This document shows, in pieces, positions 1 to 64,000 of a stretch of DNA of 64,000 bases. The notes under the pieces are model-generated. The model was not told the DNA's origin. It did no database searches and worked only from the letters and a program-made list of their open reading frames with translations. Both the position numbers and the translations under genes were made by a program. The stretch is from Hymenobacter busanensis. GTDB taxonomy: Bacteria > Bacteroidota > Bacteroidia > Cytophagales > Hymenobacteraceae. Position 1 is the first letter of the stretch. Every line of letters begins with the position of its first letter. The stretch spans positions 62,001 to 126,000 of the forward strand of contig NZ_VTWU01000004.1 of NCBI RefSeq assembly GCF_008727865.1, in the 5' to 3' direction.

Positions 1-2811
1 TTTGGCGCGCTCGTAGGCGAAGAGGATGTCCGACTTGGTGATGCGCTCGGTGGCAATGCTGTTGCGGATGCTCTGGCGGGCAATGTCGAGGTTGGCCTCG
101 GCGGCGGGCATGTCGGTGAGCAGGGCTTCCATGCCGGCCATGGCCTCGGGGAGCTTGTCGGCCTGGGTGCCGATGTAGGAGAGTTGGTAGTTGGAGCGGC
201 CGGCTTTGTCGGCGTTGGCGTAGCGTGAGGTGGCGGAGTAGGCCAGGGCCTTTGATTCGCGCAGCTCCTGGAACACGATGCTGCCCATGCTGCCGCCGAA
301 GTACTCGTTGTAGAGGCTCACGGTGGGCACAATGTCTTTGTTGTAGACCTCGCCCTTGGTCAGGAACAGGATTTCGGCCTGCACCATGTTGTAGTCGACC
401 CAGTAGACTTTGCGGTCCTTGAGGGGGAGTTCGGCGAAGTCTTTAGCGGGCGGGGTGGGAGTGAGCTTGGCGGGTGTCTTGTGAAACTTGCTGAGTGTCT
501 CTTTTACGCCCGTAGATTCGACAACAGCTCCACCTGCACTTGGAGGGAGAAATTTATCTGAAAGCATCGGGCTCGGCCCGTAATACAGCACGCGGTGCTC
601 GTAAGTGGGCAGCTTTTTGATAAGGGCCGTAAGGTCGGCAGGCTTCAGGGCCTTTAGCTCTTTCTCACTCAGTTGGCTGGTGAAGGGGTTTTTGGGGCCA
701 TACTTCACGTAGTTGACCATGCCTTGCTGCAGAATCACGCTCTTGTTCAGCTTGGCATCCTGGCGCGACTTGAGCACGCCGGCCACCATGTCTTTCAGGG
801 CCTGGGCGTCGGGCGTGGGGTTGTTGAGGAGCTGCTCGAAGAGGTTGAGGGCGGGCTCCAGGTTTTTGTCGAGGCCGGAGAGGCTCACGAACACGCGGTC
901 GGTGCCGCTTTGCACGCCGAACGAGCAGCCGAGCTTGTAGAACTCCTGCTGGAGCTGGGCGGCCGAGAGCTTGCCGGTGCCCAGGTATTGGAGGTAGTTG
1001 GCCGCGAGGCCCAGCTTGGGGTCGTTGTTGGTGCCGATGTCGAGCACGTAGTAGAGGTCGAACAGGCCGTTTTCCTTATTCTGCGTGTAGTAGAGCGGCA
1101 GGCCGGGCTTCAGCTGCACCTGCTGAATGTCCTTCTGGTAGTCCACAAACACGGGCTGCAGCTCGGGCGCTTTCAGGGCCACCACTTGCTTGTAGTAGTC
1201 GGAGGCCACCTCGCGGTTGACGGGCACGGGCGTAATGGCGGGCTTGATGACCTTGGGCGTGCTGGTGTCTTTGCCGGTGCGCTTGTATACGAGGGCGTAG
1301 CCGGGGCCATAATACTGGCCTGCCACGCGCATCACGTCCTGCTTGGTGAGCTTGCCGAAGTCGTCGAACTGCTGGAGGTAGTCTTTCCAGTCTTGCTGGG
1401 CCACAAATGCGGCCACGAAGGCCCCAGCGCGGGCCTCGTTGCTCTCGTAGCTCTTGGTGCGCTGCAGCTGCTCGTTGTTGATGATGGCCGGAATGAGCCA
1501 GTCGGGGAAGTCGCCCTTCTTCACCTTATCGAGCTGGGCCAGCAGCAAGTCGCGCACCTGCTCCAGCGTCTGGCCCTGGCGCGGCGTGCCGTAGAGCACG
1601 TGGGTGCTGTAGTCGTTGTTGATTTCGGTGAACGAGGCGGCTTCCAACACAGCCTGCTTCTGGTTCAGGTTCAGGTCGATGAGGCCGGCCTGGCCATTGG
1701 TCAGGATCTTGTCGATCAGGCGCAGCGCCAAGGCATCCTTGGACGTAGTGCCAGGGAAACGGAAGCCCAGCATTACGTTTTCGGCGTTCGGGCCTTTCAC
1801 TTCCGACACGCGCGGGGCCTGAATGGGCTCTTCCTGGGCCGGTGTGTAGCCGGGAACGTCTTTGCGCCGAAGCTTGCCGAAGTACTGGTCGATGGTGCGG
1901 ATGGTCTGGTCGTAGTCCAGGTCGCCGCTCATGGCCACGGCCATGTTGTTGGGCACGTAGTAGCGGTCGAAATACCGCTTGATTTCGGTAATCGAGGGAT
2001 TTTGCAGGTGCTCAATGGTGCCGATGGTGGTTTGAGTGCCGTACTCGTGCTTCTGAAACAACGAACGGTTCAGGGCCTCAAATTCCTTGTTGAAGTCGTT
2101 GTCGAGGCCGCGGTTTTTCTCCTCGTACACTGCCTCCAGCTCGGTGTGAAACAAGCGCGGCACCAACTCGCCAAACCGTTCGGCCTGCACCGAGGCCCAT
2201 TGCTCAATGCGGTTCGACGGAATGTCTTCCTGGTACACCGTCTGCTCGTTGGAGGTGTAGGCATTCGAGCCCTTCGCTCCAATAGAGCCCATCAGCTTGT
2301 CGTACTCGTTGGCCACGGCGTACTTGGCCGCCACGCCCGAAACGGAGTCGATTTGGTGGTAGAGCTTCTTGCGCACCGCGGCGTCGCGGGTGGCGCGGTA
2401 CTGCTCGTACAGCCCCTCGATTTTAGCCAGCTCGGGCTGCTCGGCGGCGAAATTCTGCGTGCCCAGGTGCGAGGTACCCTTGAACACCATGTGCTCCAGG
2501 TAGTGCGCCAAGCCGGTGGCGTCGTGTGGGTCGTTTTTGGAGCCGGCGCGCACCGCCACGTACGTCTGAATGCGCGGGGCGTCGTCGTAGTCGGAGAGGT
2601 ATACCGTCAAGCCGTTGTCGAGGGTGTAGATGCGCGTTTTCAGCGGGTCGCCCTCCACGGTAGTGTACTTGTATTCCTTGGGCTTGGGGGCTTCGGCGGT
2701 CGGCGCCTGGGCCGTTGGCGCGGTAGCGGTAGCAGCGGTTTTGCTCGACTGGCACTCGGTGAGGGCCAACGCCGCCACGGCTGGCAGCAGGAGCAGGAAG
2801 GGTTTTTTCAC
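1..2811 (-). CDS. M16 family zinc metallopeptidase (pitrilysin/insulinase-like), 3' end outside window
   Basis: Exported zinc protease of the two-lobed M16 family, expected to degrade peptides in the periplasm or at the envelope. At least 937 codons are in the window and the stop lies beyond base 1. The N-terminus is hydrophobic and followed by a Cys (KKPFLLLLPAVAALALTEC), so it is a signal peptide, possibly of lipoprotein type. The inverted zinc motif HYLEH is at residues 103-107 (HxxEH), and a later TELEAVYEEKNRG segment supplies the third zinc-ligand Glu. A second, inactive-type M16 lobe follows. The GTG start at 2811 is chosen because a TAnnTTTG box sits about 30 nt upstream and no ATG lies between. 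A long open frame on the opposite strand (673-2955) is an antisense shadow. Family call is firm; substrate unknown. Confidence 0.9.
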   Translation of the reverse strand, partial: MKKPFLLLLPAVAALALTECQSSKTAATATAPTAQAPTAEAPKPKEYKYTTVEGDPLKTRIYTLDNGLTVYLSDYDDAPRIQTYVAVRAGSKNDPHDATGLAHYLEHMVFKGTSHLGTQNFAAEQPELAKIEGLYEQYRATRDAAVRKKLYHQIDSVSGVAAKYAVANEYDKLMGSIGAKGSNAYTSNEQTVYQEDIPSNRIEQWASVQAERFGELVPRLFHTELEAVYEEKNRGLDNDFNKEFEALNRSLFQKHEYGTQTTIGTIEHLQNPSITEIKRYFDRYYVPNNMAVAMSGDLDYDQTIRTIDQYFGKLRRKDVPGYTPAQEEPIQAPRVSEVKGPNAENVMLGFRFPGTTSKDALALRLIDKILTNGQAGLIDLNLNQKQAVLEAASFTEINNDYSTHVLYGTPRQGQTLEQVRDLLLAQLDKVKKGDFPDWLIPAIINNEQLQRTKSYESNEARAGAFVAAFVAQQDWKDYLQQFDDFGKLTKQDVMRVAGQYYGPGYALVYKRTGKDTSTPKVIKPAITPVPVNREVASDYYKQVVALKAPELQPVFVDYQKDIQQVQLKPGLPLYYTQNKENGLFDLYYVLDIGTNNDPKLGLAANYLQYLGTGKLSAAQLQQEFYKLGCSFGVQSGTDRVFVSLSGLDKNLEPALNLFEQLLNNPTPDAQALKDMVAGVLKSRQDAKLNKSVILQQGMVNYVKYGPKNPFTSQLSEKELKALKPADLTALIKKLPTYEHRVLYYGPSPMLSDKFLPPSAGGAVVESTGVKETLSKFHKTPAKLTPTPPAKDFAELPLKDRKVYWVDYNMVQAEILFLTKGEVYNKDIVPTVSLYNEYFGGSMGSIVFQELRESKALAYSATSRYANADKAGRSNYQLSYIGTQADKLPEAMAGMEALLTDMPAAEANLDIARQSIRNSIATERITKSDILFAYERAK

Positions 2812-2839
2812 GGGAATCAGCGTTTCAGCGGGAATGCAC

Positions 2840-2847
2840 CAAAGGTA
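2840..2847 (-). promoter_or_regulatory. Bacteroidota -7 promoter element (TACCTTTG) of the M16 peptidase gene
   Basis: Read on the minus strand this is TACCTTTG, an exact match to the Bacteroidota -7 consensus TAnnTTTG. It lies about 30 nt before the GTG start, giving a short leader. No convincing -33 TTTG was seen at the usual spacing. Confidence 0.6.
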
Positions 2848-2884
2848 GCAGAGCAGCCAGAACAGCAGGACGCAGCCAAAAGCT

Positions 2885-3047
2885 CCCCTGCTTTGCCAAG
2901 GAGGGGACGCGGCAGTTTACTGCCGCTGGGGTGGTTCCGTCGTTGCCGACATTGAACGACTAACGACAGGCCCTCATGCTTCGACAAGCTCAGCATGAAG
3001 GCCTTATACACAACGACCGAACCATTCCCTCCTTGGATAAGAAGGGG
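2885..3047. repeat. MITE-like intergenic element with imperfect terminal inverted repeats
   Basis: A 163-bp non-coding segment bounded by 21-nt inverted repeats: 2885-2905 and 3027-3047 match at 18 of 21 positions when one is reverse-complemented; each carries CCAAGGAGGG or its complement. It fills most of the gap between the M16 gene and dnaX. A smaller palindrome (2974-2998) lies inside. No transposase is encoded. Bacteroidota genomes often carry dispersed intergenic repeats of this look, so a non-autonomous mobile repeat is the best explanation, but copy number cannot be judged from one window. Confidence 0.5.
2974..2998. repeat. REP-like palindrome (TCATGCT ... AGCATGA)
   Basis: Inverted repeat with arms TCATGCT (2974-2980) and AGCATGA (2992-2998) around the core TCGACAAGCTC. 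Sequences of this type recur in intergenic DNA of many bacterial genomes. It lies inside the larger MITE-like element. Confidence 0.45.
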
Positions 3048-3080
3048 ATAGTTCTTATGCCAGCAGGCTCGTGACTTCGC

Positions 3081-5150
3081 CTAAAAATCCGTGTCGAGGC
3101 CCAGGCGTTGCTTCATTTCCATGAGCACCGGGTACTTATCGGCCAGGAAGGCAAACTTGTCGGTGGAGGTGTAGAGGCGCTTCACCGTGGGCGCCGATTC
3201 CACCACATCGGCGGCCAAGCGCAGAGTGCGGTAGCCGGTGCGGCGCTTCAGCTCCAGCAGCAGCTCGGGGCGGAAGGCGTTGAACTGGTCCATCTGCACG
3301 CCGTTGTCGAGGTGCAGCTGAATGGTGTGCTGCTCGTCGGCGTGCACGGGGCGGTTGAGCACGAGGTACTCGCTCATGCTGTTGACCTTCCGCTCCTCGG
3401 CAATTTCGGCCCACACCCGCTGTAGCACGGCATTGTCGATGTGCCCGGTTACGGGGCCATCGGCTTCTTCCTCCACCACTACCGCCGCTGCTTCCTGCTT
3501 CTGCGTGGCCTGTGCTTTCACGGCCTGCAGGTTCATCTTCGGAATGGCAATGGGCTTGGGCGCAGGCCGCGCCGCACCGGGAATCGGGCTGTGAGCTTCG
3601 GCTACCAGGGTCGGGGCACCGGGCTCGTGGCCGGCCACGCTGGGCCGACCGGCGGCCACGTGCGGCAGCGTGTCCACCAGCTGCGCTTTGGTCGAGGGCC
3701 GTTCCTCCTGCTCGGTTTCGATGCTGGGCGTGGGGTGCATTTCCGCCACGCCGCTTTGCACGGGCACAATGGGCTCGGGCGCGGCCGGCGCGTGGGCCTG
3801 GGTGCCGTTGCCGTTCGGCTGCGGATAGGCCGAGGCCGAATCGTGGGCTACGGCTCCATTTAAGCCAGTTCCGTTAGCGGGATAGGCTGCCGAGCCGTTG
3901 GCCTGGCGAGGGCCCGCCGAAGCCGGCGCGGCCAGTGGCGCAACGGCTGCCGGGGCAGCGTGCGCTACGCCGTTAGTTTTTTTTTTAGCCTCGCCGTTGT
4001 CCGACGAGGCGACGAGGCTGCCGGCCGAGGCTACCAGGTCCTGGGTCAGCTGCACGGCGTTGCGCAGGTAGGCCAGCTTCATGAGCACCAGCTCCACATG
4101 CAGGCGCTGGTTTTTGGCCGCTTTGAAGTCCCGGTCGCACTGGCTGAGCAGGTTCAGGCCGGTAACGAGGAAACTCAGCGGTGCCTGCCGGGCCTGGTCG
4201 ACGTAGCGCTGGCGCAGGCCCTCCGACACTTCCAGCAGCTGCACCGTTTGCGGGTCTTTGCTCACCAGCAGGCCGCGCAGGTGCTCGGCGGCGCCCACCA
4301 CAAACTGGTGCAAATCGAAGCCGTTCTGCACCACTTCGTCCAGCAGCAGCAGCGTGGCGGTGAGGTTTTGTGTGAGGCAGGCTTCGGTGAGGCGGAAATA
4401 GTACTCGTAGTCGAGCACGTGCAGGTTCTGCACTACCGCCCGGTAGCTCAGCTGATGGCCCGAGAAGGTCACCATCTGGTCGAAAATACTGAGCGCGTCG
4501 CGCAGGCCGCCGTCGGCTTTCTGCGCAATCAGGTGCAGCGCGTCTTCCTCGGCCGTCACCTCTTCCTTGGCCGAAACATAGGCCAAGTGCCCCACGATGT
4601 CGTCGAGCTTGATGCGGTTGAAGTCGAAAATCTGGCATCGCGACAGAATCGTGGGAATGATCTTGTGGCGCTCCGTGGTGGCCAGAATGAAAATGGCGTA
4701 GCCCGGCGGCTCTTCCAGCGTCTTCAGAAAGGCGTTGAAGGCCGCGTTCGAGAGCATGTGCACCTCGTCGATGATGTACACCTTGTAGCGGCCGGCCTGC
4801 GGGGCGTAGCGCACCTGCTCCACCAAGCTGCGGATGTCTTCGACGCTGTTGTTGGAGGCCGCGTCCAGCTCGTGCACGTTGAACGAGGCGCTCTGGTTGA
4901 AGGCCCGGCAGGAGTCGCACTGGTCGCAGGCCTCGGCCTCGGGCGTGAGGTTGGTGCAGTTGATGGTTTTGGCCAGAATGCGGGCGCAGGTGGTTTTGCC
5001 CACCCCGCGCGGGCCGCAAAACAGGAACGCCTGGGCCAAATGGCCGGTCACGATGGCGTTTTGCAGCGTGGTGGTCACGTGCTGCTGCCCTACCACGCTG
5101 CGGAACGTGGCGGGACGGTACTTACGGGCCGAAACGACGAAATTTTCCAT
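3081..5150 (-). CDS. dnaX: DNA polymerase III subunit gamma/tau
   Basis: Clamp-loader ATPase of the replicative polymerase, 689 residues. The N-terminal AAA+ module opens with MENFVVSARKYRP and has Walker A GPRGVGKTT near residue 45, a structural zinc site (C...CDQCDSC, four cysteines near residues 64-79) and Walker B IIDEVHML. Domain III follows, then a long Ala/Pro-rich linker (about residues 385-560) and a C-terminal tau-type domain ending LDTDF. The ATG at 5150 is preferred over an in-frame TTG at 5165 because a -7 promoter box (5163-5170) covers that TTG. It is monocistronic as far as visible. Length and domain order are normal for Bacteroidota DnaX. Confidence 0.97.
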   Translation of the reverse strand: MENFVVSARKYRPATFRSVVGQQHVTTTLQNAIVTGHLAQAFLFCGPRGVGKTTCARILAKTINCTNLTPEAEACDQCDSCRAFNQSASFNVHELDAASNNSVEDIRSLVEQVRYAPQAGRYKVYIIDEVHMLSNAAFNAFLKTLEEPPGYAIFILATTERHKIIPTILSRCQIFDFNRIKLDDIVGHLAYVSAKEEVTAEEDALHLIAQKADGGLRDALSIFDQMVTFSGHQLSYRAVVQNLHVLDYEYYFRLTEACLTQNLTATLLLLDEVVQNGFDLHQFVVGAAEHLRGLLVSKDPQTVQLLEVSEGLRQRYVDQARQAPLSFLVTGLNLLSQCDRDFKAAKNQRLHVELVLMKLAYLRNAVQLTQDLVASAGSLVASSDNGEAKKKTNGVAHAAPAAVAPLAAPASAGPRQANGSAAYPANGTGLNGAVAHDSASAYPQPNGNGTQAHAPAAPEPIVPVQSGVAEMHPTPSIETEQEERPSTKAQLVDTLPHVAAGRPSVAGHEPGAPTLVAEAHSPIPGAARPAPKPIAIPKMNLQAVKAQATQKQEAAAVVVEEEADGPVTGHIDNAVLQRVWAEIAEERKVNSMSEYLVLNRPVHADEQHTIQLHLDNGVQMDQFNAFRPELLLELKRRTGYRTLRLAADVVESAPTVKRLYTSTDKFAFLADKYPVLMEMKQRLGLDTDF

Positions 5151-5162
5151 GCTCACTCCCTG

Positions 5163-5170
5163 CAAAGATA
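5163..5170 (-). promoter_or_regulatory. -7 promoter element (TATCTTTG) of dnaX
   Basis: TATCTTTG on the minus strand, an exact TAnnTTTG match, ends 13 nt before the dnaX ATG. It implies a very short leader and rules out the upstream TTG as start. Confidence 0.65.
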
Positions 5171-5342
5171 CCCTGAAAAGGTCGGGTTTGGAAGGAAAGT
5201 TCGGCGCCCGGCAGCCTTGTTTACCCCGCGAACCGCGCCTGCGCCCAGCCTGGGTCCGACTTGGGGTGCGGCTGGCCCGGCCGCTTATTCGAGCCCATGT
5301 AAACCGATTTCTTGATCAAATGCTATTGCCATTAATTATTGA

Positions 5343-5364
5343 CAATCACATTATTGTGTGATTG
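5343..5364. promoter_or_regulatory. Dyad element upstream of the S9 peptidase gene
   Basis: CAATCACA (5343-5350) and TGTGATTG (5357-5364) form a perfect 8-bp inverted repeat with a 6-nt spacer, in an AT-rich patch about 80 nt before the peptidase start. It could be a regulator site or an RNA hairpin. The other bases between dnaX and this gene show nothing else. Confidence 0.3.
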
Positions 5365-5440
5365 TGCCGTCGAGGTTGTTTGGCTTCCTTGGGTGCTTTC
5401 CAGTTCTCATTCCACAACCACCAACCTGTTGCCGTACCTT

Positions 5441-7621
5441 ATGAAATCAGCCGTACTTCTTCTTGCCTTGTGCGCGCCCGTCGCCGCGCTGGCGCAAGCC
5501 GGGCCGCCCGCCGCGCCCTCGGTAACTGCCACCGATACCTACTTCGGCGCGACGGTAACCGACCCCTACCGCAACCTGGAAAACCTGGCCGACCCGGCCG
5601 TGGCCGCCTGGATGAAAACGCAGAGCGAATACGCCCGCCGCACGCTCGACGCCATTCCCGGTCGGCAGCAGCTAATCAAGCAGATGCTGGACTTTGATGC
5701 GCGCAAAAGCGCCCAGGTCACGAAACCGCACATTGCCCACAACGACCGGTACTTCTACCTCAAAACCCGGCCGCAGGACCAGCAGCCCAAACTCTACTGC
5801 CGCGACGGCTACAAGGGCACGGAGGTGCTGCTCTTCGATCCGGAGAATTTCGAGCAGGGCAAAGTATACACCATCAACTCCTTTTCGCCGTCCTTCGATG
5901 GCTCGAAGGTGGCTTTTGCGCTGAGTGAGAAGGGCGCCGAGGTAGGCCAAGGGCTGATAATGGACGTGAAGACCCGGAAAATCTACCCCGAACGCCTGCG
6001 GCCGCTGTCGATGGGCGGGGCCGGCGAATGGCTGCCCGACAACGCCAGTTTTACCTACACGCCGCTCAACAGCGCCGACGTGAAAGACAACAACGCCCGC
6101 CTCAACACGCAGTCGTTTGTGCACCGCGTGGGCACGCCGCAAAGCCAGGACCGCGCGGTTTTCTCTGCCCAAACCTACCCCGCACTGGGCATCAAGCCCG
6201 AGGAATACCCCTACGCTTTCTACGAGCAAGACAGCAAAATGCTGTTCGGCCTGCTCTACACCGTAGACCGTTACCTGAAGGCCTATTATGCCCCCGCAAC
6301 CGACCTGAGCAAGCCCAAGATTAACTGGCAGCCGCTGTTTCGTTCGGAGCAGGAGGTGACCAACGTGGCCGGCGACGGGGAGTACCTGTACTTCGTAACG
6401 TCGAAGAACACGCCGCGCCAGAAGATCATGCGCATGCCTGCCGCCAAGCCTGAGGTGGCCACGGCCGAGGTGCTGGTGCCGGAAAGCACCGACGAAGCCA
6501 TCAACGATGACCACTTCAAGGTAACCAAAGACGGCCTGTACTTTGTACGCACCCGCAATGGCGTGGAAGCCAAGCTCTACTTCGTGGCCAAAGGCAGCAA
6601 AACCGCGCAGCTCATCAAACTACCGCGGCCCGCTGGTTCCATTGAACTGCACACCAAAAACGCCCAGTCGCCGGACCTGTGGGTGACGACGGTGGGCTGG
6701 ACCGCCGACCGCACCCGCTACCATTACGCGGCCGCTACCGGGCAGTTTCGCCCCGAGCCGCTGTCGTCGGAAGCGCAGTACCCCGAATTCAAAGACTTGG
6801 TGGTGGAAGAGCTGATGGTGCCCTCGCACGACGGTGTGCAGGTGCCCCTTTCGCTGATTTACAAGAAAGGCACCCCGCGCAACGGCTCGGCTCCTACTCT
6901 GATGGTGGGCTACGGCGCCTATTCCAAGTCGACGGGGCCGTTTTTCTACCCGCCGTATTTGCTCTGGGCGCAGCAGGGCGGCGTGCTGGCCGTGCCCCAC
7001 GTGCGCGGCGGCGGCGAACTGGGCGAAGAATGGCACAAAGCCGGGCAGAAAACCACCAAGCCCAATACCTGGAAAGACCTCATTGCCTCGGCCGAGTACA
7101 TGGTGAAAAACCAGTACACCGCACCGGGTAAAATTGCCATGAACGGCGGCAGCGCGGGCGGCATCCTCATCGGGCGGGCCATGACGGAGCGCCCCGACCT
7201 GTTTGCCGTGGCCATGCCGGAAGTAGGCTGCCTGAACGCGGTGCGCATGGAAAACTCGCCCAACGGCCCCGTCAACGTGCCCGAGTTCGGCACGGTGCAG
7301 AAGGAAGACGAGTGCAAGGCCCTGCTGGAAATGGATGCCTACCTGCACCTGAAAAAAGGCGTCAAATACCCCGCAACGCTGGTCACGGCCGGGTTCAACG
7401 ACCCGCGCGTTATTGCCTGGCAGCCCGCCAAGTTTGCCGCCCGCCTGCAGGCCAGCAACGCCTCGGGCAAGCCCATACTCTTCTTCACCGATTACGAAGC
7501 CGGCCACGGCATTGGCGACTCCAAGCAAAAGCAGTTTGAAACGATGGCCGATCTGCTGAGCTTCGGGCTGTGGCAAACAGGCGTGGCTGCATTCCAGCCG
7601 GCCGCCACCGCTTCAAAATAA
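5441..7621 (+). CDS. Prolyl oligopeptidase family serine peptidase (S9A), exported
   Basis: Serine peptidase that cleaves proline-containing oligopeptides, 726 residues, within the usual S9A size range. A signal peptide (MKSAVLLLALCAPVAALAQA) opens the protein, so it acts outside the cytoplasm. The N-terminal beta-propeller spans about residues 25-430. The alpha/beta-hydrolase domain holds the nucleophile Ser571 in NGGSAGG, the acid in FNDPRV and the His in AGHGIG. The ATG at 5441 is chosen because the signal peptide begins there; an in-frame extension to 5339 would add a non-signal sequence. It stands alone between dnaX (divergent) and ssrA. Endopeptidase specificity is inferred from the family. 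Confidence 0.92.
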   Translation: MKSAVLLLALCAPVAALAQAGPPAAPSVTATDTYFGATVTDPYRNLENLADPAVAAWMKTQSEYARRTLDAIPGRQQLIKQMLDFDARKSAQVTKPHIAHNDRYFYLKTRPQDQQPKLYCRDGYKGTEVLLFDPENFEQGKVYTINSFSPSFDGSKVAFALSEKGAEVGQGLIMDVKTRKIYPERLRPLSMGGAGEWLPDNASFTYTPLNSADVKDNNARLNTQSFVHRVGTPQSQDRAVFSAQTYPALGIKPEEYPYAFYEQDSKMLFGLLYTVDRYLKAYYAPATDLSKPKINWQPLFRSEQEVTNVAGDGEYLYFVTSKNTPRQKIMRMPAAKPEVATAEVLVPESTDEAINDDHFKVTKDGLYFVRTRNGVEAKLYFVAKGSKTAQLIKLPRPAGSIELHTKNAQSPDLWVTTVGWTADRTRYHYAAATGQFRPEPLSSEAQYPEFKDLVVEELMVPSHDGVQVPLSLIYKKGTPRNGSAPTLMVGYGAYSKSTGPFFYPPYLLWAQQGGVLAVPHVRGGGELGEEWHKAGQKTTKPNTWKDLIASAEYMVKNQYTAPGKIAMNGGSAGGILIGRAMTERPDLFAVAMPEVGCLNAVRMENSPNGPVNVPEFGTVQKEDECKALLEMDAYLHLKKGVKYPATLVTAGFNDPRVIAWQPAKFAARLQASNASGKPILFFTDYEAGHGIGDSKQKQFETMADLLSFGLWQTGVAAFQPAATASK

Positions 7622-7804
7622 CACAGCTGTCAAAAGGCACCAGAACCGCAGCCTTTGGACGGCCCCGCTACCCCCTGGCGAGGCTTTCCGAAGGCTGCGG
7701 TTCCGGGGCGCCCGGCGGAACAATTTCGGCCTTGGCAAACGTTTTACCCTCGATGTGCGTACCTTCGCACCCCGCCTTTCGAGGCGGTACGTTCTTTTAC
7801 AATT

Positions 7805-8173
7805 GGGGCTGACCGGAATTGACAGCTCGTGCAAGTCGCGAGTAAGCGTGTCGAGAGTTGAATGAATCTCTCGCCAACAAATCATTCGACCAACAACTGG
7901 CGACTACTCGTACGCCATGGCTGCCTAGTCTAGGTACTAAGCACTAGCCATCATCCCGCATCCGTCTTCCTTTTCACGGGTGAGTTCGGGGTGTCGAAAG
8001 CATTAGGATAGTTTGGGTGGCGCTGCGACGCCCAAGCGAAACTCAAGCAGATAAGGGTAACCTATAGGCCTGATGTGCGCCTCGGTTGCTTCGAACAAAG
8101 CAAGCATAGCTACACACGTAGAAAGCTCGTCGTCTTCCTTGTCTGGACCAGGGTTCGACTCCCTGCAGCTCCA
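7805..8173 (+). ncRNA. ssrA: Transfer-messenger RNA (tmRNA)
   Basis: Rescues stalled ribosomes by acting as tRNA-Ala and mRNA. The 5' end GGGGCTGACCGGAATTGAC pairs with the 3' end CAGCTCC-A to form a 7-bp acceptor stem (7805-7811 with 8166-8172). A T-arm GGTTCGACTCC precedes it, and CCA is not encoded. The tag frame is GGC GAC TAC TCG TAC GCC ATG GCT GCC TAG near 7900-7929, giving tag GDYSYAMAA, similar in length and AA ending to Bacteroidota tags such as GENNYALAA. A likely promoter box TACCTTCG (7760-7767) lies upstream. The 3' 22 nt are part of the island's left att repeat, so the gene has been rebuilt by the inserted element and remains intact. Confidence 0.93.
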
Positions 8174-8176
8174 CTT
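8152..8176 (+). repeat. attL core repeat (tmRNA 3' end)
   Basis: 25 nt identical to 27206-27230. It restores the T-arm and acceptor of tmRNA. Identity extends beyond it (one mismatch, then 11 matching bases), indicating that the crossover lies inside the tmRNA T-arm to terminator region. Confidence 0.85.
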
Positions 8177-8177
8177 T

Positions 8178-8211
8178 AAACCCTCTTCACAATGCGTGGG
8201 GAGGGTTTTTT
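8178..8211 (+). terminator. Rho-independent terminator after tmRNA (island-derived copy)
   Basis: Stem AAACCCTC (8178-8185) with GAGGGTTT (8201-8208), followed by a T tract. It is a diverged duplicate of the terminator at 27232-27265. Confidence 0.75.
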
Positions 8212-8218
8212 GTTGTAT

Positions 8219-8238
8219 GGGGTACAGATAGGGGTACA
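8219..8238 (+). repeat. Left GGGGTACA repeat pair, candidate integrase arm sites
   Basis: GGGGTACA occurs at 8219-8226 and again at 8231-8238, a 12-bp pitch. The same octamer occurs twice with the same pitch and orientation at 27069-27088 near the right end. Short direct repeats flanking the att core are typical binding sites for the N-terminal arm-binding domain of tyrosine recombinases. Confidence 0.55.
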
Positions 8239-8868
8239 AGCAGGACGTTTCAAATTACTTCATCTAATCCCTGCCTTACCAAAATCAAGCTAACCTTTCT
8301 ATCCAATAAGGAGCGAAGGCTGGTAAGAGAGGGTGCGGACTTAAAGACACGGGCAACCGGAATCAACGAAGCCGTAATCGAGGAAGATGTAATAGGACTT
8401 GTGAGGACAGAACAGGCGCAATGGTGTTATGAATCACGTAGCGCATTTTGAATCCAGGGGTAGGTGATGCTCTATGCCTGTCTCATTCCGCTCTTCTACG
8501 ATGTGACATGTACCAAAGGGGCATGTAATGCATCATAAAATACCCGTGTTCTTCAATTACAAAAGGCTGATATTCTAGCAGAAGAGCGCAAATTAACAAG
8601 TTTTGTGAAATGGGGTACCCGGTCAGATAAACTCGTTTCAATCTTGACTTACCCCCCCCGCTGCCACATGGCTTACCCCGTATACCGATGTGAGCCATAA
8701 TTTTTCGTTGTCAGAGGCGTGCTAATGATGATGATGCTGACATTTATCAACAGGGCCAATATTTGTATTTTTTTAAGTTTGGTTACTTCAATACGCCTTG
8801 CCTCGATATGCCTGTAAGAACCCTATTGACTGTTAGTAGGTAAAGTGAGAGCCAGTAATCATATTGCC
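8239..8868. other. Left-end non-coding region of the island
   Basis: About 630 nt without a convincing gene. A frame without an ATG (codons in phase with the TGA at 8449-8451) reads LSNKERRLVREGADLKTRA and onward for about 55 more-or-less protein-like codons, which may be a decayed gene end. A 71-codon minus-strand frame (8483-8698) has no promoter box or recognisable motif. A run of eight C lies near 8651. The remainder is AT-rich and leads into the promoter at 8869. Confidence 0.4.
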
Positions 8869-8876
8869 TACCTTTG
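8869..8876 (+). promoter_or_regulatory. -7 promoter element (TACCTTTG) of the metal cassette
   Basis: Exact TAnnTTTG match, 6 nt before the ATG of the DUF6660 gene at 8883. It would give a nearly leaderless transcript and may also drive the RND genes downstream. Confidence 0.6.
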
Positions 8877-8882
8877 CACTTC

Positions 8883-9212
8883 ATGCGATTACTCGTTCTG
8901 TTTTTTGCTTTCTACTTTGCCTGCCTCTCCTGCCTGAGCTGCGCGGACGAGGCAGACGTGTGCAAATACCAGACGCAAACCACCGTGGCAGCCACTGCCC
9001 ACTCTGACTGCAGCAACGGGGCACTAGGTGACTGGTGCTCCCCTTTCTGCCAATGCCATTGCTGTGGTGGGGCAGTAGTACCACAAGCGCCGCTGCCTGA
9101 ACTAGCGGCTGCGGCTCCAGCCACATGGGGCAGCGCAGTGCATCACGGCGAGTTAGTGGTGTACGCATTGACGCGTGCAACCGGGTCTGTATGGCAACCG
9201 CCACAGGTCTAA
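8883..9212 (+). CDS. DUF6660 family small Cys-rich exported protein
   Basis: 109-residue protein with a hydrophobic signal sequence (MRLLVLFFAFYFACLSCLSC) and a Cys-rich middle, notably WCSPFCQCHCCGG, the hallmark of DUF6660. Members of this family commonly stand just before CusA/CzcA pumps in Bacteroidota, so a periplasmic metal-binding or sensing role is inferred; no function is established. The ATG at 8883 is chosen over a TTG at 8874 because that TTG overlaps the -7 promoter box. It lies 193 nt before the RND pump on the same strand. A Cys next to the signal region might be lipidated, but no clean lipobox is evident. Confidence 0.75.
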   Translation: MRLLVLFFAFYFACLSCLSCADEADVCKYQTQTTVAATAHSDCSNGALGDWCSPFCQCHCCGGAVVPQAPLPELAAAAPATWGSAVHHGELVVYALTRATGSVWQPPQV

Positions 9213-9405
9213 CCTTCCTTTCTCTTCCTGCTGAATTCCCCTATGAGTAGCTGATTCCCGCATGGAATTAGCTCGCTCGTGCTGACTGACGCCTGGCGTC
9301 GGCTTGAATGGGGCATCGTAACCTCGCCGTTCTAGCGCTAAGACGCCGGAACCACGTGGACGCAGGCTTTTCAGTGAAGTGTTAAACCTTACCCCAAAGC
9401 AGCGG

Positions 9406-12400
9406 ATGTTCGACCGGCTGATTCATTTTTCCATTCACAACAAACTCATCATCGGGCTGCTGACCCTGGCGCTGATTGCATGGGGCGCCTACTCACTAAG
9501 TCGGCTGCCGATTGATGCAGTCCCCGACATCACCACCAACCAAGTCGTCGTGTACACGGTGGCTCCTTCGCTGGCCGCCAGCGACATCGAGCGGCTCGTC
9601 TCGTTCCCCGTCGAGCAGAGCTTGGCCACCATCCCCGGCCGCGAAGAAGTGCGGTCGTTTTCGCGCTTCGGCCTCTCGGTGGTGACTATCGTCTTCGAAG
9701 ACAAGATTGACATCTATTGGGCCCGCCAGCAGGTGACCGAACGCCTGCGCGAAGCGGAAAGCCAGATACCCGAAAGCATCGGCCGGCCGGAGATGGCCCC
9801 GGTGAGCACCGGCTTGGGCGAGGTGTACCAGTACCTGGTGCGCGCTAAACAGGGCTTTGAGAAGAAGTACGACGCCCGCGAGCTGCGCACCATTCAAGAC
9901 TGGATTGTGCGGCGCCAGCTGCTGGGCACACCCGGCGTGGCCGACGTGGCCAGCTTCGGCGGCCAGCTCAAGCAGTTTGAAATCCGGCTCGACCCCACAC
10001 GACTACGCTCGTTGAACGTCACCACCGAGCAGGTCTACCAAGCCGTGTCCCGCAATAACCAGAACGCTGGCGGCGCCTACCTTGACCAGAAGCCCACGGC
10101 GTACTTTATTCGCACCGAAGGGCTGGCCGAGAACGCCGCCGACCTAGGCAACATCGTCGTACGGAACACCCAGGGCGGCCTGCCCGTGTTGGTGCGCGAC
10201 GTGGCCGATGTGCGCCTGGGCTCAGCTGTGCGCTACGGGGCCATGACCCGCAACGGGGAAGGCGAAGTGACCGGCGGCATCGTGCTCATGCTCAAAGGCG
10301 CCAACGCCAACGACGTTATCAAGGACGTGAAAACGCGCATGGAAACCGTGCGTAAGTCCTTGCCCGAAGGCGTGACCATCGACGTGTTTCTGGACCGCTC
10401 CGAGCTAGTGGGCCGCGCCATCGGCACGGTAAAGACCAACCTGATTGAGGGGGCCCTGATTGTGCTCTTCGTGCTGGTGCTCTTCCTAGGCAATTGGCGG
10501 GCTGGTTTGGTGGTGGCCTCGGTGATTCCGCTGGCCATGCTCTTTGCCATCAGCATGATGCGCTTGTTTGGCGTCTCGGGCAACCTGCTCTCGCTCGGCG
10601 CCATTGACTTTGGCCTGGTGGTGGACGGCGCCGTCATCATCGTTGAGGCCATCGTGCACCGCCTGCACGGCGGACAACTGCAGGTGCCTGGCAACCGGCT
10701 CACCAGCGTGCAGATGAACGAGGAAACCTACCACGCGTCTTCCAAAATCCGCTCCTCGGCTGCCTTCGGTGAAATCATCATCCTCATCGTGTACCTGCCC
10801 CTGCTGGCCTTGGTCGGTATTGAAGGCAAGATGTTCCGGCCCATGGCCCAAACCGTGGCTTTCGCCATCGTCGGGGCCTTTATTCTCTCCCTGACCTATG
10901 TGCCGATGATGTCGGCGCTGGCCTTGAGTCGCTCGACGGAAGTAAAGCGCAATTTTTCCGACCGGATGATGAACTGGCTCGAAGCACGCTACCGGCCGGT
11001 GCTGGAGTGGACCCTGCGCCGCAAGGCCGTGGTGCTCACCTCGGCGGTGGCGCTGTTTGCGGGCGCGCTGCTCTTGTTCCGCACGCTGGGCGGGGAGTTT
11101 ATTCCCCAGCTTTCCGAAGGGGACTTTGCCGTGGAGATGCGCACGCTCACGGGCTCGTCACTGAGCTATACCGTGGACAGGAGCCTGCAGGCGGGCGGCA
11201 TTCTCAAAGAGCAGTTTCCCGAAGTGCAGGAAGTAGTGGCCAAAATCGGCGCGGCCGAGATTCCCACCGACCCCATGCCGGTCGAAGCCGGGGACTTGAT
11301 GGTGATTCTGGAAAAAGACAAAAGCAAATGGACCTCCGCTAGTACCACTGAGGAATTGACCGAGAAGATGTCCGAAGCGCTGAGCGTGATTCCGGGCGTC
11401 ACCTTCGGCTTCCAGCAGCCCATCCAGATGCGCTTCAACGAGCTGATTTCCGGCGCCAAACAGGACGTGGTGCTCAAAATCTACGGGGAAGACCTGCAGC
11501 AACTAGCTTCCTCCGCCCAGCGGGCTGCCCGACTGGTGCGGCAGGTGGAAGGCGCCGAGGACGTGTACGTGGAGCAAGTTACCGGGCTGCCGCAAATCGT
11601 GGTGAAGCTGGACCGCAACCGCATGGCCCGCTTTGGCCTGAACGCTGACGACGTGAACCGCACGGTACAAACGGCCTTCGCCGGCCAGGCCGCTGGGCAA
11701 CTCTTCGAGCAGGAGCGCCGATTCGACGTGGTGCTGCGCTTGACCCCGGAACTGCGCCAGAACATCAACAACGTACGCCAGCTGCTGGTGGCCACGCCCC
11801 ACGGCGAGCAGATTCCGCTGGAGCAGGTGGCCACAGTGGACCTGCAAGAAGGCCCTAACCAGATTCAGCGCGACGACGCCAAGCGCCGCATCACCGTCGC
11901 CTTCAACGTGCGGGGCCGCGACGTGGAAAGCGTCGTACAGGAGCTGCAGGGCAAAGTCGATGAGCAACTCCAACTCGCCCCCGGCTACTACACCACCTAC
12001 GGCGGGCAGTTCGAGAACCTGCGCCAGGCCACCGAGCGGCTAAGCATCGCCGTACCCGTGGCCCTGGGGCTTATTTTCGCCCTCCTGTTCTTTACCTTCC
12101 GCTCGCTCAAGCAGTCGGTGATGATTTTCACGGCCATTCCGCTCTCAGCCATCGGCGGGGTGCTGGCCCTCTGGCTGCGGGACATGCCGTTTAGTATCTC
12201 GGCCGGGGTGGGCTTCATTGCTCTGTTTGGCGTAGCCGTGCTCAACGGCATCGTGCTCATCGGCTACTTTAACCAACTCAAGGCAGAAGGCCATCAAGAC
12301 CTCTACCAGCGCATCCTGGTAGGCACGCAGGTACGTTTGCGCCCGGTGCTGATGACGGCCACCGTGGCCTCGTTGGGCTTCCTGCCCATGGCCCTGTCGC

Positions 12401-13812
12401 AGTCGGCCGGCGCGGAAGTGCAGCGCCCCTTGGCCACCGTCGTGATTGGTGGTTTGGTGACGGCCACGCTGCTGACCTTGCTGGTGCTGCCGGTGCTCTA
12501 CGCCCTCTCGGAGCGCAACGCCAAGCCCCGGCCGGAGTTGGAACCCCAGCCCCGCCCGGCCGTGCCCACAGCCTTGCTGCTCGTGCTGGTGCTCGGCGGA
12601 CTGCTCAGCAGCCCCGTGGCCTGGGCACAAGGGCCACTGACCGCCAAGCAGGCTGTCGGACAGGCCCTGCAGGCCAATGGCACAGTGCAAGCCGCACAAC
12701 GCTCGCTGGAAGCCAAGCAAGCCCTGCGCCGCACCGCTTTCGACGTGGGCCGCACCAACGTGGTAGGCACCTACGGGCAAGTGAACTCCCCGCTTTCCGA
12801 CAACGTGCTGAGCATCGGCCAGTCGCTGGCTTTGCCCGGCTACTACAAGGCCCAGGCGGGGCTGAGCCAGGCCTTGATTGCAGGCCGCGAGCAGCAGCTG
12901 GCCCAGGTGCAGGCCGAACTGCGCCGGCAGGTGCGCCTGAGCTACGAGCGGGCCGTGCACGCCCGCCACCGCCTGCGCACCTTGCGCGGGCAGGACAGCA
13001 TCTACTCCGAGTTTCTGCGCTCGGCCCAGCTGCGCTTCAAGACCGGGGAAGTGGCCCGCCTGGAGCCGGCCAACGCCCTGATTCAGCAGGGCGAAACCCA
13101 GAACCTGCTCGCTCAGGCCCGCACCGACTATGCCATTGCCCAGCGCCAGCTGCAGGCCCTGCTGCAAACAACCCAGCCCGTGAGCATTGCCGACAGCACC
13201 CTGCGCCTGTTGCCGGACGCTACGACTCCCGCGGATACGGCGGTCCTGGCCGCAACGCCGCAGGCCCGGGTGCTGCAGCAGCAGATTGCCGAGCGCCGGG
13301 CCGAAACCCGGGTAGAGCAGGCGCAGGGCTTGCCCCAGGTGACGGTGGGCTACACCAATCAGTCGCTGCGCGGCACTTACGAGATAGACGGGCAATCCAC
13401 GACCTACGGCACCGGCGACCGGTTCCAAAGCGTGCAGGCCGGCGTGGCCATACCGCTGCTGCGCGGTCCGCAGAAGGCCCGCGTGCAGGCGGCTAAGCTG
13501 CAGGAGCAGGCCGCCACAACGGCCTACCAGCGCTACCATGCCGAAGCCGTGGCCCAGCTGGATGAGCTGCGCCTGCGCCTGCAGGAGCAACGCCGGCGGG
13601 TGCAGTTCTATGAGCAGACCGGCCTTCCCCAGGCGGCCGTCATCGTGCGCCTGAGCCAGCGGGCTTACAAGGCCGGCGAAACCACCTATTCCGAGCTGTT
13701 GCTCAACCTGGAGCGCGCCTTGAGCGTGCGCACGGCCTACCTCGACGCCCTGCTCCAGCACAACCAAACCGCCATCGACCTGGATTACCTGCTCGGCACT
13801 GCGGCCCAGTAA
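9406..13812 (+). CDS. CusA/CzcA heavy-metal RND efflux pump fused to a TolC-like outer-membrane channel
   Basis: Proton-driven tripartite efflux pump of the HME-RND family, 1468 residues. Residues 1-1035 are the inner-membrane pump, starting FDRLIHFSIHNK, with the TM4 motif DFGLVVDGAVIIVE that keeps the two Asp and the Glu used for proton transfer. From about residue 1060 a new hydrophobic signal-like stretch (TALLLVLVLGGLLSSPVAWAQG) leads into an approximately 400-residue TolC/CzcC-type domain with two long coiled-coil halves. Such pump-channel fusions are known in Bacteroidota. The ATG at 9406 matches the family N-terminus; a GTG at 9379 is possible. Metal specificity (Cu/Ag versus Zn/Co/Cd) cannot be fixed, but the downstream Zn-type ATPase suggests Zn/Cd/Co. 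Confidence 0.93.
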   Translation: MFDRLIHFSIHNKLIIGLLTLALIAWGAYSLSRLPIDAVPDITTNQVVVYTVAPSLAASDIERLVSFPVEQSLATIPGREEVRSFSRFGLSVVTIVFEDKIDIYWARQQVTERLREAESQIPESIGRPEMAPVSTGLGEVYQYLVRAKQGFEKKYDARELRTIQDWIVRRQLLGTPGVADVASFGGQLKQFEIRLDPTRLRSLNVTTEQVYQAVSRNNQNAGGAYLDQKPTAYFIRTEGLAENAADLGNIVVRNTQGGLPVLVRDVADVRLGSAVRYGAMTRNGEGEVTGGIVLMLKGANANDVIKDVKTRMETVRKSLPEGVTIDVFLDRSELVGRAIGTVKTNLIEGALIVLFVLVLFLGNWRAGLVVASVIPLAMLFAISMMRLFGVSGNLLSLGAIDFGLVVDGAVIIVEAIVHRLHGGQLQVPGNRLTSVQMNEETYHASSKIRSSAAFGEIIILIVYLPLLALVGIEGKMFRPMAQTVAFAIVGAFILSLTYVPMMSALALSRSTEVKRNFSDRMMNWLEARYRPVLEWTLRRKAVVLTSAVALFAGALLLFRTLGGEFIPQLSEGDFAVEMRTLTGSSLSYTVDRSLQAGGILKEQFPEVQEVVAKIGAAEIPTDPMPVEAGDLMVILEKDKSKWTSASTTEELTEKMSEALSVIPGVTFGFQQPIQMRFNELISGAKQDVVLKIYGEDLQQLASSAQRAARLVRQVEGAEDVYVEQVTGLPQIVVKLDRNRMARFGLNADDVNRTVQTAFAGQAAGQLFEQERRFDVVLRLTPELRQNINNVRQLLVATPHGEQIPLEQVATVDLQEGPNQIQRDDAKRRITVAFNVRGRDVESVVQELQGKVDEQLQLAPGYYTTYGGQFENLRQATERLSIAVPVALGLIFALLFFTFRSLKQSVMIFTAIPLSAIGGVLALWLRDMPFSISAGVGFIALFGVAVLNGIVLIGYFNQLKAEGHQDLYQRILVGTQVRLRPVLMTATVASLGFLPMALSQSAGAEVQRPLATVVIGGLVTATLLTLLVLPVLYALSERNAKPRPELEPQPRPAVPTALLLVLVLGGLLSSPVAWAQGPLTAKQAVGQALQANGTVQAAQRSLEAKQALRRTAFDVGRTNVVGTYGQVNSPLSDNVLSIGQSLALPGYYKAQAGLSQALIAGREQQLAQVQAELRRQVRLSYERAVHARHRLRTLRGQDSIYSEFLRSAQLRFKTGEVARLEPANALIQQGETQNLLAQARTDYAIAQRQLQALLQTTQPVSIADSTLRLLPDATTPADTAVLAATPQARVLQQQIAERRAETRVEQAQGLPQVTVGYTNQSLRGTYEIDGQSTTYGTGDRFQSVQAGVAIPLLRGPQKARVQAAKLQEQAATTAYQRYHAEAVAQLDELRLRLQEQRRRVQFYEQTGLPQAAVIVRLSQRAYKAGETTYSELLLNLERALSVRTAYLDALLQHNQTAIDLDYLLGTAAQ

Positions 13813-13843
13813 GGTTCTCCTTCTCTCCCTGACTTACACCTTG

Positions 13844-15022
13844 ATGAATAAGATTGCATCCCTGGCGCTGCTGCTGGCCCTGACCCTGGCCGGCTGCGGT
13901 GCGGATAAGAAAGAAAACGCGGAGGCCGGACCTACTGCCGAAAGCAAAGCAGCCGGTGCCGAAGCGGTAAGCGGAGAAGCCGCCGACGTGGTCACCCTTT
14001 CGCCCGCTGAGCAGCAGGCAGCGGGTCTGAAAACCGCCCGCCTGGCCGACCGGCCCATGGGCGCGGGGTTGGCTGTGACCGGCACGCTGGACGTACCGCC
14101 GGAAAGTGCCGTGCGCATAACGGCCCCGCTGGGCGGGTTCGTGGAGAATACGGAGCTGCTGCAGGGTTCCCGCGTGCGCAAGGGCGAAGTGCTGGCCATC
14201 ATCCGCAACCCCGAATTTGTGACCCTGCAGCAGGACTACCTCGAAACCCGCGCCCGCCTCGACTACGCCCGTACCGAGCTGGCCCGCCAAAAGGAGCTCT
14301 ACGAGCAGGAGGTAGCCCCCCAGAAAAACTACCAGCGCGCCCAGGCCGACTACCAGGCCCTGCAGGTGCAGACCAACGCACAGGCGGCCCGGCTGCGGCT
14401 GGCCGGCCTGCCGGTAGGCGGCAGAATAGTCACCACGGCTACGCTGCGGGCCCCGCGGGCCGGCTTCGTGCGCACCGTCAACGTGACGGTGGGGCAAGCC
14501 GTGACGGCGACGGATGCGCTGTTTGAAATCGTAGACCCCGAGCACCTGCACGTGGAGCTCACGGTGTTTGAGCGCGACGTGGCCCGGGTGCAGCACGGCC
14601 AGCTCATTCGCTTCACGCTGGCCAGCGATTCCACCAGCTCCCGCCGTGAGCGCACGGCCCGGGTGTACTTGGTGGGCAAGGCCATCGGGGAGGACCGCAC
14701 CGTGCGCGTGCACGGCCACTTAGACCAGGAAAACGACCCGGCCCTGCTGCCGGGACTGTATGTGCGGGCCATGATTGAAACCGGCCGCACCCAGGCGCAT
14801 ACTCTGCCCGACGCCGCGCTGGTGCGCTTCGAGGGTAAGAACTACGCCTTTGCCGTGGAAGCCCCCGGCCGTTACCGCTTGGTGCCCGTGACGCTGGGCC
14901 GCAGCGAGGACAACTTCACCGAAGTCACCCTGCCGGAGGGGGTGCCGGTCACCACCACTTTCGTTACAGACGGGGCCTACTCGCTGCTGGCCAAGATGAA
15001 AAACGCCGAGGAAGAAGAATAG
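13844..15022 (+). CDS. RND periplasmic adaptor (membrane-fusion) lipoprotein, CusB/CzcB type
   Basis: 392-residue membrane-fusion protein linking the RND pump to the outer-membrane channel. A lipoprotein signal with lipobox LAGC gives the mature N-terminal Cys. Barrel-sandwich and alpha-hairpin segments follow: APLGGFVENTELLQGSRVRKGEVLAII as the biotinyl-like half, a hairpin rich in Glu/Arg/Gln at about 125-180, then ATLRAPRAGFVRTVNVTVGQAV, then beta-barrel and membrane-proximal parts. It starts 31 nt after the pump stop and ends 2 nt before the Fur-type gene, so all three are probably co-transcribed. The ATG at 13844 directly follows a possible TTG. Confidence 0.93.
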   Translation: MNKIASLALLLALTLAGCGADKKENAEAGPTAESKAAGAEAVSGEAADVVTLSPAEQQAAGLKTARLADRPMGAGLAVTGTLDVPPESAVRITAPLGGFVENTELLQGSRVRKGEVLAIIRNPEFVTLQQDYLETRARLDYARTELARQKELYEQEVAPQKNYQRAQADYQALQVQTNAQAARLRLAGLPVGGRIVTTATLRAPRAGFVRTVNVTVGQAVTATDALFEIVDPEHLHVELTVFERDVARVQHGQLIRFTLASDSTSSRRERTARVYLVGKAIGEDRTVRVHGHLDQENDPALLPGLYVRAMIETGRTQAHTLPDAALVRFEGKNYAFAVEAPGRYRLVPVTLGRSEDNFTEVTLPEGVPVTTTFVTDGAYSLLAKMKNAEEEE

Positions 15023-15024
15023 CC

Positions 15025-15471
15025 ATGGCCCATCCTCTCGAAGACACGCTGATTGCCAAGCAGATTACGCCCACAGCCATGCGCTTATTGGTGCTCGACG
15101 TGCTGATGAAGCAGCCGGCGGCGCTGAGCCTAACCGACGTGGAAGAGTTGCTCCAGCACGCCGACCGCATCACCGTGCACCGCACCCTGAAAACCTTTAC
15201 CGACAAGGGCCTGGTACACCGCATCGAGGACGGCAGCGGTGCCGTGAAGTTTGCCCTGTGCGAGCCCAGCTGCACGCCCGAGCACCACCAGGACCTGCAC
15301 GTGCACTTCTTTTGCACCCGCTGCCGGGAGACTTCCTGCCTGCCCGCGGTGCCCGTCCCAGCCGTGGCCCTTCCCGGCGCCTACCAGGTACAGGAAACCA
15401 GCCTGGTCATGAAGGGCCTGTGCCCGCGCTGCGCGGGCGACACTTCCACCCCGGCCCCAACAATGCAATAG
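15025..15471 (+). CDS. Fur family metal-responsive repressor
   Basis: 148-residue Fur/Zur-type transcriptional regulator. The N-terminal winged helix (ITPTAMRLLVLDVL ... RITVHRTLKTFTDKGLVHRI) is followed by the dimerisation domain with HVHFFCTRC and GLCPRCAG, two CxxC pairs for the structural zinc. His residues in EHHQDLHVHF are likely regulatory-site ligands. It begins 2 nt after the adaptor stop, so it is translationally linked to the efflux genes and likely represses them in low metal or derepresses them in excess. Whether it is Zur-like, Fur-like or another type cannot be told from the sequence alone. Confidence 0.88.
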   Translation: MAHPLEDTLIAKQITPTAMRLLVLDVLMKQPAALSLTDVEELLQHADRITVHRTLKTFTDKGLVHRIEDGSGAVKFALCEPSCTPEHHQDLHVHFFCTRCRETSCLPAVPVPAVALPGAYQVQETSLVMKGLCPRCAGDTSTPAPTMQ

Positions 15472-15540
15472 CATTGCATCGCCCGGCGCCCGAGGTTTGT
15501 CCTCGTAACCGGCGGTGCCTTTCCCTAGCCCCCGCTTCCC

Positions 15541-16155
15541 ATGCTTGAACTTCTCACCGGAGCCCTTGTGCTGAGCTTGCTGCACGCCGCCATTCCCAAC
15601 CACTGGGCCCCGGTGCTGGCCGTGGCGCGGGCGGAAGGCTGGCCCCTGCGGCGGGCGGTGGGGGTGACCATGGTAGCCGGGCTCGCTCACGTACTGAGCA
15701 CCGTGGGCATCGGGCTGGCCCTGGGCCTGCTGGGCTGGCGCCTCTCGGCCCGCTTCGAGCAATTTGCCGGCTGGGTCGCGCCCCTGCTGCTCATCGTTAT
15801 TGGCCTGCTGTACGCCTTTTCCGGCCCCGGCCACACCCACCCTGACCCACGACCCGTGCGCCGACGCACGACCCGCCGGCGCGTGGTGCTGGGACTGGCG
15901 GCGACCATGTTTCTGGCGCCCTGCCTGGAAATCCAGTCGTTTTTCCTGGCCGCTGGCACCCACGGTCCAGCGGCCCTGGCCTTATTAACGAGCTTATACC
16001 TGCTGACTTCTGTATCGGCCATGTGTGCGCTGGTGAGCCTGGCCCACCGGAGCTTGGGCCGCCTCAACCTGGACGGATTTGCCCACCACGAGCGACGCCT
16101 GACTGGCGCGGTGCTCGTGCTGGTGGGCATGGCCGGCTTTTTAGTGGACTGGTAA
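15541..16155 (+). CDS. NicO-like polytopic membrane protein, possible metal exporter
   Basis: 204-residue inner-membrane protein with about six hydrophobic segments. It opens with LHAAIPNHWAPVLAVARAEGW, which resembles the HxxxxDH metal motif of the NicO/RcnA nickel-cobalt transporter family but with Asn in place of Asp. A His-containing basic loop (GHTHPDPRPVRRRTTRRR) separates two halves, and APCLEIQSFFLAAG follows. It lies between the Fur-type gene and the P-type ATPase on the same strand, so a role in metal export is inferred from both motif and context. A UreH/cytochrome-biogenesis-like membrane protein is the alternative. Confidence 0.6.
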   Translation: MLELLTGALVLSLLHAAIPNHWAPVLAVARAEGWPLRRAVGVTMVAGLAHVLSTVGIGLALGLLGWRLSARFEQFAGWVAPLLLIVIGLLYAFSGPGHTHPDPRPVRRRTTRRRVVLGLAATMFLAPCLEIQSFFLAAGTHGPAALALLTSLYLLTSVSAMCALVSLAHRSLGRLNLDGFAHHERRLTGAVLVLVGMAGFLVDW

Positions 16156-16205
16156 GCGCCTGACCGCTCCGGTATTCCCTTTTCCTGACTTAACCTGCCT
16201 GACTC

Positions 16206-18293
16206 ATGCCTGACCCCTCCTTAGATAAAACCAACGAAGAGCTGAATACTGCCAAGCAGGTAAAGCTGGAAAACGTGGGCGCGGTGACCCGCGACCAGCT
16301 CACCCCGGAAGCCGCAACCAGCCGGCAGGGCCACGACGTGCCCGGCCACGACCACGCACCGGCGGCCGATACCACACCCGATGCGCACGCGGGCCACGAC
16401 CAAGGCAGCGGCGACGACCACGACCACGGTCCGGCGGGCACCAATCCCTACCTCTGGCCCGGCGTAAGCCTGGCGCTGCTGCTGGGCGGCATCGCGCTGG
16501 ACTACTACGACGTGGCCTTTTTCACCGGGTACGTGCGCCTGACTTGGTACGGCGTGGCGTTTCTGCTGGTGGGCTGGAAGGTGATGAAAGCCGCCGTGCT
16601 CAGCATCCCCTCGGGCAACGTGTTCAACGAGTTTCTGCTCATGAGCATCGCCACGCTCGGGGCCTTTGCCATCGGCGAGTACCCGGAAGGCGTGGCCGTG
16701 ATGTTGTTCTACACCGTGGGCGAGCTGTTTCAGGACGCGGCCGTGAACCGCGCCAAGCGCAGCATCCGGGCCCTGTTGGAAATTCAAGCCACCGAGGTCA
16801 CGGTGCTTCGAGGTGGTCAGTCCATGGTGCTGGACCCCAAACAGGTGCAGCGGGGCGACACCATCGAGGTGAAGCCGGGCGAGAAAGTGGCCCTGGACGG
16901 CACGCTGACCAAGGGCCCGGCCTCCTTCAACACAGCCGCGCTCACCGGCGAATCGGCCCCGCAAACCAAGCAGACCGGCGAAGTAGTACTGGCCGGCATG
17001 ATAAACCAGGAGTCCCTGGCGCAGGTGCTAGTGACGGCCACCTACCAGGACACCAAGCTGGCCAAGATTCTGGCCATGGTGCAGGACGCGGTGGGCCGCA
17101 AGGCCAAGACCCAGCAGTTCATCACCAAGTTTGCCAAGGTGTACACCCCCATCGTGGTGGCCCTCGCGGTGCTGCTGGTGCTGGTGCCCTACTTTGTGGT
17201 GGACGACTACGTGTTTCGCACCTGGCTCTACCGGGCGCTGGTGTTCCTGGTCATTTCCTGCCCCTGCGCGTTGGTCATCAGTATCCCGCTGGGCTACTTC
17301 GGCGGCATCGGCGCCGCCTCGAAAGCGGGCATCCTGTTCAAGGGCTCCAACTTCCTGGACGTGCTGCGTGAAATTGATACCGTTGTAATGGACAAGACGG
17401 GCACCCTGACCCAAGGCGTGTTTGCCGTGCAGCAGGTGCAGCCGACCCCGGGCGTGGACCCGGCCCAGCTGTTGCGTCTGGTAGGCGCGCTGGAAACCAA
17501 ATCCACGCACCCCATTGCCAAGGCCGTGGTGCAGCACGTGGGCGCGGCCGCGGCGGGAGTCGCCGTGGAGAACGTCGAAGAGATTTCCGGACACGGGCTG
17601 CGCGGCCGCGTGGACGGCCGGGACGTACTAGCCGGCAACACCAAGCTGCTTACCAAATTCAGCGTGACCTACCCGCCGGAAGTAGACCAGGTGTTCGACA
17701 GCATCGTGGTGGCCGCAATCGACGGCAAATATGCTGGCTACCTGACCGTGGCCGATGCCCCGAAAGATGACGCCCAGCAGACCGTGCAGGAGTTGCGGGC
17801 CGACGGCATCACCAAAATCGTGATGCTTTCGGGCGACAAGGACAGCATCACGCAGCGCGTGGCCAATGACCTAGGCATTGACGAGGCCCACGGCGGGCTG
17901 CTGCCCGAAGACAAAGCGCGGTATGTGCAGCAGTACCTCGACGCGGGGCGCAAGCTGGCCTTTGTGGGCGACGGCGTGAACGATGCCCCGGTGGTGGCCC
18001 TAGCCGACGTGGGCATTGCCATGGGCGGCCTGGGCTCCGATGCCACCATTGAAACCGCCGACGTGGTGATTCAAACCGACCACCCCAGCAAGATTGCCAC
18101 GGCCCGCCGTATTGCCCGCGCTACCCACTCGGTGGTGTGGCAGAACATCTGGCTCGCCTTCATAGTCAAAGGCGTAGTGCTGGCCTTGGGCGCCGGTGGC
18201 CTGGCCACTATGTGGGAGGCGGTGTTTGCCGACGTGGGAGTGGCACTGCTGGCTATATTGAATGCGGTACGAATTCAGCGCATGAAGTTTTAA
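16206..18293 (+). CDS. Heavy-metal P1B-type ATPase (Zn/Cd/Pb exporter, ZntA/CadA-like)
   Basis: 695-residue ATP-driven metal exporter. The N-terminus lacks the usual GMTCxxC domain and instead has a His/Asp-rich tail (residues about 35-80, HDVPGHDHAP and DDHDHGPAG). Features in order: transmembrane helices, actuator loop with LTGESAPQTK, the membrane metal site SCPCALVISIPLG near residue 350, the phosphorylated Asp396 in DKTGTLTQG, HP motif STHPIAK, and the hinge GDGVNDAPVVALADVGIAMG. The CPC-ALVISIPLG form is typical of the Zn2+/Cd2+/Pb2+ subgroup. It closes the metal cassette; the next gene has its own promoter. Confidence 0.95.
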   Translation: MPDPSLDKTNEELNTAKQVKLENVGAVTRDQLTPEAATSRQGHDVPGHDHAPAADTTPDAHAGHDQGSGDDHDHGPAGTNPYLWPGVSLALLLGGIALDYYDVAFFTGYVRLTWYGVAFLLVGWKVMKAAVLSIPSGNVFNEFLLMSIATLGAFAIGEYPEGVAVMLFYTVGELFQDAAVNRAKRSIRALLEIQATEVTVLRGGQSMVLDPKQVQRGDTIEVKPGEKVALDGTLTKGPASFNTAALTGESAPQTKQTGEVVLAGMINQESLAQVLVTATYQDTKLAKILAMVQDAVGRKAKTQQFITKFAKVYTPIVVALAVLLVLVPYFVVDDYVFRTWLYRALVFLVISCPCALVISIPLGYFGGIGAASKAGILFKGSNFLDVLREIDTVVMDKTGTLTQGVFAVQQVQPTPGVDPAQLLRLVGALETKSTHPIAKAVVQHVGAAAAGVAVENVEEISGHGLRGRVDGRDVLAGNTKLLTKFSVTYPPEVDQVFDSIVVAAIDGKYAGYLTVADAPKDDAQQTVQELRADGITKIVMLSGDKDSITQRVANDLGIDEAHGGLLPEDKARYVQQYLDAGRKLAFVGDGVNDAPVVALADVGIAMGGLGSDATIETADVVIQTDHPSKIATARRIARATHSVVWQNIWLAFIVKGVVLALGAGGLATMWEAVFADVGVALLAILNAVRIQRMKF

Positions 18294-18314
18294 CGTATCC
18301 TAGTGGAAGCAGAA

Positions 18315-18322
18315 TACATTTG
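18315..18322 (+). promoter_or_regulatory. -7 promoter element (TACATTTG) before the DUF4209 gene
   Basis: Exact TAnnTTTG match, 48 nt before the ATG at 18370 and after the ATPase stop. It marks the start of a separate transcription unit at the point where base composition also drops in GC. Confidence 0.5.
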
Positions 18323-18369
18323 ATTGTTTGCTTTGATTAAGCACTTGCTTGTTCCTGTTTGCTTCTTAT

Positions 18370-20208
18370 ATGTCTTCTTTTAACATTCAATCAGCGGGTG
18401 AACTCGGGGATTATTTGGATAGTTGCTGGGCCACATGGAACTCTAGTTTTTCAAAACTCGAAGTACTCCGGACTATTTCGGCAAGCATTAGTCCGGAATA
18501 CACCGAATTGAAAGACATAGTGGGCCTAGAGCATTTGCTGCTAGGTCTATATTTCGATGGTAGTGAAGTCCGCTCCGGGGTTGTCGCCACCACTACCGAA
18601 GGGGAAACGGTATCCTCGCCAGGTCTTGAGAATCTTAACCCGCGTGCGTTTGAATACATTGAATTCCGTGCGGCGTCCTCGACCAATCACTTTTTAAAAG
18701 CGCGGTACGCCTTGCTTTTGTGGAATGCACCGAAGCCATACAAAAATGGGCGCTTCGGGAAGTTCGCATTTGATGAGCTTCTAGCTGCTTTATCTATTGC
18801 TGATTGCGTTGGAGAAGCACAGCATGATTGTGTTGAGGCGCTAGATACATTGTGTGCCCTCTCTGAGCTTTTTCGGCACCGGCCTGGTGAAATTGTGCAT
18901 GAACTCATTTCTAGAATAGATGCGAGGTCCCCGTTTTGGCTAGGTGGTCGCGTCTTTCTGGCGCAAATGGTTGTTAAATACAACAAACTGTTTAACAAGA
19001 ATGTCGCCGACGAAACTTGGCTGCAAGCCTGCGCAAACCTTTTCGAGGAGTGTCTTGCATCGAATGAATTCCACCTTTGCGACGAATTAGGCAATGCGGC
19101 AATAGCGCTTGCGCAACGAAACAATATCTCCCCCAAAGACTGGTATCAGCGGCTAGGTCAATCGCACGAAGCACAGGCTGCATCGCGTCTTGATGACGAA
19201 TCAGGTCTCGCACCACTAGAACTCTATCGGCTTGCTCTGGAGCACTATCGCCATACGGACGATGATGATGCAATTGAAAGAGTCTCGCAACGGCTTATGG
19301 AGCTAAAACCTAAAATCAGACTAAACACCGTGACAACCAAATTAAGTAATGAGCATGCACAGCAATTGCATGCGGACATTCAACAAAACACCTCTCAAGT
19401 GCTGTCTATGAACAGCGACGAGATTTACTACTACCTCACCGCTAGTAAAGCAGTAATACCGTCATTGACTCAATTGCGAGAACAAACAGCCAATGAGAAA
19501 GACAGCCTGTCGGCCATTTTAGGTACCACCTTTATGGACGGGAACAAAAACACGCAAAGGGGCGCGTCCGAACCGGGTGCTGCATTTCACCAGCGTGTTA
19601 TGCGTAATTACGGCATGAACATGTCGTTTCGCCTACTATACCTGCGTCCAATCTTCATCGAAGGCACCGCGAGCGGCAAACTCTCCTACGAGTCATTGCG
19701 GGGGTACCTAGAAAGCTCGTGGGTTTCAAGTTCGCTGCGTGAAATCGATACAGCCGGCGTGCCCCTAGATTACTCATGGGCTGACCTTGTATACCCGAGC
19801 CTACGCGAGTTCTTCCTACAACTCGGGTCATCCCTCAAGGAAGGCATAGAGCCCTCCTTTGTGATGTGTTTGGACTCCCTTACCGTAAAGTTTGAGGGCC
19901 TTTTGCGCGACTTTGCGCGACATGCAGGAATCAATACAACGGTTGTAGGACGCCATGATGACTTGCGCGAGATGTACGTTGACGAGATACTGGAGCAACC
20001 TAAAATCCAAAGCTTGTTCGATGAAGATTGCTTGGTCTTCTTCAAGTACGTTTTCTTATCGAGTGGAAAAAACATTCGGAACGACGTAGCTCATTGCTTT
20101 TATCGGCATCTTAACCAATATAGTTTGGACAAAATGATATTGGTTATCTGTGCGTTCCTGAGGCTCGCGGGGTTTGAGTTTAACAGTGAGGCTGTCACCA
20201 CGGCGTAG
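18370..20208 (+). CDS. DUF4209-type protein with C-terminal HEPN-like RNxxxH motif
   Basis: 612-residue, mostly alpha-helical protein with no signal peptide. The C-terminal region carries FLSSGKNIRNDVAHCFYRHL with Arg570, Asn571 and His575. DUF4209 proteins are known for a conserved RNxxxHG; here the Gly is Cys576. The spacing Rx4H with a polar residue after Arg is also the catalytic signature of HEPN ribonucleases, which are common in defence and toxin systems. The first 400 residues are helical and unrecognised. Codon use and GC are lower than in the metal cassette, consistent with a separate acquisition. The ATG at 18370 is taken because it follows the promoter at 18315; a TTG at 18349 is less likely. 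RNase activity is inference. Confidence 0.7.
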   Translation: MSSFNIQSAGELGDYLDSCWATWNSSFSKLEVLRTISASISPEYTELKDIVGLEHLLLGLYFDGSEVRSGVVATTTEGETVSSPGLENLNPRAFEYIEFRAASSTNHFLKARYALLLWNAPKPYKNGRFGKFAFDELLAALSIADCVGEAQHDCVEALDTLCALSELFRHRPGEIVHELISRIDARSPFWLGGRVFLAQMVVKYNKLFNKNVADETWLQACANLFEECLASNEFHLCDELGNAAIALAQRNNISPKDWYQRLGQSHEAQAASRLDDESGLAPLELYRLALEHYRHTDDDDAIERVSQRLMELKPKIRLNTVTTKLSNEHAQQLHADIQQNTSQVLSMNSDEIYYYLTASKAVIPSLTQLREQTANEKDSLSAILGTTFMDGNKNTQRGASEPGAAFHQRVMRNYGMNMSFRLLYLRPIFIEGTASGKLSYESLRGYLESSWVSSSLREIDTAGVPLDYSWADLVYPSLREFFLQLGSSLKEGIEPSFVMCLDSLTVKFEGLLRDFARHAGINTTVVGRHDDLREMYVDEILEQPKIQSLFDEDCLVFFKYVFLSSGKNIRNDVAHCFYRHLNQYSLDKMILVICAFLRLAGFEFNSEAVTTA

Positions 20209-20366
20209 GGTGCAAGCAAATTAATGGATTGATTTAATGACCTGATTTTTAAGAGGTTAATATGTGCAAATTCCAACTGTATTGGAATTGCTAAATTTTT
20301 TGCTGGCGTTTGGAACTATTCGATGAATACTTGTCTTGGCATATATAAGACATTTACTGTTCAGCT

Positions 20367-20729
20367 ATGGGAAACGGTTCCAAACAACACCGGCCAAAAC
20401 CGAAGGCAATGCCTAGCAATGCGATGGTTAGCGGCGAAATTAGCGATATGCCCTCCAGTGGCGGTGGGTCAGGTCAACTCCAAGGAGAGTTGGACATTCC
20501 GCTTATAAAGCTAGTCGAGGAGGTCGTTCTTGCTTCTGACTTGGGAGACACAGTCTATTTGGAGCTCCGGAACGGGGAGTACGAAGCCACCATAGATGGA
20601 AGGCGGCTGGGGATGGTCTCAAGTCATTATGCTGTTGACCTAGCCCCTAAGAGCACCTACCGAGGGCACCTCGTCAAGAAAAGTGCTGCCCCGCTTGCAG
20701 CTGTCGTGCGCGTTCGAATTAGTGCTTAA
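20367..20729 (+). CDS. Hypothetical protein, first gene of an unknown two-gene module
   Basis: 120-residue cytoplasmic protein, not recognised. Residues 1-45 are polar, Lys/Pro/Ser/Gly-rich and probably disordered. From about residue 46 (IPLIKLVEEVVLASDLGDTVYLELRNGEYEATIDGRRLG) it looks like a small beta-rich domain with alternating hydrophobics. The stop is 11 nt before the next start, so the two genes are likely co-translated and may act as partners. The 158-nt gap after the DUF4209 gene is AT-rich and holds no clear promoter box. Confidence 0.65.
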   Translation: MGNGSKQHRPKPKAMPSNAMVSGEISDMPSSGGGSGQLQGELDIPLIKLVEEVVLASDLGDTVYLELRNGEYEATIDGRRLGMVSSHYAVDLAPKSTYRGHLVKKSAAPLAAVVRVRISA

Positions 20730-20740
20730 GAACGGTCGGC

Positions 20741-21982
20741 ATGGCACAGGCAGCTTTAGCTTATTCGCCCTCTCTGTTCAATGATTGTGCAACAAGCTGC
20801 GAAGCTTACCTTGCTTGCGGCGGTGGGTACGGTACTGCACCATGCGGGTGTGCATGGAAATGGAGGGATGAGCGACGGCACGCGTGCGAGAGTTGCTACC
20901 TAGTTTGTCGTGAGCGGAAAGCTGGTGCACAGCCCAAAGGCCACTTGAATACTTTCGCTCAGCACATCGCAACTGGGCTCCCCTTGGAGCGTTTACGACT
21001 GACTCAAGACCAGCCGTTGCCGTTCCCGTTATTCATTCCCACTAAAACCGCTGATTTAGCTGGGCTTCAAGTTCGGTTACCACTCCAGTGGGCTGCAGTG
21101 GATGCCAAAGGGTTGTTGAACTGGCGCAAGCAACGCGGTGCCGATTTGAAGCCGGTTTTCGACGGTGCCGATTCTCTCGCAGTGCGGGATTACCTTCACG
21201 TGAATGCAGAATGCGAACTACTGGCAGTGCTTAATGCCCAAGACAAAATATTAGAAAGTTTCTGGGCAATGCCCCGCCGTAAGGCGTTAAGCGCTTTGAG
21301 AGCCAGTGGCTTCGTTGCAAGTACCGGACCTACCTTCTCGGTAAGCACCTTGACCACTGGGGGGACTCTGGTGCCACGAGCACACAATCTGGTCATGCAG
21401 ATGCGACACCACCGTGTTCTGCATGAGATCCAGGAAGCTGATTTGGTGTCCATACCGAATTTGTATTGGGAAGACCAAAGAGACCAGCAGGAGTGGATTA
21501 CATGGCTTAAGGAGTCTCCGTCAGTGTCCGTCATTTCGCGTGATTTCACGCGCACGAGAAGCCAGCGCGCGTTTATGGACAAACTGAATGGGCTAATGGA
21601 GTTGTTGGCGGCTGTAGGCAGGCCATTCCATGTCCTGGTTGTGGGCGCTGGGCCAGCTCACGCGCCGAGCGCCTTGGCTCGTTTGGCAGAACTTGGGTTC
21701 ACTGGTTCCATCATCACATCAGACCCTTTGCTTAAAGCCAGTCACGGTAGGCAGTATGTGCGGAATGCGCGAGGGCGGTTGATTTATGCTCCCTGCCCTG
21801 ACTCTGACATCGAGGAGTTGTGCCTGTACAATATGCGGGTGTTGGAAGATGCCCTGTTTGAAGCGGTCAGCAATACGTCCATGGCAGCGCGAGCGGTACG
21901 AAATCTTTTGCCAATTGATGTCGCTGCAACCACACGACCTTTGGATGTGCACTGGCTTTCTGCAACGGGACGGGCGGCTTAG
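20741..21982 (+). CDS. Cys-rich protein of unknown function, possibly TIM-barrel (DUF4417-like)
   Basis: 413 residues. Eight Cys lie in the first 56 residues (positions 16, 20, 26, 35, 37, 49, 52, 56), which looks like a metal or Fe-S binding module. The rest has a repeating strand-helix pattern. The stretch from FWAMPRRKAL through PTFSVSTL to SIPNLYWEDQRDQQEWITWL recalls the layout of DUF4417 proteins, and HVLVVGAGPAHAPSALARLAELGFTGSIITSDP recalls a TIM-barrel end as in tRNA-guanine transglycosylase-like enzymes. Both are weak, from-memory likenesses. It follows the 120-residue gene by 11 nt. Island location and link to that gene suggest an accessory, perhaps defence or nucleic-acid-modifying role, but this is speculation. 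Confidence 0.6.
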   Translation: MAQAALAYSPSLFNDCATSCEAYLACGGGYGTAPCGCAWKWRDERRHACESCYLVCRERKAGAQPKGHLNTFAQHIATGLPLERLRLTQDQPLPFPLFIPTKTADLAGLQVRLPLQWAAVDAKGLLNWRKQRGADLKPVFDGADSLAVRDYLHVNAECELLAVLNAQDKILESFWAMPRRKALSALRASGFVASTGPTFSVSTLTTGGTLVPRAHNLVMQMRHHRVLHEIQEADLVSIPNLYWEDQRDQQEWITWLKESPSVSVISRDFTRTRSQRAFMDKLNGLMELLAAVGRPFHVLVVGAGPAHAPSALARLAELGFTGSIITSDPLLKASHGRQYVRNARGRLIYAPCPDSDIEELCLYNMRVLEDALFEAVSNTSMAARAVRNLLPIDVAATTRPLDVHWLSATGRAA

Positions 21983-22028
21983 GCCATGGGCCATGCGGCC
22001 TGCGTTTAGGCTCTTGGTATATTCTTTC

Positions 22029-22271
22029 CTACTCGAAGGGCACGTCTACTAGGTCCCGCAACGAAAGCTCAAGCGCACGGGCCAGCGAGATAAGCACATC
22101 GAGGGTGGCCGCGGCCTGGGCATGCTCGATGCGCTGAACCGTTGGTTTTGAAATGTCCGCGTGGTCAGCCAGTGCTTGTTGGCTCATGCCGCGGTCCTCG
22201 CGCAGCTTGCGCAAATGACGCCCAAATGCATGGATACCGGCTGGATTTTTCACGAAGGCAAGCTCCGTCAC
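22029..22271 (-). CDS. XRE family helix-turn-helix regulator
   Basis: 80-residue DNA-binding protein consisting almost wholly of one Cro/CI-type HTH: FGRHLRKLREDRGMSQQALADHADISKPTVQRIEHAQAAATLDVLISLARALELSLRDLV. It starts with GTG at 22271 and is divergent from the gene at 22346, with an AT-rich gap (TCATATAAGATGTCATTATATA) that is a plausible operator. It is convergent with the 413-residue gene. It probably controls itself and the divergent gene. Confidence 0.85.
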   Translation of the reverse strand: MTELAFVKNPAGIHAFGRHLRKLREDRGMSQQALADHADISKPTVQRIEHAQAAATLDVLISLARALELSLRDLVDVPFE

Positions 22272-22310
22272 CTACCCAAATCTGCTGGCATCATATAAGA
22301 TGTCATTATA

Positions 22311-22318
22311 TATCTTTG
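22311..22318 (+). promoter_or_regulatory. -7 promoter element (TATCTTTG) of the divergent 131-aa gene
   Basis: Exact TAnnTTTG match, 27 nt before the ATG at 22346, inside the AT-rich region shared with the XRE gene. Confidence 0.55.
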
Positions 22319-22345
22319 CCGCCGTTCCACAAGTGCAGCTCGCTT

Positions 22346-22741
22346 ATGACCACTGAACGGTTTTACCTCGCTCCCAGGACTACGTTAGAAGTTATGTGGG
22401 CCAGTCGCCTCACCAATTTGTTAGATGAGTATACCAGAAGGTGCGCGGTAAGCAAAGGCGTTAGCTGGGAGGAATACGACGATGCAAATCTGGAAGAGGC
22501 CCGAAAGGAGATGACGGCCACTATGGACAATGTGCGTCCGTTCATCAAGCGCATCAAGGAAAGCACGAAACAGTTACCCGTCATAGGCGACCGAATCATG
22601 TGTGCACCTGGTACAGTAGATGCCGATGCCCGCGTCGCAGAACGCATATTTTATGCCCCTCGCCACGAGCCAAGCATTTTGGGAGTGGTTTATTTTCTAG
22701 ACACTGACCAGTACGACCATCTGGCCGAATACGAGCGATAA
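22346..22741 (+). CDS. Hypothetical protein divergent from the XRE regulator
   Basis: 131-residue acidic protein, unrecognised, predicted mostly helical in its first two thirds (VMWASRLTNLLDEYTRRC ... RKEMTATMDNVRPFIKRIKES), ending in a short beta-like part (ILGVVYFLDTDQYDHLAEYER). There is no signal peptide. The ATG at 22346 is favoured by the promoter at 22311; longer frames back to 22142 would run through the regulator gene. Pairing with a small HTH protein could mean a regulated accessory gene; the Met-rich and Cys-poor sequence gives no toxin motif. Confidence 0.6.
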   Translation: MTTERFYLAPRTTLEVMWASRLTNLLDEYTRRCAVSKGVSWEEYDDANLEEARKEMTATMDNVRPFIKRIKESTKQLPVIGDRIMCAPGTVDADARVAERIFYAPRHEPSILGVVYFLDTDQYDHLAEYER

Positions 22742-22758
22742 GCTGTATGAATCGCAAA

Positions 22759-22804
22759 GCGCCCTGCGGGTTTACCTCGTAAATCAGGCAAACTCGCAGG
22801 GCGC
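22759..22804. terminator. Strong hairpin between convergent genes, likely bidirectional terminator
   Basis: GCGCCCTGCG (22759-22768) pairs perfectly with CGCAGGGCGC (22795-22804), and inner GTTT/AAAC bases extend the stem. It sits between the stop of the 131-residue gene and the stop of the primase-helicase gene. There is no strong T tract. Confidence 0.55.
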
Positions 22805-22856
22805 GTAATTCAGTGAATCTGACGAATGCTCAGCCTCCAGCCAGATGCCGAGATGG

Positions 22857-24941
22857 TTAAGCAATAGCTGCCATGGGACGCTCTTGTTGGGCTTGTGTCA
22901 AATCCCACGTCCCATCTCCTATAGGCGCGGGACGTTGGGATTTGGGAATGATGGTTTTCAGCTCGCGATGCAGGGTGCTTTTTGAAAGTCCTGATACGCC
23001 CGAGGAAGCCGCTTCTGACGCCAACACCTTTTCGATTTGGACGAGTGTGGAACCCCCTTCTCGCAATTCGCGGGCTTTCTGTAGCAGCTCATCACGGCGT
23101 GATGGTAGCACAGGCTTACCAAGACCGTCCTCTGGCCGTTTCACCAAGGTGCTCAACTCAGCTCGTTCTCCAGTGTATTGGAAACACAGGTCTTTGAAGG
23201 ACAAGGCATAGCTTCTCTGCTTTACGTCTGTCGGCAAGTAGTTGCCCTTCAACACACAAAGGTGGCGCACGTTGGGGTCGTGAGAGTCTACGCGTAACTC
23301 GCAAACCACTCGCATTTTTGCTTCCAGGCCTTGGCTGCCCAACAAATTGTTCTTGGACGGCTCACGCTCTTCCGCCCGCTTGCCGGTGTGGTGCATAAAG
23401 AGGACCAGGCAATCGTGTTTTACGGCCAGATGGTGGTAGCTATTGACAAAGCTCCGTACCTCGTTGGAGGAGTTCATGTTGCCTTGGTACAGGTCGCCGA
23501 GCGCGTCAACTACTACTAAATCGGCCGGTTCGTTCGTTAGCATCGCGTCCAGCTTCGCCACCAGATTTGGTGTGTCGAAAACAAACCGAAGATTCGTTTT
23601 GGCTGCGGGGGGGACATTACGGCCTGCAAGTTGTATTTGCAGTTGAGCTGCCACGGCCTCATCACCGTCCTCAGTACTCACGTAAATGGCCCGCTGGTGT
23701 ATCGTATGGAGTTTAAACCCAAGGAACTCTTCCTCGTTCATGGCGACAGCCAAGCTCAACTGGCGCAAGAAGGACGACTTGCCCGTATCGCTGCTACCAG
23801 CTAAGCACGCTACTCCTTGGCGCTGAAAAATTGGGCTGACCAACTTCGGTACTTCCACTGTGGAGCGCCCCAATAGGTCACCTAGACTGAACACACCCGA
23901 CCACGTGGGATACTCCGTCGTTGCTGGTATCGGCAAGGGGGCTTCTAGTTGACGTGCTGAGTTCAGAGCTTGGGTGAAAAGGTCTACCTGCAAACGCCCT
24001 TGCCCTACGGCGCGGAAGAAATCGGACACATCCTTGCCATAGGGCTCAAGCGCGGCAGGCAATTCAAGCACGCCCCAACCGTATGCGCGACTGAGCTTTG
24101 CACTTTGTTCGCGTCCTGTTTTGTCAGTATCGTAACAGACCAAGACCTTCGAAAACCGCTGCAGACGTTCCAGCAAGCCGTCAGGTGGAAGAGCCGTTTC
24201 ACTGCTTAGACTAATAGCGGGATACCCGTGCGCCTGCAAGCACATTGCATCCTTTTCACCCGCTGCCAGAATTACCAAGTCGCCGGTGGTGGGCAAGCAG
24301 TTTAATCCGAAGACATAGCCCTGGGGTTGCCCGCCTACCCAACAAAACGATTTTGGCTTAGGTCGGTAAATTTTCCATTGGCCCGCCGCCGCTTGGTAGC
24401 TAAAAATGGGCTGCTCAGTGGACCCACGTACGGTGTAAGTCGTTCCGTCGCGCTTTGTTGCGCAGTAGCTCTCCACGGCAGCCACGCCGTTTTTCTCCAG
24501 CACTTCGACGGGTATACCGTATTGCGCCCAAAAAGCCACGTCTTCCGAATCGAAGTTAGGCTTTGAACAAACGGTATGTTCGGCGTACTTATCGACGTTA
24601 TAAGCCCCGGGAGGTTCGTGCTGATGGATGATATACGAAGGCTCCGCTTCTCCCACCAAATTAAGGTCATTGCCGATGCGCTGCATGGCCTCGTTTGCAT
24701 CACAATTGTGGAGGCGCATTACCAAGTCGATGCAGCTGCCATTGTCACCGTCAACAGCAAAGTCCTTGTAACGCCACTCGCCGTGCCGGTCTTGGTAGAC
24801 GTTGAATGACGGCGTTTCCTGCTTACTGTCAACAAAAGGGTTCTGGAAGTTGAGACCAGGCTTTGGCTTGAACCCCAAATAGCGCTCAAACACATCCAGC
24901 CCGCTTTCGGTCAGGGCGAGAATTTGCTGCCGATTCAGCAT
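22857..24941 (-). CDS. TOPRIM and RecA-like primase-helicase of the mobile element
   Basis: 694-residue replication-type protein. The N-terminus resembles a CHC2-primase fold without zinc ligands (FQNPFVDSKQETPSFNVYQDRHGEWRYKDF). A TOPRIM domain follows, with AAGEKDAMCL near 221 and CYDTDKTGR near 267. The C-terminal ATPase has Walker A GSSDTGKSS near 380 and Walker B LVVVDALGD near 472, then LFMHHTGKR, as in RepA/DnaB-family ATPases. The extreme C-terminus has a helix-turn-helix-like stretch (GVSGLSKSTLHRELKTI). It is the last gene of a three-gene set; its ATG overlaps the preceding gene by 7 nt. It probably starts replication of the excised island. Confidence 0.85.
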   Translation of the reverse strand: MLNRQQILALTESGLDVFERYLGFKPKPGLNFQNPFVDSKQETPSFNVYQDRHGEWRYKDFAVDGDNGSCIDLVMRLHNCDANEAMQRIGNDLNLVGEAEPSYIIHQHEPPGAYNVDKYAEHTVCSKPNFDSEDVAFWAQYGIPVEVLEKNGVAAVESYCATKRDGTTYTVRGSTEQPIFSYQAAAGQWKIYRPKPKSFCWVGGQPQGYVFGLNCLPTTGDLVILAAGEKDAMCLQAHGYPAISLSSETALPPDGLLERLQRFSKVLVCYDTDKTGREQSAKLSRAYGWGVLELPAALEPYGKDVSDFFRAVGQGRLQVDLFTQALNSARQLEAPLPIPATTEYPTWSGVFSLGDLLGRSTVEVPKLVSPIFQRQGVACLAGSSDTGKSSFLRQLSLAVAMNEEEFLGFKLHTIHQRAIYVSTEDGDEAVAAQLQIQLAGRNVPPAAKTNLRFVFDTPNLVAKLDAMLTNEPADLVVVDALGDLYQGNMNSSNEVRSFVNSYHHLAVKHDCLVLFMHHTGKRAEEREPSKNNLLGSQGLEAKMRVVCELRVDSHDPNVRHLCVLKGNYLPTDVKQRSYALSFKDLCFQYTGERAELSTLVKRPEDGLGKPVLPSRRDELLQKARELREGGSTLVQIEKVLASEAASSGVSGLSKSTLHRELKTIIPKSQRPAPIGDGTWDLTQAQQERPMAAIA

Positions 24942-25240
24942 GACACACCTCCCTTCTTGCTGAATTCTGGAAGGGCGTACTTACGCTCTTCTTGCAGCTC
25001 CGTTTGTTGGTGAACAGGTAATACTCTACCCCCGCGGTGATGGACATACGATGTCCAAAAAAGGGTAATGCCTGCGCTGGAAAACTCGGAGTCATTGGAA
25101 TAACTCGTGGTGCCAAACGCACACAAGTAAACCTCCTGACAGGCCCACACCATTAGTTGGGCTTGGCATGTGTTGTGGAGTATGGGCACACGTAACTGCA
25201 GCGCCAAAGCTCCGGAATGAGTGAATAGGTGTGCCTGCAT
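24935..25240 (-). CDS. Small hypothetical protein between HTH and primase-helicase
   Basis: 101 residues, unrecognised, with several Cys and Trp and a basic C-terminus (ELQEERKYALPEFSKKGGVSC). It is accepted as a gene because of the junctions: its ATG (25238-25240) overlaps the stop of the HTH gene as TAATG, and its end overlaps the primase-helicase start by 7 nt. This tight coupling suggests a helper of excision or replication. The sequence alone would not justify it. Confidence 0.5.
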   Translation of the reverse strand: MQAHLFTHSGALALQLRVPILHNTCQAQLMVWACQEVYLCAFGTTSYSNDSEFSSAGITLFWTSYVHHRGGRVLPVHQQTELQEERKYALPEFSKKGGVSC

Positions 25241-25668
25241 TAAATGCTAACGGCTACCTGTTGGGGCTGGAACTGACGACGTGCGTGCTTGCGCGTACCA
25301 TCGGAACGCGTTTGCTTCTGCAAAGCCTGGTTCAGTTCATTGCGGTCAAAGAATGTAATTCCACGCTCGTCCAGTTTGAAGCGGGAAATCAGACCCTTCT
25401 TGGCCCAGCGGTGAATAGTTTGCCGACATACCCCAAAGAGGACAGCGGCTTCCTTAACACTTAACCACTCATGAGAGGGTTGGTCGGCAGTAGCTTGCAG
25501 CGATATTGCCGCTAGACGTGCCGTAAGCTTCTCCTCGACGATGTGCTCGACTAAGGAAGCGAGGGCCTCGAAGAGGCCGGTTGGCATGCTGGCCCCACTC
25601 AAAGGAGGAGCAAACATACCTTCACGGGTCGAAAGACCAGCGTGATGGAAGTGGGTTGATAAGTTCAT
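25240..25668 (-). CDS. Excisionase-like helix-turn-helix protein
   Basis: 142 residues. A central MerR/excisionase-type HTH (LSVKEAAVLFGVCRQTIHRWAKKGLISRFKLDERGITFFDRNEL) is preceded by a helical region (GLFEALASLVEHIVEEKLTARL) likely for oligomerisation and followed by a basic tail. Such proteins in Bacteroidota elements often direct excision or regulate the neighbouring replication gene. It is the first gene of the three-gene unit that ends with the primase-helicase and lies 139 nt from the integrase stop. A promoter box and a palindrome lie upstream. Confidence 0.8.
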   Translation of the reverse strand: MNLSTHFHHAGLSTREGMFAPPLSGASMPTGLFEALASLVEHIVEEKLTARLAAISLQATADQPSHEWLSVKEAAVLFGVCRQTIHRWAKKGLISRFKLDERGITFFDRNELNQALQKQTRSDGTRKHARRQFQPQQVAVSI

Positions 25669-25692
25669 TAGCCCGATGGGGCAACGAAGAAA

Positions 25693-25711
25693 AGAATGCC
25701 TTATGCATTCT
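25693..25711. promoter_or_regulatory. Palindrome between promoter and excisionase-like gene, candidate operator
   Basis: AGAATGC (25693-25699) and GCATTCT (25705-25711) form a perfect 7-bp inverted repeat with a 5-nt spacer. It lies just downstream of the -7 box at 25719-25726, about where transcription would start, and would suit autoregulation by the HTH protein. Confidence 0.4.
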
Positions 25712-25718
25712 CACTTTA

Positions 25719-25726
25719 CAAAAGTA
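25719..25726 (-). promoter_or_regulatory. Promoter (TTG - 19 nt - TACTTTTG) of the excision/replication operon
   Basis: On the minus strand a TTG, 19 nt, then TACTTTTG match both Bacteroidota promoter elements. The start codon at 25668 follows after about 50 nt. Confidence 0.6.
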
Positions 25727-25807
25727 TGCACCGGTGTGTTATCCCCAACGCAGGGGGGGGTGAATTTTCGTGTGCCGGAGCTATGTATTTGATTTTTAGG
25801 CGAAAAA

Positions 25808-27022
25808 TTACTGACCGTATACTGCAGCAAAGGCTTCTGCAGCCGAGTCATCAGTTACGTTCACATACCGTTTGAAGGCTGCCCAGGTGCTGTGTCCGCT
25901 CAACTTCATCACGCGGCTCATCTCTATACCATCCTCCAAAGCCAAGGTTACGAACGTTCTCCGGGCAGTATGGGTAGTGACATAAGCGTATTTGGGCCCC
26001 CGCTCGGATAGGCGTTGCCCGCCGCGGTAGCGCACGCGTTCTACCTCTCGGTCTATTCCAGCCAGCTTAGCCAGTTCCTTGACGTACAGATTTAGCTTTG
26101 GATTGCTGATTGGGCGAAGACTACCTACCCGAATGCGGGCAACGATGTCGCGGGCTTCGGGTCGTAAGGGAATGACTTGGTCCTCCGCCGTTTTTTGGGT
26201 AGTGATGCGCAGCGATGTTTCAAAAATATGTTCCGGGCGTAAGGCGCTAATGTCGGAGTAGCGCAGACCGGTGTAGCAACCCAACAAGAAGAGGGCGCGC
26301 GAATTGTCGAGGTAACTGCCACAGGGAAGGACAAGGTCAGCGATGGCGCACACTTCTCTGGTAGTGAGAGTTAAAATAGAGGGCTCACGGCGGCGCCAAG
26401 CGAAGCGCTTAAAAGCCGCGTTTGTATGCAAGCCGCGGTCCTGTGCGTACCCCAAGAAATTTTTTAGGGTCGTCAGGTTCTTGTGAATGGCCGAGTCCGC
26501 CAACTGGCGTTGTTGCATGAGGTAGGTCGTGAACTTATCCGCAAAGGCTAGTGTGAAGTCATTGAACCCCATCGGATGCTTTGCATGAAGAGCAAACTCG
26601 CGCAGGTGGCGTAGTGCCGTGCGGTACACTTTTATGGTATTGGGGCGCTTGCTCCGACTACAGTAATTAATCCAGTCTGCGAAAGCGTTCAGGGCATCGG
26701 GCTCTTCGTGAACTGCTGCAATTGTTTTTGGCTCAATCGCAGCTCGTAAAGCAGTCGCATCTGGTATTAAGCCCTTCACACGCTGTTCCGCATAGAACTC
26801 AAGTAATTGTTCTCGAAACAAATCAAGCGTGTCGTTGAGTACATAGGGCGCATTCCCTTGGCGATACGTTTTCGCACGCTGCTCCTCGGTATCCCATTTC
26901 GCGGGAAGAATCTTGAGGTCAGTATAAATTTTGGTTCGGTGCCCATTTGCGTTGAACCAGATGAAAATTGATGTCGGTTTGTCTGACTGTGGTCGCTTTA
27001 GATGGAAGGAGATGCTGGGCAT
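25808..27022 (-). CDS. Tyrosine recombinase/integrase
   Basis: 404-residue site-specific recombinase that integrates the island at ssrA. It has an N-terminal arm-type domain (residues 1-90, FHLKRPQSDKPTSIFIWFNANG), a SAM-like core-binding domain (about 105-205), and the catalytic domain with Arg in GCYTGLRYSDIS, HTARRTF (HxxR), GHSTWAAF and the Tyr nucleophile in KRYVNV. This is the architecture of Bacteroidota ICE/phage integrases. It lies 184 nt inside the right att repeat, reading inward. Its -7 box abuts the GGGGTACA repeats, so bound integrase could limit its own expression. Confidence 0.95.
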   Translation of the reverse strand: MPSISFHLKRPQSDKPTSIFIWFNANGHRTKIYTDLKILPAKWDTEEQRAKTYRQGNAPYVLNDTLDLFREQLLEFYAEQRVKGLIPDATALRAAIEPKTIAAVHEEPDALNAFADWINYCSRSKRPNTIKVYRTALRHLREFALHAKHPMGFNDFTLAFADKFTTYLMQQRQLADSAIHKNLTTLKNFLGYAQDRGLHTNAAFKRFAWRRREPSILTLTTREVCAIADLVLPCGSYLDNSRALFLLGCYTGLRYSDISALRPEHIFETSLRITTQKTAEDQVIPLRPEARDIVARIRVGSLRPISNPKLNLYVKELAKLAGIDREVERVRYRGGQRLSERGPKYAYVTTHTARRTFVTLALEDGIEMSRVMKLSGHSTWAAFKRYVNVTDDSAAEAFAAVYGQ

Positions 27023-27047
27023 TTGAGGCGATTTTGGTTGTTTTCCA

Positions 27048-27055
27048 CAAAGCTA
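27048..27055 (-). promoter_or_regulatory. -7 promoter element (TAGCTTTG) of the integrase gene
   Basis: TAGCTTTG on the minus strand, 25 nt before the integrase ATG. The GGGGTACA pair starts 13 nt further upstream, overlapping the place where the -33 element should be. Confidence 0.55.
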
Positions 27056-27068
27056 CATACTCAATCAT

Positions 27069-27088
27069 GGGGTACAACATGGGGTACA
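27069..27088 (+). repeat. Right GGGGTACA repeat pair, candidate integrase arm sites
   Basis: GGGGTACA at 27069-27076 and 27081-27088, with the 12-bp pitch and orientation seen at 8219-8238. It lies 117 bp inside the right att repeat, against 42 bp on the left. Confidence 0.55.
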
Positions 27089-27205
27089 GAACATGCGTCA
27101 ACACGCTACTTGTTGCACCTAATTTGTGAAAATAATTATTGAATATACCCGTATGGGGCATATGGCGCTATTTCTTTCGTCGCATAAACGCGCATTCAAA
27201 ATCAA

Positions 27206-27230
27206 GGTTCGACTCCCTGCAGCTCCACTT
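27206..27230 (+). repeat. attR core repeat (displaced tmRNA 3' end)
   Basis: 25 nt identical to 8152-8176. This copy has no tmRNA body before it, so it is the original chromosomal 3' end displaced by the insertion, and it is followed by the original terminator. Confidence 0.85.
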
Positions 27231-27231
27231 C

Positions 27232-27265
27232 AAACCCTCTTCGCCGCGTGTGGAGAGGGTTTTTT
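27232..27265 (+). terminator. Displaced original ssrA terminator
   Basis: Stem AAACCCTCT (27232-27240) with AGAGGGTTT (27254-27262), then TTT. The same hairpin in diverged form follows the rebuilt tmRNA at 8178. Between it and the next gene (27266-27481) nothing is recognised apart from a possible weak box TAGCCTTG near 27312. Confidence 0.7.
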
Positions 27266-27481
27266 GTTTTTAGGGCCGGCCGCACACGGTTGGCGGATTG
27301 GGAACTGTAACTAGCCTTGTACCGCGCCGGCTTGCGGCCTTCTCCGGGCTGGTACGGAGGCGGGGCTACCCGCTGCACGGGAGAAGAAAATGCACTACGG
27401 TACGGATTGATGCGGGCTAAGCGGCAGGGTTTCTTTGTCGGAGTTCAACGGCCTTGCTCCCAAGGCTTTAATTCCGCCGCT

Positions 27482-29227
27482 ATGCGCCCCACTTTTTACT
27501 TACTACCGGCCCTGTTGCTGGCCGCCGTGCCGGCCTCGGCCCAAAAGCTGGCCCTCGAAAAAACCCACAACGTCAGCGGCAAAGCCAAGCGCGGCTTTCT
27601 CGACGATGTGCAGGTGAACGAGGCCGCCGACAAGCTCGACCTCACGTTCGTGACCAAGTCCACGAACCGCAAGGTGAAGTTCGAGACGTATCACTTCGAT
27701 ACCAAGTTTAACTTCCAGAGCATGGAGGAGAGCGAGCAGCCGGTGGAGCGGGTAAAGCGCTACAAGGGCGACCAGTACGACGTACCGGGGGTGACGGTGG
27801 AGCCCAACATGATGGGCACGCTGGTGCTGCGCCGCAAGCAGGCGCACTATACCTGGGACTGGTTTTGGGGCGGCTACAACAAGAAAATCGGGATTCTGGA
27901 AAAGGTGAAGCCCCGTGGCGACAACGGCTCGTACTACCAGTACGCGGCCCACACGGAGTACGACCAGACGGGCAACGTGGTGGTCATCACCTCGGCCAAG
28001 GACAAGCTGGGCAAGGGCGCCGACATGCTGCGCATGTACAAGGAATACCACGTGCTCAAGTTCAACAAAGACCTCGACCTCGTGTCCGATACCCCGTTGC
28101 GTTTTGACACGCCCCAGTTCGTGGTGGAAGCCGCCAAGCTCGACCCGCGCGGCGACCGGGACGAAGACGCCGACGATTCGGCCGACCCCGAGTACGACCT
28201 GGGCATTGTGTTTGCGCCGGTGAACGTGGGTGGCAAGAAATTCGCCGACCCCAAGGCCACCAACTACACCTACATCCGGGTGGGGGCCGACACCAAGCAG
28301 AAGGAGCGGGTGAGCTTCCAGTCGCCCAACAGTGTGTGGCTGGTCAACGGCATGGCCACGTTTGCCGACGGCTCGGTAGCCGTGTTCGGGCCCGCCAACG
28401 ACAAGCAGGACGACTACTTCAACGAGGCCATTCCCAACCAGATTGCCAGCTCCTCCATTCGGGAGCCGCTGGCCGAGAAGTTCAAGGCCAAAAACTTCGA
28501 GCTGCTCAAAATCAAGGACGGCGCCGTGAGCTTCATCAACAACACTCCCGTCGACGACTTCGAGAAGAAGCTCCAGACGCCGCCCACTCAAAAACGCACG
28601 CCCGAATACACCGGCAAACGCTTTAAAGTAACCAGCAGCGCGGTGCTGCCGAACGGCGACCTGCTCATTGGCGGGCAGAGCTTCACGTTTCAGCGCGGCG
28701 GCGCGCTGGGCATCGGCAAGCCCCAAACGGTGTCGTCGGGCGGCGGGCTGGTGGGGGGACTCACGGGGCTGGCCGGCAAAGGCGGCACCAGCATGGGCAC
28801 CACCGAGAACCTGAAGGATTACAAGGACGTGATGATGTTTCACTTCGACGCCACCGGCAACCTGCGGGCTCAGTACGGCGTGCGGCGCCAGGAAAACAAC
28901 AAGTACAGCGAGCAGAACCCCAACACCCAGAAAACCTACCTCAGCCAGGACGGCCGCCACGTGTACTGGATGATTGGCGAAATCAGCGGGCTGCGCGAGC
29001 AGGGCGGCATGGAATCGGGCACGCTGAAGGTGCTTTACTACCCGGCCGTCACCAAAATTGACCTGGCCTCAGCCAAGCTCACCAGCTTCGTGAAGTTCGG
29101 CAACGAGCAGTTTTTCCTCAACAACTCCCTGCCCGAGCTGCCGATGGGCAACCACAACACCATCGTGTACTTCGGCGAAAACAAGTCGGGCAAAACCATG
29201 TGGTTTGGCCAGATGCCGCTGGAATAG
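27482..29227 (+). CDS. Exported protein of unknown function
   Basis: 581 residues with a clear signal peptide (MRPTFYLLPALLLAAVPASAQ). The mature part is beta-rich and charged, with repeated strands such as DVMMFHFDATGNLRAQYGV and GDLLIGGQSF that suggest a propeller-like fold. A Gly-rich loop (SSGGGLVGGLTGLAGKGGTS) lies near 420-445. No catalytic motif or sorting domain is seen. The ATG at 27482 is chosen because the signal peptide starts there; an in-frame extension to 27317 has no signal-like character. It is the first chromosomal gene after the island. Not recognised as a named family. Confidence 0.75.
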   Translation: MRPTFYLLPALLLAAVPASAQKLALEKTHNVSGKAKRGFLDDVQVNEAADKLDLTFVTKSTNRKVKFETYHFDTKFNFQSMEESEQPVERVKRYKGDQYDVPGVTVEPNMMGTLVLRRKQAHYTWDWFWGGYNKKIGILEKVKPRGDNGSYYQYAAHTEYDQTGNVVVITSAKDKLGKGADMLRMYKEYHVLKFNKDLDLVSDTPLRFDTPQFVVEAAKLDPRGDRDEDADDSADPEYDLGIVFAPVNVGGKKFADPKATNYTYIRVGADTKQKERVSFQSPNSVWLVNGMATFADGSVAVFGPANDKQDDYFNEAIPNQIASSSIREPLAEKFKAKNFELLKIKDGAVSFINNTPVDDFEKKLQTPPTQKRTPEYTGKRFKVTSSAVLPNGDLLIGGQSFTFQRGGALGIGKPQTVSSGGGLVGGLTGLAGKGGTSMGTTENLKDYKDVMMFHFDATGNLRAQYGVRRQENNKYSEQNPNTQKTYLSQDGRHVYWMIGEISGLREQGGMESGTLKVLYYPAVTKIDLASAKLTSFVKFGNEQFFLNNSLPELPMGNHNTIVYFGENKSGKTMWFGQMPLE

Positions 29228-29398
29228 CCCCGCATTGCAGCTTCTTTCCTGCGGGCGGCACCGGTAGCCGCCCGCTTTTTTGCCCCGCCAATGCTAGCCC
29301 GCCACATCCGTACCTTATTCGACATGTGCTATATTGTTCGACCCTTCCGCGGGCCGAGCCCCGGTGCGTTGCTTGCTTCTGTCCCCACGCCCTTGCCC

Positions 29399-30073
29399 AT
29401 GTCTGCTGCCCACTCACCTTCCGCCGCCATTCCCTTGTTGCTCGTCGATGACCACCAACTGGTGCTGGAGGGCGTGCAGGTGCTGTTGCGCCACGAAGCC
29501 GACCTGCGCGTGGTGGCCACGGCCAACTCCGGCGCCGATGCGCTGCAGAAGCTCGCCGCGCACCCCGACGTGCAGGTAGCCGTGGTCGATTTGAACATGC
29601 CTCAGATGTCGGGCGTGGAGCTGACGCGCGCCATCCGTGAAGCGTACCCGTACGTGCGGGTGCTGGCCCTGAGCATGTTTCACGACCACGCCTCGGTGCA
29701 GGAAGTGCTGGCCGCCGGCGGCTCGGGCTACCTGCTGAAAAACACCACGGCCGAGGAGCTGAGCACCGCCATTCGGCGCGTAGCAGCCGGGCGCACGTAT
29801 TTCAACGCCGAAGTGGGCCGCACCCTGCTCGAACACCTCGACGTGCCCGCCACCCGCGACCAGGCCGACCGGCCCGTGCCGCTGACCACGCGCGAGCGGG
29901 AAATCCTGCAGCTGATTGCGGGCGAATACTCCAACGCCGACATTGCCGACAAGCTTTTCATCAGCGAGCGGACGGTGGAAACGCACCGCAAAAACATCTT
30001 CACCAAAACCAAGTCCAAGTCCATCGTGGGCCTGATTCAGTACGCGCTGCGCCACAAGCTGGTGGTGCTTTAA
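29399..30073 (+). CDS. NarL/LuxR-type response regulator
   Basis: 224 residues. The receiver domain (LLLVDDHQLVLEGV, phospho-acceptor Asp64 in VVDLNMP, Ser/Thr at ALSMF, Lys in YLLKNT) is followed by a C-terminal LuxR HTH (LTTREREILQLIAGEYSNADIADKLFISERTVETHRKNIFTK). It is the natural partner of the two HisKA_3-type kinases that face it at 30167-34246. The ATG at 29399 fits the receiver N-terminus. Targets unknown. Confidence 0.93.
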   Translation: MSAAHSPSAAIPLLLVDDHQLVLEGVQVLLRHEADLRVVATANSGADALQKLAAHPDVQVAVVDLNMPQMSGVELTRAIREAYPYVRVLALSMFHDHASVQEVLAAGGSGYLLKNTTAEELSTAIRRVAAGRTYFNAEVGRTLLEHLDVPATRDQADRPVPLTTREREILQLIAGEYSNADIADKLFISERTVETHRKNIFTKTKSKSIVGLIQYALRHKLVVL

Positions 30074-30091
30074 CAGCGCCGCTGAATGCGT

Positions 30092-30146
30092 GCAGAAACA
30101 CGTCGGCCGGCTTTCCATCAAAGGAAACCGGCCGACGTGTTTCTGC
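30092..30146. terminator. Long perfect hairpin between convergent regulator and kinase genes
   Basis: GCAGAAACACGTCGGCCGG (30092-30110) pairs with its exact complement at 30128-30146. An inner TTTCC/GGAAA extends the stem. It lies in the 93-nt gap between two convergent stops, so it most likely ends transcripts from both sides. Confidence 0.65.
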
Positions 30147-30166
30147 GCGTAAGTGGAATGCGTGGC

Positions 30167-32173
30167 TTAACCTGCCGTCACGGCCGCGGCCAGCGGCACT
30201 TCCAGCGTAACGGTGGTGCCGCGGCCGGGCACGCCATCGAAGTGGGCGCGGCCGCCGAGGTAAGCCATGCGCGTAGCCACGTTGCGCAGGCCGATGCCGG
30301 CGTCGGGTCCCAGCGCCTGCGGGTCGAAGCCCACGCCGTTGTCTTCCACCACTACCGTCAGCTCGTCGTCGCTTTTCACCAGCTGCAGCGTCACGTCGGT
30401 GGCGTGGGCGTGCTTGACGATGTTCTGCACCAGCTCCTGAATAACGCGGAACAGCACGCTTTCCACCGTGGGGTCCAGACGCATGTCGTCGAGGCCGAAG
30501 GCTTCCACCTCCACCCGCAGGCCGTTGCCGGAGGGCAGCTTGTCGAGGAAGTCGCGCACGGCGGCGGCCAGCCCGCGCTTGAGCAGGGCGTTGGGCATCA
30601 GATTGTGCGAAATGCTGCGTACCTCCCGAAACGACTCGTCCACTACTTCCACCGCGTTGTCGAGCAAAAGCTGGCGACTGGCCTGGGCGCCGTCGGATGC
30701 GGGCCCGAGCTGCTGGCCCAGGGCGTGGAGGTTGAGCTTGGCGGCAGTCAGCAGCTGGCCGATGCCGTCGTGCAGGTCGGAGCCGATGCGGCGCCGCTCG
30801 TTTTCTTCGGCCTCCAGCACCGCTGCGGCCCGCTGCCGCTCCAGCCCCTGCCGCTGCTGTTCCAGCTCCAATTGCTGGCGTAGGGCCCGGCGTTTGTAGA
30901 GGCTCCAGCCGGCCACCACCACCAGCAGCAGGGCTGCGCCGGCCGCCAGCAGCTGGGCGTTGCGCTGGCGCAGCACCAGCCGCTGGCGGCCGATTTCCAG
31001 CTGCTGAATGCGGTTGCGGGCGTCTTTCTGTTCGGTTTCGTACCGGGCTTGCATCTCCGTCACGCTGCGGGCAGCGGCATCGGAGCGAAGCGTGTCTTTC
31101 AGGAACGACAGGTCGTGCTGATAGGTGTAGGCCGCCCGAAAATCCCCTTGCTTGGCGGCCAGCGTGGCCAAGCCTTCCAAGGCATCAATTTCTTCCTCGC
31201 GGGCCCCCACCGCCTTGCTAAGCGCCAGCGCCCGGCGCAGGTAGGCGCCGGCTTGGCTGGTTTGACCCAGCTGCACGTAGGTTTCGCCAATGATGCTCTG
31301 CAAATCGGAATCGGCCTGCTGGCTGTGGTACGGGGCCAGGGCGCTGAGGCGCTCGGCGCGCAACAACGGGCGCAGGGCTGCCTCCCACTGCCCTTGTTTC
31401 TGGTAAATGACGCCCAACGTTATCAGAAACGGCAGAGCATCCAAACTGTCGCCGCCCTGTTTCACCTGCGCCAGCCCCTGCCGAATGTAGTCCAGGGCCC
31501 GCGGGTAGCGGCCGGCGTCGCGGTGAATGATGCTGAGGTGGTTGAGCGCGTTCAGAATATACGGCGGCACGTTCAGCGCCTGCCAGCGCCGCAACGACTG
31601 TTCGTAGGCGGCCTGGGCGGCCGGGTAGTTGTGCTGGTTCACGTACACCTGCCCAATGCGGGTGTAGGAATCGGCAATGCCGCCGGAGTCGTGGGCAGCC
31701 TCGCGCAGGCGCAGACCGTGCAGTAGGTAGCGCATGGCGGTTTCGTACTCGCCCAAATCGGTGTAGCGGATGCCGATGTTGCTGTAGTTGTGACCCTCCC
31801 AGAGCTTGTTGCCGATGGCCGCGTTGTACTTGGCCGACAGCAGGTGGTGGGCAATGGACAGCCGGGCGCGTTCGGCCGCGCCATTCATGGTGCCGAAGTT
31901 GTAGTGAATGCGCGCCAGCCGCACGGTGTCGTGCAGCCGGGTGGCCAGCCGCAGCGCCTGGCGGGCATATTGGCCGGCCAGGGCCGTGTCGTTGTAGGCA
32001 AAGTTGTAAACCAGGCTCACCAGGGCCTTGGTGCCGTTGGTGTCGGCCGGGTGCTGGGCCACCACCCGGCGCAGGCTGTCGACCGTCCGGTTGTTGCGTT
32101 GCGGAATGAGTTGGGCCTGCGCCGTGCCGGCCAGCAGCAGAAGCAGGCAAAAAAGGCGTAATGGTGTGGGCAT
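30167..32173 (-). CDS. TPR sensor histidine kinase (HisKA_3)
   Basis: 668-residue kinase. A signal peptide or first TM (MPTPLRLFCLLLLLAGTAQA) leads to about 380 periplasmic residues of TPR repeats (RTVDSLRRVVAQHPADTNG onward). A TM segment (LLAAGAALLLVVVAGWSLY) follows, then a coiled coil and the DHp domain with His468 in SDLHDGIGQLL. The HATPase domain has SHNLMPNALLKRG, VVEDNGVGFD and GIGLRN. It is one of a tandem pair with the kinase at 32234, and both oppose the NarL-type regulator. The ATG at 32173 begins the signal sequence. Confidence 0.92.
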   Translation of the reverse strand: MPTPLRLFCLLLLLAGTAQAQLIPQRNNRTVDSLRRVVAQHPADTNGTKALVSLVYNFAYNDTALAGQYARQALRLATRLHDTVRLARIHYNFGTMNGAAERARLSIAHHLLSAKYNAAIGNKLWEGHNYSNIGIRYTDLGEYETAMRYLLHGLRLREAAHDSGGIADSYTRIGQVYVNQHNYPAAQAAYEQSLRRWQALNVPPYILNALNHLSIIHRDAGRYPRALDYIRQGLAQVKQGGDSLDALPFLITLGVIYQKQGQWEAALRPLLRAERLSALAPYHSQQADSDLQSIIGETYVQLGQTSQAGAYLRRALALSKAVGAREEEIDALEGLATLAAKQGDFRAAYTYQHDLSFLKDTLRSDAAARSVTEMQARYETEQKDARNRIQQLEIGRQRLVLRQRNAQLLAAGAALLLVVVAGWSLYKRRALRQQLELEQQRQGLERQRAAAVLEAEENERRRIGSDLHDGIGQLLTAAKLNLHALGQQLGPASDGAQASRQLLLDNAVEVVDESFREVRSISHNLMPNALLKRGLAAAVRDFLDKLPSGNGLRVEVEAFGLDDMRLDPTVESVLFRVIQELVQNIVKHAHATDVTLQLVKSDDELTVVVEDNGVGFDPQALGPDAGIGLRNVATRMAYLGGRAHFDGVPGRGTTVTLEVPLAAAVTAG

Positions 32174-32233
32174 GCGGGGAAAATGAGCGGGCGAAACAGT
32201 AGGTAACCAAGCAGCCGAAACAGGCAAAATGCG

Positions 32234-34246
32234 TCAGGCAGCCACCGGCTGAAGCGGTACTTCCAGCGTAACGGTGGTACCACGGCCGGGCGCCGCATCG
32301 AAGTGGGCGTGGCCGCCGAGGTAATCCATGCGCGTTTGAATGTTGCGCAGGCCGATGCCGGCGTCGGGGCCCAGGGCCTGCGGGTCGAAGCCCACGCCGT
32401 TGTCTTCCACCATCACCGTCAGTTCGTCGTCGTTGCGGATAACCTGCAGGCTGATTTGGCTGGCCTGCGCGTGCTTGACGATGTTTTGGACCAATTCCTG
32501 AATGACCCGAAACAGCACGCTTTCCACCGTCGGGTCCAGGCGCATGTCGTCGAGGCCGAAGGCTTCCACCTCCACCCGCAGACCGTTTTCGTTGGGCAGT
32601 TTGCTGAGAAAGTCGCGCACGGCTTGCACCAGCCCGCGGCGAATGAGGGCGTTGGGCATCAGGTTGTGCGAGATACCGCGCACCTCCCGAAACGACTCGT
32701 CCACCACCGACAGCGCGTTGTCGAGCAGCTCCTGCGGCCCTTGCGGCTGCGGCCCGAGCTGCCGCTCTAAGGCGTGGAGGTTGAGCTTGGCGGCGGTCAG
32801 CAGCTGGCCGATGCCGTCGTGCAGGTCGGAACCGATGCGGCGCCGCTCGTTTTCTTCTGCCTCCAGCACGGCCGCCGCCCGCTGCCGCTCCAGCCCCTGC
32901 CGCTGCTGCTCCAGCTCCAGCTGCTGGCGCAGGCGGTTGCGGTTGTAAAGCAGCCAGCCCACGGCCCCCAGCAGCAAGGCCACGGCCAACCCGGCCAGCA
33001 ATTGGGTATTGCGCCGCCGAATTACCTGCTGCTGCGTCCGCAGCTGGGCCTGCTGTACCAGCTGCTGCTTGCGCAGGAGTTGGTTCTGGGCTTCCTTTTT
33101 CTCGGTTTCGTAGCGCGTCTGCATTTCCTGCACCTTGGCTATGGTCTCCTCGTTCAGCACGGTGTCGCGGTAGAGGGCGCCCAAGCGCTGGGCCTGAAAG
33201 GCATCTTCCATCAAATCCAGGTTGTAAGCGGCCGCCGCAATGCCGTCGTAGGCCATCTGAATGCCTTGTTTGTCGCCGATGTGCTGCATGGCCTGCAGGG
33301 CCTGGCGGTAGCTGCGCAACGCGCCCTTGGGGTCCTGCATGCGGTTCTGCACATTGCCGAGTACGAAGAGGTTGCGGCCCGATTCGGCCCGGTTGCCCAG
33401 CCGGTCGGTGATGTCGATGCTGCGCTGCAGGTAGTCGCGCGCGGCCTGGTAGCGGCCCTGCATAAACTCGATTTTGCCCAAGGACTTCAGCGCCGAGGCT
33501 TCGTCGGCGTCGCGGCCCTGCTGCCGTGCGGCCTGGAGGGCGGCCTGGCCGTAGCGCGTGGCTTCGGGAAACTGATTCAGCGAGGAGTACGCACTGGACA
33601 GCGTGCGGTAAATCGACGGCAGCTGCCCAACGTTGCCGCTGCGCTGGCTGAACGTTTTGGCCTGCTGCAGGTACTCAATGGCCTCCGGATAGCGCGACAC
33701 CATCACCATCAACTGGCCCAGGCTGTTGTTGGCGGTGGCCCGCTGTGCGTCGTCGCGGTGTCGGTCGGCCAAGCGCAATTGGGCCAGAAACGTGCGCGCA
33801 GCAGCTTCCGGCTCGCCCAGCATGGCATACACCGAACCCTGGCGGCCGTACGCCCGCCCCGTCCCAACGGAGTCGCCGGCCTGGCGGTAGAGGCGCAGGC
33901 TCTGGTTGGCCAACGCGAGAGCCTGCTGGTATTCGCCCTGCTTCTGCACCGTCAACGACTGCAGGCCCAGCGTGGCCGCCTCGCCCGCTCGGTAGCGCAA
34001 CCGGCGGCTCAGTTGCAGGGCTTCCTGCAGCGGTTTTTGGGCCTGGTCGACGTTGGTCTGCAGCAAGGCATCGGCCCAGTTGTGGAGCAAGCGGATGCGG
34101 CCGGTATCGGCGGCCGGGTGGGCACGCACCACGGCCGCCAGCGAATCGGCTTTCAGCCGACCCGCCGCCGATTGGGCCGGGGCAAGATGCGGCATCAGGC
34201 AGGCCAGCAGCCCAGCCAGGGAGAAGAAACGAAACGGAAAAGACAT
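32234..34246 (-). CDS. TPR sensor histidine kinase (HisKA_3), paralogue
   Basis: 670-residue kinase with the same plan as its neighbour: signal (MSFPFRFFSLAGLLACLMPHLAPAQ), TPR array to about residue 375, coiled coil, TM (LLAGLAVALLLGAVGWLLY), His476 in SDLHDGIGQLL, then HATPase. From the TM onward it is almost residue-for-residue the same as the downstream kinase, while the TPR sensor halves differ strongly. It lies 60 nt before the next kinase gene on the same strand, so the two are probably one transcript. Confidence 0.92.
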   Translation of the reverse strand: MSFPFRFFSLAGLLACLMPHLAPAQSAAGRLKADSLAAVVRAHPAADTGRIRLLHNWADALLQTNVDQAQKPLQEALQLSRRLRYRAGEAATLGLQSLTVQKQGEYQQALALANQSLRLYRQAGDSVGTGRAYGRQGSVYAMLGEPEAAARTFLAQLRLADRHRDDAQRATANNSLGQLMVMVSRYPEAIEYLQQAKTFSQRSGNVGQLPSIYRTLSSAYSSLNQFPEATRYGQAALQAARQQGRDADEASALKSLGKIEFMQGRYQAARDYLQRSIDITDRLGNRAESGRNLFVLGNVQNRMQDPKGALRSYRQALQAMQHIGDKQGIQMAYDGIAAAAYNLDLMEDAFQAQRLGALYRDTVLNEETIAKVQEMQTRYETEKKEAQNQLLRKQQLVQQAQLRTQQQVIRRRNTQLLAGLAVALLLGAVGWLLYNRNRLRQQLELEQQRQGLERQRAAAVLEAEENERRRIGSDLHDGIGQLLTAAKLNLHALERQLGPQPQGPQELLDNALSVVDESFREVRGISHNLMPNALIRRGLVQAVRDFLSKLPNENGLRVEVEAFGLDDMRLDPTVESVLFRVIQELVQNIVKHAQASQISLQVIRNDDELTVMVEDNGVGFDPQALGPDAGIGLRNIQTRMDYLGGHAHFDAAPGRGTTVTLEVPLQPVAA

Positions 34247-34410
34247 CGGAAGGAGAGTTGCGGCGGAGTTCTAAACATAAGTATTAGAAAACCAGGATTT
34301 ATGATTTCGGGGCCGGAACACCAATAAAAGCGGGCGACTGGCGTGCATCGACTGCTCAGCGGCCAGCTCGCCGGTCAGCAAATCCAGACCGGGCCGGCTT
34401 TCACTAAAAC

Positions 34411-34437
34411 ACCCCGACGGAAGCTCCGCCGGGGTGA
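34411..34437 (-). terminator. Rho-independent terminator of the giant surface-protein gene
   Basis: On the minus strand CACCCCGGCGGA-GCT-TCCGTCGGGGTG forms a stem with one G-T pair, followed by TTTT. It begins 24 nt after the stop of the gene ending at 34462. The rest of the gap to the kinase start (34247-34410) shows nothing else. Confidence 0.75.
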
Positions 34438-34461
34438 GTGCAATGAAAAAAACAGCTGTCG

Positions 34462-37400
34462 TTAGTTTTTCACCAGTCGTTTGACCACCGTGCCCTCGGC
34501 GGCGCGCACGCGCACCGAGTACACGCCGGCCGGCAGCTGGCCCAGGTTCAGCTCCTGCTCGATGGCGCCCTGGCGGACGCGCAGCGAGAGGCGCTGCACC
34601 ACTTGCCCGATGGCATTGACCACCTCGGCCGGCACGGGGCCCTGCTCCCGCAGGCCAGCCACCACCAGCGTGGCGTGGCCGGTGGCCGTGGGGTTGGGGT
34701 AGAGGTTGGCCGTGGCTTGCAGCGCGGCGGACGTGGTGGCCGTTACGCGCGGCTGGAACCACAGGTAGAAGCGCTGCCGTACCGAGTCGGGGTGCGACAC
34801 GAACTGGTAGACCGAATCGACGGCTAGGTTCTGCCGACGGCCGAGCAACCGGTCTTCCAGCGTTACCTGGGTGCCGGCGGGCAGGTTCAGCTGCGAGGTC
34901 AGCACCAGCGTGTGCTGGCCGGGCTGGCTCACGCGCACCGCCAGCGGCACCACGCCGGCCGTAGCCAGGTCGGGCAGGCCGTTGATGGACAACGCGCTGG
35001 TACCGGCCACGCTCCACAGCGACGGACGACCGTTGCCGTTGAGCTGCACCTTGTAGGCATCGAAACGGGGCTGGTAGCCCTGGCCGGCGCCTTGTTCAAA
35101 GTACAGCACGGCTTCGTCGGCCTGGCCCTGGGCATTGCGGGCTTCGAGGCGCAGCTCGGGCACCGCGGAGGTGCTGCGGGCGGGGCGCTCGAAGGCCGGG
35201 CTCAGGTAGCTGGTGTGGCGGGCCAAGTTGCCGAAGCTGAGCGTGGTGGTGGGCGCGGTGGAGCGCACGAAGAAGCCCTGCATGGCGGCAATGTCCTTGC
35301 TGCCGCCGTTCTGGCCGTGGCCGTTCACGTAGCTGCGGTAGGCGCCGGTGTAGCGGCCCGAGGGCACAAACACGTACATGGCATCGTCGGCTCCGGCCGG
35401 CAACATGCCGTTGGCCGGGTTGCGCACCACGTCCCAGTCGATGGGAGCAGGGTAGGGGTTGCCTACCAGGTTCCAGCCCGACCCGCCCTGCACGCCGCGG
35501 CTCAGGGTGTAGCTCACCGCGCCGTTTTGCAGCACGCCGCTGATATCAACGGTCGTCGTCGGGTCGGTCATGGCCGAGTAGCCGCGGCCGGGAATCAGGT
35601 TGTCCGAAGCCGTGGGCACCATCCAGCCCTGGTCGAAGAAATTGGCCGAAGAAGACAGGCGCGTTTCGTCGTATTGGAACAGGGTGGGGAACGGCGACAC
35701 CGTGTTGCCCTGGGTGTTGTAGGCCGGGTTCAGCTCGAAGACCGGCAGGTCGTCGGCAAACTCGCTGACCGTGGCTGAGCCCAGCTGCATCGGCGAGGAG
35801 TAGTGGCGGTAGCCGGTGGTGGCTACGCCCGTAATGAACCGCTCCATCGTGCTGCGGCCCGTCACCACGCCGCCGCCCACGGGGTTGACCACCATGGCGG
35901 TGCCCGCGGCGTTGGAGTGCAGGGTCAGGAAGCCAGCCGAGGCCAAGTTGCCCGAGGTCAGCGTCAGCATGTGGGTTACGCCGCAGGCGCTGCCCAGCGT
36001 TACGCCCGCCGGGTTCTGAATCAGCAGGTCGTAGAAGCGGATGGGCGTGGTGGTGCTGCCGCTCAGCGTCTGCGCCGCGGTGCCCACGCAGTACCAGGGG
36101 TAGCTGCCCACGTTCACCAGACCGCCGTTCGTGAGGTTGCCGTAGAGGTACACCGGACCGTTGCAGGTCAGGCCCACGGTGTTCTGCACGTTCAGGCCGT
36201 AGAAGCGGATCTGCGCGGTGCCGCCGATGGTCTGCGCCAGGGTGCCGGTGAAGTACACCGTCCAGGTGGCCGGGTTGAAAGGGCCGTTGCAGAGCCAGTT
36301 GCCGGTCACGTAGATGTCGCCGCCCAGCACGCAGCCCACGGCGTTAGCCCAGGTGACGTGGTGGAAGGTGGTCTTGGCGGTCGAGCCGGTGGTGGTAATG
36401 GTTTGCTGGGCCGCGCCGTTGAAGGTCACCAGGTAGCCGTTGCCCGAGAAGAGGCCCGAGTTCAGCCAGTAGCCGCCCACCACGATGTCGCGGAGCAGCT
36501 GCACGTTCACGGCGTTGGTGATTTGCAGGTTGTAGAACGTGCTCAGCGCCGTACCGCCGATGGTTTGCAGCGCCGTGCCGCTGAAGAGCACCAGCTGCCC
36601 GCCGTGCAGGAAACTGGCGTTGTTCACCCAGTTGCCCGTCACGCCGATGGCGTCGAGCAGGGTCACGCCGGCCGCGTTGTCGAAGGTGACATCGTGGAAG
36701 CGGGTGTTGCCCGAGGTGCAGGTAATCGTCTGCGCCGTGGTGCCCACGAAGCGGGTTTTCTTGCCGCAGCCGCAGAAGATGCCCGTATTCACGAAGTTGC
36801 CGGTCAGGTCCACGTCGTAGTCCAGACTCACGCCCACCAGGTTGCCCAGCGTCAGGTGGTGGAACACCGTCAGGGCCGTGCCGCCGATAATCTGGTTGAC
36901 GGTACCGGCGAAGGTCACCACGTAGCCGTTGGCCAGGAAGGCGCCGTTGGTGGTCCAGTCGCCCAGCACCGTAATGGCGCGGTTGATGCGCACGTTGGCG
37001 CCCGTGCCGATGGTTACGTGGTGGAACTGCGTCAGCGCCGAGCCGGCAATGGTTTGCAGCGCCGAGCCTACGAAGTACACCCCGTAGCCGCCCGCCACGA
37101 AACCGCCGTCGTTTACCCAGCTACCGGTCAGGTACAGGTGCGCGAGCAGCGTCACCGAAGCCGGGTTCTGGAAGCGGATGTTGTAGAAGCGGGTATCGGC
37201 CGAGGCGCTGATGGTCTGGGCCGCCGTGCCGTTGAAGTACACCAGGTGGGTGCCGGCCAGGAACGTGCCCAGGCCCGACCAGTTGCCCAGCACCGTAACC
37301 GGCTGCAGCAAGCTCACCGATACCAGGTTGCCCACGCTCACGTGGTGGAACACCGTGTTGACGAGGCCGCCGATGGTCTGCGCCACCGTGCCGTTGAAGA

Positions 37401-40400
37401 ACACCGTGTAGCCGCCGTGCACGAAGCCGCCGTTGTTCAGCCAGTTGCCGAGCACGTACACGTTCTGCTGCAGGGTCACCGACACCAGGTTGTTCCAGGT
37501 CACGTGCCAGAAGTTGTAGCTGCCCGAGCCGCCGATGACCTGCGCCACCGAGCCGCCGAACACGCAGGTGTAGCCCGTGTACACGCCGCCCACCAGGTTG
37601 TAGCCGTAGAAGGTGCCGTTGTTCACGAACGAGCCCAGCCAGCTTACGTTCTGCAGGATGCGCACCTCCGTGCCGCTCAGGATGTTCCAGCCGTAGAACG
37701 AGAGGCTGGTGTAGCCGCCCACCGTCTGCACGTAGCCACCCAGGCCGTTGAAGTACACCGTGTAGGTGCTCGGCGCGAAGCTGCCCGAATACAGGTAGTA
37801 GTTGCCCGCCACGTAGATGTTCGAGGCCAGGCTCACGCCCGCCGCGTTATCCACGTAGAAGTGCCAGAAGTAAGTCGTGGCGTTGGTAGTAATGACCTGG
37901 GCCGCCGTGCCGCCGAAGCGCACGAAGTGGCCCGTGGGCACCCCGCTGGTCAGGTAGTAGCCGTAGAACACGCCGGTATTCACGAAGCCGCCCAGCACGT
38001 AGATGTTCTGGTACAGCGTCACCGACACCGGGTTCTGGAAGGTCACGTCGTAGAAGTTCGTGACCTGCGTGCCGCCGATAATCTGCGCCGCCGTGCCGTT
38101 GAACACCACCGTGTAATTACCGGCCGCGAACTGCCCGTTGTTGATCCAGTTGCCGAGCACGTAGATGTTCGACCCCAGGCTGACGCCCACCGTGTTGTTG
38201 ATGGTCACGTGGTAGAAGGTCGTCTGCGTCGAGCCGCCGATGGTCTGGGCCGCCGTGCCGTTGAAGGCCACCGACTGCACGCCCACCACGAACGAGCCGT
38301 TGTTGACAAACGCCCCGCCCAGCCCGATGCCGGTATTCAGCGTCACGCCGCCCGCCGTGTTCAGGATGGTCAGCCCGCCGAAGTTCGTGACCTGCGTACC
38401 GCCGATAACCTGGTTGACGGTGCCGCCGAAGGTCGTCACGTAGGTGCCACCTACGAATGAGTTGCTCGTGGCCCCGTTGTTGGTCCAGTTGCCCAGCACG
38501 TAGATGTTCTGGTTGAGCGTCAGCCCGCCCAGGGTGTTCGACACCACGACCGAGTAGAAGTTCGTGACGGCCGAGCCGCCGATGAACTGCGCCACCGAGC
38601 CGTTGAAGTTCACGAAGTACGAGCCGCCGATGAAGCCGTTGCTGGTGGTGCCGTTGTTCACCCAGCTGCCCGACACGTAGATGTTGGTACCCAGGCTCAC
38701 CACCGCGTTGGCGTTAATCGTCACGCCGCCGAAGTACACCGCCGTCGAGCCGCCCACCGTCTGCGTGCCGTTGCCGGCAAACACGTACGAGCCGCCCGTC
38801 ACCCAGTTGCCGTTGCTCACCACGTTGCCGTAGATGGTAAACGTGCTGGAAACCTGGAACGAGGCGCCGTTGATGACGGTGATGTTGTTGACCACCGCGC
38901 CGGTGCCCGTCACAATCGGGTAGTAGGTGCCCGTGCTGATGATGACGTTGCTCGTGGCCGTCGGTACCTGCCCGCACGACCAGTTGCGCCCGTCAAACCA
39001 GTTGGTGTTGTAGCCGCCCGTCCAGGTGTAGCTCACGGCTTGCACCGCCAGGTTGGTCCCGTTGTCGTTCGAGCTGCTGGTAGCCGGAGCCGAAGCATCC
39101 ACCCGAATCCGGTAGCCAGTGCCCACGGCCGCGCCGGCCGGAATCGTGGCCGAAATGATACCGCTGACGCTGGTGCCGCTCAGGCTGATCGAACCGATGC
39201 TGGTGGCTGAGGCAAACGAGCCGCTGGCGTCCGAGAGCAAAGCCGTAAACACGTTGCCGGCGCCGAATACGCCCTGGGTCGTGAACGGCACGCTCAGCGC
39301 CGAGCCGGGGCAGTACGAGCCGCTGAACTGGCCCGTCGTGACCGAGGCCACCGGCTGGCCGATGCTCACCGTGATGGTGCGCTCCACGGTGCAACCGTTC
39401 TGCGTCACGTTCAGCGTGTAGCTGCCCGCGTTGCTTTGCGTCGCGTTCTGAATCTGCGGGTTCAGCTGCAAGGAGCTGAAGCCCGGGCCGGTCCACTGCA
39501 GCGTGGCGCCGTTCGGCACGCCGGCCGAGGTCAGCTGGATGGTGCTGCCCGCCGCTACCGGCGAGTTCGACGAAGCCACAACGCTGCCCAGGTTGGTGAT
39601 GCTCCACAGACCGCTTTCGGCCGAAGTCAGCGCCGGGTTGGTGCTGACGAGGCGCACCCGGTACAGGCTGCCCGTCACGGCCGAGGCCGGCACGGTCACG
39701 CCCACTGTGCTGGTGCCCGTGCCCGTGAAGCTGCGCGTGCCGATAACCGTCGGGGCCGCAAACGAGCCGTTTTCATCCGACAGCTCGGCCGAAACCGTGC
39801 CGCCGGCCGTCAGGCCGCTGCCGTCCACCGTAAAGCTCAGGTTCAGGAAGTTGCCGGCGCAGGTCTGCCGGGCCGCGCCGGAGTTCAGCGCCAGCGTGGG
39901 GGCGCCGGGCTGCACCGTCACCTGGATGGTCTGGCTGGCCTGGCAGTTTCCCAGCACCGTTATCAGCGTGTAGGTGCCCGAGTTGGCCACCGTCGCGTTC
40001 TGAATCTGCGGGTTCTGCTGCGCGGAGCTGAAGCCTGGGCCGCTCCACTGGTACGTGGCACCGGCCACCGGCTGAGCCGTCAACAGGATAGTGCCGCCCG
40101 TGGCCACCGGCGAGTTCGAGGAAGCCATGGCCACCGGGGCCGGGTTGATGGTCAGGTTATTTCCGTTGTCGTTGATGCTGAGCACCGCTGGGCTGCTGCC
40201 CACCACCCGCACGCGGTAGCCCGCGCCGGGCGTGGTGTTCAGCGGGAAGGTCACTGGAATCGAGCCGGAGCCCTGGCCCGTAAAGCCCACCGTGCCAATG
40301 CTGACCGGCGCAGCGAAGGAGCCCGTGGCGTCCGAGAGCTGGGCCGTCAGCACGTTGCCGGCGGCGAAGTTGTTGCCCGTCACCGCGAAGCCGATGTTGC

Positions 40401-43400
40401 GGGTGCTGCCCGCGCAGAACGCGCCGCTAAACTGCGTCACGCTCAGAATCGGGTCCGTAGAGGGCTGCACCGTCACCTGCGTGGTCGAGACCGGGCTCTG
40501 GCAGCCGCCCACCGTCACGTACAGCGAGTACGTGCCCTGGTTGACGTTCTGCGTGGCGTTGGTGATAATCGGGTTTTGCTGGGTGGAGGCGAAGTTCGGG
40601 CCGAACCACTGGTACGAGGCCCCGGCCACCGGCTGGGCCATCAGCTGAATGGTGCCGCCGTACGGCACCGGCGAGTTCGACGAGGCCACCGCCACCGGCT
40701 GCTGGGTCAGGCTGAGGTTCGAGCCGTTGTCGGTCTGGCTGGTCACGTTCGGGTTCGAGCCCACTAGGCGCACCCGGTAGCCGTTGCCCGTGGGCGTACC
40801 AGCCGGGAAGGTCGAGAAAATCGAGCCCGAGCCCTGCCCCGTGAAGCCCACCGAGCCAATGGTCGTGGGGGCGGCAAACGAGCCCGTGGCGTCCGAGAGC
40901 TGGGCCGTCAGCACGTTGCCGGCGCCGAACACGTTGCCCTGCACCGCGAAGCCGATGTTCAGCGAGTTGCCGGCGCAGCCGGTGTAGCTGAACTGGCTCA
41001 TCGTCAGGATGGGCTGGGCCGAGGGCTGCACCGTTACGCGCACCGAGGCCGAGTCCTGGCAGCCGCCGCTGTTCAGCACGTACACGAAGTACCGGCCGCT
41101 CTGGCTGGGCTGGGCATTGGTCAGGTTCAGCGTCGCGCCGTTGCCCACGTAGCTGGTGCCGCCGGCCGTGTAGGCCACGTACCACTGGTAGCTGCTCTGC
41201 CCGGCCGGACCGGCCGACAGCTGAATCGTCCCGTTGTAGGGCACCGTGGTTTGCACCGCCGCAGCCGTAGCTACCGGCGTCGGGCGCACCGTCAGATTCA
41301 CGCCGTTGTCGGTGCCCGTCACGGCCGGGTTCGTGGCCACCACGCGGATGCGGTAGCCCGAGCCGGCCGGGGTGCGGAAGGCAATGCTGTCGGTCAGTAC
41401 GCCGCCGCTGGCCGAAATCGAGCCGCCGCTGCCGTACAGGCGGCTGGTCGGGCTGAATACCCCGTTGGCGTCCGACAGCTGGAACTTAAACTGGTTGCCG
41501 GCCAGGTAGGCCGTGGTGTTCGTGGTGAACGGCACCGAAATAAAGGTGGTCGAGCAGAACGAAGCGGGCGAAACCGTGCCGGTGGCAATGGTGGGCGGGT
41601 AGGCGTAGCTGGCCGCCGAGCAGGCCGTGCCGCCCGGCGTGGTCACGCAGATTTGGCCCGTGGTACCGCCGGCCGGGGCCGTCACCGTAATCTGGGTGCC
41701 GGAATTGACCACGAAGCCCGGGGCCGCGGTGCCGTTGAAGGTCACCGCGGTGGCGCCCGTCAGGTTGGTGCCCGTAATGACCACGCTGGTGCCCGGCGCC
41801 CCGCCCGCGGGCGTAAAGCTGGTAATGGTGGGCCCGGCGCAGTTGAAGTAGTAGCTGCCCACGCCCGACACGACCACGTAGTTGGGCGCGGTGCTCAGCA
41901 CCAGGCGCAGCACGCGGCCGTTGGCCGGCGTGGCCAGGGTGCGGGCAATGCTGGTGGTGGTGCCCGCCACCAGGCTGGCCGAGTAGGTATCCACGGTCGT
42001 GAAGCTGCCGCCGATGCTGGCGCCCACCTGAATCTGCACCGTGTGGTTGCCGCTGGAGCCCGGCGTGAGCTTGTAGCGCACTTCGCTGATGGTCTGCGTC
42101 GTGCCCATATCGGCCTGCAGCAGGCTGCCGTTGTAGCCGTAGAACGAGTTGCTGGTGTTGGGCGAAGCCGGGTCCGCGTTGAAGGCGGTTTCGGCCAGGC
42201 CGTTGGTGCTGCCGCCGTAGTTGTAGTTGACGGCCGGCAGGACAGCCGCGAAGTTGGCGGAGGAGGCGCAGCCGTTTTTCAGGAAGCTACGCGAAGTCAC
42301 CAGGCTCCACTTGCCGTTGGCGTCGCGGGTCCGCACGAAAAAGCGGTGCGCGCCGTCCGCCAGGGCCGAGGCGTCGGCCATAAAGCCAAAACCGGCCAGG
42401 TCCGGCGCCGGCGTGGCCACCGGTACGTCGGTTGCGCTGCCAAAGCCGGGGTCGGTGTCGAAGTAGTACTCAATCTTGGTGATGTTGGGCGCGGCGGCCG
42501 TCAGCGGCTCGTAGTAGAAGGGCCGCTCCGTGGTCAGGCTCCACTTGCCATTGGCGTCTTTGGAGCGGACGCTGATGGTGTGGAAGCCCGTGCTCAGGCT
42601 GCTCACGGGGATGGAAATAGCCACGCCCGCCACGTCCAGACCGGCCGTGATGGGCACATCGGTAGCGCTGCCGAAGCCGGGGTCGGCATCGAGGAAATAC
42701 TCCACCTTGGTCACGTTCACCGCCGTGGCGGCCGCCGGCTCGTAGTAGAACGAGCGGCGCGTGGTCAGGCTCCACTGCCCGTTGGCGTCCTTGGTGCGCA
42801 CGCCCAGCGCGTGGAAGCCCGCGCTCAGCCCGCTCACGTCGTAGCTGAAGGCCAGCCCGCTCACGTCGGCGGCCGGCGCGGCTACCGGAATGTCGGTGGC
42901 GCTGCCGAAGCCGGGGTCGGTGTCAATAAAGTATTCGGCCTTGCTGATGTTGGCCGCCGTGCTGGCCGCCGGTTCGTAGTAAAAGGAGCGGCGCGTGGTG
43001 AGGCTCCACTGCCCGTTGGCATCCTTGGCGCGTATGCCAACCACGTGAAAGCCGGCGCTTAGGCTGCCAACATTCAGCGAAAACGCCACGCCCGCTACGT
43101 CGGGGCTGGCCGTTACGGGCACGTCGGTGGCCAGGCCGAAGCCGGGGTCGGTATCGACGAAGTATTCCACCTTGGTCACGTTGCTGGCGGTGGCGGCCAG
43201 TGGCTCGTAGTAAAACGTGCGGCGCGTGGCCAGGCTCCAGGCGCCGTTGGCGTCTTTGGTGCGCACGGCGAGGCGGTGGAAGCCGGCACTCAGGCCGCTC
43301 ACGTCGGTCGAGAACGAGAGGCCGGCCACGTCGGCGGCCGGGGAGCTGATGGTGATGGGCGTTGCGGCGCCATACCCGGGGTCAGGACTGTCCAGGTAGT

Positions 43401-43536
43401 ACTCCGCTTGGCTGATGGTCTGCGCCGAGGCCGGCAATACGCTGCCCGGAATACTGCTTGCCAGCAGCATCAGCAGCGCCAACGGGCGCAGCAGCCATTC
43501 GCCCCACCCCGAGCGGTTTCGGGAAGGGTGTCGCAT
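34462..43536 (-). CDS. Giant repeat-rich surface protein with T9SS sorting domain
   Basis: 3024 residues. Signal peptide to about residue 39 (PGSVLPASAQ). Residues about 40-430 hold five copies of a 75-85-residue unit (VEYFVDTDPGFG ... SAGFHVVGIRAKDANGQWSLTTRRSFYYEP). A discoidin-like segment (430-570) and an IPT/TIG domain (ITSFTPAGGAPGTSVVITGTNL) follow. About 650-1510 is a series of Ig/PKD-like repeats (FCAGSTRNIGFAV, AGNVLTAQLSDATGSF). About 1550-2530 is an array of around 17 units like NIYVLGNWINNGQF...VVFNGTAAQIIGG. The C-terminus has LYPNPTATGHATL and ends GVYSVRVRAAEGTVVKRLVKN, a T9SS type A sorting domain. It is secreted and likely surface-attached, for adhesion or matrix. The beta-helix gene 6 nt upstream is in the same operon. 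Confidence 0.93.
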   Translation of the reverse strand: MRHPSRNRSGWGEWLLRPLALLMLLASSIPGSVLPASAQTISQAEYYLDSPDPGYGAATPITISSPAADVAGLSFSTDVSGLSAGFHRLAVRTKDANGAWSLATRRTFYYEPLAATASNVTKVEYFVDTDPGFGLATDVPVTASPDVAGVAFSLNVGSLSAGFHVVGIRAKDANGQWSLTTRRSFYYEPAASTAANISKAEYFIDTDPGFGSATDIPVAAPAADVSGLAFSYDVSGLSAGFHALGVRTKDANGQWSLTTRRSFYYEPAAATAVNVTKVEYFLDADPGFGSATDVPITAGLDVAGVAISIPVSSLSTGFHTISVRSKDANGKWSLTTERPFYYEPLTAAAPNITKIEYYFDTDPGFGSATDVPVATPAPDLAGFGFMADASALADGAHRFFVRTRDANGKWSLVTSRSFLKNGCASSANFAAVLPAVNYNYGGSTNGLAETAFNADPASPNTSNSFYGYNGSLLQADMGTTQTISEVRYKLTPGSSGNHTVQIQVGASIGGSFTTVDTYSASLVAGTTTSIARTLATPANGRVLRLVLSTAPNYVVVSGVGSYYFNCAGPTITSFTPAGGAPGTSVVITGTNLTGATAVTFNGTAAPGFVVNSGTQITVTAPAGGTTGQICVTTPGGTACSAASYAYPPTIATGTVSPASFCSTTFISVPFTTNTTAYLAGNQFKFQLSDANGVFSPTSRLYGSGGSISASGGVLTDSIAFRTPAGSGYRIRVVATNPAVTGTDNGVNLTVRPTPVATAAAVQTTVPYNGTIQLSAGPAGQSSYQWYVAYTAGGTSYVGNGATLNLTNAQPSQSGRYFVYVLNSGGCQDSASVRVTVQPSAQPILTMSQFSYTGCAGNSLNIGFAVQGNVFGAGNVLTAQLSDATGSFAAPTTIGSVGFTGQGSGSIFSTFPAGTPTGNGYRVRLVGSNPNVTSQTDNGSNLSLTQQPVAVASSNSPVPYGGTIQLMAQPVAGASYQWFGPNFASTQQNPIITNATQNVNQGTYSLYVTVGGCQSPVSTTQVTVQPSTDPILSVTQFSGAFCAGSTRNIGFAVTGNNFAAGNVLTAQLSDATGSFAAPVSIGTVGFTGQGSGSIPVTFPLNTTPGAGYRVRVVGSSPAVLSINDNGNNLTINPAPVAMASSNSPVATGGTILLTAQPVAGATYQWSGPGFSSAQQNPQIQNATVANSGTYTLITVLGNCQASQTIQVTVQPGAPTLALNSGAARQTCAGNFLNLSFTVDGSGLTAGGTVSAELSDENGSFAAPTVIGTRSFTGTGTSTVGVTVPASAVTGSLYRVRLVSTNPALTSAESGLWSITNLGSVVASSNSPVAAGSTIQLTSAGVPNGATLQWTGPGFSSLQLNPQIQNATQSNAGSYTLNVTQNGCTVERTITVSIGQPVASVTTGQFSGSYCPGSALSVPFTTQGVFGAGNVFTALLSDASGSFASATSIGSISLSGTSVSGIISATIPAGAAVGTGYRIRVDASAPATSSSNDNGTNLAVQAVSYTWTGGYNTNWFDGRNWSCGQVPTATSNVIISTGTYYPIVTGTGAVVNNITVINGASFQVSSTFTIYGNVVSNGNWVTGGSYVFAGNGTQTVGGSTAVYFGGVTINANAVVSLGTNIYVSGSWVNNGTTSNGFIGGSYFVNFNGSVAQFIGGSAVTNFYSVVVSNTLGGLTLNQNIYVLGNWTNNGATSNSFVGGTYVTTFGGTVNQVIGGTQVTNFGGLTILNTAGGVTLNTGIGLGGAFVNNGSFVVGVQSVAFNGTAAQTIGGSTQTTFYHVTINNTVGVSLGSNIYVLGNWINNGQFAAGNYTVVFNGTAAQIIGGTQVTNFYDVTFQNPVSVTLYQNIYVLGGFVNTGVFYGYYLTSGVPTGHFVRFGGTAAQVITTNATTYFWHFYVDNAAGVSLASNIYVAGNYYLYSGSFAPSTYTVYFNGLGGYVQTVGGYTSLSFYGWNILSGTEVRILQNVSWLGSFVNNGTFYGYNLVGGVYTGYTCVFGGSVAQVIGGSGSYNFWHVTWNNLVSVTLQQNVYVLGNWLNNGGFVHGGYTVFFNGTVAQTIGGLVNTVFHHVSVGNLVSVSLLQPVTVLGNWSGLGTFLAGTHLVYFNGTAAQTISASADTRFYNIRFQNPASVTLLAHLYLTGSWVNDGGFVAGGYGVYFVGSALQTIAGSALTQFHHVTIGTGANVRINRAITVLGDWTTNGAFLANGYVVTFAGTVNQIIGGTALTVFHHLTLGNLVGVSLDYDVDLTGNFVNTGIFCGCGKKTRFVGTTAQTITCTSGNTRFHDVTFDNAAGVTLLDAIGVTGNWVNNASFLHGGQLVLFSGTALQTIGGTALSTFYNLQITNAVNVQLLRDIVVGGYWLNSGLFSGNGYLVTFNGAAQQTITTTGSTAKTTFHHVTWANAVGCVLGGDIYVTGNWLCNGPFNPATWTVYFTGTLAQTIGGTAQIRFYGLNVQNTVGLTCNGPVYLYGNLTNGGLVNVGSYPWYCVGTAAQTLSGSTTTPIRFYDLLIQNPAGVTLGSACGVTHMLTLTSGNLASAGFLTLHSNAAGTAMVVNPVGGGVVTGRSTMERFITGVATTGYRHYSSPMQLGSATVSEFADDLPVFELNPAYNTQGNTVSPFPTLFQYDETRLSSSANFFDQGWMVPTASDNLIPGRGYSAMTDPTTTVDISGVLQNGAVSYTLSRGVQGGSGWNLVGNPYPAPIDWDVVRNPANGMLPAGADDAMYVFVPSGRYTGAYRSYVNGHGQNGGSKDIAAMQGFFVRSTAPTTTLSFGNLARHTSYLSPAFERPARSTSAVPELRLEARNAQGQADEAVLYFEQGAGQGYQPRFDAYKVQLNGNGRPSLWSVAGTSALSINGLPDLATAGVVPLAVRVSQPGQHTLVLTSQLNLPAGTQVTLEDRLLGRRQNLAVDSVYQFVSHPDSVRQRFYLWFQPRVTATTSAALQATANLYPNPTATGHATLVVAGLREQGPVPAEVVNAIGQVVQRLSLRVRQGAIEQELNLGQLPAGVYSVRVRAAEGTVVKRLVKN
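35960..38870 (-). repeat. Tandem repeat array inside the giant surface-protein gene
   Basis: About 17 degenerate coding repeats, most 40-60 codons long, each with a core W-[VI]-N-N-G, then VxFNGTxAQxIGG, then FxxVTxxN. Boundaries are approximate. Such arrays can change length by recombination and give a parallel beta-solenoid-like fibre; that is inference from pattern. Confidence 0.7.
42270..43420 (-). repeat. Five N-terminal DTDPGFG repeats in the giant surface-protein gene
   Basis: Five coding repeats of about 225-250 bp, each with [YF]-[FVL]-D-[TSA]-D-P-G-[FY]-G and KDANGxWSL followed by FYYEP in the first four. Copies are highly alike at the protein level, indicating duplication within the gene. 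Confidence 0.75.
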
Positions 43537-43542
43537 GGCCGG

Positions 43543-44520
43543 TTAGTTGTTCGAGCGGGTGCTCAGGTTCACGTTCAGTGTGTTGCCGCTCAGCGTCTGG
43601 TTGAACTGGTAGATGCTCGGAATGGCCGGCAGGCCCGAGAGCTTGTAGGGCGTGTTGCCGCCGAAAGCGCCGATGTCGGTGCCGCCCTGGCCGGTGCCGC
43701 GGGCCGGGTTGGTGCCGGCTTTCAGCTGGTACCAGGCATCAAACTGCGTGCTGCCGGGCGCCAGAGCAAAGACCGAGGCCTGGGGCACGTTGTTCTGGTT
43801 GTTGTTGGCCGTGCTGAAGCCCGCCTGCGCGCTGATGTTGTAGGAGTAGATGTTGTTGCTGGGCGTGAAAGTGTTGGCGAAGTAGTTGTTGCGCACGTTG
43901 AAGTTGTCGAGCGACACGGTGCCCAGCCCTACGTTGTTGGTGAATTCGCCGCTGCAGCCCTGCAGGTTCACCGAGTTGCCGTAGATGATGTTGTTGGTCA
44001 CCAACACGTTGTTGGCGGTGTAGTTGTAGTAGCTCATGCCGTACAGGTAATTCTGCCGGATGTTCAGGTTGCTCTGGCCGGTGGTGGCGTAGCCCACGTA
44101 CAGCCAGCTGGTGGTGTAGTTGCGCTGCACAGTGATGTTGCTGGTGCCGATGTACACGTCGCTCAGCGTGAGGCCCGAAATGGACGCGCCCGCGCTGCCG
44201 GTGGTGAAGTACACGCTGCCCAGCGTGGCCGAGGTGGGGTTGGCCTGCAGGCCGGGATTCTGGCTGGAACCCAGGAAGTAGCCCGGGCCCACGATGGTTA
44301 CGTTCTTGCTGCAGCTCAACGTGCCGTAGCTGGTGCTGGAAGGCTCCACCTGAATAATGTCGCCCGTCACGGCCGCGTCGTGGGCCAGCTGAACGGTGGC
44401 GTAGATGTTGGTGCCCGTAATGCCGGAGTTGTTTACGCGGCGAATGGTCTGGGCCTGGGCGGCCAGCGTGGCGGCGGCCAGTAGCAGGCCGGTCAGCAAA
44501 GAAGCGTACAGCTTTTTCAT
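43543..44520 (-). CDS. Secreted right-handed beta-helix protein
   Basis: 325 residues with signal peptide (MKKLYASLLTGLLLAAATLAAQAQ). The rest is Asn/Gly/Ser/Thr-rich with short strand repeats (ITVQRNYTTSWLYVGY, LNIRQNYLYGMSYYNY, VLVTNNIIYGNSV), typical of a parallel beta-helix of the pectate-lyase type. No catalytic residues could be assigned and no T9SS sorting domain is present at the C-terminus (LSTRSNN). It ends 6 nt before the giant surface protein, so the two are co-expressed and may function together outside the cell. Confidence 0.8.
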   Translation of the reverse strand: MKKLYASLLTGLLLAAATLAAQAQTIRRVNNSGITGTNIYATVQLAHDAAVTGDIIQVEPSSTSYGTLSCSKNVTIVGPGYFLGSSQNPGLQANPTSATLGSVYFTTGSAGASISGLTLSDVYIGTSNITVQRNYTTSWLYVGYATTGQSNLNIRQNYLYGMSYYNYTANNVLVTNNIIYGNSVNLQGCSGEFTNNVGLGTVSLDNFNVRNNYFANTFTPSNNIYSYNISAQAGFSTANNNQNNVPQASVFALAPGSTQFDAWYQLKAGTNPARGTGQGGTDIGAFGGNTPYKLSGLPAIPSIYQFNQTLSGNTLNVNLSTRSNN

Positions 44521-44565
44521 GGTTGGCGGAAAAAAAGAGTGAGTTGTTGTAGCAGGGAAGGAGAG

Positions 44566-44769
44566 CTAGCGGCGGCGCAGGCGCTTGAGGCCATAAGCCG
44601 CGCCCGATGCCAGCAGCAGCGCGGCGCCGCCGTCGAGGGGCACCGCCGTGGGGGTGCCGGGTTGGGGGCCGCCCGAGCCCGGGTCCTGGGCCTGAGCAGC
44701 CGTGGCGGTCAGCACCAGTAAAGCCACCACACTACCCGCCGCCCAGCGGAGAAAAGCATTCTTTGCCAT
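44566..44769 (-). CDS. PID-CTERM short exported protein
   Basis: 67-residue precursor: a signal peptide (WAAGSVVALLVLTATAAQA), a very short mature part (QDPGSGGPQPGTPT), then AVPLDGGAALLLASGAAYGLKRLRRR. That end, a P-x-D-G-G motif, hydrophobic helix and Arg/Lys tail, is the PID-CTERM sorting signal of Bacteroidota. Only about 15 residues would remain outside. The ATG at 44769 begins the signal peptide. It lies upstream of the beta-helix gene, same strand, 45 nt apart. Confidence 0.8.
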   Translation of the reverse strand: MAKNAFLRWAAGSVVALLVLTATAAQAQDPGSGGPQPGTPTAVPLDGGAALLLASGAAYGLKRLRRR

Positions 44770-45197
44770 GGGAAAAGCCGAAAAGCAGCCCGCCGCCAAC
44801 CACGTGACAGTGAGCTTGTATTCAGAAGTCTGTATTGACTTTTGCAGGGGTAAAATTGGCTTGTGCGGCCTCCTGCACGCAATCCGTAGCGCCGGGCATT
44901 TTGCCCTCCACACCATCCCGGAGCAGCTCCTCCGTACCACTACGGAGGAGCACCCGGCTGTCAGTTGCTGCAGGTCCCGCCGCTGCATCTCGAGCCGGAG
45001 TGTGCCTCGGCAACTTTCCCTCCCCCGTGCTGCCCGCTCACCTCTTTCACCGCTGGGAAAGCTTCTCTCCGAGAACTTAAGTCGATTTGTTGCCCCGGCC
45101 GCTGCCGGGCCGGGCCGGGGTGGTTGCGTGCGGGGCCGCAAGGAGTTTCTTCGTTTGGCTGTACCTTCCGAAAATTTCCTACTCGACGCCTATCTGC
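44770..45197. other. Divergent intergenic region before kaiC, with perfect hairpin
   Basis: 428 nt between the PID-CTERM gene and kaiC. GCTCCTCCGTA (44926-44936) and TACGGAGGAGC (44941-44951) form a perfect 11-bp stem with CCAC loop; it could be an operator or RNA hairpin. A box-like TACCTTCC lies near 45161-45168, about 30 nt before kaiC. No gene is supported here. Confidence 0.45.
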
Positions 45198-46931
45198 ATG
45201 ACGTCTTTTATTCCCGGGTTGCCGCAACTCCCCAAAGCCCCCACCGGCATCGAGGGCTTGGATGAAATTACCGAAGGCGGCTTCCCGCTGGGCCGCCCCA
45301 CGCTGGTGTGCGGCAGCGCCGGCTGCGGCAAAACCCTTCTGGCCATCGAATTTCTGGTGCGTGGCATCCAGGAATTCCACGAGCCGGGCGTGCTGATGAC
45401 CTTCGAGGAAACCGCCGACGAGCTGGCCGCCAACGTGGCTTCGCTGGGCTTCGACCTGCCCGCCCTGCAGGCGCAAAAGCTGCTCAAGCTCGACCACGTG
45501 CACGTCGACCGCTCCGAAATCGAGGAAACCGGCGAATACGACCTCGAAGGCCTGTTTATCCGCCTCGGCCACGCCATCGACTCCATTGGGGCCAAGCGCG
45601 TGGTACTCGACACCATCGAAGCGCTGTTTTCGGGCTTCCCGAACGAAGGCGTGCTGCGCTCCGAAATCCGGCGCCTGTTCCGTTGGCTCAAAGACAAAGG
45701 CGTCACGACCATCATCACGGCCGAGCGCGGCGAAGGCTCGCTCACCCGGCAGGGACTGGAAGAGTACGTGTCGGATTGCGTGATTTTGCTCGACAACCGC
45801 GTCATCGACCAGATTACCACCCGCCGCCTGCGCATTGTGAAGTACCGCGGCAGCACCCACGGCACCAACGAATACCCGTACCTGATCAGCGAGGAGGGCA
45901 TTTCGGTGCTACCCGTTACGTCGTTGCAGCTCCGGCACGACGTGTCCGACGAGGTGGTTTCGTCGGGTATTCCGGCCCTCGACGACATGTTTGGCCGCCG
46001 CGGCTGGTACGTGGGCAGCAGCATCCTGATTACGGGCACGGCCGGCACGGCCAAAACCACGCTGGCCACCGCCTTCGCCCACGAAATGTGCCGCCAGAAC
46101 AAGCGCTGTTTGTTTTTTGCCTTTGAGGAGTCGCCGCAGCAGCTGGTGCGCAACATGCGCTCGGTGGGCATGGACCTGCAGCCCTGCGTCGACAGTGGGC
46201 TGCTGCACATTGAGGCGGCCCGGCCCACGCTCAATGGCCTGGAGCGGCACTTGGTCACCATTCACCGGCTGGTCAAGCAGCTCAAGCCCGAAGCCGTGGT
46301 TATCGACCCCATCAGCAACTTGGTGTCGGTGGGCAACATTGCCGAGGTGCGCAGCATGCTCACCCGCCTCATCGATTACCTGAAAGTGAACGGCATCACG
46401 GCGCTGTTCACATCGTTGGTCAGCGGGCGCAACATTCAGCAGGAAATGACCGAGGAAGGCGTTTCGTCGCTCGTCGATACCTGGATAAGCGTGCGCGACC
46501 TGGAAGGCGTGGGCGAGCGAAACCGCGGCCTGAGCATTCTGAAGTCCCGCGGCATGGCGCATTCCAACCAGGTGCGCGAGTTTCTCGTCACCGAACAGGG
46601 CATCCGTCTGCTCGACGTAGTAATTGGGCCGTCGGGCATTGTAACCGGCGCCAGCCGCCTGACGCAGCAAATACAAGAGCAGGCCCTGGCCGCCGCGCAT
46701 CAGCAAGAGCTGGACCGCCGCGACCGGGAGCTGGAGCGCAAACGCCGCGTGCTGGAAGCCACCATTGCCAACCTGCGCACCGAATTTGAGTCGGTGGAAG
46801 ACGAGCTGCGCAAGATCAACGACGAAGAGCTGACGCGCGAACAGGCGCTGGCCCTGGGGCGGCAGCAGGTAGCCCGCGCTTTCCCCACCGAAAAGAACCC
46901 CAACCCGGCCGGCGACGGCAACCACGCGTAG
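45198..46931 (+). CDS. kaiC: KaiC-like dual-ATPase
   Basis: 577-residue protein with two RecA-like domains. CI has Walker [10 protein letters not shown], the paired glutamates TFEET and [13 protein letters not shown] starts near residue 248 ([12 protein letters not shown]), with Walker [10 protein letters not shown] and glutamates FAFEES. The place of the cyanobacterial phosphosites (Ser431/Thr432) reads T418-EEGV-S423-S424, so both sites are Ser and the Thr426 equivalent is kept. The last 70 residues are a coiled coil ([16 protein letters not shown]) in place of a typical KaiA-binding tail. It is first in an operon with two kaiB genes, a kinase and a receiver. No kaiA is present. Rhythmic function is unproven; stress or timing signalling is possible. 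The ATG at 45198 fits the family start. Confidence 0.93.
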
Positions 46932-46938
46932 TACCGAG

Positions 46939-47274
46939 ATGAACAACGTAGCGGCGGCAGACGCCCCCCTTGCCATGGATGAGGAAACCTGGGAGTTGCG
47001 CTTGTATGTAGCCGGCCAAACCGCGAAGTCGGTGACGGCGCTGGCCAACCTGAAACGATACTGCGAGCGGTACCTGAAAGGCCGGTACCAGCTGGAGGTG
47101 ATTGACTTGCTGCAGCACCCGCACTTGGCCGAGGGCGACCAGGTGCTGGCCATTCCCACGCTGGTGCGCAAAGTGCCCAAGCCCATTCGCAAAATCATCG
47201 GCGACCTGTCGAACCAGGAAAAGGTATTGGTGGGCCTCGACATCCGCACCGTCGAGAGCCCCGACCACCGCTAG
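46939..47274 (+). CDS. kaiB: KaiB-like protein, canonical copy
   Basis: 111 residues. After a 17-residue lead the KaiB fold is plain: [83 protein letters not shown]. It retains the motifs of cyanobacterial KaiB including PTL..P.[10 protein letters not shown]. KaiB binds the CI ring of KaiC in the fold-switched state. It starts 7 nt after kaiC and ends 1 nt before the second kaiB. Confidence 0.93.
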
Positions 47275-47275
47275 C

Positions 47276-47593
47276 ATGGAGGCCGAAGAAAGCCCGGGCA
47301 AACCGCCCGAATACGTGCTTCACCTCTACATTACCGGCGTTACGCCCAACTCTACCCGGGCCGTGCGCAACATCAAAGACATCTGCGAGCAGTACCTGCC
47401 GGGACGCTACGAGCTGCTGATTGTGGACATTTACCAGCAGCCCGAGAAAGCCCAGGACGAAGACCTCATTGGTATGCCCGTACTCATCAAAAGAAGCCCG
47501 GGGCTGGTACGCCGGTTGGTAGGCGACTTGTCGGACCGCCAGCGGGTGCTGGCCGCGCTGGGCCTGCCGCCCGAGGCCACTACTTCCCGCTAA
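47276..47593 (+). CDS. kaiB: KaiB-like protein, divergent copy
   Basis: 105 residues: YVLHLYITGVTPNSTRAVRNIKDICEQYLPGRYELLIVDIYQQPEKAQDEDLIGMPVLIKRSPGLVRRLVGDLSDRQRVLAALGL. The fold is the same as the first copy but with MPVLIKRSPG in place of the [11 protein letters not shown] region, so it is a distinct paralogue, closer to the divergent KaiB types found outside Cyanobacteria. One base separates it from each neighbour, so translation is coupled. It may bind KaiC with different timing or serve as link to the kinase. Confidence 0.9.
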   Translation: MEAEESPGKPPEYVLHLYITGVTPNSTRAVRNIKDICEQYLPGRYELLIVDIYQQPEKAQDEDLIGMPVLIKRSPGLVRRLVGDLSDRQRVLAALGLPPEATTSR

Positions 47594-47594
47594 C

Positions 47595-49307
47595 GTGAGC
47601 CAGGCTGCTGCTGACAGCGCCGACGAGCTGGCGCGCGAAAACGACGAGCTGCGCCTGCGCCTGCAGGAAGCCGAAGAGTTGATTCATGCCATTCGGACCG
47701 GCGCCGTAGACGCGCTGGCCGTGCAGGGGCCCGAAGGACCGCGCATTTTTACGCTCGAAGGCGCCGACCAGGGCTACCGCACCCTCATCGAGCAGATGAA
47801 CGAGGGCGCGCTGCTGCTGGGCCCCGACGGCACGCTGCTGTATTGCAACGCGGCGCTGGCGGGGTTGCTGGGCGTGGCGCTGCAGGATATCATCGGCGGC
47901 AATTTCCAGGATTTTGTGCCCAAGGGCTTCCGGCGGTACTGGGCCACCCTGATGGGCAACGGCTGGAAGGGCAAAAGCAAGGGCGAAATGCCGCTGCGCA
48001 CCAAGGCCGGCACGTTGCTGCCGTTTTCGCTGTCGATGAACGTGCTGGCTTTCCACGAAACGCCGGTGCTGGCCGTCATTGTTACCAACTTGTCGGCGCA
48101 GCGCGAAATCCGCCACATTCAGGCCCTGGTGGACGAGCAAAACGTGCTGATTACCCGCAAAAACGAGGAGTTGCGCGCGCAGGAGTCGGCCCGGCAAATG
48201 ATGGAGCAAGCCGCCGCCGAAGCCACACGCGTGCTGGAAGGCATTCCCCAGATTGCCTGGACGGCCAGCCCCTCAGGCCGCCTCACCTACCTCAACCGCC
48301 GCTGGTTCGACTACACCGGCAGCACCAGCGAGGTGCCCCTCCACGAGCAGTGGCAGGAGCACCTGCACCCCGACGACCGGGCTGCTGTGAGCTTGCGCTG
48401 GAAAAAGTGCCGGCGTAGCGGGCAAGCCTTCGATATTGAATACCGATTTCGGAACCACGCCGGCGACTACCGCTGGATGCTGGGCCGCGGCCTGCCCTCC
48501 CGCAACGAGCAGGGCGAAATTGTGCAGTGGGTGGGCACTAACACCGACATTCACGAACACAAGCTGGCCCTGGCCCGCATCGACCAGGCCCAGCGCCAAC
48601 TGCAGGACAACAACCAGCAGCTGACGCGCGCCAACGTCGACCTCGACAACTTCATCTACACCGCTTCGCACGACCTGAAAGCGCCCATCAGCAACATCGA
48701 AGGGCTCTTGCAGGCTTTGCTGGTGGAGTTGCCGCCGGCTGGCCGCTCGGGCGAGGTGCAGCCCATCATCGATATGATGCAGGGCTCGGTGGAGCGTTTC
48801 AAGCGCACCATCGAGCACCTGACGGAGGTGACCAAGCTGCAGAAGGAAAACGACCAGCCCGCGTCCATCATCGAGCTGAAGACGGTGGTGGAGGAAGTGC
48901 TGCTGGACCTGGAGCCGCTGATTGCCGAAACCGAGGCTCGGCTGGATGTGAACGTGGCTACGTGCCCGGCGCTGTCGTTTGCCGAGAAGAACATGCGGTC
49001 GGTGGTGTACAACTTGCTCAGCAACGCGCTCAAATACCGCCACCCCGAGCGCGTGCCCCATGTGCAGCTGCGCTGCCACGAAGCCGACGAGTACCTGGTG
49101 CTGGAAGTGCAGGACAACGGCCTGGGGCTCGACGTGCAGCACGAGCACAAGCTGTTTGCCATGTTTCAGCGCTTCCATGCCCACGTCGAGGGCTCGGGCA
49201 TTGGCCTATATATGGTGAAGAAAATCGTGGAAAACGCCGGCGGCCGCATTGAGGTGCAGAGCGTGCTGGGCGAGGGAACGACGTTTTCCGTCTTTTTTCG
49301 GCGGTAG
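47595..49307 (+). CDS. PAS sensor histidine kinase of the Kai operon
   Basis: 570-residue soluble kinase. It has an N-terminal coiled coil (LARENDELRLRLQEAEEL), a PAS domain at about 70-175, a second PAS/PAC at about 215-330 (QIAWTASPSGRLTYLNRRWFDYTG ... GTNTDIHEHK), then HisKA with His359 in TASHDLKAPISN and HATPase (NLLSNALKYRHP, DNGLGLD, GSGIGLYMVKKI). It starts with GTG one base after the second kaiB stop. Position suggests it reads or transmits the Kai state in the role SasA has in Cyanobacteria, but it lacks the KaiB-like domain of SasA; the separate second KaiB could compensate. Confidence 0.9.
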   Translation: MSQAAADSADELARENDELRLRLQEAEELIHAIRTGAVDALAVQGPEGPRIFTLEGADQGYRTLIEQMNEGALLLGPDGTLLYCNAALAGLLGVALQDIIGGNFQDFVPKGFRRYWATLMGNGWKGKSKGEMPLRTKAGTLLPFSLSMNVLAFHETPVLAVIVTNLSAQREIRHIQALVDEQNVLITRKNEELRAQESARQMMEQAAAEATRVLEGIPQIAWTASPSGRLTYLNRRWFDYTGSTSEVPLHEQWQEHLHPDDRAAVSLRWKKCRRSGQAFDIEYRFRNHAGDYRWMLGRGLPSRNEQGEIVQWVGTNTDIHEHKLALARIDQAQRQLQDNNQQLTRANVDLDNFIYTASHDLKAPISNIEGLLQALLVELPPAGRSGEVQPIIDMMQGSVERFKRTIEHLTEVTKLQKENDQPASIIELKTVVEEVLLDLEPLIAETEARLDVNVATCPALSFAEKNMRSVVYNLLSNALKYRHPERVPHVQLRCHEADEYLVLEVQDNGLGLDVQHEHKLFAMFQRFHAHVEGSGIGLYMVKKIVENAGGRIEVQSVLGEGTTFSVFFRR

Positions 49308-49369
49308 TTCGTAGTGGGTACGCCACCCCAGACAAGGCCGCACTTGCCCCTGGGAGTAAGTTTTTCCCC

Positions 49370-49792
49370 ATGCACAAGCTATCCTGCGTCCTGCTCGTCG
49401 ACGACGACTCGACCACCAACTACCTCAACCAGCTGCTGCTCACGCGCCTCAACATTGCCGAAAAGCTGCTGGTGGCGCTCAACGGTCAGGAGGCCCTGGA
49501 CCTGCTGGAAGTGCAGTGCCAAGGCGCCAGCGCCGATTGCCCGATGCTGGTGTTGCTCGACGTGAAAATGCCCGTAATGGACGGATTCGCGTTTCTGGAG
49601 GCCTTTGCAAACCTGCCGCTGGCCCGCCGCGAAGCCATTGTCATCGTTATGCTCACCACGTCGTTGCATCCCCTCGATGTGGAGCGTATTCAGCGGCTGA
49701 ATATTGCCGGCTTTCTGAACAAGCCGCTGACCCGTGAAAAAATCGACCTTATTCTGCAAGAGCATTTCGGGCATCGGCTGCCGGCTGAATAG
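49370..49792 (+). CDS. Stand-alone receiver-domain response regulator
   Basis: 140 residues, receiver only: VLLVDDDSTTNYL, phospho-acceptor Asp64 in LLDVKMP, Thr in MLTTS, Lys in FLNKPLT. No output domain. It lies 62 nt after the kinase and is probably its direct target, passing the signal by protein contact. Confidence 0.92.
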   Translation: MHKLSCVLLVDDDSTTNYLNQLLLTRLNIAEKLLVALNGQEALDLLEVQCQGASADCPMLVLLDVKMPVMDGFAFLEAFANLPLARREAIVIVMLTTSLHPLDVERIQRLNIAGFLNKPLTREKIDLILQEHFGHRLPAE

Positions 49793-49980
49793 CAGCCGTG
49801 GGTGGGGAAAGGACCGCATCAGGCCAATAGAGTCCGGACTTGGGAGGCGGTGGTAGCAGGCGGAAAACGCGCGCGTGGCATAGCTCGGCTATAACAAATG
49901 CCCCGGCGCGGCGCGTACAACCAGGAGCTTCGTGCATTACAGCCATACTGGTTCTCATTCCACAAACCACAACCAAACCC

Positions 49981-50469
49981 ATGAAAAAGCACCTTGTCCT
50001 CCTCGCCTTGCTATGCGCGGGCTTTGCCGCCCACGCCCAAACTACTTCCGGTACCACGAGTGGCACTACGAGCGGCACCACCACTTCCGGCACCACAACA
50101 TCGGGTACCACCTCGGGCTCGACTACCTACGGCACCACCAGCGGTACTACCAGCGGCTCGACCACAATGAGCACCACCTCGGGCACTACCAGCGGCTCAA
50201 CTACATACGGGACGACTGCCGGCTCCGGCTCCACCTCGGGCTCTATGGGCACTACCAGCGGCTCGGGCACGATGGGTAGCACCAGTGGCACCAGCACCTC
50301 GGGCACCGGTACCGGTACTACCACCAGCAGCGGCTCGATGGGCAGCGGCTCAACCACCAACGGTACTGTGCGCGGCAAAGGCAAAATGAACAGCTCCGAC
50401 AAAGGCACCCGCACCAAATCGAAAAACACCCGCACCCGTACTTCTACCACGTCGGGTTCGCGCATGTAA
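49981..50469 (+). CDS. Secreted Thr/Ser/Gly-repeat protein
   Basis: 162 residues. After a signal peptide (MKKHLVLLALLCAGFAAHAQ), about 95 residues are built from TSGTTSG/STT units, followed by a basic Lys/Arg/Ser tail (RGKGKMNSSDKGTRTKSKNTRTRTS). It is low-complexity and probably unfolded; it could be heavily O-glycosylated as many Thr/Ser-rich Bacteroidota exported proteins are. The ATG at 49981 starts the signal peptide. Not a known family. Confidence 0.75.
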   Translation: MKKHLVLLALLCAGFAAHAQTTSGTTSGTTSGTTTSGTTTSGTTSGSTTYGTTSGTTSGSTTMSTTSGTTSGSTTYGTTAGSGSTSGSMGTTSGSGTMGSTSGTSTSGTGTGTTTSSGSMGSGSTTNGTVRGKGKMNSSDKGTRTKSKNTRTRTSTTSGSRM

Positions 50470-50506
50470 GTCCGGCGTAGTTAGCCGGGTCGCTTTGCAA
50501 GACCTC

Positions 50507-50543
50507 AAAACCGCCCCGCACCTTTTCGGTGCGGGGCGGTTTT
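50507..50543 (+). terminator. Rho-independent terminator after the Thr-repeat gene
   Basis: AAAACCGCCCCGCACC (50507-50522) pairs with GGTGCGGGGCGGTTTT (50528-50543), a very stable stem ending in T residues. The remaining gap to 50727 is AT-rich and shows no other feature. Confidence 0.85.
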
Positions 50544-50727
50544 GTATGGTGGCAGGCCCGAAACGGGCTTTCGGAAACAAAAGGGGCGCCTCAGTATTAT
50601 CCCGTGAAAAGTTTTTTGCTTGATTATCAATAAGTATATATCCGGATAATGCCGTGCCGAACTTGTAGCTCGACAGTTATGTATGGCACTTGGTAGTGTA
50701 CCAACTGCATTTGTGCCGATCTGCTTC

Positions 50728-50735
50728 TAATTTTG
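50728..50735 (+). promoter_or_regulatory. -7 promoter element (TAATTTTG)
   Basis: Exact TAnnTTTG match, 38 nt before the ATG at 50774. It likely drives the 120-residue gene and the PAS protein after it. Confidence 0.55.
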
Positions 50736-50773
50736 CGGCGGCCCTCCCATTTCTCCGGCCCACTTTAGCCTTT

Positions 50774-51136
50774 ATGTCCGACGCTTTTCTGCTCGATATC
50801 AACCTACAGCAGTTGCCGGATGATTACCTGACGGGCGAGTGGCGCGTAGCCGACCGCGTGCTGAACCAGACCGACCCCAGCAGCCACCTGGCCCAAGCCA
50901 CGTCGTTGCGGTTGGAGCCCGGGGCACTGCACGTGCAAACCGGCGCCAGCCAGGAGCACGGTCAGTGGTCGGTGCAGCGCGATGCCCTGCTCAGCCGGCC
51001 GTATCTGGAGCTGCAGCTGCCCGAGGAAGAAACCCGCGCCCTCATCACGCGGCTGCGCCGCTCGGCCGACGGGCTGATCAGCCAGCTCAGCTTGTATTTT
51101 CTGTCGGGTATGGAAGTGCAGCTCACCCGCCCCTAA
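50774..51136 (+). CDS. Hypothetical protein upstream of PAS protein
   Basis: 120 residues, no signal peptide, unrecognised. It has alternating strand and helix character (WRVADRVLNQTD, LRLEPGALHVQTG, ALITRLRRSADGLISQLSLYFLSGMEVQL). The ATG at 50774 follows the promoter at 50728. It lies 16 nt before the PAS gene on the same strand and may be co-expressed with it. Confidence 0.65.
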   Translation: MSDAFLLDINLQQLPDDYLTGEWRVADRVLNQTDPSSHLAQATSLRLEPGALHVQTGASQEHGQWSVQRDALLSRPYLELQLPEEETRALITRLRRSADGLISQLSLYFLSGMEVQLTRP

Positions 51137-51152
51137 TTTCTGTCGCCTTACG

Positions 51153-52394
51153 ATGTTGAACCCCGAAGACATTTTAAGATACGAGCTCCTGCAAACCGCA
51201 GTAGAAGCGGCCGGCATCGGCACCTGGGATTTGAATCCCCTTACCGGCCAACTGCTGTGGTCGGAGCGCTGCAAGGAATTGTTTGGCTTGCCCGCCACCG
51301 CCGAGGTCGACTACGAGCTGTTTCTGCAAGGCCTGCACCCCGACGACCGCGCCCGTACCGATGAGGTGGTGCGCCAGGCGCTGGACCCGACCGGTTCGGG
51401 GGCCTACGACATCGAGTACCGCACCGTGGGCCTGCAAGACCAGCAGTTGCGCTGGGTGCGGGCCACCGGCAAAGCGTTTTTCGATGCCGAGCGTACCCAG
51501 GCCGTGCGGTTTGTGGGTACCGTGAGCGACATTACAACGGCCAAAACCCGCGAGCTGGAAGCCGTACGCCTGGCGGCCATCGTCGAGCAGTCGAGCGACT
51601 TTGTGGGGCTGGCCACTGCCGATGGAAAAGTGCTGTACCTGAACCCTGCCGCGGCCGATCTGGTCGGGCTGGCGGGCGAAGAGCAAATTCGGCAAACCAC
51701 CATCGGCGAGTTTTTCATGCCCGAGGCCCTGCCCGCCATTCAGCAACAGGTGCTGCCCGCCGTGATGCAGCAGGGCACATGGACGGGCGAGCTGCCCATG
51801 CGCCGTTTCGACACCGGGCAGTCGGTGCCGGTGCGCTACCACGTGTTTCGCCTCGACGACCCCGTGACGGGGCAGGTGACGCTGGCCACCGCCAGCCAGG
51901 ACCTCACCCAGCACAAAAAGGCCGAAGAGCGGTTCAGCTTCTTGGCCGAAATGATTCCGCAGCTGGTGTGGACCACCGACCCCGAAGGCTTCCACGACTA
52001 CTTCAACCAGCGCTGGATCGACTACACCGGCTACACCGTGGCCGACAGCCAGGGCACCGAAATGTGGAACAACCTGCTGCACCCCGACGACCGGGAGCGG
52101 GCCCGCATCCGCTGGACGCACTCCCTGCAAACCGGCGAATTCTACGAAATCGAGTACCGATTCCTGTCCAAGCAAGGCACCTACCGCTGGTTCCTGGGCC
52201 AGGCCCTGCCGCTGCGCAACGCCGAAGGCCAGATTGTGAAGTGGTTTGGCACCTGCACCGATATTGAACACCAGAAACAGCTGCAGGAGCGCCTCGAGCA
52301 AGCCTACGCCGACCTGGAGCTGAAAGTAACGTTCCGCACCCTGGAACTGGAGCGGCAAGTGCAGGAGCTTCGTAAGCAGCTCGACAACGCCTGA
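51153..52394 (+). CDS. Multi-PAS sensory protein without kinase domain
   Basis: 413 residues made of three PAS domains: about 10-130 (AAGIGTWDLNPLTGQLLWSERCKELFGL ... GTVSDITTAK), 140-255 (SSDFVGLATADGKVLYLNPAA) and 265-385 (IPQLVWTTDPEGFHDYFNQRWIDYTGYT ... GTCTDIEHQK), then a coiled coil (LEQAYADLELKVTFRTLELERQVQELRKQL). Such a tail usually leads into a kinase, but the protein stops and a terminator follows, so it has no output domain. It may dimerise with kinases elsewhere. The third PAS resembles the second PAS of the Kai-operon kinase. Confidence 0.85.
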   Translation: MLNPEDILRYELLQTAVEAAGIGTWDLNPLTGQLLWSERCKELFGLPATAEVDYELFLQGLHPDDRARTDEVVRQALDPTGSGAYDIEYRTVGLQDQQLRWVRATGKAFFDAERTQAVRFVGTVSDITTAKTRELEAVRLAAIVEQSSDFVGLATADGKVLYLNPAAADLVGLAGEEQIRQTTIGEFFMPEALPAIQQQVLPAVMQQGTWTGELPMRRFDTGQSVPVRYHVFRLDDPVTGQVTLATASQDLTQHKKAEERFSFLAEMIPQLVWTTDPEGFHDYFNQRWIDYTGYTVADSQGTEMWNNLLHPDDRERARIRWTHSLQTGEFYEIEYRFLSKQGTYRWFLGQALPLRNAEGQIVKWFGTCTDIEHQKQLQERLEQAYADLELKVTFRTLELERQVQELRKQLDNA

Positions 52395-52407
52395 TTCCGG
52401 CAAAGCT

Positions 52408-52459
52408 CCAACGCAGCAAGGCCCGGCTACCACGTGGTAGCTGGGCCTTGCTGCGTTGG
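52408..52459. terminator. Bidirectional terminator hairpin between convergent genes
   Basis: CCAACGCAGCAAGGCCC (52408 onward) pairs with GGGCCTTGCTGCGTTGG (to 52459), and GCTACCAC/GTGGTAGC closes the inner stem. It is between the PAS gene stop and the convergent gene stop at 52469. Confidence 0.75.
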
Positions 52460-52468
52460 GCCGAAACG

Positions 52469-52846
52469 CTATTTCCGGCCGTTGTTGTCGGCTTCCAGTT
52501 CGCCGCCAATGCGTAGCAGAAGCGTGCTGAGCTGGTTGAGGCCCATTTTTCGCTCTTCGGGGGCGGTGCGCATCAGCTCACTGGTTTGGGCACCCAGCAT
52601 GCTGAGCGAACGGCCAATGATGGGGCCGTCGAGTATGCCGCTGCTGAGCAGTTCCTGCAGGTTGCCAAACTCGCGGGCAATGTTTTGCAGCTCCGGCTGG
52701 CCGCTTTGCAGGAATTGCTGCTGCCAGATTTCGGTGGTTTCCATCGCGTCGCTGAGCGGAATGGACGTCAGGCCGCCTTGCAGGGCGTGAATGGTTTTGG
52801 CCAGCAGATCGGCCGAGGCGGTGTCGGTAGGGGAGGGGTGTTGCAT
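52469..52846 (-). CDS. Hypothetical helical protein in operon with uvsE
   Basis: 125 residues, all helical and soluble: LLAKTIHALQGGLTSIPLSDAMETTEIWQQQFLQSG, then NIAREFGNLQELLSSG and ERKMGLNQLSTLLLRIGGELE. No known motif. The ATG at 52846 is 26 nt after the uvsE stop on the same strand, so the two are probably co-transcribed. Confidence 0.65.
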   Translation of the reverse strand: MQHPSPTDTASADLLAKTIHALQGGLTSIPLSDAMETTEIWQQQFLQSGQPELQNIAREFGNLQELLSSGILDGPIIGRSLSMLGAQTSELMRTAPEERKMGLNQLSTLLLRIGGELEADNNGRK

Positions 52847-52872
52847 AGGGGTGGAGCGCAAAAGGAAACAAA

Positions 52873-53796
52873 TCAGGAAACGGCCGGGGCATTCTGGGCG
52901 GCTCGCACCAGCATGCCCACTTCTTCCAATATCAGGCAGGCGCGGTGGGCACTGGCTTCCTTGTCTTTGATTTCGAGCATAATATCGGCGTCGAGGCCGC
53001 GCAGGTCTTCGAGGAAGCGCCGAAACAGGGCTTCTTCCATTGTGGCCACGTGCTTGCCTTTTCGTTCGCCGGGCGCCTGCGAGCTGTAGTCAATCATGAG
53101 CGGGCCATCCTGGGTGGGGTGCCAGGTAGCGGCGGCCAGGCGCAGGGCCATGGGCATCGGTTCGCCGTTGTTGAGGCACTCGTGGTGGAAGTTGTCGAAG
53201 AGTACGGGCACACCCACGGCATCGTGCAGACGCAGGCAATCCTGCAGGCTGTAGAGCCGGTCGTCGTTTTCGACTACCAAGCGGGCTTTCACGGCCTCGG
53301 GTAGCGTTTTGTAGGTGGCAATCCAGCGGGTGAGGGCGGCTTCCCGGTCGCCGTAGAGGCCGCCGGCGTGAATCTGCAGCTTGGCCGTCGAGTCGAGGCC
53401 CATCAGATCGAGCATCGAGCCCTGGTACACCAACTCGTCGATGCTGCGCTGCACAATGCCGGCGTCGGGCGAGTTGAGCACCACAAACTGGTCGGGGTGA
53501 AACGACACGCGCAGGCCGTGGGCCTTGACGTAGTCGCCGATGGCCCGGAATTCGGCCGCGAAGTGCGTTTGCCAGGGAAAAGTGTTGATGGGGTGCGAAC
53601 CAAACGGCACAATACCCGAGCCCATGCGGAAAAAGCGCAGCTCGTGCTGCACGTTGTATTCCAGAATGCGCTGCAAGCAGGCCAGGTTTTTGGCCACGGT
53701 CTGCTCCACGCGCTCATCGGAGTAGGAGGCCAGTCGGAAGGTGCTGGCCGTGGAGCAGTCGAGCGACTCGTTGACGCAAGGATAACCGATTCTCAT
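52873..53796 (-). CDS. uvsE: UV damage repair endonuclease UvsE (UvdE family)
   Basis: 307-residue metal-dependent endonuclease that nicks 5' of UV photoproducts and other lesions for alternative excision repair. The TIM-barrel motifs are clear: MRIGYPCVNESLDCSTASTFRL, FRMGSGIVPFGSHP, RVSFHPDQFVVLNSP, KLQIHAGGLYGDRE, RLVVENDDRLYS, PVLFDNFHHECLN and MLEIKDKE. They carry the His, Glu and Asp ligands of the Mn site. Length is typical. The first gene of a two-gene unit. Confidence 0.95.
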   Translation of the reverse strand: MRIGYPCVNESLDCSTASTFRLASYSDERVEQTVAKNLACLQRILEYNVQHELRFFRMGSGIVPFGSHPINTFPWQTHFAAEFRAIGDYVKAHGLRVSFHPDQFVVLNSPDAGIVQRSIDELVYQGSMLDLMGLDSTAKLQIHAGGLYGDREAALTRWIATYKTLPEAVKARLVVENDDRLYSLQDCLRLHDAVGVPVLFDNFHHECLNNGEPMPMALRLAAATWHPTQDGPLMIDYSSQAPGERKGKHVATMEEALFRRFLEDLRGLDADIMLEIKDKEASAHRACLILEEVGMLVRAAQNAPAVS

Positions 53797-53887
53797 AACC
53801 TAGCCTTACGGCCCGGCGCAGGTGAAGTTTGCTGCTCAACTGCTAAGGGCCGGTTCCGAGCCTACCACGTTAAGCCGCTACGGTCAC

Positions 53888-54676
53888 CTATTGTTTGGGC
53901 GCGAGGCTTCCGGCGGGCGGCTGCACGGGCTGCTGCGGCAGTTTCTGCTTCGGCAATTGCTGCGGCACCGTGATGGGCAGCGTCAGGTCGCCTTCCACTT
54001 CGTAGCCTTGGTTTACGCGGAAAAACTGGTTGTAGGCACGGCGCTTGGCCAGCTCGGCTTCTATCCGTTTGTTGGTTTCTATTTCCTCCAGCTTACGGCG
54101 TTGCTCGCCTTCGCGCGAAAACATGTCGTAGAGCAGGCTGATGGGGCTGGCCAGCGTGGGCACCGGCGCCTTGGGCGCGGTAGAGTCGACGGGGAAGAGC
54201 GGCTGGGGCTTGGGCGGGCGCTTCACGGCGTTGGGCGGCGCGGTGGGCCGCTTGATGTTGCGCAGCGCCCGGTTGATGGTGGCCTCGTCAGGGCGGCCTT
54301 CGCGCACGCGCACCTCGCCCAGTTGAATGGTGGCCCGCTCCAGCTTCACCTGCACAATGATTTGCGAGAGGCCGGTGTTGCCCAGCGGCAGGCGGTAGCT
54401 GCCGTAGCCCACGGCCCGAAACTCCAGCGTGTCGCGGGCGCCCACGGTTACGGCAAAGTCGCCTTCGGCGTTGGCCACGGTGCCGCGGCGGGTGTTGATG
54501 TTCCAGATGGTGGCGCCGGGAATGGGTTGCTTGGTGGCTTTGTCGCTCACCGACCCTGTGACGCGCACCTGCGCGCTGGCCGCTCCGCTCAGCACCAGCA
54601 ACAAGCCCCACAATACAACCAGCCACGGCCGGCAACGAAGCGCAATCAAGTCAGTCAAGCGAATAGGAGGCAACAT
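53888..54676 (-). CDS. Exported protein with carboxypeptidase-regulatory-like domain
   Basis: 262 residues. A signal/TM segment (WLVVLWGLLLVLSGAASAQ) is followed by a CarboxypepD_reg-like beta-sandwich (VRVTGSVSDKATKQPIPGATIWNINTRRGTVANAEGDFAV ... VGYGSYRLPLGNT), as in the N-terminal plug extension of SusC/TonB receptors. The last 130 residues are Pro/Lys-rich, with a charged helix (REGEQRRKLEEIETNKRIEAELAKRRAYNQFF). It has no receptor barrel, so it is a small stand-alone envelope protein. The ATG at 54676 fits the signal. Confidence 0.75.
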   Translation of the reverse strand: MLPPIRLTDLIALRCRPWLVVLWGLLLVLSGAASAQVRVTGSVSDKATKQPIPGATIWNINTRRGTVANAEGDFAVTVGARDTLEFRAVGYGSYRLPLGNTGLSQIIVQVKLERATIQLGEVRVREGRPDEATINRALRNIKRPTAPPNAVKRPPKPQPLFPVDSTAPKAPVPTLASPISLLYDMFSREGEQRRKLEEIETNKRIEAELAKRRAYNQFFRVNQGYEVEGDLTLPITVPQQLPKQKLPQQPVQPPAGSLAPKQ

Positions 54677-54730
54677 CGAGCACAACACGGGCCGGCGCCG
54701 CAAAGTAGCCACGCTCTGCGGGAAGGAGCC

Positions 54731-54769
54731 AAAAAAAGCCTGCACCGTTGCGAAGGTGCAGGCTTTTTT
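54731..54769 (-). terminator. Rho-independent terminator of the Thr-rich lipoprotein gene
   Basis: AAAAAAGCCTGCACC and its complement GGTGCAGGCTTTTTT form a stable stem with T run on the minus strand, 27 nt after the stop at 54796. Confidence 0.8.
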
Positions 54770-54795
54770 ATGAAGAAGCCGTGTTGCCCAAGGGC

Positions 54796-55500
54796 TTACA
54801 TTTTGGTTTTGCCGGCTTCGGTTTTCTCTTTCATGGTGCCGTCGTCGGCGTCTACTTTGCCTTTGTTGCCGGCGGCGTCTTTGGTCTTGATGTCGCCATC
54901 CGACTTCACCTTGATCTTATTGCCGTCGCCGTCCTTGGCTTTCATTTTCGACACGCTCATGTCGGTACCCGACGACGAGGCCGAGGCGCTCATGTCCGAC
55001 GAACTCATATCCGACGACGTGCCGCTCATCGAGTCGGCGCCCATGCCGCTGGCCATGTCGGTGTCGTCCATGTACCGGTCCTCGTAGTAGTCGGTGCGGC
55101 TCGACTCATAAGCCGAATACTGCGTGGGGTCGGTGAAGATGGTTTTCATCTCCGTATCGGTATCGGCATACACCGTGCGCATGGCGGCGGCCATGCCGGT
55201 GGTGTCTTCCATGTACTGGTTGTGCAGCTCGCCCAAGCGCTTGGAGCGGTTGTAGTAGGCCGTGCGCACTTTGGCGCGGGTAGCCTCGTCGAGCTTCATC
55301 TTAGTCGCCATATCGGCCGCAATCCGGTCGGCGCGGCGGTTGTACGCCTCCTCGGTGTACATGGCCGGGGTGGCGGTGGTCGTGGTGGTCGTGGTAGTCG
55401 TTACGGTGCCGTCGGCAGCGGTGTCGGTCGATTTATCCTGCGAACAGGAAGCCATGGTCATGGCCGCGGCACACGACAACAGCAGAAACATCTTTTTCAT
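54796..55500 (-). CDS. Lipoprotein with poly-Thr tract and Ser/Asp/Met-rich tail
   Basis: 234 residues. A lipoprotein signal (MKKMFLLLSCAAAMTMASC, lipobox MASC) is followed by TVTTTTTTTTTATP, then a helical domain (YTEEAYNRRADRIAADMATKMKLDEATRAKVRTAYYNRSKRLGELH), then DMSSSDMSASASSSGTDMS and Lys/Gly/Asp repeats (KAKDGDGNKIKVKSDGD). The helical part recalls small Cpx/Spy-like periplasmic helical proteins, but this is weak. Probably anchored in the envelope; function unknown. Confidence 0.75.
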   Translation of the reverse strand: MKKMFLLLSCAAAMTMASCSQDKSTDTAADGTVTTTTTTTTTATPAMYTEEAYNRRADRIAADMATKMKLDEATRAKVRTAYYNRSKRLGELHNQYMEDTTGMAAAMRTVYADTDTEMKTIFTDPTQYSAYESSRTDYYEDRYMDDTDMASGMGADSMSGTSSDMSSSDMSASASSSGTDMSVSKMKAKDGDGNKIKVKSDGDIKTKDAAGNKGKVDADDGTMKEKTEAGKTKM

Positions 55501-55603
55501 GGGAAGTAGGAGAGGGGAGGGGTGAAAGTCGAATTGAACAAAACCCGAAAGTTTTGTATCCGCCTTATACGCCCCTGTCGAGTATTCGTTTTGCCAGATG
55601 CAA

Positions 55604-55634
55604 AAAGCCCCGATTGTTGGACAATCGGGGCTTT
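55604..55634 (-). terminator. Rho-independent terminator of the metallophosphoesterase gene
   Basis: AAAGCCCCGATTGT (55604-55617) pairs with ACAATCGGGGCTTT (55621-55634). On the minus strand the stem is followed by T residues, 26 nt after the stop at 55660. Confidence 0.8.
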
Positions 55635-55659
55635 CGCAGAATAGGGTAAAAGGCCGTAG

Positions 55660-56892
55660 TTAGGCCTTTTGCAGCTCAAAAACGGTGATTTCCGGCAAGA
55701 AGCCCACGCGGCCGGGGTAGCCGATGAAGCCCAGCCCGGCATTGACGTAGAGGTACTGCCGGCCGCGCTGGTAAAGGCCGGCCCACTGCTTGTACACGTA
55801 TTGCACCGGGCTCCACTTCATGAAGGGCAAGTTCACGCCGAACTGCATGCCGTGGGTGTGGCCCGAGAGCGTGAGGTCGATGTCGGGGTACTGGTGCACC
55901 TGCGCGTCCCAGTGCGAAGGGTCGTGGGAGAGCAGAATCTTGAACGGCGCGTCGCCGGAAGCGGCGTGGGCTTTGGCCAGGTTGCCGTGCTGGGCAAAGC
56001 CCTTGGCGCCCCAGTTCTGCACGCCCAGAATGGCCATTTTCTCGCCGTTGCGCTCCAGCGTGTGGCTTTCGTCCATCATCAGGCGCCAGCCAATTTTGGC
56101 GTGGTTATCCATCAGGCGGCGCAGGTTGGCGGCTTTTTCTTCGGGCGTGTCCCACTGCACGTAGTCGGCGTAGTCGTGGTTACCGAGGATGGAGAAGATG
56201 GGCAGCTTCGACTGAATCTGGGCCAGCGTGTCGATGTGCTCTTCTACCTCGTGGGCGTAGTTGTTCACCAAGTCGCCGGTCATGAACACGAGGTCGGCCT
56301 GCTGCTGGTTGATCAGCGCCACGGCCCGCTGCAAGGGCTCTTTCGACTGAAACGAACCGGTGTGCAGGTCGGAAATCTGCACAATCTTGAAGCCGTGAAA
56401 CGCGGCCGGCAGGTTGGGAAAGCGCAGCGCCACGCGCTTCACGGTGTAGTCGGTGCCGCCCTTCACCATGCCCCACAGCAGCGACACGAACGGCACGGCC
56501 CCGGCCACCAGGGCCGCCTTGCTCAGGAACTCGGAGCGCGAAATGGGCCGCCCGCCGCTGCCGGCCGGGGAGGTACCGAGCTGAAACGCCCAGCGGCCCA
56601 GCCGCACCACGTCTTCGAGCAGCAACGGAATAACGATGACGATTTTGGCCGCCAGCATGGCCAGCAGCACGCCGCCGAAGTACGATTTGAACGAGGCATG
56701 CTCGCGCCGGCTGCTCATCGCCCAGATGCCCAGCGCCCAGATAGCCACGGTCAGTAGCCAGTAGAGCACGGTGGTGAGGCGGCGCGTGCCGGGAGCGGCG
56801 TGCTGCACCATGGCGCGCACGGCCTGAAAGCCGTACCACTCGCCCAGTACCACCAGCGCCAAAAACAGAAACGGAAACAAACTTCTAGTCAT
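55660..56892 (-). CDS. Membrane-anchored metallophosphoesterase
   Basis: 410 residues. About three to four TM helices in the first 110 residues (LFPFLFLALVVLGEWYGF, VLYWLLTVAIWALGIWAM, GGVLLAMLAAKIVIVIPLLL), a linker, another hydrophobic segment (FLSKAALVAGAVPFVSLLWGMV), then a calcineurin-like domain with DLHTGS, GDLVNN, GNHDY, LSHDPSHW and SGHTHG, the full set of bimetal ligands. This is the YkuE-like group of uncharacterised phosphoesterases. The ATG at 56892 begins the first TM; an in-frame extension to 56958 is less likely. Confidence 0.9.
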   Translation of the reverse strand: MTRSLFPFLFLALVVLGEWYGFQAVRAMVQHAAPGTRRLTTVLYWLLTVAIWALGIWAMSSRREHASFKSYFGGVLLAMLAAKIVIVIPLLLEDVVRLGRWAFQLGTSPAGSGGRPISRSEFLSKAALVAGAVPFVSLLWGMVKGGTDYTVKRVALRFPNLPAAFHGFKIVQISDLHTGSFQSKEPLQRAVALINQQQADLVFMTGDLVNNYAHEVEEHIDTLAQIQSKLPIFSILGNHDYADYVQWDTPEEKAANLRRLMDNHAKIGWRLMMDESHTLERNGEKMAILGVQNWGAKGFAQHGNLAKAHAASGDAPFKILLSHDPSHWDAQVHQYPDIDLTLSGHTHGMQFGVNLPFMKWSPVQYVYKQWAGLYQRGRQYLYVNAGLGFIGYPGRVGFLPEITVFELQKA

Positions 56893-57005
56893 AGAGGACA
56901 AAGCAAACCCGCGCGGTGCCGAATGGTTCAGAAGCACCGCCGCGTATACAGACGGCAAAGCGGGATTTTTACTTTACTTACGACGAGTAACAATTCCAGT
57001 GCCGT

Positions 57006-57749
57006 ATGCATTCGTTTGACAAGTTGGCGGAAGACACCCCGCCCGCCGGGCCCTACCAAATACCCGCTTCGTTCAGTATTAAGAGTTGGGCCGAGGAAGA
57101 CCGGCCCCGCGAAAAGCTCATGGCCAAGGGCCGCGCTGCCCTCACCGACGCCGAGCTGATGGCCATTCTGCTCGGCTCGGGCACGGCCAAGCTCTCGGCC
57201 GTTGACGTGGCCAAGCTGGTGCTGGCCGCTACCGGCAACGACCTCAACGAGCTGGCCCGCCTTTCTATTAAAGACCTGATGCGCCACAAAGGCATCGGCG
57301 AGGCCAAGGCCATAACCATTGTGGCCGCGCTGGAGCTGGGCCGCCGCCGCAAGGAAACCGCCGCCGCCGAGCGCGTCACCATCACCTGTTCCACCGATAT
57401 CTACAACCTCATCCGGCCCAACCTGCAGGACTTGCCGCACGAGGAATTCTGGGTGATTCTGCTCAACCGCGCCAACGTGGTCATGCGCAAGCAAAGCATC
57501 AGCAGCGGCGGTGTGGCCGGCACCGTGGCCGACCCCAAAATGATTTTCAAGCTGGCCCTGGAGCAGCTGGCCTCGTCCATCATCCTCGTGCACAACCACC
57601 CCAGCGGCAACCGCAACCCCTCGGCCGCCGACATTGCCCTCACCCGCAAGCTCAAGGAAGGCGGCCTGTACATGGATTTGCCCGTGCTCGACCACCTCAT
57701 CTACACCGACCGCGGCTACTACAGCTTCGCCGACGAGGGCATTCTGTAA
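57006..57749 (+). CDS. radC: RadC family JAB1/MPN-domain protein
   Basis: 247 residues. An N-terminal UPF0758 helical domain with HhH-like motif (LMRHKGIGEAKAITIVAALELG) leads to a JAB1/MPN domain with the JAMM metal motif H196-N-H198-PSGNRNPSAA-D209. The end TDRGYYSFADEGIL is typical. The family was first linked to DNA repair, but the role is unsettled. It is divergent from the phosphoesterase gene. Confidence 0.93.
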   Translation: MHSFDKLAEDTPPAGPYQIPASFSIKSWAEEDRPREKLMAKGRAALTDAELMAILLGSGTAKLSAVDVAKLVLAATGNDLNELARLSIKDLMRHKGIGEAKAITIVAALELGRRRKETAAAERVTITCSTDIYNLIRPNLQDLPHEEFWVILLNRANVVMRKQSISSGGVAGTVADPKMIFKLALEQLASSIILVHNHPSGNRNPSAADIALTRKLKEGGLYMDLPVLDHLIYTDRGYYSFADEGIL

Positions 57750-57876
57750 GGAAACGAGCCCGAATCAGGCAAACGTTGGTTTCCCGCGGAGTTTGACGGA
57801 GGTTTACACCGGATTTCGCCCGAAGCGGCAGAAATCGTCCCCGAAATCTGTACAAGCCTAAAAGTCCGTCGAATCC

Positions 57877-58500
57877 GTGGTCAAGCTCTCCGTCCCCAAA
57901 ATCCTGCTCGGCCTCGGCCTGCTTGTCGTGCTCGGCTACATCGCGTCCGATTTACTCATCAGCGACGACCAGTACGCCTACAAGCTCCGGCAGGAGCGGA
58001 AGCAGAAAAACGAGCAGTTCCGCAGCCACCGCGACTCGCCGCTGCCCGAAGAGCTGCACGAGAAGTTCGATAGCCTGCATTACTACCCCATCGACCGCGC
58101 CTGGCGCCTGACGGCCCGCCTGGAGCGCCTGCCCGCCGGCGACACGCTAAGCCTGGCCCTCACCGACGGCGGGGCCGACAAGTACACGCGCTTTGCCCGC
58201 GCCACCTTTGAGTGGCAGGGCCAGCCGCAGACCCTGACGCTGCTGCGCCGCGTGAGCAAAACCGATTCCACGCTTTTCGTGCCCTTCACCGACAAAACCA
58301 ACGGCCGCGGCAGCTACGGCGGTGGCCGCTACCTCGACGTGGAAACGCCCGCCCGCCGCGACCGGGAAGTGGTGCTCGATTTTAACCGCACCTACAACCC
58401 GTACTGCGCCTACGGTGGCAATTTTGCCTGCCCCATGCCGCCCAAGGAAAACTGGCTGACCGTGGAGGTGCCGGTAGGAGAGAAGAGCTACAAGGAGTAA
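57877..58500 (+). CDS. DUF1684 domain protein, membrane-anchored
   Basis: 207 residues. One N-terminal TM (KILLGLGLLVVLGYIASDLL) precedes a DUF1684 domain recognised by FVPFTDKTNGRGSYGGGRYLDVE, VVLDFNRTYNPYCAYGGNFACPMPPKENWLTVEVPVGEKSY. The start is GTG at 57877. The conserved domain has no firmly known function. It lies 127 nt after radC; coexpression is uncertain. Confidence 0.88.
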   Translation: MVKLSVPKILLGLGLLVVLGYIASDLLISDDQYAYKLRQERKQKNEQFRSHRDSPLPEELHEKFDSLHYYPIDRAWRLTARLERLPAGDTLSLALTDGGADKYTRFARATFEWQGQPQTLTLLRRVSKTDSTLFVPFTDKTNGRGSYGGGRYLDVETPARRDREVVLDFNRTYNPYCAYGGNFACPMPPKENWLTVEVPVGEKSYKE

Positions 58501-58548
58501 GGGTTATACACCTGAATCCGGGCCAGTGAGCGGCTGGTCTGGGGTAGG

Positions 58549-60288
58549 TCACTCCACTGCCAGAGGCTTCAGGTACACGGCAGCGCCCACCTGCACCCGC
58601 AGCGCATACACGCCCGCGGGCAACCCGGCCAGGTCCAGTAGAATGTCCGAACCCGGCACGGCAGATTGGGTACGCGCCACTTGGCCCCGGGCGTCGAGCA
58701 GCGTGAGGGAAGCCTTTGGAGCGCCGCTAGCCGGCACGTGCACAGTGGCGGTGCCCCGGGCCGGATTGGGATACAGCACCATGTCAGCCCGCGGAGCCAT
58801 ACTCCGGGTGGGCAGCGCTAGGTCAGTAAGGGAGGCCACGAAGCTGGTGGCGCTGCCCGTATGCAAGTTGGTGAAGTTGGTAGCCCCGACGGTAAAACGG
58901 GCACCCGTAAAGTACCCGCCCACGCAGGCGGTGGTCCCGTTCAGCACCACGGCATTGCCGAAGTCGTCGTCGGAACTGCCGGCCGCTTGGGCCCAGTCGA
59001 TGCGGCCCGCTAGGCCCGTATCGGTAACGCGCGTCACGAAAGCGTCGCTGCCACCGACCGATGATAGTTGGGTGCTGCCAAACGCTGCCACCGGGCCGCC
59101 CGCGCCGGTACTGCCGCTGTTGAAATAGCCGGTTACGTAGGCCTTGCCACCTAACACAGCCAAGGCCTGGGGTTCGTCGTCCAGGGGGCCGCCCATGCGC
59201 AGGGCCCACACCACGGAACTGTTGCTGCCGGCGTCGGTGAGGCGCGCTACCACGCCGTCGAGGCCCCCGGCGCTGCCGAGCGTGACCCCGCCAAAGGTGG
59301 CTGCGGCGCCGGTAAACGAGCCGGCCACGTACACGGCGGCACCATCCACTGCTACGTCCCAAACCGTTTCGTTGCCGACTCCCCGCAAGCTCTGCACCCA
59401 TTCGAAGCTGCCGGTGCTGCCTGCATCCGTGAGCTTGGCCACCAGCCCATCGGTGCCGCCAGCGCTGGTAACCGTGGTGCTGCCCAGCGTGAGGGAGCCG
59501 GTGGTGTGGGCCGTGACGTACACACTGCTGCCCGCAGCAGCCACCTTGTGCGCCTCGTCGACGCCCGCGCCGCCCAGGCGCTGCACCCAGTCGAAGCTGC
59601 CGCCGCCCGCATCGTTGAGCTTGGCCACAAACCCGTCGCGGGTGCCAAGGCTGACGAGCGACGTGGAGCCAAAGGCGGCGGTGGCGCTGAAGGTGCCCGT
59701 GGCGTACACGTTGTTGCCGCTCACGGCCAGCCCCTCGATTACGTCGTAGCCCGTGCCGCCGGCCTTGCGCAACCACCCGTAGCTCACGCTCGAGCCCAGG
59801 TCCGTAAACTTGGCCACGAACCCGTCGCGGCCGCCCCAGCTGGAGTTGCTCACGAAAGTGTTGCCCCAGTTCAAACCGGTGACCGTGAAGCCCCCCGCCA
59901 CAAACACATCGGCACCGCGCACGACCAGCGCCAGCGGCAGAACCTCGCCCTGGCCCGCGCCAAACTGGAACGCCCACACAAACCGGCGCGTGATGGGGCT
60001 CCACTTAGCCACAAAGCCGGAGCCGTCGGCGTCGCTGGTAATAACGGTGTTGTTGAAGAGTGCCTGATCGTAGATAACGCCCGTAACGTACACGTTGCCA
60101 GCGGCGTCGGTAGCCATGGCCGTAATGCCGTTAGCGCTGACTCCGTTGGCGGAATTACCAATAGCGGCGGCTCCCTGCCAGCCGGGTGCCTGGGCCAGGG
60201 CAGCAGGGGCCTGCTGCAGGCCAAGCGCCAGCACGACGATACAGGCCCAGCGGGTGCGCAGGTGAATGGCGCGTAAAGCTGTTATCAT
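58549..60288 (-). CDS. Secreted SBBP-like beta-propeller repeat protein with T9SS sorting domain
   Basis: 579 residues. A signal segment (ACIVVLALGLQQAPAALAQ) is followed by about eight repeats of 50-60 residues (DAAGNVYVTG, SWGGRDGFVAKFTD, LAVSGNNVYATGTF, GGTDGLVAKLTDAG), each like the SBBP beta-propeller unit. The C-terminus has LYPNPARGTATVHV and ends LPAGVYALRVQVGAAVYLKPLAVE, a T9SS type A sorting domain. It is exported through the outer membrane and likely surface-attached or released. The ATG at 60288 gives a plausible signal. The gap to pheT's promoter shows nothing else. Confidence 0.88.
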   Translation of the reverse strand: MITALRAIHLRTRWACIVVLALGLQQAPAALAQAPGWQGAAAIGNSANGVSANGITAMATDAAGNVYVTGVIYDQALFNNTVITSDADGSGFVAKWSPITRRFVWAFQFGAGQGEVLPLALVVRGADVFVAGGFTVTGLNWGNTFVSNSSWGGRDGFVAKFTDLGSSVSYGWLRKAGGTGYDVIEGLAVSGNNVYATGTFSATAAFGSTSLVSLGTRDGFVAKLNDAGGGSFDWVQRLGGAGVDEAHKVAAAGSSVYVTAHTTGSLTLGSTTVTSAGGTDGLVAKLTDAGSTGSFEWVQSLRGVGNETVWDVAVDGAAVYVAGSFTGAAATFGGVTLGSAGGLDGVVARLTDAGSNSSVVWALRMGGPLDDEPQALAVLGGKAYVTGYFNSGSTGAGGPVAAFGSTQLSSVGGSDAFVTRVTDTGLAGRIDWAQAAGSSDDDFGNAVVLNGTTACVGGYFTGARFTVGATNFTNLHTGSATSFVASLTDLALPTRSMAPRADMVLYPNPARGTATVHVPASGAPKASLTLLDARGQVARTQSAVPGSDILLDLAGLPAGVYALRVQVGAAVYLKPLAVE

Positions 60289-60453
60289 ATGTAGAAATGG
60301 GAAGGGTAGAATCGACAAGATATAGATTTATTCACAAGCCTGAGCGAGCTACAGCGCCCCCTTTTCAGGCCTATTGCAAAGTCCTTTCAGGGCCTGCGGA
60401 AGCCGAAAACAATGTTGTTGCGCCGTCTAAGGCATCATAGCCCCGCCGTGGTC

Positions 60454-60461
60454 TATCTTTG
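60454..60461 (+). promoter_or_regulatory. -7 promoter element (TATCTTTG) of pheT
   Basis: Exact TAnnTTTG match, 57 nt before the pheT ATG at 60519. Confidence 0.6.
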
Positions 60462-60518
60462 CCTTGCCGTTGCTGTCGTCAGCCTAAACTGACCACCGGC
60501 AACCGACAACCGACAATT

Positions 60519-62957
60519 ATGAAGATTTCCATCGACTGGCTCCGCACGCTGTTTCCCACCGACAAAACCCCAGCTGAGCTGTCGGCGCTGCTCACCAGCG
60601 CCGGCCTCGAAGTGGAAGGCCTCGAAGAGCTGGAAAGCGTGCCCGGCGGCCTCAAAGGCGTGGTGCTGGGCACGGTGCTCACCTGCGAGCGGCACCCCGA
60701 CGCCGACAAGCTCAGCCTGACCACCGTGGACGTGGGCGACGGCACCCCGCGCCAGATTGTGTGCGGTGCCCCCAACGTGGCCGCCGGCCAGCGCGTGGTG
60801 GTGGCCCTCGACGGCGCCGTGCTGCACCCGAGCAGCGGGGAACCGTTCAAAATCAAGAAGTCGAAAATCCGGGGCGCGGCTTCCGAAGGCATGATTTGCG
60901 CCGAAGACGAAATCGGCCTTGGTGTCTCGCACGCCGGCATCATGGTGCTGACCACGGACCTGCCCAACGGCACGCCCGCCGCTGAGTACTTCGGCCTCGG
61001 CACCGACCACGTCCTGGAAATCGGCCTGACGCCCAACCGCGCCGACGCCGCCTCGCACTTCGGCGTGGCCCGCGACCTGCGCGCCCTGCTCCGCCAGCCC
61101 GTGCAGCTGCCCGACGTGCACGCGTTCCACGCCCCGGCCGCGGCCGAGGGGAACATCAGCGTCGAGATTGAAGACGCCGAAGGCTGCCCGCGCTACGCTG
61201 GCCTGCTGCTGGACAATGTACACGTAGGCCCCTCGCCGGAGTGGCTGCAGCGCCGCCTGCGCAGCATTGGCCTGGCGCCCATCAACAACGTGGTGGACGT
61301 GACCAACTACGTGCTGCACGAGCTGGGTCAGCCCCTGCACGCCTTCGATGCCGACCAGCTCGGCGGCAACGGAATCCGCGTGCGCCGCGCCGCGGAAGGG
61401 GAAAAGCTCACGACCCTCGACGGCACCGAACGGAGCCTGAAAGCCGAAGACCTCGTCATTGCCGACGCCACCGGCCAAGCCCTGGCGCTGGCCGGCGTGT
61501 TCGGCGGCAAGTCGTCGGGCGTGAGCGAAGGAAGCACCCGCGTGTTCCTTGAAAGCGCCTACTTCGCGCCCGCCGTGGCTCGCAAAACCGCCCAGAACCA
61601 CCAGCTCAAAACCGACGCCTCGTTCCGCTTCGAGCGCGGCACCGACCCGCACATGGTGCCGCTGGCCCTCAAGCGCGCCGCCCTGCTGTTGCAGGAGGTG
61701 GCCGGGGCCCGCGTGGCCGCGCCGGTGGTCGACGTGTACCCGCGCCACATCGAGCACACGCCGGTGCGCCTGCAGCTGGCGCGCGTCGAGCAGCTCATTG
61801 GCCACTACATTGCGCCGGAGCGCATCCGCCAGATTCTCACCGACCTCGATATTCTCATCACCGAGGAAGGCGTAACCGAGCTGGGTGCAGCCGAGTGGCT
61901 GCTCTCGGTGCCGCCCTACCGCGTGGACGTAACCCGTGAGGCCGACGTGGTGGAGGAGATTCTGCGCATCTACGGCTACGACCACGTGCCGCTGCGCCCC
62001 TTCAACGCCGCCGCCTTCCTGGCCAAATTCCCGAACCCCGACCCCGAGCTGCTGCGCCAGGACGTGGCGCTCCTGCTCAGCGGGCAGGGCTACAGCGAAA
62101 TCATCACCAACTCGCTCACCAACTCGCGCTATTACGAGGCGTCGCCCGAACAGCCCAACGCGGCGCTGGTGCGGGTGCTGAACTACAACTCGGCCGACCT
62201 CGACGTGATGCGTCCCTCGTTGCTGCACACCGGCCTCGAAATCGTGCGGCACAACGTGAACCGCCGGCAGCGCGACCTGAAGCTCTACGAGTTCGGCCGC
62301 AGCTACCACCGCCAACCCGACGGCAGCTACAAGGAGCGCCCCACGCTGGCCCTGTACCTGACCGGCAACGTGCAGGCCGAAACCTGGCAGCAGCAGGACG
62401 AGAAAACCGCCTTCCACCACCTCGCGGGCACCGTGCAGCAGGTGTTGCGCTGCCTCGGCCACCCGCAGCCCGGTTCGCAGCCCGTGCAGCACCCGTACCT
62501 GAACGGCGGCCTCACCTTGCTCTTGCACAATCAGCCGGTGGTGCAGCTCGGCAGCGTGTCGCCGAAAGTGCTCAAGCAGCTGGACGTGAACCAGCCCGTG
62601 TTCTACGCCGAGCTGGACTGGCAGTGGCTGACGAAGAAGTACCGCACCGCTATGTCGGTAACCGAGCTGGCCAAGTTCCCGGAGGTCCGGCGCGACCTGT
62701 CGTTGGTCGTCGACCAAGCCGTGACCTTCGAGCAGCTGCGCCAGATTGCCACCAAGGCCGAGAAGAAGCTCCTGCGCGAGGTCAATGTGTTCGACGTGTA
62801 CCAAGGCGAGAATTTGGGCGCGGGCAAGAAGTCGTACTCCCTCAGCTTCCAGCTGCAGGACCCCGAGCGCACCCTCACCGACCAGGCCATCGACCAAGTG
62901 ATGCAGAAGCTCATGGCCCAGTTCGAGCAGCAGGCCGGCGCCGTTATCCGCAAGTAG
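60519..62957 (+). CDS. pheT: Phenylalanine-tRNA ligase beta subunit
   Basis: 812 residues, normal for bacterial PheT. Start MKISIDWLRTLFPTDKTPAELSALL, then a tRNA-binding OB domain (GVVLGTVLTCERHPDADKLSLTTVDVGDG), B3/B4 editing domain (INNVVDVTNYVLHELGQPLHAFD), B5 domain, the catalytic-like module, and the C-terminal FDX-ACB anticodon-binding domain ending LTDQAIDQVMQKLMAQFEQQAG. Works with PheS, which is not in this window. The ATG at 60519 is chosen over an upstream in-frame start that overlaps the promoter box. Confidence 0.97.
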   Translation: MKISIDWLRTLFPTDKTPAELSALLTSAGLEVEGLEELESVPGGLKGVVLGTVLTCERHPDADKLSLTTVDVGDGTPRQIVCGAPNVAAGQRVVVALDGAVLHPSSGEPFKIKKSKIRGAASEGMICAEDEIGLGVSHAGIMVLTTDLPNGTPAAEYFGLGTDHVLEIGLTPNRADAASHFGVARDLRALLRQPVQLPDVHAFHAPAAAEGNISVEIEDAEGCPRYAGLLLDNVHVGPSPEWLQRRLRSIGLAPINNVVDVTNYVLHELGQPLHAFDADQLGGNGIRVRRAAEGEKLTTLDGTERSLKAEDLVIADATGQALALAGVFGGKSSGVSEGSTRVFLESAYFAPAVARKTAQNHQLKTDASFRFERGTDPHMVPLALKRAALLLQEVAGARVAAPVVDVYPRHIEHTPVRLQLARVEQLIGHYIAPERIRQILTDLDILITEEGVTELGAAEWLLSVPPYRVDVTREADVVEEILRIYGYDHVPLRPFNAAAFLAKFPNPDPELLRQDVALLLSGQGYSEIITNSLTNSRYYEASPEQPNAALVRVLNYNSADLDVMRPSLLHTGLEIVRHNVNRRQRDLKLYEFGRSYHRQPDGSYKERPTLALYLTGNVQAETWQQQDEKTAFHHLAGTVQQVLRCLGHPQPGSQPVQHPYLNGGLTLLLHNQPVVQLGSVSPKVLKQLDVNQPVFYAELDWQWLTKKYRTAMSVTELAKFPEVRRDLSLVVDQAVTFEQLRQIATKAEKKLLREVNVFDVYQGENLGAGKKSYSLSFQLQDPERTLTDQAIDQVMQKLMAQFEQQAGAVIRK

Positions 62958-62964
62958 CAGGGCC

Positions 62965-63019
62965 CAGCTAGAACTAGTAGTGCCACGACTCTCCGTCGTG
63001 GCACTACTAGTTCTAGCTG
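62965..63019. repeat. Perfect 25-bp palindrome (REP-like) after pheT
   Basis: 62965-62989 is the exact reverse complement of 62995-63019, with loop TCTCC. There is no T tract, and a separate terminator follows at once, so it is more likely a dispersed palindromic repeat than the pheT terminator. Confidence 0.6.
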
Positions 63020-63034
63020 CACCGTGGACCATGC

Positions 63035-63081
63035 AAGCGAAAACCCCGCCGGCTGCTTAGCTCCCGGCGGGGTTTTCGCTT
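63035..63081 (+). terminator. Terminator after pheT
   Basis: AAGCGAAAACCCCGCCGG (63035-63052) pairs perfectly with its complement at 63064-63081; the 3' arm includes TTTTCG. It ends just before the next gene's promoter region, where TTACTTTG near 63100 is a possible -7 variant. Confidence 0.75.
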
Positions 63082-63123
63082 CCGCACCGCCAATTCGTTA
63101 CTTTGCCCGGAAATTTTCCCGCC

Positions 63124-63420
63124 ATGGCCTCCTCCCAGCAGCTTGCCCAACTCGACCGCCTCGAACGGCAGGTTACCACTTTAGTGGCTGCCTATCAGCA
63201 CGTGCGCGAAGAGCTGGCCGACGCCCAGACCACCATTGCCCAGCTCCAGGCCGACATCCGCGACCGGGACCGGCAGCTGCGGGAGCACCAGAACCAGGAA
63301 AATATTGTTAAACTTGCTAATACCATAGCCGGCGAGCCGGCTGCCGCAACAGAGCTGAAACAACGTCTCAACGAATACATCCGCGAGCTAGATAAGTGCC
63401 TTGCCTATTTGAGGGAGTAA
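63124..63420 (+). CDS. Coiled-coil protein next to ZapA, possible ZapB-like division factor
   Basis: 98 residues, nearly all coiled coil: LAQLDRLERQVTTLVAAYQHVREELADAQTTIAQLQADIRDRDRQLREHQNQENIVKLAN, then ELKQRLNEYIRELDKCLAYLRE. It is 34 nt before zapA. A partner role in Z-ring assembly is inferred from that position and the fold; sequence likeness to enterobacterial ZapB is not claimed. The ATG at 63124 is the natural start. Confidence 0.75.
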   Translation: MASSQQLAQLDRLERQVTTLVAAYQHVREELADAQTTIAQLQADIRDRDRQLREHQNQENIVKLANTIAGEPAAATELKQRLNEYIRELDKCLAYLRE

Positions 63421-63454
63421 CCCCACCGCCCACCGCATGACCCCCTAACCCCCC

Positions 63455-63745
63455 GTGTCCGAACTCTCCGTCAAAATCCGCATCGCCGACCGTGACTACC
63501 CCCTGCGGGTGTCGCCCCAGGAAGAGGAGCGCCTGCGCTACGCGGGGCGGCTGCTCAACGAGCGGCTGAAGGAATTTCGGGAGCAGTACGGCATTCAGGA
63601 CAAGCAAGACCTGCTGGCCATGATTGCCCTCACGACCCTGGCCGACCGCGTGAAGGCCACGAAGGAAAAGGACGGTACCGACGCCGCACTCACCGAACGC
63701 CTCGCGCGCTTGGACGAGCTGCTCTCGTCGGTGGTACTCGCCTAA
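63455..63745 (+). CDS. zapA: Cell division protein ZapA
   Basis: 96 residues: SVKIRIADRDYPLRVSPQEEERLRYAGRLLNERLKEFREQYGIQDKQDLLAMIALTTLADRV, the ZapA globular head and start of its coiled coil. It promotes FtsZ bundling at midcell. GTG start at 63455. The zapA-rny order is usual in Bacteroidota. Confidence 0.92.
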   Translation: MSELSVKIRIADRDYPLRVSPQEEERLRYAGRLLNERLKEFREQYGIQDKQDLLAMIALTTLADRVKATKEKDGTDAALTERLARLDELLSSVVLA

Positions 63746-63842
63746 CAAACGCATACCCACCCTTGGGCAGACGGCCCGGTGGATTTTCGCCCGCATAGCT
63801 GCCGTTGCGGCAGTCGCTTACTCCACGGCTGTGGTGCTTGTT
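63744..63842 (+). ncRNA. Candidate 6S-type RNA (6S-Flavo-like) between zapA and rny
   Basis: The zapA-rny gap can fold into one long interrupted stem: AACAA at 63744-63748 pairs with TTGTT at 63838-63842, nearby GCA/CCAC bases pair with GTGG/TGC, and a terminal hairpin CTGCC-GTTGC-GGCAG closes the apex. A length of about 100 nt and this plan fit the Rfam 6S-Flavo family known in Bacteroidota, which would inhibit housekeeping RNA polymerase. Call rests on by-eye folding and location; strand and ends are uncertain. Confidence 0.45.
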
Positions 63843-63864
63843 CCATCCCCCAACAATCACCCCC

Positions 63865-64000
63865 ATGGATATACTATACATCGTCCTAGCTGCCGTCGTG
63901 GCCCTCGTAGTGGGCTTCGTGGCGGGTAGGCAAATGGCCGGCAAAGCCCGGCAGGACGTGGAAGCGCAGGCCCAAAGCCGTGCCCAGGAACTGCTGCAGG
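63865..64000 (+). CDS. rny: Ribonuclease Y, N-terminal part (runs off right edge)
   Basis: The first 45 codons read MDILYIVLAAVVALVVGFVAGRQMAGKARQDVEAQAQSRAQELLQ: one N-terminal TM anchor followed by the start of a long coiled coil, as in RNase Y, the membrane-bound endoribonuclease that starts mRNA decay. Catalytic KH and HD domains would lie outside the window. The identity is supported by position after zapA. Confidence 0.8.
   Translation, partial: MDILYIVLAAVVALVVGFVAGRQMAGKARQDVEAQAQSRAQELLQ

What the first reader, a model, noticed from the sequence alone, without database searches (positions are those of the whole stretch)
45198..49792. Clock-like operon kaiC-kaiB-kaiB-histidine kinase-receiver without kaiA
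KaiC keeps both ATPase sites, with Ser423-Ser424 where Cyanobacteria have Ser-Thr and the Thr426 equivalent conserved. Two different KaiB proteins are translationally coupled to a PAS kinase, and a receiver follows. This is a plausible timing or stress-signalling circuit in a non-photosynthetic Bacteroidota.
Basis: partly seen in the sequence, partly recalled or inferred. Interest (0 to 1): 0.65.

Follow-up and report, generated by a model that had tools for sequence, protein, structure and literature searches.

The report
Clock-gene operon with a kai-linked kinase domain
A bacterium, probably a Hymenobacter, carries a KaiA-less relative of the cyanobacterial clock (KaiC plus two different KaiB proteins) next to a signalling kinase whose front end is an apparently undescribed domain that, in the genomes examined, occurs only beside kai genes, which makes it a candidate for the missing link between such timers and the cell.

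Summary
The operon is real: kaiC 45198-46931, kaiB1 46939-47274, kaiB2 47276-47593, PAS histidine kinase 47595-49307, receiver 49370-49792; no KaiA match in 8 genus genomes. KaiC is KaiC2-type, closest in the PDB to Rhodobacter sphaeroides KaiC, coil included; Ser-Ser is the norm for that group, so this part is already known (PMC5520375, PMC10076222). Two things look new. (1) The KaiBs are two old paralogs in fixed order: first versus last position needs one change on a 135-row tree; 78 of 80 named loci have exactly two. (2) The kinase begins with a ~60-residue helix-hairpin module without a Pfam family or convincing PDB relative. In three phylum samples plus the genus it occurs in 45 genomes, all with KaiB, always in the kai cluster, and in 0 of 635 without KaiB. 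Behind it sit HisKA, HisKA_2, HisKA_3 or HWE kinases, once a sigma-54 activator. Best reading: an hourglass-like KaiBC2 timer or energy sensor passes its state through this module to a swappable effector, here a kinase and perhaps its receiver. Binding and timing are inferred, not shown.

The parts
45198..46931 (+). kaiC, KaiC2 type (577 aa): CI and CII ATPase domains, Ser423-Ser424, C-terminal tail of 93 residues that aligns with the R. sphaeroides coil
46939..47274 (+). kaiB1 (111 aa), conserved first-position KaiB; same side of the tree as the single R. sphaeroides KaiB
47276..47593 (+). kaiB2 (105 aa from the ATG at 47276), diverged last-position KaiB paralog; modelled in the thioredoxin-like fold-switched topology
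47595..49307 (+). sensor histidine kinase (570 aa): module, two PAS domains, HisKA with H-box SHDLKAP, HATPase with N and G boxes
47628..47804 (+). kai-linked N-terminal module (kinase residues 12-70): long helix plus beta hairpin leading into PAS1; no Pfam family, no convincing PDB relative
49370..49792 (+). stand-alone receiver domain (140 aa), phospho-acceptor motif LDVKMP at 63-68, no output domain found by Pfam

Best explanation
This is a KaiA-independent KaiC2-type KaiBC timer or energy-state sensor coupled to a two-component pathway. By analogy with R. sphaeroides (shown there by others, inferred here), KaiC2 autophosphorylates on the two serines when ATP/ADP is high, and fold-switched KaiB on the CI ring drives hydrolysis and dephosphorylation. 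The state of the KaiC2-KaiB assembly is read by the kinase through its N-terminal helix-hairpin module, which sits in front of a PAS domain and sets kinase or phosphatase activity; the phosphate goes to the stand-alone receiver. KaiB2 is a second, diverged KaiB, perhaps held in the thioredoxin-like form, that competes with or bridges KaiB1 and the kinase, doing in trans what the KaiB-like domain of SasA does in cis. Shown here: gene content, conserved order, one old KaiB split, linkage of the module to kai clusters in every genome found to have it, and exchange of effectors behind the module. Inferred: all binding, the direction of signalling, the receiver as target, and timing.
For: Best PDB match of KaiC is R. 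sphaeroides KaiC 8dba (607 bits, residues 11-561, coil included). Tail of 70 residues or more in 121 of 129 KaiCs. Module: Bacteroidota sample 28 of 395 genomes, all among the 39 with a KaiB match, 0 of 356 without (Fisher 2.7e-34); genus 5 of 8, all with KaiB, 0 of 3 without, next-best score 17 bits against 94-102; Planctomycetota sample 6 of 149, all among 10 with a KaiB match, 0 of 139 (1.5e-8); sample of the phylum of Methanoperedens 7 of 148, all among the 11 with KaiB over the cut-off, 0 of 137 (1.2e-9). 38 of 38 copies outside the archaea lie 35-627 bp downstream of a KaiB on the same strand. Plasmids: 13 of 13 module records are among the 16 KaiB records. Behind the module: HisKA, HWE, HisKA_2, HisKA_3, hybrid kinases, a sigma-54 activator with Fis HTH. 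One first/last change on the KaiB tree. KaiB2 model resembles fold-switched KaiB and SasA-N.
Against: No interaction was measured or modelled. Operon co-inheritance alone could give the linkage, though exchanged effectors argue otherwise. KaiB genomes without the module exist: 11 of 39 in Bacteroidota, 4 of 10 in Planctomycetota, 4 of 11 in the archaeal sample, and 3 of 16 KaiB plasmids; three of these loci (L065, L075, L078) have KaiC2 with coil, so the module is not essential for KaiBC. Thirteen of 121 module loci with KaiC have one KaiB only, so KaiB2 is not needed for coupling. The receiver is beside the kinase in only 29 of 80 named loci. Published suggestions treat such kinases as redox or oxygen inputs (PMC5520375, PMC10931921, passages seen). 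Pseudomonadota were sampled only through plasmids, Cyanobacteria not at all.
Confidence: 0.6

Rival explanations
1. The kinase is an input, not an output: its PAS domains sense redox, oxygen or a metabolite and the module tunes KaiC2 or KaiB, with the receiver as a side branch.
For: PMC5520375 and PMC10931921 (passages seen) report the suggestion that the R. sphaeroides operon kinase transduces redox or oxygen signals to KaiBC; a PAS domain directly follows the module in most effectors scanned; Foldseek matches include heme, flavin and LOV PAS structures; the receiver is often missing.
Against: One module-bearing protein is a sigma-54 activator with a Fis-type HTH and no kinase domain (L187), an output by architecture. 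No cofactor motif was tested.
Confidence: 0.22
2. A KaiC2 stress or energy-response module without timekeeping, as reported for Legionella: KaiBC tunes stress resistance through the kinase and there is no day-night function. This overlaps with the best explanation, which leaves timer or sensor open.
For: PMC5520375 (passage) cites stress-response involvement of Legionella KaiC2; a UvdE-type UV endonuclease gene lies about 3 kb away.
Against: Nothing in the anatomy decides; coil, serines and KaiB1 match the R. sphaeroides hourglass. Whether the host is phototrophic or meets light-dark cycles was not tested.
Confidence: 0.3
3. The module is merely the inherited front of a kai-linked kinase family, carried along by the operon, with no contact to Kai proteins.
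For: Operons move as units; there are no binding data.
Against: The module stays while the catalytic half changes among at least five types (HisKA, HisKA_2, HisKA_3, HWE, sigma-54 activator) over four lineages; it is more conserved than PAS1 (mean 0.65 against 0.49 in 50 sequences); three extra module copies in archaeal kai clusters lie near but not directly behind a KaiB.
Confidence: 0.2
4. A true self-sustained circadian oscillator.
For: Two KaiBs and both phosphosites present.
Against: No KaiA match; the closest studied system is described as an hourglass (PMC10076222 abstract).
Confidence: 0.04

Closest known systems
R. sphaeroides (Cereibacter) KaiBC hourglass, PDB 8DBA/8FWI/8FWJ (PMC10076222, abstract and passages seen)
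   Same: KaiC2 with Ser-Ser and coil (57% identity over 82% of KaiC), KaiB1-type KaiB, adjacent kinase that also bears the module
   Different: one KaiB only; HWE kinase instead of HisKA; no receiver annotated beside it
Cyanobacterial KaiABC with SasA-RpaA
   Same: KaiC and KaiB homology; kinase-to-receiver logic (SasA-RpaA recalled and from paper passages)
   Different: no KaiA match; KaiC below the TIGR02655 equivalog cut-off (352 against 546 bits); kinase without a KaiB-like domain; receiver without a DNA-binding domain
kaiC-kaiB-kinase clusters of PMC3164672 and R. palustris (PMC4794148), passages seen
   Same: kinase directly behind kaiC-kaiB
   Different: the specific N-terminal domain of PMC3164672 (RtaNt) was defined for kaiB-less kaiC-kinase pairs; the passages seen describe neither this module nor paired KaiB paralogs
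SasA N-terminal domain (PDB 1T4Y, 6X61)
   Same: KaiB2 model matches it (Foldseek ranks 11 and 16)
   Different: KaiB2 is a separate protein and by sequence a KaiB; the SasA model PRK09303 is not among its NCBIfam hits (it is a weak one, 25 bits against 342, for KaiB1)

Membership tests
KaiC2 / R. sphaeroides-type KaiC | two RecA-like domains with catalytic glutamates | tested here: met
   EE in 129 of 129 in both domains
KaiC2 / R. sphaeroides-type KaiC | two serines at the phosphosite | tested here: met
   S423-S424; SS in 124 of 129
KaiC2 / R. sphaeroides-type KaiC | C-terminal extension that forms a coiled coil | tested here: inconclusive
   extension met: 93-residue tail, aligned with the R. 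sphaeroides coil; coiled-coil structure not modelled
KaiC2 / R. sphaeroides-type KaiC | dodecamer, ATP/ADP-driven phosphorylation hourglass | not testable with these tools
   needs purified protein
KaiB (PF07689) | profile match over the cut-off | tested here: met
   99 and 71 bits against 27
KaiB (PF07689) | metamorphic fold and CI binding | tested here: inconclusive
   KaiB2 modelled in the fold-switched topology; KaiB1 not modelled; binding not testable
KaiB equivalog of cyanobacterial type (TIGR02654) | score over the curated cut-off of 145 bits | tested here: not met
   100 and 78 bits
Cyanobacterial KaiABC clock | KaiA | tested here: not met
   PF07688, 0 of 8 genomes at E<=1
Cyanobacterial KaiABC clock | KaiC over the TIGR02655 cut-off | tested here: not met
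   352 against 546 bits
SasA-type clock kinase | KaiB-like N-terminal domain on the kinase | tested here: not met
   no PF07689 match in the kinase; model of residues 2-201 shows helix, hairpin, PAS
SasA-type clock kinase | direct binding to the KaiC CI ring | not testable with these tools
   needs a binding assay

The most novel reading that the evidence does not exclude
The kinase front end is a so far unnamed KaiBC-coupling domain, the general adaptor of KaiA-less KaiBC2 timers across bacteria and archaea, joined in evolution to at least four phosphoacceptor types of kinase and to a sigma-54 transcription activator; KaiB2 is a stand-alone SasA-N-like partner in the same cassette.
Probability: 0.55. 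Interest if true: 0.78.

Novelty: new variant of a known kind. Interest (0 to 1): 0.6.

Why it matters
How KaiBC timers without SasA, CikA and RpaA talk to the cell is open. A 60-residue module that, in the genomes sampled, occurs only beside kai genes in bacteria and archaea gives a concrete surface to test and a sequence tag for finding coupled kinases and transcription factors. It applies at once to R. sphaeroides, whose KaiBC structures and kinetics are published and whose neighbouring kinase carries the module. The fixed pair of KaiB paralogs adds a second testable part that single-KaiB models lack.

Tried and rejected
Light sensing by PAS1: the fold search returned heme, flavin and LOV PAS structures alike and I tested no cofactor motif; not claimed. 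Module docking only on the KaiC coil: three loci (L058, L063, L081) keep a module of 69-71 bits although the KaiC tail is 6-12 residues, so exclusive coil docking is disfavoured; all three are of one family code (f7), so possibly one event. Repeated recent kaiB duplication: disfavoured by one first/last change on the tree. Caveats: 85 columns, quick search, 76 of 132 inner branches open, near-duplicates dropped first (243 rows to 135), root not inferred; with single-copy, orphan, middle and cyanobacterial rows counted the label 'last' needs 3 changes and 'first' 6, and the last-position KaiBs of L076, L080 and L167 stand apart from the other last ones, nearer the cyanobacterial and first-position side. 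Module as a known domain: Pfam hits are scattered and weak (best E 0.0029, LysR_substrate, 4 of 15 members); PDB hits are weak (best E 0.0045, a Rho kinase coiled coil). KaiB-kinase fusion: none recognised; the 538-aa open frame in G511 was not shown to be one (L185).

Named and unnamed sets overlap: equal contig lengths suggest that L047 is L094 and L068 is L152. The 125 effectors were themselves picked by similarity to the window's kinase (113 of 117 KaiC loci, plus 12 chosen by hand), which favours the module; kinases near KaiC in L186 and L191 and beside orphan KaiBs (L066, L067, L085, L170, L195) were not in it. The genome-wide searches do not have that bias. Of the 125, the miss is L074 (KaiC with Ser-Thr); L193 is weak (30 bits), L148 partial (43 bits). 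In one search the 4 further genus genomes are counted with the phylum samples; the archaeal copies are not (of 10, 7 directly downstream of a KaiB and 3 within about 2.5 kb, read). For the archaeal sample 'without KaiB' means no match over the cut-off; 27 of those 137 have weaker PF07689 matches.

Absence in print rests, listings of an open-licence library; I read passages of eight papers and none in full. The Legionella kai paper is not held.
Full report
What is there. kaiB1-kaiB2 and kaiB2-kinase are one base apart. Pfam and NCBIfam give KaiC, KaiB, KaiB, PAS/HisKA/HATPase and a receiver. The kinase has H, N and G boxes and the receiver its acidic pocket, phospho-acceptor Asp, Thr and Lys motifs (motif names recalled). 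The genome holds one two-domain KaiC and two KaiBs; KaiA gives no match in 8 genus genomes. The nearest named KaiC loci are Hymenobacter (84% identity to H. cavernae), so the host is probably a Hymenobacter; the window itself is unnamed.

KaiC is of a known type. Its best PDB match is R. sphaeroides KaiC, aligned across both domains and the C-terminal coil; the Ser-Ser pair aligns with the serines that are Ser413-Ser414 there. Of 129 KaiCs aligned (117 loci with KaiC, window included, plus 12 added), 124 have SS, 129 have EE in each domain and 121 have a tail of 70 residues or more. PMC5520375 (passages seen) already states that KaiC2 has two serines and that a group of Bacteroidetes encodes only KaiB2/KaiC2-like proteins; PMC10076222 (abstract and passages seen) shows the dodecamer, the coil and an ATP/ADP-driven hourglass in R. 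sphaeroides. PMC3164672 (passages seen) already noted that kinases or GGDEF/EAL proteins follow kaiC-kaiB in almost all cases outside cyanobacteria.

Two KaiB paralogs. In 117 loci with KaiC, two KaiBs follow KaiC in 102, one in 11, none in 2, three in 1, four in 1; in the 80 named ones two in 78, three in 1, four in 1. On a tree of 135 KaiB domains the labels first and last need one change, so the pair looks like one old split kept in order across Bacteroidota, Methanoperedens, Planctomycetota and Pararhizobium. The tree has only 85 columns, many unresolved forks and no inferred root; with all other rows counted, 'last' needs 3 changes and 'first' 6, and three last-position rows (L076, L080, L167) stand apart from the rest. 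The single KaiB of R. sphaeroides falls with the first-position rows. First-position KaiBs are conserved (mean 79% identity among 78 named loci), last-position ones diverge (54%), and the two in one locus share 45%. AlphaFold2 with 45 last-position sequences gives the order strand-helix-strand-helix-strand-strand-helix (mean pLDDT 86.5); the best Foldseek matches are fold-switched KaiB (5JWR, 8FWJ), then Legionella KaiB, with SasA-N at rank 11. Without a KaiB1 control this cannot show that only KaiB2 favours that state; PMC10808063 (passages seen) shows that AlphaFold2 gives either state depending on the alignment.

The kinase module. Kinase residues 12-70 are matched in 124 of 125 effectors of kai loci in Bacteroidota, Planctomycetota, archaea and Alphaproteobacteria; that set was picked by similarity to the window's kinase and holds some duplicates, so it shows conservation, not exclusivity. 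No Pfam family or PDB sequence matches convincingly. Model of kinase residues 2-201 (50 sequences, pLDDT 89.5, lower, 57-87 by block, in the module's second half; fragment numbering): helix 2-34, hairpin 39-44 and 47-52, then a PAS domain; the 50 best matches among solved structures, as far as titled, are PAS or LOV proteins. Mean conservation is 0.65 in the module, 0.49 in PAS1 and 0.41 in the next linker.

Exclusivity in the samples. Bacteroidota: 28 of 395 genomes, all within the 39 with a KaiB match, none of 356 without. Genus: 5 of 8, the five with KaiB; at E<=10 the next score is 17 bits against 94-102. Planctomycetota: 6 of 149, all within 10 with a KaiB match. Phylum of Methanoperedens: 7 of 148, all within 11 with KaiB over the cut-off; 27 others there have weaker KaiB matches and none has the module. 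Together 45 genomes with the module, all with KaiB, and 0 of 635 without. KaiB genomes without the module: 11, 4 and 4 in the three samples. 38 of 38 non-archaeal copies lie 35-627 bp behind a KaiB on the same strand; of 10 archaeal copies 7 do and 3 lie within about 2.5 kb. Among plasmids 13 of 13 module records are KaiB records; 3 of 16 KaiB records lack it. Chromosomes of Pseudomonadota and all Cyanobacteria were not sampled.

Effectors change behind the module. HisKA in the window; HWE in R. sphaeroides, Falsirhodobacter and Rhizobium; hybrid kinases; in Planctomycetota L187 a sigma-54 activator with AAA lid and Fis HTH and no kinase domain; HisKA_2 in L214 and L215, HisKA_3 in L185. All six archaeal loci read (L211-L216) have KaiC, a first-type KaiB, a last-type KaiB, then a module protein. 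A domain kept in place while outputs are exchanged is what a coupling domain would look like.

Who binds the module? Across 129 KaiC loci: coil and module 118; coil without module 3; module without coil 3; no coil and no or weak module 5. Thirteen of the 121 module loci have one KaiB. So the module needs neither the coil nor KaiB2 in every case; the KaiC2 core or KaiB1 is the likelier partner (inference).

Mechanism, with status. KaiC2 phosphorylation and KaiB-driven reset: shown in R. sphaeroides by others, inferred here. Module reading KaiBC state: inferred from linkage. Kinase to receiver: inferred from adjacency and intact motifs, and weakened by the receiver's presence in only 29 of 80 named loci. 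KaiB2 as a separate SasA-N-like partner: inferred, weakest link. Timing in the organism: untested.

Verdict. The operon is of a known kind, a KaiC2-type KaiBC cluster with a kinase. The order-fixed KaiB pair and the kai-linked module turned up in none of the passages I read from ten searches of an open-licence library, which does not prove them unpublished. That makes the operon a new variant, with a domain worth a name if binding is shown.

Noticed in passing
L169:5974-6267 and L195:4932-5267 (Hymenobacter plasmids), L053:8184-8501, L086:7280-7585: KaiB-like genes outside a kaiC-kaiB run (no KaiC found in L053, L169, L195; in L086 on the opposite strand upstream of kaiC). L195 has a receiver gene just upstream, L169 a receiver and PAS gene about 5 kb away; three of the four group together.
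   Followed up: partly
L066:8047-8334, L067:8109-8381, L085:7846-8118: In three Bacteroidota genomes a KaiB gene sits next to kinase-like genes (on both sides in L067 and L085) with no KaiC recognised in the 16 kb read.
   Followed up: no
L164 (Planctomycetota MAG) and L148 (uncultured archaeon): Kai clusters with four and three successive KaiB genes.
   Followed up: no
L187:7636-9615: Module-bearing sigma-54 activator directly behind kaiC-kaiB-kaiB, a possible direct transcriptional output.
   Followed up: partly
window 51153-52394 (+): Triple-PAS protein without a kinase domain in its Pfam hits, 1.4 kb downstream of the operon.
   Followed up: no
window 52873-53796 (-): UvdE-type UV-damage endonuclease about 3 kb downstream of the operon.
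   Followed up: no
window 34462-43536 (-): A 3024-aa repetitive, secreted-looking protein whose end resembles a type IX secretion sorting domain (domain recalled, not searched).
   Followed up: no
window 46035-46058 (KaiC CII Walker A): GTAGTAKT, Ala replacing the Gly before Lys, as in 53 of 129 KaiCs aligned; effect on CII ATP handling unknown.
   Followed up: no
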